Assembly: GCA_023136835.1 (NCBI GenBank)
Contig: JAGLQN010000171.1
Coordinates: 1-35,535 of the forward strand
Source: Candidatus Omnitrophota bacterium
GTDB taxonomy: Bacteria; Omnitrophota; Gorgyraeia; Zapsychrales; Zapsychraceae
DNA length: 35,535 nucleotides
Direction of reading: 5' to 3'
Shown: in pieces, positions 1 to 35,535 of the stretch
How the letters are laid out: the number at the start of each line of letters is the position of its first letter
Numbering within the stretch: the first letter of the stretch is position 1
The notes under the pieces: generated by a model
What the model was told of the DNA's origin: nothing
Seen by the model: the letters and a program-made list of their open reading frames with translations, nothing else
The model's database searches: none
Position numbers and translations under genes: made by a program

Positions 1-5
1 TTTTC

Positions 6-1031
6 TTAAATAATAAGCATCGCGTCGCCATAGCTGAAAAACCGGTATTTTTCTTTCACCGCTTCCCTGTATGCCCGAGCCATCAAATCTTTTGTTCCAA
101 ACGCGTATATTAACATTAAAAGCGTACTCAAAGGGAGATGAAAATTCGTCAGCAGAATATCAACCATTTGAAACTGAAAACCCGGGTAAATAAAAATATC
201 CGTGCTTCCCCGTAAAGCCGGGCGGGCGGCCGATCCTGCTTTCGCAACCGTTTCAAGGACCCGGCAGCTTGTGGTTCCAACCGCAACGACTTTCCGGTCC
301 TTTGTCTTCGCGCCTCGAATCGCGCTCAATGTTTTGCTTGTTAGCGAATAATCCTCAACATGCATTTTATGCTTTGTGACATCCTCTTCTTCAACTGGCT
401 TGAAAGTCGCGTAATTAATATGCAACGTCACTTTCTCAATGGCGTGACCATCTTTTTCAATACTTTTCAATAATCGGTTCGTGAAATGCAAGCCGGCTGT
501 CGGCGAGGCCACCGATCCGGACTTTTGCGCATAAACCGTCTGATAATATTTTCGGTCAGCCGCACGATCCGGACGCTTGATATACGGTGGAAGCGGAATA
601 TGGCCGATTTTCTCCAATTGTTTCGAAATGTTTTTTTTATTAAACTTGACGATCCTGTTTTCCCAATCCTTGATCTTTGCGACAAGGTCTCCACCGTTAA
701 AAACGATCCGGTCTTCATTTCTCAAACGCCGCAACGGGCGCAACAATGTCTTATACGAGTACCCATCGGATAGCCTCTTAAGCAGGAACACCTCGACCTT
801 CCCACCGCTGCGTTCCCTCTTACCTAAAAGACGCGCAGGAACAACCCTGCTGTCATTAAGCACAATGCAGGAATTCTTAGGCAGATATTTTCTAATATTT
901 GAAAAAGAATCGTGGATAATCCTCTTGCGATTCCGGTCAATCACCATTAATCGCGCTTGATCCCGCCGGTGAAGCGGATGCTGCGCAATCAAATTCCGCG
1001 GTAAGTTGTAATTAAAATCCTCTAGATTCAT
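6..1031 (-). CDS. queA: S-adenosylmethionine:tRNA ribosyltransferase-isomerase QueA
   Basis: QueA transfers and isomerises the ribosyl part of S-adenosylmethionine onto 7-aminomethyl-7-deazaguanine in tRNA, giving epoxyqueuosine in the cytosol. The 341-residue product has the usual family length and begins with the typical N-terminus (LEDFNYNLPRNLIAQHP, then RRDQARLMV). Other family blocks visible are NDSRVVPARLLGKR, the SVASPTAGLHFT block in the middle and DILLTNFHLPLSTLLMLI near the C-terminus. Its ATG overlaps the stop of the upstream spoIID-like gene in an ATGA arrangement, which suggests translational coupling. It is the last gene of the scpA-ruvB-DUF2905-spoIID-queA string; ruvB next to queA is a common bacterial neighbourhood. 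The gene is complete, ending six bases from the left edge. No other queuosine gene is in the window. Confidence 0.97.
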   Translation of the reverse strand: MNLEDFNYNLPRNLIAQHPLHRRDQARLMVIDRNRKRIIHDSFSNIRKYLPKNSCIVLNDSRVVPARLLGKRERSGGKVEVFLLKRLSDGYSYKTLLRPLRRLRNEDRIVFNGGDLVAKIKDWENRIVKFNKKNISKQLEKIGHIPLPPYIKRPDRAADRKYYQTVYAQKSGSVASPTAGLHFTNRLLKSIEKDGHAIEKVTLHINYATFKPVEEEDVTKHKMHVEDYSLTSKTLSAIRGAKTKDRKVVAVGTTSCRVLETVAKAGSAARPALRGSTDIFIYPGFQFQMVDILLTNFHLPLSTLLMLIYAFGTKDLMARAYREAVKEKYRFFSYGDAMLII

Positions 1032-2197
1032 AATTCGGATATCTTAATAATCTTCGCTCCCGGATAATAGTATTCCAATATCCTTTTATATTCATAGCGT
1101 TTTTTTGCCATCTGATACACACCCCACTGGCACATCCCGACGCCATGCCCCCATCCGCGGCCGTTGACATCAAAATAATATCCTTTCATTTCAATATTAT
1201 AATAATTGCTTTTGAGCACATTCGGTCCGACAATATCGCGGAATTTTATTCCCGAAATGGTCGTTTCTTTTCCGTCACGCGTTTTTATTCTTAGATTTTT
1301 GATGCGACCGCTCTTCGTGCGGTCAAACACGGCAATTTCTTTGATCAGTCCCAGCTTAAATCCATTCGCGTTAAGTTTCTCCTGGACATCTTTAGAACGG
1401 AAATTCTTTTTCCACCGGTAATTGGGCATCCCCTTGCAAAACCCACATTGAACACCTTTTAACGGCGGAAGATCATTCTTCCATAATTCAGCTACATCTT
1501 CTGTATGACCACCGCAATTCGAATGAAAATAGGCAGGTAAAACTTTACCTTGATAAGAAAGAATCTGCCCGCGCGTGCGGTTTGCTGCAATATTCGTCCG
1601 ATGCCGTTCGGCACTGCGTCCACCATAAACCTGTGAATAAATACCGCTCGTCACATCATACTCTTGCCCTTTTTTCTCGCTTATTTGGTAAAGCGCGTAT
1701 GTGCGTGTCGCAACAGCCTGGGCTTTAATCGCATTCATCGGCCAGCGGTGTGGAACTTCATGATATAAAACCCCTTTGACATAAGATTCCAAATCAAGGG
1801 TGTTAACAACAAGAATTTTGTCCTTTTCGGTAAGAATAATATCTATCTGATCCCGGTATCGCCGTTTTCTTCCCTTGTGATATATCGCCGCATCCCTTTT
1901 GGTAATAATACGTAATCGGCGGACACCATATTCTTTTCTGCCAATTCGAATCCCCCCCTGCTTAACCGTAACAGCACAGCGCTTCAGGCGCTTCCCGCCA
2001 TCCACATCTCCATTCGTTACCGGATCAATAATCTTGTATTTTCCCCGAATGGAGAAATCAAAGCCTTTTTCATTCTGCAGCACAGCCACACGAACCATAT
2101 CGCCTCGGCTGGAGACTTCCGAAAAAGAAATGCTGTTGACTGCAAAAGCATAAAGGCATACCGCAATAAGGAAATATCGGATTATTTTTGGTTCCAT
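1028..2197 (-). CDS. SpoIID/LytB-domain protein (putative peptidoglycan lytic transglycosylase)
   Basis: This is a SpoIID/LytB family protein. SpoIID of sporulating bacteria is a lytic transglycosylase acting on stem-peptide-free glycan, and LytB is its amidase enhancer relative. I chose the ATG at 2197 because it is followed directly by a signal peptide (MEPKIIRYFLIAVCLYAFAV); an upstream ATG at 2239 would add 14 residues with no signal character. The domain core is clear: LDLESYVKGVLYHEVPHRWP, with the likely catalytic Glu at about residue 147, then KAQAVATRTYA, a HSNCGGHTEDV block with a later CGFC pair (possible metal ligands), and GWGHGVGMCQWG near the end. It overlaps the upstream DUF2905 gene by 16 bases and queA downstream by 4. 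Nothing else here suggests sporulation, so a general cell-wall remodelling role outside the inner membrane is more likely. The family assignment is sure; the substrate is not. Confidence 0.9.
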   Translation of the reverse strand: MEPKIIRYFLIAVCLYAFAVNSISFSEVSSRGDMVRVAVLQNEKGFDFSIRGKYKIIDPVTNGDVDGGKRLKRCAVTVKQGGIRIGRKEYGVRRLRIITKRDAAIYHKGRKRRYRDQIDIILTEKDKILVVNTLDLESYVKGVLYHEVPHRWPMNAIKAQAVATRTYALYQISEKKGQEYDVTSGIYSQVYGGRSAERHRTNIAANRTRGQILSYQGKVLPAYFHSNCGGHTEDVAELWKNDLPPLKGVQCGFCKGMPNYRWKKNFRSKDVQEKLNANGFKLGLIKEIAVFDRTKSGRIKNLRIKTRDGKETTISGIKFRDIVGPNVLKSNYYNIEMKGYYFDVNGRGWGHGVGMCQWGVYQMAKKRYEYKRILEYYYPGAKIIKISEL

Positions 2198-2397
2198 AGA
2201 AGAAATATGAGGCTTATAACAGCACTGATTAAAAGACATGTTGTAATCGGGATATACAGCGTAAAATTTTCCCTTTTGATCAGGATATCACCGGGTAACC
2301 GTCCTATTCCGGGAATCCTTCCGAACATATGAAGGCATAGACCGGTTATGATTAAAGCAATACCGACGATAATAAGTGCTTTTGAAATATCTGTCAT
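2182..2397 (-). CDS. DUF2905-family small membrane protein
   Basis: A 71-residue protein starting MTDISKALIIVGIALIITG. It has two hydrophobic segments (about residues 6-24 and 47-68) flanking a loop that contains GRIPGIGRLPGDI. That loop is the hallmark of the DUF2905 family of small bacterial membrane proteins, whose function is unknown to me. An upstream in-frame start at 2460 exists, but it would add 21 residues lying inside ruvB; the ATG at 2397 gives the normal family N-terminus. It sits four bases after ruvB and overlaps the spoIID-like gene, and the ruvB-DUF2905-spoIID-queA order is a recurrent bacterial arrangement. It is probably an inner-membrane protein with both ends on the same side. 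Confidence 0.85.
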   Translation of the reverse strand: MTDISKALIIVGIALIITGLCLHMFGRIPGIGRLPGDILIKRENFTLYIPITTCLLISAVISLIFLLWNQK

Positions 2398-2401
2398 GTT
2401 A

Positions 2402-3427
2402 TTATGATTTCTGAGGTAAATCAGGACAGGAAGCACCCTTAATGTGCTTGATGGAAACATCTGTAAGTTCTCGACCGCGGGGCGTTCGCTTCAAGAATCC
2501 GATCTTTAAAAGATACGGCTCAATGACATCGACAAGCGTATCAACTTCTTCATTTAAGGTCGCCGCAAGCGTTTCAATGCCAACCGGACCTCCCCTGTAA
2601 TTGTCGTGTATAACCCCCAACAATTTTCGGTCGATATCATCCAACCCGCTTTGATCGATACGAAGCGTCTGCATTGCCTCGCCAACAATTTTCTCGGTGA
2701 TCTCACTATTAAGGGTCTTGACTTGCACATAATCCCTTACGCGGCGAAGAAGCCGGTTAGCAATCCGCGGGGTCCCGCGCGCCCGCCGGGATATCTCGAC
2801 AGCCGAAGACTGATCAATGATAACATTCAACTTTTTTGCCGAGCGCATCACAATTTCGGCCAGTTCTTCGGGCGCGTAAAATTCCAAATGATAAAATATG
2901 CCGAAACGGTCTCGCAAAGGCGAGGACAACAGCCCGCTGCGTGTCGTTGCCCCGATCAATGTAAAAGGCTTCAAATTAAAATTGATCGTCTTAGCATAAG
3001 GCCCCTTATCAACTGTAAAATCGATCTTAAAGTTCTCCATGGCCGGATACAGGAACTCTTCAACAACTTTTGATAAACGGTGGATCTCATCGATAAAAAG
3101 AATATCGCCAACTTCAAGGTTCGTAAGGATACCAATGAGGTCCCCGGCGCGATCAATCGCAGGACCTGAAGTTACGGTGATCCGTGCTCCCATTTCATGG
3201 GCCACGATGTTCGCAAGCGATGTCTTTCCAAGCCCGGGCGGCCCGGAAAAAAGCATATGTTCAATTGGCTCTGCGCGCTGTTTCGCCGCCTGAATAGAAA
3301 CCTGAAGATTATTGATCACATCATTCTGCCCGACAAACTCGCTCACACAGGACGGGCGTAATGACAAACTATAGACTTGATCTTCATCCGTTTCCTGATT
3401 AAATACGATTTTCCTCTTTTCGTCCAT
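2402..3427 (-). CDS. ruvB: Holliday junction branch migration helicase RuvB
   Basis: RuvB is the AAA+ motor that drives branch migration of Holliday junctions together with RuvA. Visible motifs are the RuvB N-terminus (LRPSCVSEFVGQ), Walker A GPPGLGKT at about residue 62, Walker B with FIDEIHRLS at about 112, sensor 1 IGATTRSGLL, the arginine-finger region LRDRFG and the C-terminal winged helix ending RTPRGRELT. Length is normal. A GTG at 3430 directly precedes the ATG at 3427; I chose the ATG because an AGGA lies seven bases upstream of it. It starts about ten bases after scpA, so the two are probably co-transcribed. ruvA and ruvC are not in the window. Confidence 0.97.
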   Translation of the reverse strand: MDEKRKIVFNQETDEDQVYSLSLRPSCVSEFVGQNDVINNLQVSIQAAKQRAEPIEHMLFSGPPGLGKTSLANIVAHEMGARITVTSGPAIDRAGDLIGILTNLEVGDILFIDEIHRLSKVVEEFLYPAMENFKIDFTVDKGPYAKTINFNLKPFTLIGATTRSGLLSSPLRDRFGIFYHLEFYAPEELAEIVMRSAKKLNVIIDQSSAVEISRRARGTPRIANRLLRRVRDYVQVKTLNSEITEKIVGEAMQTLRIDQSGLDDIDRKLLGVIHDNYRGGPVGIETLAATLNEEVDTLVDVIEPYLLKIGFLKRTPRGRELTDVSIKHIKGASCPDLPQKS

Positions 3428-3436
3428 CACGATTTC

Positions 3437-4204
3437 CTATGATTGCCTACCAGCATCTTCGGCAGTATCAATCGGCACCATATTGTCCTTATTACGCAAT
3501 ATCTCGATATCTTCAAACGTCCGTTTTTGTACCGCCTCAATCTCCTTTAAACGGATAAGCTCAAGGATCGCCAAAAAAGTAACAACCATCTCAATCTTAC
3601 TTCTTGCCTTTCGAAACAGCTGGCTCAGCGAAACTTTCGATTCATCAAGCAGGCGGTGTAAAATATCATGGATTTTCTGCTCGACGGTGTATTCTTCAGC
3701 GATGATCTCATGAATGATCTCCTCGGGAACCTTGTTAAGGGCATCAGACAGAGCGTTAATCAGATCGAAAAGACTGGCTTCAAAAAAGATCTCTTTCGCG
3801 TCTTCCCTGAGCTGATTCTTGACCTCCTCGTCAACAGTCCGCGAAAAGAAATCTTTGCGCTTAAGCTCCTTCTCTTTCAGGGCATCCGCGATTTCCTTGA
3901 ACTTTTTATATTCCTGAAGCCGGCGGACCAGCTCATCACGCGGGTCTTCCTCCTCGTCCTCCTCTTCCATCGGATCCGGCGGAAGAAGCATTCTTGACTT
4001 GATCTGCATAAGTGTTGCGGCCATCACAAGAAAATCACCGACAATATCCAGATCCAACATCTCCATCATCTTGATATATTCCATGTATTGCTTGGTAATC
4101 TCGGCGATCGGAATGTCGCTGATATCAATGTCATTCTTCTTAATCAGATAAAGTAGCAGATCTAAAGGCCCTTCAAAGATGTCTAATTTGAGTTTATATC
4201 CCAT
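3437..4204 (-). CDS. scpA: Segregation and condensation protein A (ScpA kleisin)
   Basis: ScpA is the kleisin subunit that bridges SMC heads in the bacterial condensin complex. The 255-residue product starts with the family signature YKLKLDIFEGPLDLLLYLI, followed by DISDIPIAEITKQYMEYI, an acidic linker (EEEDEEEDPRDEL, about residues 81-93) and a C-terminal winged-helix part (VTFLAILELIRLKEIEAVQ). An AGGA lies five bases before the ATG. It is the first gene after the intergenic repeat that follows trpS, so a promoter probably lies in that gap. The usual partner scpB is not adjacent: the next gene downstream is ruvB. The C-terminal tail after EDIEILRNKDN is not recognisable. Confidence 0.94.
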   Translation of the reverse strand: MGYKLKLDIFEGPLDLLLYLIKKNDIDISDIPIAEITKQYMEYIKMMEMLDLDIVGDFLVMAATLMQIKSRMLLPPDPMEEEDEEEDPRDELVRRLQEYKKFKEIADALKEKELKRKDFFSRTVDEEVKNQLREDAKEIFFEASLFDLINALSDALNKVPEEIIHEIIAEEYTVEQKIHDILHRLLDESKVSLSQLFRKARSKIEMVVTFLAILELIRLKEIEAVQKRTFEDIEILRNKDNMVPIDTAEDAGRQS

Positions 4205-4228
4205 AACATTCCTGTCTAATTATTAAAA

Positions 4229-4380
4229 ACACCAAATCCCAAATGACAAAAAACAAATAATTCCGAAATCACAAATTCAAAATACCAAATTCTCATCTAT
4301 AAACAAGCTGTTTTGGTCATTGAGATTTGGTTGTTGGAATTTATTTGTCACTTGACGCTTGTTTTTTGGAATTTAAATTT
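4229..4380. repeat. Intergenic imperfect inverted repeat, CAAAT/ATTTG-rich
   Basis: The roughly 215-base gap between trpS and scpA holds no gene. Its left half on the + strand (4229-4290) is a run of irregular CAAAT, CCAAAT and CAAAAAAC words. Its right half (about 4310-4380) has the complementary words TTTGG, GGAATTT and ATTTGT, so the two halves can fold back on each other imperfectly. From memory, strings of this style (CCAAATCCCAAAT, TTTGGAATTT) recur between genes in several uncultured bacterial lineages. It could be a dispersed repeat, an RNA hairpin or simply low-complexity sequence. Confidence 0.55.
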
Positions 4381-4419
4381 CACGATTCATGCTGTTTTAT
4401 TTAGATACATATGGTTTTG

Positions 4420-5397
4420 TTAAAATATGACCTCTTTAATTTCAGCAATCGTTTTCTTAGCGATTACTTGTGCTTTCTTACGCCCTTCCTCCAGAATATC
4501 TTGAATGCGGCCTTTATCTTTTTCAAGCTCAGAACGTCTCGCGCGTATGGGCGCTAAATAATCAATTAATATATCCGCTAATATCATCTTGCAATCTGTG
4601 CATCCTTTTTGCGCTTTTGTGCACCATTCGTGAACTTCATTTTTCTTTTCAGGCGCGAACACCTCATAATAACTACAGACATTACATTTATTCGGATGCC
4701 CGGGGTCGGCCAGCTTGATCCTCTTTGGATCCGTGAACATATTCTTTGCTTTTTTCTTTATTTCTTTCTCAGGGTCACTGAGATTGATCGCATTTTGATA
4801 GCTTTTGCTCATCTTGCGCCCGTCAAGACCCAAAAGGCGCGGTGTTTTTGTTAAAATAGCCTCACAATCCGCGAAGAAATTCGTTTTGTAGATATGATTG
4901 AACCGCCGAGAAATCTCGCGCGTTAATTCGATGTGCGGCAACTGGTCTTCACCGATCGGCACAGCATTGGCCCTGTATAACATAATATCCGCCGCCTGAA
5001 GAACAGGATATCCAAGAAACCCGTAAGTTTGCAGATCTCTCGTTTTAATCTCGCGCAATTGTTCTTTATAGGTAGGATTGCGCTCCAGCCACCCCAAAGG
5101 AGTTATGCAGGAGAATATCATCTGAAGCTCTAAGTGCTCGGGAACATGGGATTGAACAAAAATAATTGATTTTTCCGGGTCAATCCCGTAGGCAATCCAA
5201 TCGATCGCCATATCCACGATATTTTCCTGGATTTCCTTGCTCTGCGCGTACTCCCCCATAAGCGCATGCCAATCAACAATCCCAAAAATGCAGTTGTAAT
5301 TATTTTGAAGTTCGAGCCAATTATTCAACGCGCCTACCAGGTGTCCAAGGTGCAGCTTTCCGGTCGGACGCATTGCAGAGAAAACTATTCTTTTCAT
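4420..5397 (-). CDS. trpS: Tryptophanyl-tRNA synthetase, probable iron-sulfur type
   Basis: Class I synthetase charging tRNA-Trp. The Rossmann motifs are clear: PTGKLHLGHLVGAL with the HIGH-type HLGH at residues 16-19, and KMSKS at 195-199. Other TrpRS blocks are GWLERNPTYKEQ, GFLGYPVLQAADIMLYRA and IGEDQLPHIELTREI. The 325 residues match bacterial TrpRS. Unusually, the C-terminal part carries cysteines at 238, 241, 259, 266 and 269, giving C-x20-C-x6-C-x2-C. That closely resembles the cysteine pattern binding a [4Fe-4S] cluster in the Thermotoga maritima enzyme (known from the literature). Its ATG overlaps the infB stop by four bases, so it is the distal gene of the nusA-infB operon. Confidence 0.96.
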   Translation of the reverse strand: MKRIVFSAMRPTGKLHLGHLVGALNNWLELQNNYNCIFGIVDWHALMGEYAQSKEIQENIVDMAIDWIAYGIDPEKSIIFVQSHVPEHLELQMIFSCITPLGWLERNPTYKEQLREIKTRDLQTYGFLGYPVLQAADIMLYRANAVPIGEDQLPHIELTREISRRFNHIYKTNFFADCEAILTKTPRLLGLDGRKMSKSYQNAINLSDPEKEIKKKAKNMFTDPKRIKLADPGHPNKCNVCSYYEVFAPEKKNEVHEWCTKAQKGCTDCKMILADILIDYLAPIRARRSELEKDKGRIQDILEEGRKKAQVIAKKTIAEIKEVIF

Positions 5398-7865
5398 AAT
5401 GTCTGGACGATCGATTCTACTTCATAGGCTTCAATAATATCGCCTTGTTTATATTTATCAAAGCCATTTATTGTAACACCGCACTCCATCCCTTCCGAAA
5501 CATCCTTCACGTCATCTTTGAACCGCTTAAGCGACCCAATAGCCCCCGAGAAAATAATTTCCCCATCGCGGATAATATCCGCCTTGGCCTTCCGGTGAAC
5601 TTTTCCTTTTTGAACATAGCACCCTGCCACAATACCCTGCTTTGAAAGCTTGAATACTTCTCGAATTTCGATGCGGCTTAAGAAGTTTTTCTTGATCTTC
5701 GCTTCCAGAAGGCCTTCAAGCGCTTTTTTCATATCGTTAACCGCATCATAAATGATCCGGTATTCGCGGACATCGACAAGTTCTTTCTCGATCTCTTCTT
5801 TAGCTCTTAGATCAACTCCAACGTGAAAAGCAATAACGATCGCATTAGAAGCAACCGCCAAAAGCACATCTGAAGCGTTGACATCTCCAACAGCCGAATG
5901 AATAAATTTTACTTTCACCTTATCACTCGGGATCTTTTCCAAAGAATCCTTCAGCGCCTCGAGTGATCCCTGGACATCAGTTTTTAAGATAACATTGAGC
6001 TCTTTAATGGCGCCTTCTTGCAATTGCGAATGCAGGTCCTCAAGCGTGATTCTGGGTGTAGCCCGTAATTTCTTATTCTTGATCTGGTCCTGACGTCTTT
6101 GCGTTATTTCTCTGGCCTGCTTTTCATCTTCAACAGCATAAAATAATTCACCGGCCTCCGGCACATTGGAAAGCCCAAGCATTTCTACCGGCATTGAAGG
6201 CCCGGCTCCTTTGATCAAACAGCCATGATCATCGAACATTGCGCGGATCTTCCCGTAAAACGGCCCTAAGACAACGATATCCCCTTCGTTGAGGGTTCCG
6301 CTTTGAATGATCAATGTTGTCACAGCGCCCTTGCCGTGACTTAAATGGGCTTCAACAACTATCCCTGATGCTTTCTTCTGGTCATTCGCCTTCAGTTCAA
6401 GCATTTCAGCCTCGAGAAGGATCAATTCAAGTAATTCGTCAACACCCTCACCGGTCACACCAGAAACCCCAGCAACAACTGTTTTACCACCCCAATCCTC
6501 AGACATTAGATCATGCTCTGAAAGTTGCTTTTTCACACGGTCCGAATCAGCATTTTTCTTATCCATTTTTGTTAAGGCCACAACAATAGGAACCTCAGCC
6601 GCGCGGGCATGATCGATCGCCTCCATAGTCTGGGGCATAAGCCCCTCATCGGCGGCAACAACCAAAACAACAATATCCGTAATATGCGCGCCTCGGGCAC
6701 GCATTGCGGTAAAAGCTTCGTGTCCCGGCGTATCAAGAAATGTAATACGTCCCTTTGGAACAGAAACCGAATAGGCTCCCATATGCTGCGTAATCCCGCC
6801 GTGCTCTCCGTCAGCAACCTTGCTTTTACGTATTTGATCTAAAAGCGTTGTCTTTCCATGATCAACGTGTCCCATAAAAGTAACTACGGGAGCTCTGGCC
6901 TTCAAAAGGCTTTCATCTTCCTCTTCTTTCTTATGGGTTTCAATAAGCTGCTGCTCTTGGGTTCGGATCTTCGCTAAATTAAAGCCAAAATCCTGCACAA
7001 TACGGCTAACAATATCCGCATCAAGAGCTTGATTGATATGACAAAAAGCTCCCATCTTCATCAAGTGCTTAAGCAAAACACTTGGCTTCTTCTGGAGTTT
7101 AACACTGAGATCTTTAACTGTAATCGGAACTTGAATTTCGATATCAGGCAAAGATTCATCACGTGAAACTTCTTTTACCGCTTCAGTAACAACTGGAGCT
7201 TCCTGCTCGGCTATCCCCGGAATACCATTTGAAGAAAGAGATGCTTTAACGTCATCTTTCTTTTCTGAAACAGCAGAAGTTCCCGTTTCACTTTTTGCCG
7301 CTAGAGAAGGTTTTTTGCGTTTTCGAGCCAGAGGTTTAAGCGTAATAACCGGCGATTTACTGATCTTCGGATGCGGTTTGAAAATATCCTTGCTAGACAC
7401 CCTTTTTACGATTGTTTTCTTCTTTACAGTTGTTCCTTTTTCTGTTGTTCTTACAGGTTTTGAAACAACTTTTTTCGTCTTGGGTTTACCTTTTACCTCT
7501 TTATCTTCAACAGCCTTTTTCTTCGTTTCTGCCGCCTTCTTTGTCTTCATCGCTGAAACCGGCTTTGCCTTGACAGACTTTTTTGTCGTTGCCGTTTTTT
7601 TCGCAACCTTCTTCTTTGCCTCACCTGTCATTTTTTTCTTTGTTTTCTTCGCAGATGCCTCTGCTTCGGCAGGCTTACCTACCGTTGTTCCTTTTTTTTG
7701 GGGCGTTTCTTTTTTACTTGTCTTGAGCTCGCTTTTGATAACAGAAACAACTGCCGCGCTAAGAACCTGCTCGCTATCCTTCGCTTTAAGTTTTAGAGAC
7801 CGTAATGCTTTAAGAACGGCATCACTGGTTATATTAAGATCTTTTGCTAGTTCTGATACTTTCAT
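5394..7865 (-). CDS. infB: Translation initiation factor IF-2
   Basis: IF-2 is the GTPase that delivers initiator fMet-tRNA to the 30S subunit and promotes subunit joining. The 823 residues comprise an IF2_N helix domain ([21 protein letters not shown]), a long Lys/Ala/Thr-rich linker (about 45-185), a second IF2_N-like segment (about 245-300), then the G domain with GHVDHGKTT at 332-340, DTPGHEAF at 378-385 and the G4 motif TKMD at 432-435. The beta-barrel and C-terminal domains follow, ending in the VNGFDKYK-type tail ([19 protein letters not shown]). G4 has Thr where most IF-2 proteins have Asn; [NT]KxD is tolerated in this GTPase class. An AGGA lies five bases before the ATG, just after the nusA stop. 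Confidence 0.98.
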
Positions 7866-7871
7866 AAATTC

Positions 7872-9044
7872 CTATCCTTTAAGTAATGCTTTTGCCTCTT
7901 TGATCATCTTTTTGACTTTCACCTTACCAAAACCCTTTATTTGGATTAAATCATCCACACTGGCTTCAGCGATCTTCTCCAGCATATCGAACCCTGCTTC
8001 GGTCAATTGGGCGATAGCCTTCTCTCCAACACCGGAAAGATCAGCAATAGAAACTTCTTCCTCAGATTCTTCATCAGGCACTTCCTCTTCCTGAAGCTCT
8101 TTCCATTGTTCAAACGAGAATAAATTCAATTCCCATTCGACCAATTGGCTGGCTAAACGCACATTTTGCCCATGTTTGCCGATCGCCAAAGATAGCTGAT
8201 CATCGGCAACAATGATATTGGCTTTTTTATCATCATAATCAAGCTGGATCTGTGATATTTCGGCCGGAGAAAGCGCCGCTTGAATGTATTCTTTAATATC
8301 CGATGCAAAACGGACAATATCAATCTTCTCTCCTTGAAGTTCTGAGACGATATTCTTAACGCGGGAACCACGCATTCCGACACATGCCCCCACGCAATCC
8401 ACTTTTTCATCTTTTGAATAAACAGCGATCTTTGTCCTCTCGCCGACATCCCTGGAAATCGCCTTGATCTCAACGATCCCCTCAAAGATCTCAGGAACTT
8501 CTAATTGGAACAGACGTTTTATAAAATTAGGATGGGCTCTTGATAACATGATTTGTGGACCTCGATTTTCGCGCCGCACATCTAAAACATAAGCCCGAAT
8601 ACGGTCTCCCTGCCGAAATTCTTCTTTTGAAGACTGTTCCTTTTTGGGAATATAAGCTTCAGTCTTTCCAAGGTCAACAATGATACTTCCCTTCTCGAAG
8701 CGATAAACGGCTCCGCTGATGATTTCTCCAATCCTTTCTTGATATTCACTAAACACAACATCTTTCTCGGCCTCGCGGATTCGCTGAATAACAACTTGCT
8801 TGGCCGTTTGGGCTGCGATACGCCCAAATTCACTCGAGCGGATCTCCTCATTGCCGGCATACGCAGTCAGCTTTCCAGTCTTGGTATCCAAAACAGCACG
8901 GATATCTTCCTCTTTATCAACCGTCCATAACTTCCTGGCAGCCGATGCAACCGCCGCCTCAACAGCCTCTATGAGAATTTCTTTTTTGATGCCCTTATCA
9001 CGCTCCAACTGTTCGAGAATTCCTAATAATTCAACGCTTTCCAT
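7872..9044 (-). CDS. nusA: Transcription termination/antitermination factor NusA
   Basis: NusA binds RNA polymerase and modulates pausing, termination and antitermination. Domain order in the 390 residues is: N-terminal polymerase-binding domain (begins MESVELLGILEQLERDKGI), S1 domain (about 105-175, with GSIIVDLGKTEAYIPKKEQ), then KH1 and KH2 with CVGACVGMRGSRV and IAIGKHGQNVRLA-type motifs (here LAIGKHGQNVRLA). An acidic linker is followed by a C-terminal helix-hairpin-helix segment (SGVGEKAIAQL and IKGFGKVKVKKM). A strong purine-rich site (GGAAGAGG) precedes the ATG. It lies between rimP and infB in the conserved order. Confidence 0.98.
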   Translation of the reverse strand: MESVELLGILEQLERDKGIKKEILIEAVEAAVASAARKLWTVDKEEDIRAVLDTKTGKLTAYAGNEEIRSSEFGRIAAQTAKQVVIQRIREAEKDVVFSEYQERIGEIISGAVYRFEKGSIIVDLGKTEAYIPKKEQSSKEEFRQGDRIRAYVLDVRRENRGPQIMLSRAHPNFIKRLFQLEVPEIFEGIVEIKAISRDVGERTKIAVYSKDEKVDCVGACVGMRGSRVKNIVSELQGEKIDIVRFASDIKEYIQAALSPAEISQIQLDYDDKKANIIVADDQLSLAIGKHGQNVRLASQLVEWELNLFSFEQWKELQEEEVPDEESEEEVSIADLSGVGEKAIAQLTEAGFDMLEKIAEASVDDLIQIKGFGKVKVKKMIKEAKALLKG

Positions 9045-9065
9045 AACCTCTTCCTTCCTTTATTT

Positions 9066-9521
9066 CTATTCGATCACCTGCACCGCTTTAGAAATAGACC
9101 CTAACGGTACTGTGATGGTTTTATCGTTCGTTTTAATCAAAATTTTATCTTCATTCACTTCAACCACCTCGCCAAGATGCTCGACCTTTCCCTCAAGCGC
9201 ATCCAAAAGATGAAACCTTACTTCCCGCCCTAATACCCGCAAAAAATCCTTTGATGTTTTAAGCGCCCTGTCCAATCCTGGAGACGATACTTCAACAACA
9301 TAATTTCCGTCAAACCATTGCCTTTTTTCTATTTCACGATCAACTTTTTTGTTAATGAACGTGCATTCGCCAATAGTAATCCCACCAGGCCGGTCCGCAG
9401 CAATATCGATCACAACAGTATTCCCACGCTGCTTCACGTTTAATTCAACAATCTCTGCGGATAACTCTTCAATATATGGCATTATAAGAGCTTCAATCTG
9501 TTCTGTCAATTTATCCTGCAT
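9066..9521 (-). CDS. rimP: Ribosome maturation factor RimP
   Basis: RimP assists maturation of the 30S subunit. The 151-residue protein matches the family in length and motifs: ITIGECTFINKKVDREIE in the N-terminal domain, the junction motif YVVEVSSPGLDRALKTSKDFLR, and a C-terminal SH3-like domain (VEHLGEVVEVNEDKILI). Its start lies inside the end of proS (16-base overlap), with an AGGA five bases before the ATG. The position between proS and nusA fits the conserved rimP-nusA-infB operon. Confidence 0.95.
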   Translation of the reverse strand: MQDKLTEQIEALIMPYIEELSAEIVELNVKQRGNTVVIDIAADRPGGITIGECTFINKKVDREIEKRQWFDGNYVVEVSSPGLDRALKTSKDFLRVLGREVRFHLLDALEGKVEHLGEVVEVNEDKILIKTNDKTITVPLGSISKAVQVIE

Positions 9522-10786
9522 ACCGATCCTGTCATCTCTGAGACTTTTTTCTTCACCTGGCCCTTTTCGGCCAGTATCACTTCGTTAGTCTCGCGGTCCT
9601 TGATCTCAACTTTACCCTCAGCAAGATTCCGCTTGCCAATCGTTATCCGGACCGGGATACCGATGAGATCAGCGTCATTGAACTTCCTTCCCGCCGTTTC
9701 TTCCCGGTCATCAACGAGGACCTCCAGGCCCTGCGCCGTTAAGTCCGCATAATACCGATCTGTAAGATCCTTGATTTCCTTATCCTCCTTGGATCCTTGT
9801 ATCGGCAAGATCTCCACATCAAAAGGAGCGACCTGACGCGGCCATATAATCCCTTTATCATCATTATGCTTTTCAATGATCGCCGCAATCACCCGGCTAA
9901 CACCAATCCCATAACATCCCATAATGATCGGCTTCTGTTTTCCATCCTCATCAAGGAATTGCGCCCCTTGAGCCTGGCTATATTTCGTTCCCAATTGAAA
10001 GATGTGGCCTAATTCAATGGCGACCTGCGCTGTGAGATTTCCCTTTTTACATTTCGGACACGGTTTACCCTCCGCATTTTCTTCGCTCGCGCCCGCTTGA
10101 AAGCCACATGCGCTACAACTCACGACCGTATCTTCACCGATAGAAGCCGGGACCATAAATTCATGTGACACATCTCCGCCCATCGCCCCGGAATCAGCCT
10201 CTAAAATAACGGTTTTTAAACCACACCGCTGAAAAACATTTTTGTATGCCCCGTACATCAAGTCATAATTTTTCGCAAGCCCCTTCTTATCACGGTCAAA
10301 ACTATACGCATCCTTCATAATAAATTCACAGGCCCGAACAATACCGAAACGTGCGCGTAATTCATCGCGGAATTTCGTTTGTATCTGATAGAGAACAACC
10401 GGAAGCTGACGGTAAGACTGGATAAAATCTTTAACTAAATTCGTGATCACTTCTTCATGGGTCGGGCCTAAACACATTGGACGCTTACGATTATCTTCAA
10501 ACTTGATCATAACATCCGCTAACACTTCATCACGCCCGGTTTGTTTCCAGAGATCAATCGGATGCAAGCATGGCAGAAAAAGTTCATTGGCGCCGATGGC
10601 ATTCATTTCTTCACGGATTATGTCCTCGATACGTTTAAGAACTCTTAAACCCAGCGGAAGGTATGAATAAACACCCGAAGTAAGCATGTGCACCAGTCCC
10701 GCACGTAACAAAAGTTGGTGGCTGACCGCTTCTGTCCCAATTGGCGTTTCTTTGAGTGTCGGTATAAAATAATTTGACCATTTCAT
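9506..10786 (-). CDS. proS: Prolyl-tRNA synthetase, short form lacking the INS editing domain
   Basis: Class II synthetase charging tRNA-Pro. Bacterial-type motifs are present: GVYSYLPLGLRVLKRIE (motif 1 region), CLGPTHEEVITNLV, YQIQTKFRDELRARFGIVR (motif 2 region), EFIMKDAYSFD, GHIFQLGTKYS and GCYGIGVSRVIAAI (motif 3), then a C-terminal anticodon-binding domain. At 426 residues it is about 140 shorter than the usual bacterial enzyme. The editing insert (INS) that normally separates motifs 2 and 3 is reduced to a short loop holding CSAC (224-227) and CPKC (243-246), perhaps a small zinc knuckle. It follows cpaF after about a dozen bases and overlaps rimP downstream. Confidence 0.96.
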   Translation of the reverse strand: MKWSNYFIPTLKETPIGTEAVSHQLLLRAGLVHMLTSGVYSYLPLGLRVLKRIEDIIREEMNAIGANELFLPCLHPIDLWKQTGRDEVLADVMIKFEDNRKRPMCLGPTHEEVITNLVKDFIQSYRQLPVVLYQIQTKFRDELRARFGIVRACEFIMKDAYSFDRDKKGLAKNYDLMYGAYKNVFQRCGLKTVILEADSGAMGGDVSHEFMVPASIGEDTVVSCSACGFQAGASEENAEGKPCPKCKKGNLTAQVAIELGHIFQLGTKYSQAQGAQFLDEDGKQKPIIMGCYGIGVSRVIAAIIEKHNDDKGIIWPRQVAPFDVEILPIQGSKEDKEIKDLTDRYYADLTAQGLEVLVDDREETAGRKFNDADLIGIPVRITIGKRNLAEGKVEIKDRETNEVILAEKGQVKKKVSEMTGSVCRIN

Positions 10787-10798
10787 ATCGATAATATC

Positions 10799-12067
10799 CT
10801 ATTCATTAAAAAATCCCTCTGGCAATTTAACCATGCGTTTGTGGAATTTTTGCATGCAGGAAGGCTGTTTCTTATCCATAACCCATTCTCCAAGAATTTC
10901 ACCCGCCTCGCTCATCCCGCTTTGCTTAAACTGAAAGATGTCATTTATAACAATCTTGTCAGTCGCATTGTCAAAATAGACATCGGAAACAGCTGTCACG
11001 CGACGAACTCCGTCCATAAATAATTCCACGTGGACAATAAGATCAATTGATTTTGCAATAATCTTCTGGATTTCAAGAGTCTCAAGCTGAATGCCGGTCA
11101 TCAGCATGATCGTAAGCATACGGTTAAAACAATCTTCTGTCGTCTCCGAGTGAACAATCGCCAATGAACCGCTATGCCCGCTGCTAATAGACTGAATCAG
11201 ATCGAGCAATTCCTCACCACGAATTTCACCGATAATGACACGGTCTGGACGCATTCGCAGAGAATTGACAAAAAGCTCCCGCATTGAAATTTCCCCTTTC
11301 CCTTCGATATTTGCGGGTTTCGATGCCAGACTAACCACATGGTCCTGAACCAAACGTAATTCGGGGGTATCTTCAATTGTAATAATACGCTCATGAGAAG
11401 GAATGTGGCGTGAAAACACATTGAGCAGCGTTGTTTTACCTGCACCTGTTGAACCGCAAAAAATAACGTTACATTTTACTTTCATCGCCGCAATCAGCAA
11501 AGTCGCGATCTTTTTATCAAGCGTTTTCAGTCCCAACAGATCATCCACGGCTGCAATCTCGTCACTAAATTTTCGAATCGTCATAATCGGCCCCATTAGC
11601 GAGCAAGGCGGAAGAATAATATTAACCCGCGCTCCATCTTCTAATGAAAAATCGACATAAGGCGAAGATTCATCGACGCGTTTATTTGATCCGGATCCGG
11701 CTAGGATTTTCTGAACAGTATGAAAAAGTTCAGGATTGCTCTCAAACTTTATATCCGATTTGTAGATGCGTCCTTCACGTTGTATATAAACTTGTTTGGC
11801 CCCGTTGACCATAATTTCTGAAATGGTGGGGTCCTCCATGAGAGGCCGCAGAGGCCCCATGCTTATCGCCGCGCTGACAAGCGTGCGGATAATTTCACTG
11901 CGCTCCTCAAGATCTAATTGAACATGATGCCTGTAACAGAAATCAGAAATAGATTGATTGACAAAATTTCTTAACTGATCTTCGTTCATGGTATCTTTAA
12001 CTTTAAGGAAATCCGTTTCCTTAATAAGATACCGGTTCATCCTCTCTCTTAAATCTTCTTCGCTCAT
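10799..12067 (-). CDS. CpaF/TadA-type secretion ATPase
   Basis: A type II/IV secretion ATPase of the CpaF (TadA) subfamily, which powers assembly of Flp/Tad pili or related secretion systems at the inner membrane. In the 422 residues, an N-terminal domain contains LMEDPTISEIMVNG and the VDFSLEDGARVNIILPP block. The ATPase core then has Walker A GSTGAGKT at 205-212, an Asp box (ITIEDTPELRL), Walker B-region RPDRVIIGEIRGEE at about 273-286 and a His box GHSGSLAIVH. None of the other tad genes (prepilin, TadB/C, RcpA) lies nearby. It stands alone between rseP and proS, which is unusual. The ATPase family is certain; the machine it serves is unknown. Confidence 0.92.
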   Translation of the reverse strand: MSEEDLRERMNRYLIKETDFLKVKDTMNEDQLRNFVNQSISDFCYRHHVQLDLEERSEIIRTLVSAAISMGPLRPLMEDPTISEIMVNGAKQVYIQREGRIYKSDIKFESNPELFHTVQKILAGSGSNKRVDESSPYVDFSLEDGARVNIILPPCSLMGPIMTIRKFSDEIAAVDDLLGLKTLDKKIATLLIAAMKVKCNVIFCGSTGAGKTTLLNVFSRHIPSHERIITIEDTPELRLVQDHVVSLASKPANIEGKGEISMRELFVNSLRMRPDRVIIGEIRGEELLDLIQSISSGHSGSLAIVHSETTEDCFNRMLTIMLMTGIQLETLEIQKIIAKSIDLIVHVELFMDGVRRVTAVSDVYFDNATDKIVINDIFQFKQSGMSEAGEILGEWVMDKKQPSCMQKFHKRMVKLPEGFFNE

Positions 12068-12106
12068 TTTAGGCCTGCCTTATTATAGGTTAAAATAGAG
12101 ACTCGT

Positions 12107-13501
12107 TTACGGGAACATTTTTCTAACTTGAGTAAACCAACCGCTAATGTTATCAATCCAACCAAAACGCGAGAAATCACTGTAAAACACAAACAGCGCG
12201 AGCAAAATGATCAAGCCAAATCCCAAACGGGCAATGTATTCATCAATTTTTGGGGGCAATGGCTTTCCTCTTACTTTCTCGATGCCAAATAAAAAAAGAT
12301 GGCCTCCATCCAAAGGGATTACCGGCAATAAATTGAAAATGGCAAGACTGGCGCTGATCACACCAAGGATAAATAGCAAATGCGATACCCCCTCTTGTGC
12401 CGCACCTTTAACGATATAAAATATTCCGACGGGACCTGTTACAGATTCGCGCGCTGATTTTGACCCAATGACCATCTGATACAGAGACTCGTAAGTTAAC
12501 TGTGTAATGTACACTAACTCTTCACCGGAGTGAACAAGTGAAGCCCAAATTCCAAATTTGTATAGGTCAAGTTCCTGTTGCGGTCCAATACCAATTTTAC
12601 GAATCTTAACTGTCTGCCCATTCTCATCAGTATGCTCATCAATCCTCGGCTTAATAGCCTTTACTAGAATTTGGCCATCACGCACAAGCTTCAATACAAT
12701 CTGTTTTCCTGTCGAATCTGCAACCGCCCCTTTTATATCCGTCCAACTTGTAATTTCTTGATTATCAATTTCAATGATTCTGTCACCGCCTTGTAATCCC
12801 GCGTTTTCTGCAGGAAATTCCTCAACAAGCCCGCCAATAACGTTCGACATATTGTCTATGCCTAAATCACGAATCATTCTAGGCCGCCCAACCAAATTAG
12901 GTTTTTCCGTTATCTCCGGAATAACAGTCAATGTTGTCTCTTTTCCATCACGCAAAACTGTTATTTCAACTCTTTTCGGATTCTCCCCTTCGAGCTTCCA
13001 TTGAAGGTTTAGCCATCCGTGAACTTCTCTGGAGTCAACGGCAATAATTTTATCACCAGCCCGTAAACCGGCCACTTGAGCCGGCCCGCCATCAACGAGT
13101 TCGGCGATCGTTGTTGATTGTCCCGGATAGCCGATCATAAAAACAAAAATGAAACTGATATACGCCAGGAGGAAATTAACAACTGGGCCATTTAAAACGA
13201 CTAGCGATCGATGCCCAATCGGTTTTGAATAAAATTCTCCAGAGGTGCCTTTACACTCCATGCGATCATCCCCTGCCATTTTGACATACCCACCCAGAGG
13301 AATCGCATTGATCATATAGGTTGTTCCATTATAGACCTTGGAAAAAAGCGTGGGACCAAAGCCTAATGCAAATCGCTTGACATCAACACCAAGACGTTTA
13401 GCTGTAATAAAATGTCCCCACTCGTGAACTATGATGAGTACACTTAAAACAGCGACGAATACAACAACACTTTGAATATTTGAAACAACACTTCCGATCA
13501 T
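12107..13501 (-). CDS. rseP: RseP-type site-2 membrane zinc metalloprotease
   Basis: Intramembrane protease family S2P/M50. It cuts membrane-bound regulators such as anti-sigma factors and clears signal-peptide remnants. The zinc motif HEWGH is at residues 26-30 in the first membrane segment, followed by AKRLGVDVKRFALGFGP. Two PDZ domains are visible at about 125-195 (GGPAQVAGLRAGDKIIAVD) and 215-285 (FPAENAGLQGGDRIIEID). The C-terminal LLPVIPLDGGHLFLFGIE supplies the third zinc ligand region. Length (464) is normal for the two-PDZ form. The gene follows dxr after five bases, with an AGGT seven bases before its ATG, in the conserved uppS-cdsA-dxr-rseP order. Confidence 0.96.
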   Translation of the reverse strand: MIGSVVSNIQSVVVFVAVLSVLIIVHEWGHFITAKRLGVDVKRFALGFGPTLFSKVYNGTTYMINAIPLGGYVKMAGDDRMECKGTSGEFYSKPIGHRSLVVLNGPVVNFLLAYISFIFVFMIGYPGQSTTIAELVDGGPAQVAGLRAGDKIIAVDSREVHGWLNLQWKLEGENPKRVEITVLRDGKETTLTVIPEITEKPNLVGRPRMIRDLGIDNMSNVIGGLVEEFPAENAGLQGGDRIIEIDNQEITSWTDIKGAVADSTGKQIVLKLVRDGQILVKAIKPRIDEHTDENGQTVKIRKIGIGPQQELDLYKFGIWASLVHSGEELVYITQLTYESLYQMVIGSKSARESVTGPVGIFYIVKGAAQEGVSHLLFILGVISASLAIFNLLPVIPLDGGHLFLFGIEKVRGKPLPPKIDEYIARLGFGLIILLALFVFYSDFSRFGWIDNISGWFTQVRKMFP

Positions 13502-13506
13502 AATCT

Positions 13507-14661
13507 TTACCTAAAAATGAGCCTTTCCGTTTCCTGCCGGGTCCATTGATCCGTCTCTAATATTTTCTTAAGCGTTGGGTTCTTTATTGTTCTATGCCGA
13601 AGGACAATTTTCTCAACAATCCGGTAAATATCTGAAAACTTGATTTTCTTGTTGAGAAAAGCATCGACGGCTACTTCGTCAGCCGCGTTCAATACACTCG
13701 GCAATGTTCCTCCTCGGCGTCCAACGTGGATCGATAAGGCTAAAGCGGGAAACTTATTTGTATCCGGCTTCTTGAAATTAAACTGTCCTAATTCAAAGAA
13801 ATTCGTCGGCTTTAGCCCTGATTCCAATCTCTCCGGATAAGTCAGCGCATATTGGATCGGCAAACGCATGTCCGTTATGCTCAACTGGGCGATAATCGAA
13901 CCGTCTTTGAACTCTGCCATCGAGTGAATGATCGCCTCGGGATGAACAACAACTTGGATCTGGTCTATCGAGAGCTGAAATAAGACTTTCGTTTCGATAA
14001 TTTCAAACCCCTTATTCATCAGCATGGCAGAATCAACCGTGATCTTCTTTCCCATCTTCCAACGCGGATGATTGAGAATCTGATTGACAGACAGATGATC
14101 AAATCGCGACTTCGGCACATCCAATAAAGCCCCGCCTGAAGCCGTTAAGTGGATCTTTTTAAGTTCACCGCGGTTTCTGCCTTCTAAACATTGAAAGATC
14201 GCGCTTTGCTCGCTATCAACAGGAATAATCGTCGCTTTATGCCGCTTCGCTTCGCTGATAAGAATATCCCCGGCAATCACCAGAGCTTCTTTGTTAGCCG
14301 GAGCAACTGTTTTTCCAGCACGTATCGCGCTTAAAAATGGACCTAAAGCAGCGCTCCCGCGCATAGCAATAACAACAATATCAACACATTTTAACGCAAC
14401 AAGGCTTTCAAGGTCTTCTTCGACATTTAGAATGCGCGTCTGGCGCGCTCCTAGATGTTTCTTAAGGTATTCGACACCCTTTGTGCTGACGGCAACATGC
14501 GTTGGAGAAAATTTTCTGATCTGCCGTTCAAGCAGCTTAAAGTTATTATACGCTGTCAATCCAACAACTTTAAATTTGTTTGAAAAGCGCTCAATAACTT
14601 TTAAAGTGCTGATCCCAATTGACCCCGTTGATCCGAGGATAACAACTTTTTTAAGCCCCAT
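13507..14661 (-). CDS. dxr: 1-deoxy-D-xylulose-5-phosphate reductoisomerase
   Basis: Dxr converts DXP to 2-C-methyl-D-erythritol 4-phosphate with NADPH, the committed step of the non-mevalonate isoprenoid pathway. The NADPH-binding motif GSTGSIGISTLKVI is at residues 10-23. Family blocks APANKEALVIAG, IIPVDSEQSAIFQCL, LTASGGALLD, NHPRWKMGKKITVDSA and LMNKGFEIIE are all visible, the last holding active-site residues. Length (384) is normal. It lies three bases after cdsA and feeds the same pathway that supplies UppS upstream, so this part of the operon couples precursor supply and lipid carrier synthesis. Confidence 0.97.
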   Translation of the reverse strand: MGLKKVVILGSTGSIGISTLKVIERFSNKFKVVGLTAYNNFKLLERQIRKFSPTHVAVSTKGVEYLKKHLGARQTRILNVEEDLESLVALKCVDIVVIAMRGSAALGPFLSAIRAGKTVAPANKEALVIAGDILISEAKRHKATIIPVDSEQSAIFQCLEGRNRGELKKIHLTASGGALLDVPKSRFDHLSVNQILNHPRWKMGKKITVDSAMLMNKGFEIIETKVLFQLSIDQIQVVVHPEAIIHSMAEFKDGSIIAQLSITDMRLPIQYALTYPERLESGLKPTNFFELGQFNFKKPDTNKFPALALSIHVGRRGGTLPSVLNAADEVAVDAFLNKKIKFSDIYRIVEKIVLRHRTIKNPTLKKILETDQWTRQETERLIFR

Positions 14662-14664
14662 TTT

Positions 14665-15483
14665 TTATTGCATTAAAACCTGTGCCATATAAAAATAAAA
14701 CGCCGGTGCAGAAAACAAAAGACTGTCGATCGCATCTAAAACACCGCCTAAGGCCGGTAATAATTTTCCTGAGTCTTTAACATTACAATCACGTTTAATG
14801 AGAGATTCGGACATGTCACCCAGTTGCCCGATCCCGCCAAAAAAGAGACCGATTAAGACGACGTGAGTAAGAGAGAAATTGATTTCAGCCGGGAGCAAAG
14901 ACCGTGCAAGTATTGCCGCGACAGCGCTGAAAATAAAACTCCCGATACTCCCTTCAATTGTTTTATTTGGGCTGACTCGCGGTAACAAGGGGTGTTTTCC
15001 AATCTTGCTGCCGACCAATAACGCGCCCATATCCCCGCATTTTGTGATCAAAAGAATGAAACCAAGGAGCTTGATACCCTCTACACCGGGAAGAAGAACC
15101 CTAATCTTAAGTAAGAAGCTAAAGAACCATGAGACATACAGAACACCGAAAAGTGTTGTTGAAATTCCAACAATCGCGTTGGTATTATCTCTGCGGTTTA
15201 ATTGTAGAATAAAGATCAAAAGAAGAACTAGGACGATGAAAAGCAGTTCCCATCTTTTTGTCGGCTCAAACTGGAAAAAAATCGATAAAGGAATCAATAC
15301 CCCTAATATGATTCCGGTATAACTATAGATCGGAATGCCTTTTTTCTTGATCAAATAAAAGAATTCATAAAGCCCGCCAATCGTTAAAGCCAAAATAACT
15401 AAAATACACACCCATTGGTTCAATACGGCAAAAAGACTTAACAAGATCATAATTATTGAACTTACCAATCGATCCTTACTCAT
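14665..15483 (-). CDS. cdsA: Phosphatidate cytidylyltransferase (CDP-diglyceride synthase)
   Basis: CdsA makes CDP-diacylglycerol from phosphatidate and CTP at the inner membrane. The 272-residue protein is highly hydrophobic (about seven or eight membrane segments) and contains the family blocks KCGDMGALLVGSKIGKHPLLPRVSPNKTIEGSIGS, split here as GDMGALLVGSKIGKH and SPNKTIEGSIGS, and the C-terminal signature at residues 227-253 (SLIKRDCNVKDSGKLLP then LGGVLDAIDSL). The usual GHGGxxDRxD core reads ALGGVLDAID, so the His and Arg are replaced, but the Asp residues are kept. A GAGGAA site lies seven bases before the ATG. It follows uppS immediately. Confidence 0.92.
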   Translation of the reverse strand: MSKDRLVSSIIMILLSLFAVLNQWVCILVILALTIGGLYEFFYLIKKKGIPIYSYTGIILGVLIPLSIFFQFEPTKRWELLFIVLVLLLIFILQLNRRDNTNAIVGISTTLFGVLYVSWFFSFLLKIRVLLPGVEGIKLLGFILLITKCGDMGALLVGSKIGKHPLLPRVSPNKTIEGSIGSFIFSAVAAILARSLLPAEINFSLTHVVLIGLFFGGIGQLGDMSESLIKRDCNVKDSGKLLPALGGVLDAIDSLLFSAPAFYFYMAQVLMQ

Positions 15484-15484
15484 T

Positions 15485-16219
15485 CTATTGTTCCTCTGTA
15501 ACTAGTTTTCCGAAACGTCTTTCCCGTTTTTGATAATCAAGAATCGCTTTTTTGAATTCTTCTGTATTAAAATCCGGCCAGAGTTTTTTTGTAAAATAAA
15601 ATTCCGCATAAGACAGCTGCCATAAAAGAAAATTGCTGATCCGCTGCTCACCAGAAGTTCGAATTAAAAGGTCCGGATCAGGCAGCCCGTTTGTATAAAG
15701 GGACTGGCTTATCGTATCCTCACAAATATCCTCGATATTTAATTGTCCCGATTGAACTGACTTAGCAATGCTTTTAACCGCGTTAATGATCTCGACACGC
15801 GCCCCGTAATTAAACGCTAAATTGACAATCAATCCTGTATTATTTTTTGTTTCATCAATAACTTTCGCGATCGTTTCAAAAAGAGTTTTTGGAACCCTTT
15901 GTTTTTGACCGATCATTCTCAGCTGAATATTATCATTCTTTAACTTCTGGAGTTTCTTATCAAGAACTGCCGTGAGTATATTCATAATAAGTGATACTTC
16001 ATTTTCTGGCCGGTCCCAATTCTCAGTTGAGAACGTAAAAAGAGTGACCACTTCAATGCCGATTTCCTGCGCCGCATCAATGATCTCTTCAACGCGCCGG
16101 ACACCTTCAATGTGGCCCTTGGCTCTTGGAAGTGATTGCCCCTCTGCCCAACGGCCGTTACCATCCATGATAATGGCAACATGCCTTGGTATTATTGTTT
16201 TATCGATTTGCTCTGACAT
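15485..16219 (-). CDS. uppS: Undecaprenyl diphosphate synthase (isoprenyl transferase)
   Basis: UppS extends farnesyl diphosphate with isopentenyl diphosphate in cis to make the C55 lipid carrier for peptidoglycan and surface polysaccharides. The 244 residues match the family. The catalytic block PRHVAIIMDGNGRWA has Asp at residue 19, then RAKGHIEG, TLFTFSTENWDRP, NLAFNYGARVEI, DPDLLIRTSGEQRISNFLLW and FYFTKKLWPDF. It is the first gene of the uppS-cdsA-dxr-rseP-cpaF-proS-rimP-nusA-infB-trpS string and begins about 30 bases after an intrinsic terminator that closes the preceding unit. Little room is left for its own promoter, which may overlap the terminator. Confidence 0.97.
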   Translation of the reverse strand: MSEQIDKTIIPRHVAIIMDGNGRWAEGQSLPRAKGHIEGVRRVEEIIDAAQEIGIEVVTLFTFSTENWDRPENEVSLIMNILTAVLDKKLQKLKNDNIQLRMIGQKQRVPKTLFETIAKVIDETKNNTGLIVNLAFNYGARVEIINAVKSIAKSVQSGQLNIEDICEDTISQSLYTNGLPDPDLLIRTSGEQRISNFLLWQLSYAEFYFTKKLWPDFNTEEFKKAILDYQKRERRFGKLVTEEQ

Positions 16220-16248
16220 AACTATCGGATTCGCCCCTATGTAAATAA

Positions 16249-16273
16249 AATGGGGGATTACCCATCCCCCATT
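16249..16273 (-). terminator. Intrinsic terminator downstream of the OmpA/coiled-coil genes
   Basis: A perfect 10-bp stem (AATGGGGGAT at 16249-16258 against ATCCCCCATT at 16264-16273) closes a 5-base loop. Read on the minus strand, the stem is followed at once by TTTTATTT, as expected for a Rho-independent terminator acting on transcripts from the coiled-coil/OmpA genes. On the + strand no T-run follows, so it is not bidirectional. The remainder of the 16220-16373 gap shows nothing else recognisable. Confidence 0.85.
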
Positions 16274-16373
16274 CGAAAATCATCCAAACCATAAAAGCGC
16301 ATTTCTTAATTCATCACATTAATTCCTATTTTCCTCTACAAAGAAAACTAGGGTAGAGCGTTTGAACTAAAAA

Positions 16374-16718
16374 TTACATCGGCAATACAAGCGTTTGCAA
16401 TTCCTTGATCTTTTTATCAAGATTCTCTTTAATTTCTACAGCTTTATCTAAACGGGTTTTCAGATCATTATTATATGCCTTGGTTTTCTCAAGAAACCCT
16501 TCGATTTGACCAATTTTATCCTGAGCTCTTTTCAACTCAGCTTTTAACGAGATGACTTTCACCTTAGATTTCTGAAAATTTTCTTCAGAAACCAAACGTT
16601 TATAACGTTCGCCATTTAGCTGCTCCTGCACATAACTCGCATCTTGACTATAACGTATGGCTAAGCCACAACTTAAAACAAGCAACACAATCACGAATCC
16701 GATTAATACAGTTCTCAT
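16374..16718 (-). CDS. Membrane-anchored coiled-coil protein of unknown function
   Basis: A 114-residue protein not recognised as a named family. Residues 3-21 form a hydrophobic N-terminal segment (TVLIGFVIVLLVLSCGLAI), either a signal anchor or, less convincingly, a lipoprotein signal ending at Cys17 (VLSC). The rest is charged and helical with heptad character (for example LKAELKRAQDKIGQIEGFLE), so an extended periplasmic coiled coil is likely. A GAGGG site lies about ten bases before the ATG. It follows an OmpA-family lipoprotein by about 40 bases and is followed by an intrinsic terminator, so the two probably form one transcript and may act together at the envelope. This is inference from context. 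Confidence 0.75.
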   Translation of the reverse strand: MRTVLIGFVIVLLVLSCGLAIRYSQDASYVQEQLNGERYKRLVSEENFQKSKVKVISLKAELKRAQDKIGQIEGFLEKTKAYNNDLKTRLDKAVEIKENLDKKIKELQTLVLPM

Positions 16719-16759
16719 TTTTACTTACCCTCGATAATAAGGTTATTAATAGATGAGCC

Positions 16760-17371
16760 CTACCTGCCTTCAGCCATAGTCTTAGGCAAAATAACGATCT
16801 CAACACGACGGTTTTCCTGTTTCCCTGCTTTAGTCGCATTCGACGCAACAGGACGGAATTCACCATATCCAGTTGCCGACAAACGTTTCGGATCGATTCC
16901 TTCCTTGTCCTCAAGATGATGCACAACGCTTAACGCCCTGGCCGCTGATAATTCCCAATTTGATTTCCAACCGGAAACTTTGATCGGCACATTATCCGTG
17001 TGCCCCTCGATCCCGACATTCAGATCAGAAACGGTCGTTTTCAAAACAGAAGCAACTTTATCCAATTTGCTCAATGAATCGGTACGAAGATCAGCTTTTC
17101 CGGAAGCAAACAGAACTTCGGACACAAAAGTGATAACCAAACCCTTTTCAAACATATCAACCTGCACTTCATTATCATCAATTTCAGAACTTAAACGGGA
17201 TTCTAGTTCCGCTTTTGCCCGCTCCAGATCGGTCAATTGACTCTTTAATTTGGAAATTTTTTCAACATCAGAACGTCTGCCTTTTTGAAATATCAAAGTG
17301 CACCCGCTTAAGGCAACGCTTATGATAACAACCAACAACAATGAAAGGAAATTCGAAAAATATTGGTTCAT
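16760..17371 (-). CDS. OmpA-family peptidoglycan-binding lipoprotein
   Basis: A 203-residue lipoprotein. The signal peptide ends with lipobox ALSGC, so lipidation is expected at Cys24. A short coiled coil follows (about residues 35-66: ISKLKSQLTDLERAKAELES). Residues about 70-197 form an OmpA/MotB C-terminal domain that binds meso-diaminopimelate peptidoglycan: GIEGHTDNVPI, NWELSAARALSVVHHL, RLSATGYGEFRPVASN and ENRRVEIVI. A very strong ribosome-binding site (AAAGGAGG, seven bases before the ATG) suggests high expression. It resembles Pal and MotB-like proteins, but there is no Tol or Mot gene nearby. Its role is probably to tether the outer membrane to the cell wall. Confidence 0.9.
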   Translation of the reverse strand: MNQYFSNFLSLLLVVIISVALSGCTLIFQKGRRSDVEKISKLKSQLTDLERAKAELESRLSSEIDDNEVQVDMFEKGLVITFVSEVLFASGKADLRTDSLSKLDKVASVLKTTVSDLNVGIEGHTDNVPIKVSGWKSNWELSAARALSVVHHLEDKEGIDPKRLSATGYGEFRPVASNATKAGKQENRRVEIVILPKTMAEGR

Positions 17372-17399
17372 GCTCTCTCCTCCTTTTAGAATAACTCAC

Positions 17400-17426
17400 A
17401 GTATCATAGGCAGAATTTAAAGTCAA
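17400..17426 (-). promoter_or_regulatory. Candidate sigma70-type promoter for the OmpA-family gene
   Basis: In the 96-base gap upstream of the OmpA-family gene the minus strand reads TTGACT (17421-17426) and, 15 bases on, GATACT (17400-17405); an overlapping TATGAT lies at 12 bases. The -35 match is good but the spacing is short, so this is a weak call. No terminator was seen after purA, and read-through is also possible. Confidence 0.3.
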
Positions 17427-17467
17427 GAAATTTATACCAACTTAATGCCCTGCAATAAGATAGGTTC

Positions 17468-18739
17468 CTAACGAATAATAATTTCATCCCGCTTTGTTCC
17501 TATCGAAATGTACTTGACCCCAACTTTTAGAAGCTGTTCAAGGCGTTTGATATACTTTCGTGCATTTTTAGGAAGATGGCGATAGGAACGTACCCCGCTG
17601 GTTGGCCGCATCCACCCATCCATTTCCTCATAAATCGGCTTTGCCTGGCTTAAAATCTCAAAATCCGTAGGAAAATCTTTATAAACCTTTCCTCGATATC
17701 GATAACTCGTACATATCTTTATTTTTTTCAGGCCATCAAGAACATCCAGCTTCATAATCGCAAGATCAGAAATTCCGTTAACAATAACAGCATATCTAAC
17801 AAGGACGCTATCAAACCAGCCGCAACGACGCGGCCGCCCTGTCGTTGCCCCAAACTCATTGCCTTTTGTTCGGATTTCCTCCATGAGGCACGTTGAAAAT
17901 TCTGTCGGGAATGGTCCTTCGCCAACACGTGTCGTATAGGCTTTTACACACGCAATAGCTTTGTCAATTTTTGTCGGCGCGACACCGCTGCCTACGCAAA
18001 CACCGCCAACAATCGAGTTTGATGATGTCACGAAAGGATATGTTCCAAAATCAATATCCAGAAAAGTTCCTTGGGCCCCTTCAAAAAGAATTGACTTCTT
18101 TTTATCAATAGTCCTGTTAAGATACAGCATCGTATCACATATATACGGTGCCAGTTTTTTTCCATACGCGAAATATTCTTTATAAATACCTTCAAAAGAA
18201 TAAGCTTTATGATTAAAAACTTTCTGGAAGACTTCGTTCTTTTCTCTAAGATTATCTTCCAATTTCGCCTTGAGGATTCGGGGATTAAGCAGATCAACCA
18301 TCCGGATACCACAGCGGGTCACCTTATCGGCATAACATGGGCCAATTCCCCGTCCTGTTGTTCCAATTTTATTTTTTCGCTTTGTTTCACGCAATCCATC
18401 GAGAACGCGATGATAGGGCATGACAACATGGCAGCGGTCGGAAATTTTTAACCGACTAGCAGGAACTTTCAGCCCCCTTTTCTCCAAGGCCTTGATCTCC
18501 TCAAGTAACGCGAGCGGGTCAACAACGACCCCATTGCCTATCACGCACACCTTTCCTTTATGCAAGATTGCCGAAGGAAGCAAGTGAAAGATATACTCTT
18601 TATTTCCGACAACAACGGTATGGCCAGCATTATTCCCGCCTTGATATCTAACCGTTACATCGGTATCCCTGGAAATAATATCAATAAGCTTTCCTTTACC
18701 TTCATCGCCCCATTGAGCACCCATAACAACAAGGTTCAT
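17468..18739 (-). CDS. purA: Adenylosuccinate synthetase
   Basis: PurA joins IMP and aspartate using GTP to make adenylosuccinate, the first step from IMP to AMP. The phosphate-binding loop GAQWGDEGKGKLID is at residues 7-20, with catalytic Asp12; His40 lies in QGGNNAGHTVV. Other family blocks are IGTTGRGIGPCYADK, FEGAQGTFLDIDFGTYPFVTSSN, TRVGEGPFPTE and GATTGRPRRCGWFD. Length (423) is normal. A GAGAGGAA site precedes the ATG. It lies between the CcdA-like gene and the OmpA-family gene with about 100 bases on each side, so it may be its own unit. Confidence 0.98.
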   Translation of the reverse strand: MNLVVMGAQWGDEGKGKLIDIISRDTDVTVRYQGGNNAGHTVVVGNKEYIFHLLPSAILHKGKVCVIGNGVVVDPLALLEEIKALEKRGLKVPASRLKISDRCHVVMPYHRVLDGLRETKRKNKIGTTGRGIGPCYADKVTRCGIRMVDLLNPRILKAKLEDNLREKNEVFQKVFNHKAYSFEGIYKEYFAYGKKLAPYICDTMLYLNRTIDKKKSILFEGAQGTFLDIDFGTYPFVTSSNSIVGGVCVGSGVAPTKIDKAIACVKAYTTRVGEGPFPTEFSTCLMEEIRTKGNEFGATTGRPRRCGWFDSVLVRYAVIVNGISDLAIMKLDVLDGLKKIKICTSYRYRGKVYKDFPTDFEILSQAKPIYEEMDGWMRPTSGVRSYRHLPKNARKYIKRLEQLLKVGVKYISIGTKRDEIIIR

Positions 18740-18840
18740 TAGATTCCTCTCTCTTAAGTGTAATCAAACTAACCTTTTGCGATCATACACAATATGTTAG
18801 TTCTCATCGTTTTACAATAATTCTTAATTTTCCTAAACAA

Positions 18841-19623
18841 TCACCTTGCAAGAAAATACCCCAATCCGATACCAACCGATAAAAACAAAGCGGCTGATAT
18901 CCCTTTGTAATACAGAATCATTTTCATCTTTTTTCTTGCTCGGCCTAAAAAAAGAATCACAATCCAAGCAGTGATTAAAGGCAAGTTCGCCGTAACACTA
19001 TAATAAAAAAAAGATAAAAACACAAACTTCGCGTTACCACCACTCATTAAATATGAATGAACAATAAAAATGTACTCGTCCTGAGGATATATCGAGCTGC
19101 ACAAAGTTACGATAAAGCCGCTGCCCATGGCGAAGAGAATAAATCTTACAAAAATAAAAAATTTCTTTACTTTACCCGCTGGTTTTTCATCGCTGAGGGT
19201 TTCAAAAAAAGCCGGTACCTTGTACTTGAACCGTCCTGTATCAAAATATTTTTCGTATTGCCATCTATCACTAATATTTAAAAAGCCGAGAACAAGAAAA
19301 ACTGCCGCAAGCAGAAAGTAAAGAATGCGAAGAGTGTGCATAACCACCGGGGTGGCAATAATATAGTCAAAAAATCCGGCTGCCAACCCAAAATGTGTTA
19401 ACCCGGAGAACAGGATGAAAAGCAGGCCTAACCAAAAAACACGCTTTTGGGTGTATCCGACAAGCGAAAGATACATGATAAGGATCAGGGCCGATGCTAA
19501 CCCGCAAGGGTTGATACTGTCGCCAATACCAGCCGTGAAGGCTGGAAATAACGCAAACGAAGGGTATTGTTTTAAATTGTAACGATCCATGTAATTACTT
19601 AGACCTTCAGGAGTTTTATGCAT
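18841..19623 (-). CDS. CcdA/DsbD-like thiol-disulfide membrane transporter
   Basis: A 260-residue protein with about six membrane segments. It has exactly two cysteines: Cys40 in the family motif GDSINPCGLASA in the first segment, and Cys175 (VTLCSSIYPQDEY) in the fourth. This pair is the pattern of CcdA and the DsbD transmembrane domain, which pass electrons from cytosolic thioredoxin to the periplasm. No thioredoxin-like domain is attached and no partner reductase or cytochrome c gene is nearby. The start is uncertain: ATG at 19623 or at 19590 (MDRYNLKQY), neither with a convincing ribosome-binding site. It begins about 20 bases after serA and is probably co-transcribed with it. Confidence 0.8.
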   Translation of the reverse strand: MHKTPEGLSNYMDRYNLKQYPSFALFPAFTAGIGDSINPCGLASALILIMYLSLVGYTQKRVFWLGLLFILFSGLTHFGLAAGFFDYIIATPVVMHTLRILYFLLAAVFLVLGFLNISDRWQYEKYFDTGRFKYKVPAFFETLSDEKPAGKVKKFFIFVRFILFAMGSGFIVTLCSSIYPQDEYIFIVHSYLMSGGNAKFVFLSFFYYSVTANLPLITAWIVILFLGRARKKMKMILYYKGISAALFLSVGIGLGYFLAR

Positions 19624-19644
19624 AAAACATCAACACTATTCGGC

Positions 19645-20568
19645 TTAACCACGTCCTAACAAAGCATTACGTACATTTTCCGCGATTTCAATAGCAACGC
19701 TTACTTTGGCTTCAGAAGTTGCAGCTCCCAAGTGAGGCGTAACAATACAATTATCATGCTTCAACAAAGGTGAATCCTTCGATAGCGGTTCCTGTTCAAA
19801 AACGTCAAGCGCGCATCCCGCGATTTTTCCTTCTTCCAAAGCTTTCGTTAATGCCCTCTCATTAATGATCCCTCCCCGCGCACAATTGATTACCCGGGCT
19901 GTCTTTTTCATCAAACTAAATTCTTCATCTGAGATAAGGTTTTTCGTCTCCTCACTCTTAGGTGCATGTATTGTTATATAATCCGATTGCGTGAGCAATT
20001 CTTTCAATCCAGTCATCGTAACATCTCTTAGGCCGACAGCTTCGATGGAAAGCAACGGATCATAGGCCAAGACATCCATGCCGAAAGCCTTGGCAAATTT
20101 CGCGACCGTCGAGCCAATACGGCCGAATCCAATGACCCCTAATGTCTTTTCATGAAGTTCAACGCCGCGGAATTTCAACCGGTCCCACTTTCCGGTTTTC
20201 AGAGAAGCGCATGCTTGGGGAATATTGCGCGATAATGCCAGGATCATGCTCATCGTATGCTCAGCCGTTGAGGTCGTGTTCCCCGAAGGCGTATTGATGG
20301 TAACAATACCTTTTTTTGCCGCCGCTTTCAGGTCAACGTTGTCTAACCCGACACCGGCACGGCCGATCACTTTAAGCTGGTCTGCCGCATCAAGAATATC
20401 CGCAGTAACTTTTGTCCCACTGCGGATAATCAAAGCATGATAGTCTTTAATGATTGACTTTAACTCTTCCGGAGGCAATCCGAAGCTGCAATCCACTTCA
20501 AAATTTTTAACCGCTTTTAATATATTGATCCCCTCATCGGCAAGTTTGTCGCTTATTAAAATTCTCAT
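19645..20568 (-). CDS. serA: D-3-phosphoglycerate dehydrogenase, short form without ACT domain
   Basis: This D-2-hydroxyacid dehydrogenase best matches SerA, which oxidises 3-phosphoglycerate to 3-phosphohydroxypyruvate at the start of serine synthesis. Visible: LIIRSGTKVTADIL, VIGRAGVGLDNVDL, the NAD loop LGVIGFGRIGSTVAKFAKAF, VINCARGGIINE (active-site Arg), and GCALDVFEQEP then TPHLGAATSEA (catalytic Glu and His). The ATG at 20568 was chosen because GGAA lies five bases upstream; a codon at 20586 overlaps that site. The 307-residue protein stops after the catalytic and NAD domains, lacking the ASB and ACT regulatory domains of longer SerA, so serine feedback through ACT is not expected. A neighbouring aminotransferase remnant supports a serine-pathway origin. 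Another hydroxyacid substrate cannot be excluded. Confidence 0.88.
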   Translation of the reverse strand: MRILISDKLADEGINILKAVKNFEVDCSFGLPPEELKSIIKDYHALIIRSGTKVTADILDAADQLKVIGRAGVGLDNVDLKAAAKKGIVTINTPSGNTTSTAEHTMSMILALSRNIPQACASLKTGKWDRLKFRGVELHEKTLGVIGFGRIGSTVAKFAKAFGMDVLAYDPLLSIEAVGLRDVTMTGLKELLTQSDYITIHAPKSEETKNLISDEEFSLMKKTARVINCARGGIINERALTKALEEGKIAGCALDVFEQEPLSKDSPLLKHDNCIVTPHLGAATSEAKVSVAIEIAENVRNALLGRG

Positions 20569-20629
20569 CGGTATTCCATAATTCAATATTTAAAACTAAA
20601 CGCCTAAACACTGGATTTGTTATACAGCG

Positions 20630-20794
20630 CTTAGAGTTTCTTTGGTATAGAACATATTGCAGCCTCGCAATGACCTCGCTCAGATTCTCTTAAAATTGTG
20701 GGGTGCGGTGATGAATAATCGACCGGCCGAGAACCGCGCATATTTCCGGCGGTATTTGTGTCGAACCGGGTGTGAGCAGTAAATTCTCTCTCAT
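20630..20794 (-). pseudogene. Remnant of a class V (PLP) aminotransferase N-terminus
   Basis: The 247-base gap between clpP and serA is not empty. From an ATG at 20794 the minus strand encodes 34 codons including LLLTPGSTQIPPE and IIHHRTPQF. These match the N-terminus of class V aminotransferases of the alanine-glyoxylate/serine-pyruvate type, which read like LLLTPGPTPVPPEV and IIHHRTPEF. A TAA (20690-20692) then interrupts, but the same frame continues with ENLSEVIARLQYVLYQRNSK, again family-like, down to about 20630. After that the similarity ends and serA begins about 60 bases later. The remaining body of some 330 residues, including the PLP lysine, is absent. The TAA is one transition from CAA (Gln). 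I read this as a gene disabled by a nonsense change and a large internal deletion. An assembly deletion is the main alternative. Confidence 0.75.
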
Positions 20795-20833
20795 TTCTTT
20801 TATATTTTTCCAGACCAAATAGGAATAGGCCTA

Positions 20834-21445
20834 TTATTTCTTACCTTTGCCTGAGTGGATGATCACTTCATCGACAAGGCCATACTCTTTAGCCTCCTCA
20901 GCGGACATGAAATAATCGCGATCACAATCAGCTTGCACCTTTTCAAAATTCTGCTCGCTGTGATCAGCCAATATTTTCGTTAATTCTTCCTTCATGCGGA
21001 GGATTTCCTGAGCTTGAATGGAAATATCACTCGCGCTTCCCTGAACACCGCCCCACGGCTGATGGATCATAATCCGTGAATACGGCAGCGCGAAACGTTT
21101 GCCCTTTGCTCCGGCCGCTAGCAACAGCGATCCCATACTTGCCGCTTGGCCAATGCAATACGTACACACATCCGGTTTTACAAATTGCATCGTGTCATAG
21201 ATCGCCAATCCGGCTGTTACGGCTCCCCCCGGAGAATTGATATAGATATTGATATCCTTATTGGCATCTTCGCTCTGAAGGAAAAGTAATTGAGCGATGA
21301 TAAGATTGGCGACCGTGTCATCAATCGCAGTTCCAATAAAAATAATTCTATCCTTCAAAAGACGGGAATAAATATCATAAGCCCTCTCACCTTGGCCGCT
21401 TTTTTCGACAACCATCGGTACTAATACTTGAGATTTCGGTTTCAT
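20834..21445 (-). CDS. clpP: ATP-dependent Clp protease proteolytic subunit
   Basis: ClpP forms the tetradecameric serine protease chamber used with ClpX or ClpA-type unfoldases. The 203-residue product has the triad Ser103 ([11 protein letters not shown]), His128 ([10 protein letters not shown]) and Asp177 ([11 protein letters not shown]), plus the family blocks [11 protein letters not shown] and [19 protein letters not shown] near-perfect GGAGGAGG site lies nine bases before the ATG. It follows tig by one base, the common tig-clpP pair, but clpX does not follow: downstream are the aminotransferase remnant and serA. Confidence 0.98.
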
Positions 21446-21446
21446 A

Positions 21447-22340
21447 TTATTTAGCCTCCTCCCACTTTGCCTCTTTTAATAAAAGTTCCATAGTCTTAGC
21501 CGGTAAATTTCCGCCTTCTTTAACTTCGATATTCTCGACCTGAGCGATTTTGTCGAGAATCAAATACACTTTAACATCACGCTCCACAGGATTACGCAAC
21601 TCCTTGCGCATTTCCTCTTCTTTCTTATTCATCTCTTCCGCCGAAAGGCCTTGGTCTTTTACCCTCTTTTTTTCTTCTTCAATCCGGTGCTCGATCTGCT
21701 TGCGCACCAATGTTTGCGGAACGGCCAATTTTGCCTTCTTTAAAAGATTTTCGATAATCTGATTTTCAATGTCAAAACGGTTTTGCCGGTCCTTATCTAA
21801 TTCTAGCTGCCGTGAAAGGGATTTCTTGAATTCCGCCAAATTTGGATATCCCAGGCCATGTGCAAAGGCATCATCAATCTCAGCACTTTTATCCTTCCCT
21901 TGCCCCTGCTTGAAATATTCCAATGTTTTATTTATTTCCTCATCGGTCACTTCCGAGCTTTTTCGTGTAACCTTAATCCCCTTGTAATGATCGATCTTGA
22001 CCTCAGGCTTAATGTCTAATTTGGCCGTAAAGGTAATCATTCCGTTTTTGAAATTAACATTTTCAATTTCCGGCATGTCAATAGGCGCCAGCTTCTCCCG
22101 CATAACCCCTTCATGATACACTTCCGGAATAAGCTTCTGAAAAACCTCATCCTGCGCATGTTTGCTATGTTGCGCCTCTAGGATATGCCGAGGCACTTTC
22201 CCCGTACGAAAACCTTTCACTTTAACGATCTTCCCCAGCTCTTTATAAACTTCATCAAATTTTTTCGAAACCCGTTCTTTCGAAATTTCAAATTTCAGTT
22301 CGCGTTTCACCGCATCAACTTTTTTAACTTCAACTTTCAT
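21447..22340 (-). CDS. tig: Trigger factor lacking the PPIase (FKBP) domain
   Basis: Trigger factor is the ribosome-bound chaperone at the exit tunnel. The start at 22340 ([19 protein letters not shown]) matches the normal family N-terminus better than the ATG seven codons upstream. The ribosome-docking signature GFRTGKVP is at about residues 43-50, and the N-domain runs through [14 protein letters not shown]. Instead of the central FKBP-like domain, the sequence passes directly from [17 protein letters not shown] to [22 protein letters not shown], which is the usual start of the C-terminal substrate-cradle domain. The protein is 297 residues against roughly 430 for full-length forms. It is followed by clpP and preceded by lptB. 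Confidence 0.93.
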
Positions 22341-22387
22341 TTCTTTTATGACTCCCTTCATTGTGTCTATTATATCGACCTAAAACC

Positions 22388-23110
22388 CTACATTTTAAAG
22401 CGCTCGCCCAAGTAAATCTTTTTCGCCTCCGGATCATTGATCAAGTCTTCTGCGGTTCCCGAAATCAAGATCCTTCCCTCAGCGATCAAATAAGCCCTAT
22501 CGGTAATAGCTAATGTTTCACGAACATTGTGATCGGTCAAAAGAATACCCAATCCTCTCGCCTTTAAATCTTTAATGATTTCCTGCGCTTCGGCGACAAC
22601 AATCGGGTCGATCCCGGAGAAAGGCTCGTCAAGAAGAAGAAATGAAGGATTTGTGACCAAGGCTCGTGTGATCTCCAATCGGCGCCGCTCGCCACCGGAT
22701 AATGTATAAGCCTTGCTCCTTGCCAAATGCGCGATATTGAGCTCTTCCAGCAATGATTCCAGGCGGCGCTTGCGCTCGCGGGGGCTGATATCCAGCGTTT
22801 CTAAAATTGCCATGATATTTTCTTCAACCGTTAAAGTCCGGAAAATCGACGCCTCTTGCGCAAGATATCCCATTCCCAAACGGCAGCGGGCATGAATGGA
22901 TTTTTTTGTAATATTTTCCTGGTCAAAGAAGATCTGCCCGGCATTAGCTTTGATAATACCTACGGTCATGTAAAAGGTTGTCGTTTTTCCCGCGCCGTTG
23001 GGTCCCAACAATCCAACAATTTCTGAACGGCCAACACTGATACTAAGCCCATCAACGACACGCCGATGTCCATATGTCTTGACTAAGTTTTTAGTTTCCA
23101 GAAGCTGCAA
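22388..23110 (-). CDS. lptB: LPS export ABC transporter ATP-binding protein LptB
   Basis: LptB is the cytosolic ATPase that, with LptF and LptG, extracts LPS from the inner membrane. The 240 residues show Walker A GPNGAGKTTT at 36-45, the Q-loop MGYLAQEASIFRTLTVEENI (diagnostic for LptB), the signature LSGGERRRLEITRAL, Walker B FLLLDEPFSGIDP and the H-loop LLTDHNVRETL. The start codon is TTG at 23110, supported by a GGGGGGAAG site five bases upstream; it lies inside the end of the LptC-LptA gene (20-base overlap). lptF and lptG are not in the window. Confidence 0.96.
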   Translation of the reverse strand: MQLLETKNLVKTYGHRRVVDGLSISVGRSEIVGLLGPNGAGKTTTFYMTVGIIKANAGQIFFDQENITKKSIHARCRLGMGYLAQEASIFRTLTVEENIMAILETLDISPRERKRRLESLLEELNIAHLARSKAYTLSGGERRRLEITRALVTNPSFLLLDEPFSGIDPIVVAEAQEIIKDLKARGLGILLTDHNVRETLAITDRAYLIAEGRILISGTAEDLINDPEAKKIYLGERFKM

Positions 23111-23924
23111 AAAGACTTCCCCCCTCAGTTAATAAAATTAATTTCGGGCTTCCTGATAAAGTCAGTTTTTGATCGACGGCATCATAAACCGCTTTTTTCG
23201 CAAAGCTCTTATTTTCTCCTTTTTCAATTTCAACATTTCCTAAGCAGACCATTTTTTTTATGCCGGTCATTTCTTTATCAAAATAAATTTCCATGCGATC
23301 AGCTTTCAATGTTTGATCTTCTTGAACAGCTACAACATTATCTTCAAACATCGCTACAGATTCCGCCTGGTTAATAATCATAGGCCCGTCAGATGTGATC
23401 GTAATCGTTTGACTTTCTTCTTTTTTTTCAGGATCTGTTTCGATCATAACGGTGACATCTTTCCGAATCTCAGCTGTCTTTAATCCCGGGCGGGCCTTCA
23501 TGCCCGTGCCAGTAGCCATCATCCGCTCATCGGTAATCACCACATCATCTTCTGTCGTAACTAAATCCTCCATTCTGTTCCAGTCCAATGAATCGGTCAT
23601 AAGCTGTTTACCATCTTCACTTGTGACCACAACATCGTCTTCCAAATGCATTTTTCCGCTGATCTGATCAACAGTTCCTGTTTTTGCTGTCACATTCATT
23701 TTTTGATCACCGAAAGTGTTGGCATCAACATTCGAGAGGATTATTTCACTGCCCACTATGTCGGCAGTGTCACCATTAACATTCCATGCCTTTTCACCGC
23801 TATCATCGTACCCCTGCAGATTGAACCCCTGAAATTTTTGTTCGGGATCCTCAGCGGAAAGCCATCCCGCGCTTAGCAAAAACGTTAACCCAAAAATGAT
23901 GAAGATTTTTATTTTATGCCTCAT
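23091..23924 (-). CDS. Fused LptC-LptA periplasmic LPS transport protein
   Basis: A 277-residue exported protein. Residues 1-24 are a signal peptide or anchor (IFIIFGLTFLLSAGWLSA). About residues 32-165 look like the LptC periplasmic domain (FNLQGYDDSGEKAWNVNGDTA, then SGKMHLEDDVVVTSEDG, DSLDWNRMEDLVTTEDDVVI and MMATGTGMKA). About residues 175-270 look like LptA/OstA (SDGPMIINQAESVAMFEDNV, LKADRMEIYFD, LGNVEIEKGENKSFAKKAVY, LTLSGSPKLIL). Both are beta-jellyroll units that hand LPS across the periplasm, so one chain may replace the separate LptC and LptA proteins. It sits between kdsC (11-base overlap) and lptB (20-base overlap). Alternatively it is an LptA with two OstA-type repeats. Confidence 0.82.
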   Translation of the reverse strand: MRHKIKIFIIFGLTFLLSAGWLSAEDPEQKFQGFNLQGYDDSGEKAWNVNGDTADIVGSEIILSNVDANTFGDQKMNVTAKTGTVDQISGKMHLEDDVVVTSEDGKQLMTDSLDWNRMEDLVTTEDDVVITDERMMATGTGMKARPGLKTAEIRKDVTVMIETDPEKKEESQTITITSDGPMIINQAESVAMFEDNVVAVQEDQTLKADRMEIYFDKEMTGIKKMVCLGNVEIEKGENKSFAKKAVYDAVDQKLTLSGSPKLILLTEGGSLFAASGN

Positions 23925-24441
23925 ATTTTCTCAAGATTGCAGGCCATTTTTTCTGCGTTTTTAAAATGAGTTCAATAACCTCTCTTACCGCACCGCATCC
24001 GCCTTTGCGTTTTGTAATATAGTCCGCCTTTTTTTTGACCTCGCTGACCGCATTGACAACAGCAACAGAAAAACCCACTTTTGTCAGAACCTCGATATCC
24101 GGAAGATCATCACCCATAAAACAAACCTGTGCGTCGCGAAGTTTGAAGTCCCGTAACAATTTTTGATAGACGGCGGTTTTTGGATACGCATCCTGACAAA
24201 CCGCATTAACTTTTAAATCTTTCGCCCGTGCCGTAACCGCGCCGGCTGACCGCGCTGATAAAATAGCCGTTTTAAGGCCCGCTCGCTGAAAAAGAACGAT
24301 CCCGAAGCCATCCTGGACATTGAACACCTTTATTTCCTTACCCTTTTCATCAAGGATAATATCACCCTTTGTAAGCACGCCATCAACATCAAGGATAAGA
24401 AGCTTAACTTTTTTAATTTTTTCTTTTAATCGCGTTTTCAT
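23914..24441 (-). CDS. kdsC: 3-deoxy-D-manno-octulosonate 8-phosphate phosphatase KdsC
   Basis: KdsC removes the phosphate from Kdo-8-phosphate, the third step of CMP-Kdo synthesis. It is a small HAD phosphatase without a cap domain: nucleophile and acid/base Asp18 and Asp20 in LLILDVDGVLT, then KEIKVFNVQDGFGI, a Ser motif AILSARSA, and the C-terminal FMGDDLPDIEVL with metal-binding Asp residues. KGGCGAVREVIELIL near the end is typical of KdsC. Length (175) is normal. Its ATG overlaps the kdsD stop (ATGA), and it overlaps the LptC-LptA gene by 11 bases. Confidence 0.96.
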   Translation of the reverse strand: MKTRLKEKIKKVKLLILDVDGVLTKGDIILDEKGKEIKVFNVQDGFGIVLFQRAGLKTAILSARSAGAVTARAKDLKVNAVCQDAYPKTAVYQKLLRDFKLRDAQVCFMGDDLPDIEVLTKVGFSVAVVNAVSEVKKKADYITKRKGGCGAVREVIELILKTQKKWPAILRKYEA

Positions 24442-25397
24442 ACTAACCCTGCCTTTAGGAGATCCTGGACATCTAAGAGCCCCATGAGTTTACCTTTTCT
24501 ATCGACAACCGGCAGCTCGTCAATCTTTTTATCTTGTAAGATCTGAAGAGCTTCCACAGCTAATTTATCTTTCGAAATCGTTGTGGGATTTTTGGTCATA
24601 ACCTCAAAGATTTTACGCTCCAGAAGCTTCCGATCCGTCTCAAGATGCCGCCGCAAATCGCCATCCGTAAAAATACCGACAAATTTCCCCTTTCCGTTTA
24701 AAACACACGCCGAACCGCATCGCGCCTGGGTGATCGCCAGCAAAACATCTTTGACGGCCATTCCCTCCTTAACCTTTGGATATTGAGCGCCGCGCCGCAT
24801 AATATCCTCAACTTTTAACAAGAGCCTGCGCCCCAGCGAGCCTCCGGGATGATAAAAGGCAAAGTTTTCCCTTTTGAATTCCCGCCGGACAATAAGACAA
24901 GCGGCAAGCGCGTCTCCCATGACAAGTGTTGCCGTCGTTGAAGCCATCGGCGCTAACCCCAACGGGCACCCTTCCTTCTTTACCGAGACATCCAGAACAA
25001 TATCGCTGTACTGCGCAAGAGTCGATTTTTGATTTCCGGTGAGCGCAATAATCTTCGATTTGATCTTTTTAACCAAAGGCAATAACCTTTTGATTTCATC
25101 TGTCTCCCCGCTGCTCGAGATAACGATAACAACATCGTTTCTGGTCACTTGCCCCAAATCGCCATGGACCGCCTCGGCACTATGCATCCACAGGCTCGGC
25201 GTGCCTGTTGAAGACAGGGTTGCTGCAATTTTGCGCCCAATGATCCCTGTTTTTCCCATGCCGGTAACGATCACACGCCCTTTACACTTAGCAATAACAT
25301 CAACGGCCTTTGAAAAACGCCCGTCAATTCTTTTCGCCAAATCCTTGATGGCCTGCGCTTCGGTCCGAATAACTTCTATTGCTTTTTTAAGCGGCAT
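24438..25397 (-). CDS. kdsD: Arabinose-5-phosphate isomerase KdsD
   Basis: KdsD converts ribulose-5-phosphate to arabinose-5-phosphate, the first step of Kdo synthesis. The 319-residue protein has an N-terminal SIS sugar-isomerase domain (GRVIVTGMGKTGIIGRKIAATLSSTG written in part: VTGMGKTGIIGRKIAATL; then MHSAEAVHGDLG, VIVISSSGETDEI and the HPGGSLGRRLL block) and two C-terminal CBS domains (about 200-319; for example GIFTDGDLRRHLE and ELPVVDRKGKLMGLLDVQDLLKAG). This is the normal KdsD architecture. GGAG lies five bases before the ATG. It starts about 18 bases after kdsA and overlaps kdsC by four bases. Confidence 0.96.
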   Translation of the reverse strand: MPLKKAIEVIRTEAQAIKDLAKRIDGRFSKAVDVIAKCKGRVIVTGMGKTGIIGRKIAATLSSTGTPSLWMHSAEAVHGDLGQVTRNDVVIVISSSGETDEIKRLLPLVKKIKSKIIALTGNQKSTLAQYSDIVLDVSVKKEGCPLGLAPMASTTATLVMGDALAACLIVRREFKRENFAFYHPGGSLGRRLLLKVEDIMRRGAQYPKVKEGMAVKDVLLAITQARCGSACVLNGKGKFVGIFTDGDLRRHLETDRKLLERKIFEVMTKNPTTISKDKLAVEALQILQDKKIDELPVVDRKGKLMGLLDVQDLLKAGLV

Positions 25398-25415
25398 AAA
25401 CGCTCCAGATGATCT

Positions 25416-26237
25416 TTATCGTTTAACAATTTTATCAATCGCCTTTAAATCAATGAGTAATTTTTCCAGCTTGTTGAGCTCTAGCATATTCGGCCCATCC
25501 GATAAAGCTTTTTTGGGATTGGGATGGACTTCCATGAATAAACCATCGCATCCAGCGGCAATGCCGCAACGCGATAATAGAGGAATGAATTCGCTATTGC
25601 CCCCGGAAACAGTTCCTAACCCTCCCGGTTGCTGGACACTGTGCGTCGCATCAAAAACAACCGGATATCCCGTCTTGCCCATGATCGCAAGAGAACGGAA
25701 ATCCGTCACCAAATTGTTATAACCAAAACTTGTTCCGCGCTCGGTAAGAAGGATCTTTTTGTCGCCGGCATGCTCAATCTTCTTTATAGCCTGTTTGATA
25801 TCAGCAGGAGCAAGAAATTGCCCTTTTTTGATATTAACGACCCGTTTTGTCTTTCCGGCAGCAATCAAAAGGTCCGTCTGCCGGCAGAGAAAAGCCGGAA
25901 TTTGCAATATGTCTAAAACTTTTGCGGCCTCGTCCACTTCCAAAACAGAATGAATATCGCTTAAGACCGGAACCTTAACTGTTTCTCTGATCTCTTTTAA
26001 AATTTCTAAACCGCGGCGTATTCCCGGCCCACGGAAAGAATTAACCGACGTTCGATTAGCTTTATCATAACTGGCTTTAAAAATAAACGGGACTTTAAGC
26101 TTAGACGTGATCCTTTTAATCGCCATAGCCGTTTTCAACGCTAGCTCTCTGCTCTCGATAACACACGGACCCGCGATAAGCACGAACGGCGTCTTTCCCC
26201 CCATTTTAATTTTTCCGATATTAACCGTTTTTCCCAT
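25416..26237 (-). CDS. kdsA: Kdo-8-phosphate synthase KdsA, metal-dependent type
   Basis: KdsA condenses phosphoenolpyruvate with arabinose-5-phosphate to give Kdo-8-phosphate. Blocks visible in the 273 residues are LIAGPCVIESRELALK, FKASYDKANRTSVNSFRGPG, PVLSDIHSVLEV, DILQIPAFLCRQTDLL, TERGTSFGYNNLVTDFRSL and FDATHSVQQPGG. The Cys at position 25 in GPCVIES corresponds to the metal ligand of the metal-dependent class (as in Aquifex aeolicus); the metal-free E. coli class has Asn there. It lies between kdsB and kdsD with about 20 bases on each side. Confidence 0.97.
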   Translation of the reverse strand: MGKTVNIGKIKMGGKTPFVLIAGPCVIESRELALKTAMAIKRITSKLKVPFIFKASYDKANRTSVNSFRGPGIRRGLEILKEIRETVKVPVLSDIHSVLEVDEAAKVLDILQIPAFLCRQTDLLIAAGKTKRVVNIKKGQFLAPADIKQAIKKIEHAGDKKILLTERGTSFGYNNLVTDFRSLAIMGKTGYPVVFDATHSVQQPGGLGTVSGGNSEFIPLLSRCGIAAGCDGLFMEVHPNPKKALSDGPNMLELNKLEKLLIDLKAIDKIVKR

Positions 26238-26258
26238 TATGGCTCTACCCTCGCACTC

Positions 26259-26981
26259 TTATGATAATAATTTCTCAACACGGGCCAGATCTTCCTGCGT
26301 ATCAACACCAATTGTTTCAATATCCGTCACAACCGTTTTGATCTTGTATCCGAATTCCAACGCTCTGAGCTGTTCCAATTGTTCGCATTTTTCTAAATGT
26401 GACTTCGGTAAACTTTTGTAAGAGAGAAGAAAATCTCGTCGGTAAGAATAGATCCCTAAATGCTTATAGTAGATCACTTCATCCTCATCATCACGATTGT
26501 AGGGAATAACAGACCTGGAAAAATAAAGCGCGTTCATCTCACCGTCAACAACAACCTTAACCACATTCGGGTCTTTCAATTCTTTTTTTGTCGTCACTAC
26601 TTTGATAGCCGTTCCCATCGAGCACGACGGATCTTCCACAAGAGTCGCAGCTAAAGCATCAACAACCGCATGATCAATCAAGGGTTCATCGCCCTGAATA
26701 TTAACGATAATATCACCATCTATCGATTCAATCGCTTCAGCGATGCGGTCCGTTCCGGAAGCGTGATCTTTAGATGTTAGAACTGTTTTGGCTCCGAATT
26801 GCTCAGCGACCACAATGACGCGGTCATCATCGCACGCAATGATCAAATCATTTAATAATTCACTTTTCTTTGAACGCTCCCAGACATGTTGGATCATCGG
26901 CTTGCCGTTAATCAACGCTAAAACTTTACCCTCAAACCGTGTCGATGCCCATCGGGCTGGTATGACACCAATGATCTTCAT
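26259..26981 (-). CDS. kdsB: CMP-Kdo synthetase (3-deoxy-manno-octulosonate cytidylyltransferase)
   Basis: KdsB activates Kdo with CTP to CMP-Kdo, the donor for the first inner-core sugar of LPS. The 240 residues start with the nucleotide-binding block IGVIPARWASTRFEGKVLA, followed by GKPMIQHVWERS, VIIACDDD-like IIACDDDRV, LTSKDHASGTDRIAEA, VNIQGDEPLID and YKHLGIYSYRRDFLL, all typical. An AAAGGA lies eight bases before the ATG. It follows the heptose kinase gene by one base and precedes kdsA. With kdsD, kdsA and kdsC the full route from ribulose-5-phosphate to CMP-Kdo is encoded here. Confidence 0.97.
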   Translation of the reverse strand: MKIIGVIPARWASTRFEGKVLALINGKPMIQHVWERSKKSELLNDLIIACDDDRVIVVAEQFGAKTVLTSKDHASGTDRIAEAIESIDGDIIVNIQGDEPLIDHAVVDALAATLVEDPSCSMGTAIKVVTTKKELKDPNVVKVVVDGEMNALYFSRSVIPYNRDDEDEVIYYKHLGIYSYRRDFLLSYKSLPKSHLEKCEQLEQLRALEFGYKIKTVVTDIETIGVDTQEDLARVEKLLS

Positions 26982-26982
26982 T

Positions 26983-28002
26983 TTAATAATCCTTTATCGC
27001 TCTTGAAAGTTCTTCTTTGCTGACCGCAACGGCACCCATTTTCCCGACAACGATTCCAGCGGCGAAATTCGCGATCTGTGCCGCCTGACGTTTGGTCGCT
27101 CCCGCCGTAAGACTTAAAGTAAACGCTGAAATAACCGCATCCCCAGCGCCGGAGACATCATAAACTTCCTGCGCTTTCGTTTTAATCGAAACCGGCTTCT
27201 TCCCTTTTTCGAACAACCGCATACCATGTTCCCCGAGAGTAATAAGCAAGGCATCCAAACCCAAATAGCGCAGCAATTCCTTTCCGGCTAAATTGATATC
27301 TTTATTTCCCTTGAGTTTGTCGCTATGGATTTCGAGCTGTTCGGATGACTTGGACGTGATCTTGATATTGCGTATCGCATTTTCGGCTTCTTTAAGATTC
27401 GGGGTTATTGCAGTCACATTGCGGTAATAACTAAAATGTTCAACTTTTGGATCAACACTAATGATCTTTTTTTTCGCTAAAGCCTGCACGCGCACAAAAT
27501 TCACAAGGTCGGGAGTAATTAAACCTTTTCCATAGTCCGATATAATGACAGCGTCGAATGTGTTGATATTACTTTTGATGAAATTGCAGATCTTTTGTCT
27601 GACTTCTTTATCTCCGGAGTTGTTTATCTTCTCCCGGTCAATACGAACAACTTGCTGGCCTTGGGCTACGACCCGGGTTTTGCATATCGTCGGTAATCTT
27701 TTATCAATAAATAACCCGCGTATCGCAACCCCTTCTTTCCTAAGCTGCCGCTTAAGGATATGTCCTTCCGGATCATTACCGATCCTCCCGATAAGCGTAA
27801 CCTTGGCACCCAAACCGCGCAGGTTATGGGCCACATTCGCTGCGCCACCAGGGGTATAAAATGATTCTTTTTCTAAAACAACCGGCACTGGAGCCTCAGG
27901 AGAAATTCGCGAAACACTTCCCTGGATATACTGATCCAATATGACATCCCCGATCACAAGAATATTTTTTCTGCCAAATTTTAAAAAAATATATTCGTAC
28001 AT
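26983..28002 (-). CDS. rfaE1: D-glycero-beta-D-manno-heptose-7-phosphate kinase (RfaE1/HldA-type)
   Basis: A PfkB-family sugar kinase that phosphorylates heptose-7-phosphate at C1 on the way to ADP-heptose. Visible: VIGDVILDQYIQGSVSRISP near the N-terminus, APVPVVLEKES, TPGGAANVAHNLRGLGA, IDREK, ISDYGKGLIT and the anion-hole/catalytic motif DVSGAGDAV at 282-290 (Asp288). SRISPEAPVPV is characteristic of the RfaE1 domain. At 339 residues only the kinase domain is present; the nucleotidyltransferase half found in E. coli HldE is absent and must be encoded elsewhere (RfaE2). It heads the rfaE1-kdsB-kdsA-kdsD-kdsC-lpt block. Confidence 0.94.
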   Translation of the reverse strand: MYEYIFLKFGRKNILVIGDVILDQYIQGSVSRISPEAPVPVVLEKESFYTPGGAANVAHNLRGLGAKVTLIGRIGNDPEGHILKRQLRKEGVAIRGLFIDKRLPTICKTRVVAQGQQVVRIDREKINNSGDKEVRQKICNFIKSNINTFDAVIISDYGKGLITPDLVNFVRVQALAKKKIISVDPKVEHFSYYRNVTAITPNLKEAENAIRNIKITSKSSEQLEIHSDKLKGNKDINLAGKELLRYLGLDALLITLGEHGMRLFEKGKKPVSIKTKAQEVYDVSGAGDAVISAFTLSLTAGATKRQAAQIANFAAGIVVGKMGAVAVSKEELSRAIKDY

Positions 28003-28052
28003 GCCTATTTGTTCAGGCTTATAATCCTTTAGTTAATGATATATTTATGATA

Positions 28053-28082
28053 ATAATAGTATTATGTTAGGGTTTGTTCCAA
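28053..28082 (-). promoter_or_regulatory. Candidate sigma70-type promoter for the rfaE1-kds-lpt block
   Basis: The 97-base gap between the last GT9 gene and rfaE1 is AT-rich. On the minus strand TTGGAA (28077-28082) is followed after 18 bases by TATTAT (28053-28058), about 50 bases before the rfaE1 ATG. The -10 is a 5/6 match and the -35 a 4/6 match. The gap is the only real break between the glycosyltransferase genes and the Kdo block, so a promoter here is plausible but unproven. Confidence 0.4.
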
Positions 28083-28099
28083 GTGAAACGAAGCTGATT

Positions 28100-29146
28100 C
28101 TAACACAGTTTAAATAGGGAGTCAACAGCTTCTAAAACAGCTTTTGCCGGAACAAGTTCCAAATATTTTATGTCCCTGGGTTGGGCTTTTTTAAAGGAAA
28201 TACCGCTGCTTCGCACGGGTAATACGCTAACAACCCTTGATTTTTCGCCAAGAGGCCCCCAGCGCTCAGGATTAATACCCGCTTGATTTCGCGTAAAGAT
28301 CGAAATAACAGGCGTTCCGACCCCCGCAGCCACATGAACGGGACCGGAGTCATTGGAGACAAGAAGATCGCATCCCATCAAAAGACCTGCCAATTGACCG
28401 ACGCTTGTTTTACCCGCAAGATTAACCGCTTCATTCTTCGATAAAGAGATGATTCTTTTTGCGATACTATCGGTATCTGAAGCCCCAATTATGACAATTT
28501 TCGCTTGATACTGCTCGATAAGAGCATCGGCCAATTCTGCAAAGCGATTTTCCGGCCACCTTTTCGCCGGATCACTTGCCCCTGGATGAAAAGCAATAAG
28601 CCGGTCATTTTCTGAAATATTATGCTCACGGCGGAATTGATCAACCCAGCACAGCGCATCTTCCTTGACAGGAAGATCAAGATCGACATCAGCGCATTCA
28701 ATCCCAATTTTCTTTAAGACATCAAGGCAGTATTGTGCCTCGTGCTTTTCTCCCTTGTGACGCACATCTGTAATGGGCCGGTTCAGCAAAAATCCAAATT
28801 TGCTATTCTTATAACCGATCCGGACCGGAATTCCTGATAAGAAACACGTTAAATTTGTCCTCTTTTTTGTATGCAGCACAAAAGCGCAATCAAACTTCTC
28901 TTTTCGAATAGATCTGATCAGCTGTATGAACCCGCGTAATCCTTTATGTTCGCCATCCCGATCATCAACAAGAACTTTATCGAGGCAAATATTTCCATCG
29001 ACAAGATCACGCGTAGCCAGAGCCACAAGAATAGCGATCTTGGAATTTGGATAAGCTTCCCGAAGAGCTTTGATCGCCGGTGTCGTTAAGACAACATCAC
29101 CAATGCGATCGGTACGAACTATGAGGATATTTTTGTAATCAGTCAT
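28100..29146 (-). CDS. Glycosyltransferase family 9 (heptosyltransferase-like)
   Basis: A 348-residue GT-B fold enzyme of family GT9, the family of ADP-heptose:LPS heptosyltransferases. The N-terminal motif ILIVRTDRIGDVVLTTPAIKAL holds the catalytic-region Asp of GT9 (GDVV). The C-terminal half has HPGASDPAKRWPENRFAELA and the nucleotide-sugar site LLVSNDSGPVHVAAGVGTPV. Unlike the other GT9 proteins here it lacks the C-terminal cysteine cluster. No strong ribosome-binding site is visible. It is the last gene of the glycosyltransferase run, 24 bases after the next GT9 and followed by the gap before rfaE1. Donor and acceptor cannot be read from sequence; an inner-core heptose or related sugar is likely from context. 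Confidence 0.9.
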   Translation of the reverse strand: MTDYKNILIVRTDRIGDVVLTTPAIKALREAYPNSKIAILVALATRDLVDGNICLDKVLVDDRDGEHKGLRGFIQLIRSIRKEKFDCAFVLHTKKRTNLTCFLSGIPVRIGYKNSKFGFLLNRPITDVRHKGEKHEAQYCLDVLKKIGIECADVDLDLPVKEDALCWVDQFRREHNISENDRLIAFHPGASDPAKRWPENRFAELADALIEQYQAKIVIIGASDTDSIAKRIISLSKNEAVNLAGKTSVGQLAGLLMGCDLLVSNDSGPVHVAAGVGTPVISIFTRNQAGINPERWGPLGEKSRVVSVLPVRSSGISFKKAQPRDIKYLELVPAKAVLEAVDSLFKLC

Positions 29147-29170
29147 CGTTTTACTGGAATCGCGGTGACA

Positions 29171-30142
29171 TCAACGAATAAAATGATCCATCGCGCCAAG
29201 AACATCTTCCGTGGATATCGCCTGCATACATGTATGCTTGTAAGCATTTTTCGGCTCCCGGCAAGCTGGACAATCAAAACCCTTTTTGATCATGTGACTG
29301 CGCGTTCCCCAAGGCCCATATTTTTGAGGTTCCGTCGGGCCAAAAAGAGCCAAGACCGGAACATTTAGATAACTCGCTAAATGCATTGGCGCACTGTCAT
29401 TAACAATAGTAAAAAAACAATGCCTGAACAGCTCGGCAAGCTGGACAAGGCTAGTACGTCCGCAGAGATTCAGAGATCCAGACTCCATCAACTTATCGAT
29501 CCTCCTAACAACATTTCGATCTTTTTCATCCCCGACAAAAACAATCTTGACATTATGATCCGCGATCAACCGGTCACAAACATAAGCAAACTTCTCTTCA
29601 CTCCATTGCTTCGAAGAATCCGCCGCTCCAGGAGCTATGACAACATACTTTTGTCCGATTCCAATTTTCGTATTGATAAATTCTTTGATATGGTTTTTAT
29701 CCGGATCAGGAATAAATAAGGCTCTGGCCGCAATTGCTTCTACCTCAAAATCATAAACCGAGCTCAATCGGCTAAGGTGTTTGTCACGCATATGCACATT
29801 TGACGCCTTATCGACACGGCAAGAGGTCCGGTATCGTGGAGCGATTATAAACGGAATAGCTGTATTGCGCAGATCAACAACAAGGTCGAAATACTGTCTG
29901 CGCAGTTCCAAAACCCATGATAATGTCTTTAAGGGTAACTGATGCTTATCAAACACATAAATGTTATCCAAATGAGGATTGCCGCAAAAAAGCGATTCGG
30001 CTTTAGGCCCGATGACAACGGAAAGTCCTGCCGAGGGAAAGTCCCGCTTTAAAATATCGATGACAGGAAATGTTAGAATCACATCCCCGATATTGGTTAG
30101 TGAGACAACAAGAATTTTATTGATCTTTGATCTGTCTAACAA
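29171..30142 (-). CDS. Glycosyltransferase family 9 with C-terminal cysteine motif
   Basis: GT9 enzyme of about 323 residues. Motifs: NKILVVSLTNIGDVILTFPVI at the N-terminus (the first 20 residues of this: NKILVVSLTNIGDVILTFPV), VIAPGAADSSKQWSEEKFAY, VNDSAPMHLASYLNVPVLALF-type site (NDSAPMHLASYLNVPVLAL) and GPTEPQKYGPWG. The C-terminal tail has CPAC and, eleven residues later, CM. The start is probably a TTG: two are in frame, at 30148 and 30142. A strong GGGGGAGG, located inside the end of the preceding GT9 gene, is three bases from the first and nine from the second, so I prefer 30142. The gene overlaps its upstream neighbour by 26 bases, which suggests coupling. Substrate unknown. Confidence 0.88.
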   Translation of the reverse strand: MLDRSKINKILVVSLTNIGDVILTFPVIDILKRDFPSAGLSVVIGPKAESLFCGNPHLDNIYVFDKHQLPLKTLSWVLELRRQYFDLVVDLRNTAIPFIIAPRYRTSCRVDKASNVHMRDKHLSRLSSVYDFEVEAIAARALFIPDPDKNHIKEFINTKIGIGQKYVVIAPGAADSSKQWSEEKFAYVCDRLIADHNVKIVFVGDEKDRNVVRRIDKLMESGSLNLCGRTSLVQLAELFRHCFFTIVNDSAPMHLASYLNVPVLALFGPTEPQKYGPWGTRSHMIKKGFDCPACREPKNAYKHTCMQAISTEDVLGAMDHFIR

Positions 30143-31133
30143 TTTCAAGAACCTCCCCCGCTGTAATGGATTGCATGCAAATATTATCCGGACACATCAA
30201 GTGATAACACGGCTCCCGATTACACCCGACATCATACTGAATGATATGCGCCCGCCCGGAGCCCCTTGGCCCGGTAATCTCAGGCCGCGTCGGGCCAAAT
30301 AGCCCAATGACCTCGCTTCCGACACTATTAGCGATATGAAGCGGCCCTGAATCGCCAGAAATAACCAGGTTTGCCTTCTTCATTAACACCATGAGTTGCT
30401 TCAAATTTGTTTCCCCAGTGAAATTGATGGCTTCGCTAAACGCGAGGCTATTAATTTTTTTAACCAAAGAAATATCTTTATTCGCCCCTGAAATAATAAT
30501 TTTTGCGTTGAAGTTTCCAAGAAGGCCAGAAATTAAGCGCGAAAAACTCTCGGAAGGCCAACGCTTTAAATCCCAATTACCGCCGGGATTAACAATAATG
30601 ACATAATCATCTTCGCAAACCCCTTTCGAACTTAAAATCTGTTTAACATCTTCTTCAGCGTCCGGTGACACTTCTAATTGACATCGACGGTCGTTGATCG
30701 TTACGCCGTATGATTCGAGAATATTTAAATAGTAGTCACAGCGATGAACCTGGTCATCCAAAGGTTCCACTTCATGTGTTAAAAACCGTCCGCGCCCTTT
30801 CGCGTCATATCCTACTCTTTGGGGAATTCCCGCAAAATAGACCAAAAGCGCTCGTGTCAATGAGCGGTGCAGTAAAAATGCGACATCAAAATGCCGTCGA
30901 CGTAAACTCCAAACTAATCCCAGCTTCGCAAAAGGGTTCCAATGGCGGCCTTTTTCATCATAAACAATAATCTCATCGATATAAGGAATGCTCTCGAGCA
31001 CTTCCTTGACTCTCGGCAATGCCAAACAACTGATATGGACTTGCGGATAAGCTTCCTTGAGCGCCTTAAAGATCGGAGACGAAAAAATAACATCGCCAAG
31101 CCAGTTAACATTAACGACCAGAATCCGTTTCAT
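30117..31133 (-). CDS. Glycosyltransferase family 9 (WaaF-like) with C-terminal cysteine motif
   Basis: GT9 enzyme of 338 residues with the heptosyltransferase-II style N-terminus (ILVVNVNWLGDVIFSSPIFK). The C-terminal domain shows IVNPGGNWDLKRWPSESFSRL, VISGDSGPLHIANSVGSEVI and FGPTRPEITGPRG. The tail contains cysteines at about 304, 309, 314 and 319 (CNREPCYHLMC then ICM). WaaF adds the second heptose to the LPS inner core; the NWLGDVI motif is close to that group, but assignment to heptose II specifically is inference. The ATG overlaps the preceding GT4 stop (ATGA), so the genes are probably co-translated. Confidence 0.9.
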   Translation of the reverse strand: MKRILVVNVNWLGDVIFSSPIFKALKEAYPQVHISCLALPRVKEVLESIPYIDEIIVYDEKGRHWNPFAKLGLVWSLRRRHFDVAFLLHRSLTRALLVYFAGIPQRVGYDAKGRGRFLTHEVEPLDDQVHRCDYYLNILESYGVTINDRRCQLEVSPDAEEDVKQILSSKGVCEDDYVIIVNPGGNWDLKRWPSESFSRLISGLLGNFNAKIIISGANKDISLVKKINSLAFSEAINFTGETNLKQLMVLMKKANLVISGDSGPLHIANSVGSEVIGLFGPTRPEITGPRGSGRAHIIQYDVGCNREPCYHLMCPDNICMQSITAGEVLEIVRQIKDQ

Positions 31134-32233
31134 GAGTGTTTTTTCACGAGATGCTGATAGAGTTGAATGACTTTATCAGTCATTTTATCTGCCAAAAAAG
31201 TCTTCTTGATAAATTCCCGCCCAGCCATTCCGATTTCCTTCAAACGCTCCGGGTCCTGCAAAAGTTTGACGATAGCATCCGCCAGTTCACTGCTGTTTTC
31301 CGGTTCAACTAAAACACCGGTTTTCCCGTCTTCAATAAGGCTTGGTATTCCTCCGACGCGGGAAGCAACAACCGGCAACCCTGCTGCTTGCGCCTCCATA
31401 ATCGAAAGGCCCAGCCCTTCCTGCCGTGAAGGCATGGCAAAAATATCAAAAAGCGATAGCATTTCATATGTATTATTTACGATCGAAAAGAACCGGACAT
31501 GATCGCCTAAGTTCAGGCTCTGGACTTTTTCCCGCAAAACATTTTCCATTTTCCCCTCACCGACAAGTAATAATATGGCATTGGGAATATACGGCACAAC
31601 TTTATTCATAGCCTCAATAAGAATATCCTGCCCTTTAACATCGGATAACCTTGCCACAATACCGACGACCGGTTCATCCCCTAAATGAAATCGCGCGCGA
31701 CGCTCTTTCTTTCGGGCTCCATCGATCAAATCAAATTCGTTAAAATCGATCCCGCTCGCGATAAGAGAAACCTTTTCACGCGCAACTCTAAAGTCATGCC
31801 TTAAATGCCATTCAACAGCTTCACTGATCGCGATAACGACATCCCCCCAACACGGCACCAACCTCCGCGATAAGCGAGTTTTAAAAAAACCGTGACATGT
31901 CGAGACAAAAGGCTTTCCGGTCAGTCTCTTAAGCAACGCCCCCATAACTTGCGTAATCCTGGTCTGCGCATGAACAAGGTCAATTTTATTTTCCCGGATG
32001 TATCGCGACAACGGAAACAGGGCAAAATAAATTCTCGGATCAAGCTCTGATTTCGTGCGGATATTTAACGTCAGAAGTTTCGCCCCAATAGACAGGAACT
32101 CCTTCTCCATATTTCCGCCGCTGGTCACAATATGGACTTGGTGTCCTCGACAGATCAGCCCTTTGGTCATCGTAAATAAATAGCTGGTAATGCCTCCGGA
32201 ATTTAAATGGGTTGATAGAAAGAGAATATTCAC
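31130..32233 (-). CDS. Glycosyltransferase family 4
   Basis: A 367-residue retaining GT-B glycosyltransferase of family GT4. The N-terminal acceptor domain begins NILFLSTHLNSGGITSYLF, with the STCHGFFKTRLSRRLVP segment in the middle. The donor domain includes VVGIVARLSDVKGQDILIEA, LLVGEGKME, the EX7E motif (EGLGLSIME) in PSRQEGLGLSIMEAQAAGLP and VGGIPSLIEDGKTGVLV. The start is GTG at 32233, overlapping the stop of the upstream GT4-GT9 fusion as GTGA. It resembles the GT4 half of that fusion (shared HAxxRxxxx then TCHG blocks), so the two may be paralogues. It probably builds a surface glycan or LPS core; donor and acceptor unknown. Confidence 0.92.
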   Translation of the reverse strand: MNILFLSTHLNSGGITSYLFTMTKGLICRGHQVHIVTSGGNMEKEFLSIGAKLLTLNIRTKSELDPRIYFALFPLSRYIRENKIDLVHAQTRITQVMGALLKRLTGKPFVSTCHGFFKTRLSRRLVPCWGDVVIAISEAVEWHLRHDFRVAREKVSLIASGIDFNEFDLIDGARKKERRARFHLGDEPVVGIVARLSDVKGQDILIEAMNKVVPYIPNAILLLVGEGKMENVLREKVQSLNLGDHVRFFSIVNNTYEMLSLFDIFAMPSRQEGLGLSIMEAQAAGLPVVASRVGGIPSLIEDGKTGVLVEPENSSELADAIVKLLQDPERLKEIGMAGREFIKKTFLADKMTDKVIQLYQHLVKKHS

Positions 32234-34332
32234 GAATGCTCCTCGATTAATGACTTGATCTCGCGCGCGACTTCATCAGGATGGATATCTTTCATGCAGG
32301 CGTGTGTTAAGATCCGGCACCGTGAGCTGTAACACGGCGCGCACGCCAATTTCTTCTCGAGAACAATAATCTTTTTCGCGGGCGGAATGTGCCGTCGGGA
32401 ATCTGTTGGGCCGAAAAAGGCCACTACCGGGACCTGCATGGCTGCGGCAACATGCAAAGGCGCTGAATCCGGGGTCACAAAAACTTTGCACTTCTTTATG
32501 AGCGCCGCGAGTTGCAGGATATTGGTTTTCCCGACAAAGTTTGCCGGTTTAGACTTTGTCATCGATAAAAAATGCTGGGCCAACGGCTTATCTTTTTCTA
32601 TTCCAGTAATGATAACCCGAATATTCTTCGCCGAAAGCATATCGCAAAGACGAGCCATATATTCAACAGGCCAATTCTTTGTCTGCCATTTTGCCGAAGC
32701 CGCGATATTGATCCCGACAATATCCGGATTATTCCCCAACCACTCCGAGTCCAGCAGCCTTTGGACATACTGCTTATTATCCGGCGAAGGCCAAAGTTCA
32801 AGAAACGCATTACCGTTATAATGAATACCGAGATTCTCAAGAACCTGAAACTGATGGGCAACGGGAGGCATGTCTTTGCGCGTATCTTTCACGGGATGTG
32901 ATAAAAGGCTCCCCCACTTTCCATTGTCATACCCGTAACTTTCCCTGCCGAAACTTAAAAAAGAAAGTAAATGGCTCTTGCGGTTATTTTGAAAATCAAT
33001 GACCACGTCAAAACGGTATTTCCTGAGTTTCTTTGAAAGCTTCAACACTCCAAGCCATCCGCGGTCCTTATCCTTAACATCGTAGACAATGATTCCGTCC
33101 AAATAGGGGCAATTGTGCAAAATCCTCATCGACTCTTTCCCAACCAGACAATGGATCCTCGCGCGTGGAAACTTTTTCCGGATAGCCTTTAAAGAGGCCG
33201 TAACTAAAACAACATCCCCCATGGACCCGATTTTAATAACGAGAACGTTCATTGATCTTAAAAGATCTTCATAAACCTTGATCGTACTTGAAGCCATATG
33301 CTCAAGCGTAAAATTATTCCCGAGCTTTTCTTTCGCGCAAGAAACCAGACGGGTTGCCAAGCCCCGGTCATTGGCAATACGTATAACCGCATTGGCCATA
33401 GCCTCCGTATCCTTTGGCAAAACAAGCAATCCTGTTTTTTCATCATCAATGATATCAACAACCCCTCCGACTTTTGTCGCGACTACCGGCACGTCCGATG
33501 CCTGTGCCTCTAAGATCACGCGCCCAAAAGCTTCTTGCGTAACGGTTGATAAGACGAGGATATCTGTCTTTGCTAGAATTTGAGGAATATCCCGCCGGTT
33601 ACCGAGGAATTCAACATGGCTTTCAATCCCCAGACGGCGCGCCAGCAGCTCTAAGTCCTGCTTATTCGAAGCCTTTTTAGCCGGCGCATCTCCAACAATC
33701 AAAATATTGGCATAGGGAACGGTCCGTATTACTTTCGCCATCGCCTTAAGAAAGAATGAATGCCCCTTGAGCACTGTTATCCGTCCTATGATCGCGATCG
33801 TGCATCGAGATTTTCCGCCAAAAGAATCCCTTCGAACTTTGAACTTTTCCAGGTCGACGCTCCTGGGAATACAGCGAATACCGCGCGGTAAAACATTGAA
33901 ACGGTCGATCATGTGCCTGCCGATGACCTTGCTAGGAACAATCACCAGCTTTGACCAGCCCATGACTTGGCTAAAAATACGATTCTTGTAATGACCGTGA
34001 CACGTCGTAATAAAAACTGCTTTTGTTTTACGGCAGGCAAAATAGGCGATCCATGCCGGAACACGCGACCGGGCGTGAACAATATCAATTTTCTCCCGAC
34101 GGATAACATCGCGCAAAGCTTTAACATTCTCAAGCATTGTCCACAATGACTTTTTATGGACTGGGAGAGAATAATGGCACGCCCCCAGAGACTCTAGCCC
34201 GGGAACAAGCTCTCCTCCATTAGAAACAACAACGGCCTTGTGACCGTGCTGGACCAAATATTTGGCAAAATCAACCGTGCCGGTCTCAACCCCACCGACA
34301 TTGAGTTCTGGAATGACCTGTAATATGTTCAT
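32230..34332 (-). CDS. Bifunctional GT4-GT9 glycosyltransferase fusion
   Basis: A 700-residue protein (from the ATG at 34332) with two complete glycosyltransferases. The first half is GT4: MNILQVIPELNVGGVETGTV, ITTCHGHYKNRIF, IAIIGRITVLKGHSFFLKA, and EX7E in TQEAFGRVILEAQASDVPVV. It ends VYEDLLRS, like a normal GT4 terminus. The second half begins at once with MNVLVIKIGSMGDVVLVTAS, a normal GT9 start (codon at 33250-33252), then NIAASAKWQTKNWPVEYM, VTPDSAPLHVAAAMQVP and the cysteine tail CAPCYSSRC to ACM. No stop separates them. A GTG at 34356 is an alternative start, but it lies in the centre of a palindrome, so I reject it. The last four bases overlap the next GT4 gene. Confidence 0.9.
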   Translation of the reverse strand: MNILQVIPELNVGGVETGTVDFAKYLVQHGHKAVVVSNGGELVPGLESLGACHYSLPVHKKSLWTMLENVKALRDVIRREKIDIVHARSRVPAWIAYFACRKTKAVFITTCHGHYKNRIFSQVMGWSKLVIVPSKVIGRHMIDRFNVLPRGIRCIPRSVDLEKFKVRRDSFGGKSRCTIAIIGRITVLKGHSFFLKAMAKVIRTVPYANILIVGDAPAKKASNKQDLELLARRLGIESHVEFLGNRRDIPQILAKTDILVLSTVTQEAFGRVILEAQASDVPVVATKVGGVVDIIDDEKTGLLVLPKDTEAMANAVIRIANDRGLATRLVSCAKEKLGNNFTLEHMASSTIKVYEDLLRSMNVLVIKIGSMGDVVLVTASLKAIRKKFPRARIHCLVGKESMRILHNCPYLDGIIVYDVKDKDRGWLGVLKLSKKLRKYRFDVVIDFQNNRKSHLLSFLSFGRESYGYDNGKWGSLLSHPVKDTRKDMPPVAHQFQVLENLGIHYNGNAFLELWPSPDNKQYVQRLLDSEWLGNNPDIVGINIAASAKWQTKNWPVEYMARLCDMLSAKNIRVIITGIEKDKPLAQHFLSMTKSKPANFVGKTNILQLAALIKKCKVFVTPDSAPLHVAAAMQVPVVAFFGPTDSRRHIPPAKKIIVLEKKLACAPCYSSRCRILTHACMKDIHPDEVAREIKSLIEEHS

Positions 34333-34341
34333 AGTAAACCC

Positions 34342-34370
34342 GTAAGGACAGCACACTGTGCTGTCCTTAC
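34342..34370. repeat. Perfect 29-bp palindrome (REP-like) before the GT4-GT9 gene
   Basis: The arms GTAAGGACAGCACA (34342-34355) and TGTGCTGTCCTTAC (34357-34370) are perfect inverted repeats around a single C, able to form a hairpin of 13 bp with a 3-base loop. It fills most of the 69-base gap between the ELM1-like gene and the GT4-GT9 fusion and ends nine bases before the ATG. No T-run follows on either strand, so it is not an ordinary terminator. It may be a REP-type dispersed palindrome, an mRNA processing or stability hairpin, or an operator. Confidence 0.85.
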
Positions 34371-34401
34371 AAATGATCCGTAACGGCCCGAATTCAATTG
34401 A

Positions 34402-35526
34402 CTAGATAACTTTCCTTACCGCCTCAAGAATGATTTCATCATCATTAATTTGTTTCGTTTGAATTTTACCTTTGGCAACATCGTAGATGGACTGGCCGAG
34501 ATGATTGACATCCGAAGAAAGAACAAAACCTTGCGCATTAAGCCGTTCGGTAAAAGCCCGATGCTTATTCTCACCTTTTAAAACTTTCGCTATCAACAGC
34601 GGCGAGAAAACGATTGTATTCTTCCCCGAACTGGCCGCTTCCGAGACCATGGAAAGGCTGTCTCCCGACACCACAACAATATCCGAAAGCCCGAGGATGC
34701 CACCAACGGCCTCCGAAACATTTTCGCGATTGGCCAATATGAGAAGCGGGCAATTGGGATGTTTTTTAAATTCCTTAAAGAGAAGTTGCTCGATACATTG
34801 CGGTGTCCTGCGTGACGTCGTTATTAAGATATCCATATTGATCTCGGTCAAAACCTCCTTGATCTGTCGGATCAATATTTTGATTTGCCGCTCGCTTAAA
34901 TACACAGTTTTGCCGTCGCCACCAATAAAAAGACCGATCTTCGCCCTGAGATTATCTTTCAAATGAGAGTACCTTAAAAGCAAGGCCTGTGATTGATCCT
35001 TAAGATATCCCGACATAACCAAATTAGGCGACGCATATGTAATCGCAAAAAGATTCTTTCCCTTTTTTCTTTTTGGTTCGTCATGCTGAGGCAAAACAAC
35101 CAAATCAAAGCGCCCATAATTCAATAGACCAGGCTTGAGGATCACAATACTTTTCGCGTTACTATCGCGCGACAAAAGATTATTGATCCCGGCAATCGAT
35201 GACCCGCAAGAAATGATGAAGTTCGCTTTCATCGTCGTAACCCGCACAAAGGATTCTGCCGTTAGGAACCATTTTAAACATTCAAGCCTGCCCTGATAAA
35301 CAAACGGATGTGACAGCACACTCAGAACAGAAAACAAGCGCGCCTTAAACCGGCTCTGAAAGACAATCAGAACAATCTGTATTGTTGCTTTGATCGCGCG
35401 CTCTGCCAGCGCTTTTTCGGTCATTTGGGCAAGGCATTGAGACTGACGCAGATGGCCCGTCTTCCCATCGCTGAGGATTGAAATATTCGCCTCATTGGAA
35501 TACTTCCATATCTTATAAAACCACAT
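34402..35526 (-). CDS. ELM1-like putative nucleoside-diphosphate-sugar glycosyltransferase
   Basis: This resembles the ELM1 family (mitochondrial-fission ELM1-like in plants, putative glycosyltransferase in bacteria). The N-terminal ISILSDGKTGHLRQSQCLAQ is the family hallmark. Other features are FIISCGSSIAGINNLLS, FDLVVLPQHDEP, FITTSRR-type ILITTSRRTPQCIEQLL and VVVSGDSLSMVSEAASSGK, the last a GT-B donor-site-like motif. The ATG at 35526 gives 374 residues, but the frame stays open to the right edge nine bases further on, so the true start may lie outside the window. It is followed by the palindrome and then the GT4-GT9 fusion, and probably belongs to the same LPS or surface-glycan operon. 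Biochemical function is not established as far as I know. Confidence 0.82.
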   Translation of the reverse strand: MWFYKIWKYSNEANISILSDGKTGHLRQSQCLAQMTEKALAERAIKATIQIVLIVFQSRFKARLFSVLSVLSHPFVYQGRLECLKWFLTAESFVRVTTMKANFIISCGSSIAGINNLLSRDSNAKSIVILKPGLLNYGRFDLVVLPQHDEPKRKKGKNLFAITYASPNLVMSGYLKDQSQALLLRYSHLKDNLRAKIGLFIGGDGKTVYLSERQIKILIRQIKEVLTEINMDILITTSRRTPQCIEQLLFKEFKKHPNCPLLILANRENVSEAVGGILGLSDIVVVSGDSLSMVSEAASSGKNTIVFSPLLIAKVLKGENKHRAFTERLNAQGFVLSSDVNHLGQSIYDVAKGKIQTKQINDDEIILEAVRKVI

Positions 35527-35535
35527 GTATTCCGA

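Follow-up and report, generated by a model that had tools for sequence, protein, structure and literature searches.

A family of REP-like palindromes with paired tags, seen from an ELM1–glycosyltransferase junction in Omnitrophota

Short palindromic repeats and their transposases

Small dispersed repeats of cyanobacteria, described by Elhai and colleagues in 2008, are said to be 20–30 nt long and scattered through their genomes, with compensatory changes and nested insertions; the palindromes reported here are likened to them by this description and not by sequence. The GTAG-tagged REPs are characterized, in the portions of the study cited here (Di Nocera et al. 2013, PMC3733652), as dispersed elements of 20–40 bp that form subfamilies with complementary changes, occur also within genes, build dimers with the tags facing outward, and were reported from the PVC phyla among others. 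In the same portions their tag is unpaired and located at one end, and their stems mostly span 6–9 bp, with one family reaching 12–13 bp. Group 3 of the REP/TnpA-REP systems is summarized as short, generally perfect palindromes adjoining GTAG, whose Y1 transposase cuts single strands at CT (or CA) (PMC8266576, in the section on this group), and an account of the rayt genes states that these are always flanked by two inverted REPs (PMC2817692, in the passage cited).

The family to which the present palindrome belongs aligns with these systems in several respects. At 28–29 bp, with at least 14 sites in the source genome (G000) and 56 cores in a high-copy relative (G151), its copies are short, dispersed palindromic repeats of the 20–40 bp class. 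They resemble the GTAG-tagged REPs, as portrayed in those portions, in size, dispersal, complementary stem changes, intragenic copies, and the dimers of G151, but differ in that the tag within the genus often lies in the stem at both ends, that stems extend up to 14 bp, and that the focal copy carries GTAA/TTAC instead (PMC3733652). Like the group 3 elements as outlined in that section, they are short, generally perfect palindromes with GTAG; unlike them, they have the tag inside the helix, and no cognate transposase was found adjoining the focal family (PMC8266576). The genome does contain Y1 transposases akin to REP_Tyr_transpos, as in the RAYT systems of the cited passage, but flanking by focal-family palindromes was not found at the 35 loci inspected (PMC2817692). 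The focal palindrome is a doubly tagged variant of a REP-type element; an earlier note on this DNA, which read it as REP-type, was right in kind, while the mechanism is unproven. New here are the pairing of the tags at both ends and the subfamily differences at sites shared between species. A search by phylum name, within the literature consulted, returned no mention of REPs in this lineage, to which REP biology is hereby extended in a symmetric, doubly tagged form.

The palindrome at the ELM1–glycosyltransferase junction

The window, i.e. the whole stretch of 35,535 nt that was analyzed, carries the following features around the palindrome:

34342..34370, no strand assigned: perfect, REP-like palindrome of 29 bp, subfamily GTAGGGACAGCACA/TGTGCTGTCCCTAC (sequence and family comparison)
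34342..34355, plus strand: left arm, GTAAGGACAGCACA (inverted-repeat scan)
34357..34370, plus strand: right arm, TGTGCTGTCCTTAC (inverted-repeat scan)
34333..34341, minus strand: 9-nt spacer to the glycosyltransferase ATG, GGGTTTACT on the minus strand (comparison with G004)
32230..34332, minus strand: downstream gene, GT4 + GT9 fusion glycosyltransferase (GT), 700 aa (ORF and Pfam)
34402..35526, minus strand: upstream gene, ELM1-like (PF06258), 374 aa (ORF and Pfam)

The palindrome consists of GTAAGGACAGCACA-C-TGTGCTGTCCTTAC, and the perfect 14+1+14 arrangement that the earlier note had described at 34342-34370 is confirmed, with 14/14 pairs matched and no equal in 40 dinucleotide shuffles. 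It is the longest perfect short-range inverted repeat of the window and the only one with arms of at least 14 (loop ≤8), against 0 in those shuffles. Relative to its subfamily, the focal copy shows a paired difference at position 4, A-T in place of G-C, and its ends are GTAA/TTAC. Among the window's gaps of at least 15 bp it is the strongest inverted repeat, followed by 16249-16273 with arms of 10. The latter site, located in a 154-bp gap, is itself a perfect 10-bp inverted repeat, AATGGGGGAT/ATCCCCCATT, with a 5-nt loop.

Both neighboring genes belong to a codirectional minus-strand run. The ELM1-like gene ends at 34402, leaving a 69-bp gap to the GT gene, whose ATG occupies 34332-34330 on the minus strand with 9 bases between it and the palindrome. 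Pfam assigns Mito_fiss_Elm1 (PF06258) to the upstream product and GT4-type and GT9 (PF01075) domains to the downstream one; coordinates, Pfam and the starts of relatives' genes agree with the placement given earlier, nine bases before the ATG of a GT4-GT9 gene and after an ELM1-like gene. Relatives' GT frames begin at the corresponding ATG; the ORF list prefers a GTG at 34356, inside the palindrome. A ribosome-binding signal of the GT gene, if outside the hairpin, would have to fall in the 9-nt spacer 34333..34341.

The RNA fold in a 91-nt context has z = -3.98, and the focal hairpin folded alone reaches -20.9 kcal/mol. No T-run is present on either side of the palindrome, an absence already remarked upon in the earlier note and upheld by both the sequence and the terminator scan. 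The site scan revealed no terminator-like or promoter-like site coinciding with the palindrome, and no Rfam family matched it at E ≤ 1.

A dispersed family in the genome and the genus

The focal palindrome is one member of a dispersed family of 28–29 bp palindromes of the form GTAGGGRC....GYCCCTAC. The count of its arms across the genome, proposed in the earlier note, came out both ways: the exact sequence is single copy, and the family occupies at least 14 sites. A search with the 21-mer core (≤3 mismatches) gave 4 sites in the genome and 1 in the reversed control, which alone would suggest a near-single copy; the family emerges once the inner stem is left free. The pattern GTAGG-N16-23-CCTAC occurs at 7 sites in the genome versus 38 in the reversed control, so that the bare number of matches proves nothing, and 6 of the 7 sites are paired through the unspecified interior (7–9 of 9 inner pairs; the seventh, 2 of 8). 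The pattern GGACAG...CTGTCC has 9 sites in the genome versus 1 in the reversed control, several of them being other palindromes or non-palindromic. Other GGACAG...CTGTCC palindromes of the same genome, two of the three longer, lie at L007:1485-1547, L006:1495-1528, and L010:1499-1524 and do not have the GTAG borders of the family.

A covariance model built from 9 copies, R1, matched each of the five congeneric genomes at E ≤ 1. With 150 candidates scored in each of G000, G003, and G004, the genus list comprises at least 44 sites, namely at least 14 in G000, 12 in G003, 15 in G004, 2 in G001, and 1 in G002, a low copy number of 1–15 listed per genome. Eight weak sites (E 0.1–0.8) were left off this list (G003 C5, C137, C66, C1, and C11; G004 C77:18758; G001 C95 and C171), the equally weak G000:C427 was kept, two pattern matches (C113 and C163) were added, and one of the listed sites, G004:C62b, falls within a longer palindrome of a different kind.

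Queries spelled with the letters of the focal copy (AGG before ACAG) proved too narrow, as the subfamily consensus GGGACAG does not fit them; such a query had 0 matches in viral contigs and 1 in species genomes, on a Murdochiella contig and inside a longer palindrome. The consensus 29-mer of the focal subfamily had no match in viral contigs, and two other subfamilies are present in 9 and 2 viral contigs.

Anatomy of the repeat

Across copies the outer stem GTAGGG[A/G]C and its complement are fairly constant, and the inner stems belong to CACA/TGTG, GTTT/AAAC, GTCT/AGAC, ACGG-type, ACCGG-type, and ACCC-type forms. The stem was evaluated on 52 chosen copies, drawn from the genus list (37 of 44 sites) and from the phylum loci (15 of 29); the copies dropped were identical, oddly sized, or type-repeating. 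On these, a 14-pair structure leaves 95.7% of cells paired, compared with 37.5–45.7% when slid, and 11 of the 14 pairs have changed on both sides; the stems of the subfamilies differ by complementary changes. The score for covariation, 0.562 compared with 0.189 when shuffled and ≤0.178 when slid, is to be read with the origin of R1 in mind: a model built from symmetric copies samples one-tagged copies too thinly and itself selects for part of the covariation. Of the five measures, that of further pair types was matched by 35 of 500 shuffles. Model-independent support comes from the GTAGG-N16-23-CCTAC pattern and from a scan for GTAG-bordered palindromes in G151 and G259, in stretches chosen partly by R1 matches.

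The borders are sharp: pairing ends at the tag, with no outward extension at 35 of the 44 genus sites. GTAG is found at both ends of 24 sites, at one end of 15, and at neither end of 5, the focal copy with its GTAA/TTAC being among the last. All four tag pairs are matched in the focal copy and at 26 of the 44 genus sites; the tag is thus not the unpaired one, outside the stem, of the described REPs.

Occurrence in the phylum

In the phylum sample, where filters were strict and 26 candidates were scored for each genome, R1 matched at least 43 of 285 genomes (the source genome included) at E ≤ 1e-4, and several distant genomes have an identical 28-mer in common. GTAG-bordered palindromes number 29 versus 1 reversed in the G151 stretches and 18 versus 0 reversed in those of G259. 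In G151 (302 kb), GTAG lies at one end of 40 of the 56 cores, at both ends of 12, and at neither end of 4; of 64 tags, 37 directly follow a TC. Some cores are arranged head to head in pairs, and in a few of these pairs the spacer is similar. The same core in this genome looks like a classical GTAG-tagged REP. A family dispersed at all three levels, genome, genus, and phylum sample, and the GTAG-REP anatomy of G151 support the designation as REP-type. G151 also contains another GTAG-bordered repeat, GTAGGTTGAACCTCGTAGGTTCAACCTAC and near variants, at C1:6275, C6:7168, C19:8907, and C44:13774.

Shared sites and lineage-specific copies

Copies occur between genes and, in frame, within them, and their presence differs among congeners. 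At least 10 of the 44 sites lie inside coding frames, i.e. those of nine scanned proteins and of the YbeY of G002; 8 of the 9 scanned proteins exceed the Pfam cut-off, as YbeY, TPR (three times), IF-2B, YjeF_N, GcpE, and NAD synthase. No target-site duplication was found over the 44 sites.

Four G000 sites have a counterpart in another species: the ELM1–GT junction, a site in a TPR gene, a site in ybeY, and C101, the last at gap level only. The TPR site is exactly common to G000 (C163) and G004 (C47). Between these copies, one pair survives through an A/G difference in one arm and a T/C difference in the other, two amino acids differ, and a third difference breaks another pair; half-changed forms of the kept pair are present at other G004 sites. 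The ybeY copy, in frame and within a loop of variable length, is present in G000 and G002, and no palindrome is found there in G001, G003, or G004; G004 has GCAGGGAC at the insert's place, possibly a remnant. C101 shares its gap between convergent genes with G004:C4, but the two are unequally far from the neighboring stop codon, and we do not claim that the site is identical. For both the C347 and the G001:C168 copies, one species has the palindrome and the other lacks it; the flanks are too diverged for insertion borders. The ybeY copy of G000 (G000:C134:5057-5105; L090:1501-1549) contains 21 extra nt mid-palindrome that are absent from the G002 copy and look like a nested insertion.

That the junction copies belong to different subfamilies and that the TPR site shows a paired change raises the possibility, which we regard as doubtful, that REP sequences at fixed sites are swapped in place. 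Were this the case, REP exchange, transposase-driven or hairpin-templated, would use only the shared outer stem, and doubly tagged palindromes could be processed on either DNA strand. The few sites shared by sister species allow one to ask how REPs change, whether by insertion, exchange, or hairpin-templated repair.

The junction in relatives and the role of the hairpin

Conservation at the junction, a further check proposed in the earlier note, is lacking: a family copy is found there in one congener and not in others. G004 has a copy there at the identical 9-nt spacing, albeit an imperfect one of another subfamily with 2 mismatched pairs; its spacer, AGGTTTAAC, is identical to the focal GGGTTTACT at 6 of 9 positions, and its hairpin amounts to -14.5 kcal/mol when folded alone, with another fold predicted in context. 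The nearest relative, G002, whose ELM1 is 90% identical, has no palindrome at the junction. G001 has no family copy there; a TPR gene stands between ELM1 and GT, and an unrelated imperfect hairpin (13-nt arms) lies ~26 bp before the GT ATG. Neither ELM1 nor a close GT match was found in G003. Unrelated hairpins also occur at the ELM1–GT junction in L030 and L035, and 25 more distant downstream stretches (L028-L053 minus L045, a contig end; L038 without a visible GT start) contain no family member. The TPR gene of G001 (C57; L027, L213) has homologs in G000 (C163, 47% identical) and G004 (C47), off the ELM1–GT contigs, each with an in-frame family palindrome.

We favor, with a probability of about 0.77, the view that the palindrome is a REP-type element that spread in trans by way of a presumed mobilizer and now forms an intercistronic hairpin of probably small effect. 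A TnpA-REP/RAYT-type Y1 transposase would spread copies in trans via single-stranded DNA, recognizing GTAG together with the hairpin, which fits the absence of target duplication; stems would then stay paired because sequence from other copies replaces them and/or because template switching corrects the hairpin. Within the operon-like run, the mRNA would fold into a hairpin of ~-21 kcal/mol just upstream of the GT ribosome-binding region, with an effect that is at most modest, either protecting the 3' end of the ELM1 part or slowing GT initiation.

An intercistronic RNA hairpin that is selected to tune ELM1 versus GT expression and is kept by compensatory change would likewise account for the perfect stem with its z of -3.98, for the 9 nt to the ATG in both G000 and G004, for the rank of the palindrome as the strongest inverted repeat among the window gaps of ≥15 bp, and for the unrelated hairpins at the junction of G001 (~26 bp before the GT ATG), L030, and L035. 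We nevertheless consider it improbable. The junction is not conserved, which argues against an essential role of the hairpin: no palindrome exists there in G002, no family copy in G001, and no family member in the 25 more distant stretches, and the G004 copy, with its 2 mismatched pairs, has a hairpin of just -14.5 kcal/mol and another fold in context. Family members moreover reside inside unrelated genes. The reasoning that perfect arms betray recent mobility is weak, given that the exact sequence is single copy and that a different subfamily occupies this spacing in G004.

Readings that dispense with both a mobile family and a selected RNA are much less probable still. A perfect dyad upstream of a gene, with outer half-sites that recur, is what a protein-binding operator for a dimeric regulator on duplex DNA would look like, and the earlier note had entertained this; yet the half-sites vary by subfamily, even between G000 and G004 at this junction, copies lie inside the YbeY, NAD synthase, GcpE, and TPR genes and between convergent genes, and no promoter-like site is near the palindrome, so that an operator is disfavored and given very little weight. 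A palindrome can be perfect and precede a gene without being an operator. Local template switching in replication, which can both generate perfect stems and mend those already present according to the part of PMC8794818 cited here and would explain paired changes without selection, may help to keep stems perfect; as the sole, self-made origin of the palindrome in the absence of a mobile family it is equally hard to credit, in view of identical subfamily sequences in distant genomes and of borders at the same GTAG/CTAC ends. An intrinsic terminator or attenuator between ELM1 and GT, for which the strong hairpin speaks, ranks lowest, as the stem has no T-run on either side and the scan gave no terminator-like site.

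Candidate mobilizers

Y1-type transposases, whose presence the earlier note had proposed checking, do occur in the genome: PF01797 (Y1_Tnp) has 5 matches, 4 over the cut-off and the best one with two internal stops, and a further 54 matches in 22 relatives. Ten scanned proteins matched the NCBIfam model REP_Tyr_transpos, nine below the cut-off and one just over it. The proposal that such a RAYT mobilized the palindrome fared less well. Among 35 transposase loci (5 of 5 from the genome and 30 of 54 from the family, ≤1.5 kb on each side), 0 had a palindrome of the focal family; R1 gave one good match, at L104, where the palindrome is longer and of a different kind, and a weak one at L015 (E 0.44). 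In G151, 7 Y1 domains are not significantly close to their nearest cores (P = 0.063; 4 lie within 1 kb, versus 2.1 expected). Yet of 29 Y1 loci inspected in the high-copy genomes, 4 are accompanied on one side, within ~1 kb, by a GTAG-bordered palindrome, these being L164 and L176 (G151), L168 (G028), and L178 (G106). A transposase may act on the family from elsewhere in the genome, the assemblies being incomplete.

The palindromes at L168:1149-1176 (GTAGAGACGC...) and L178:1987-2022 (GTAGGGGCCGC...) are GTAG-bordered ones of other sequence, a few hundred bases from the Y1 domain. TIR-flanked Y1 transposases ('TIRYT') are also described, with the motif GGGGWSAS, in the portions of PMC3733652 cited above, and two Y1 genes of the genus resemble them in being flanked on both sides by long palindromes, which are not of the focal family. 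That of L015 is flanked at 723-759 and 1957-1991 (CGGACTCC/GGGGTCCG), and its GGGGTCCG does not fit the motif; that of L109 is flanked by palindromes at 762, 1238, and 1956 (CTGACCCC/GGGGTCAG), and its GGGGTCAG fits GGGGWSAS.
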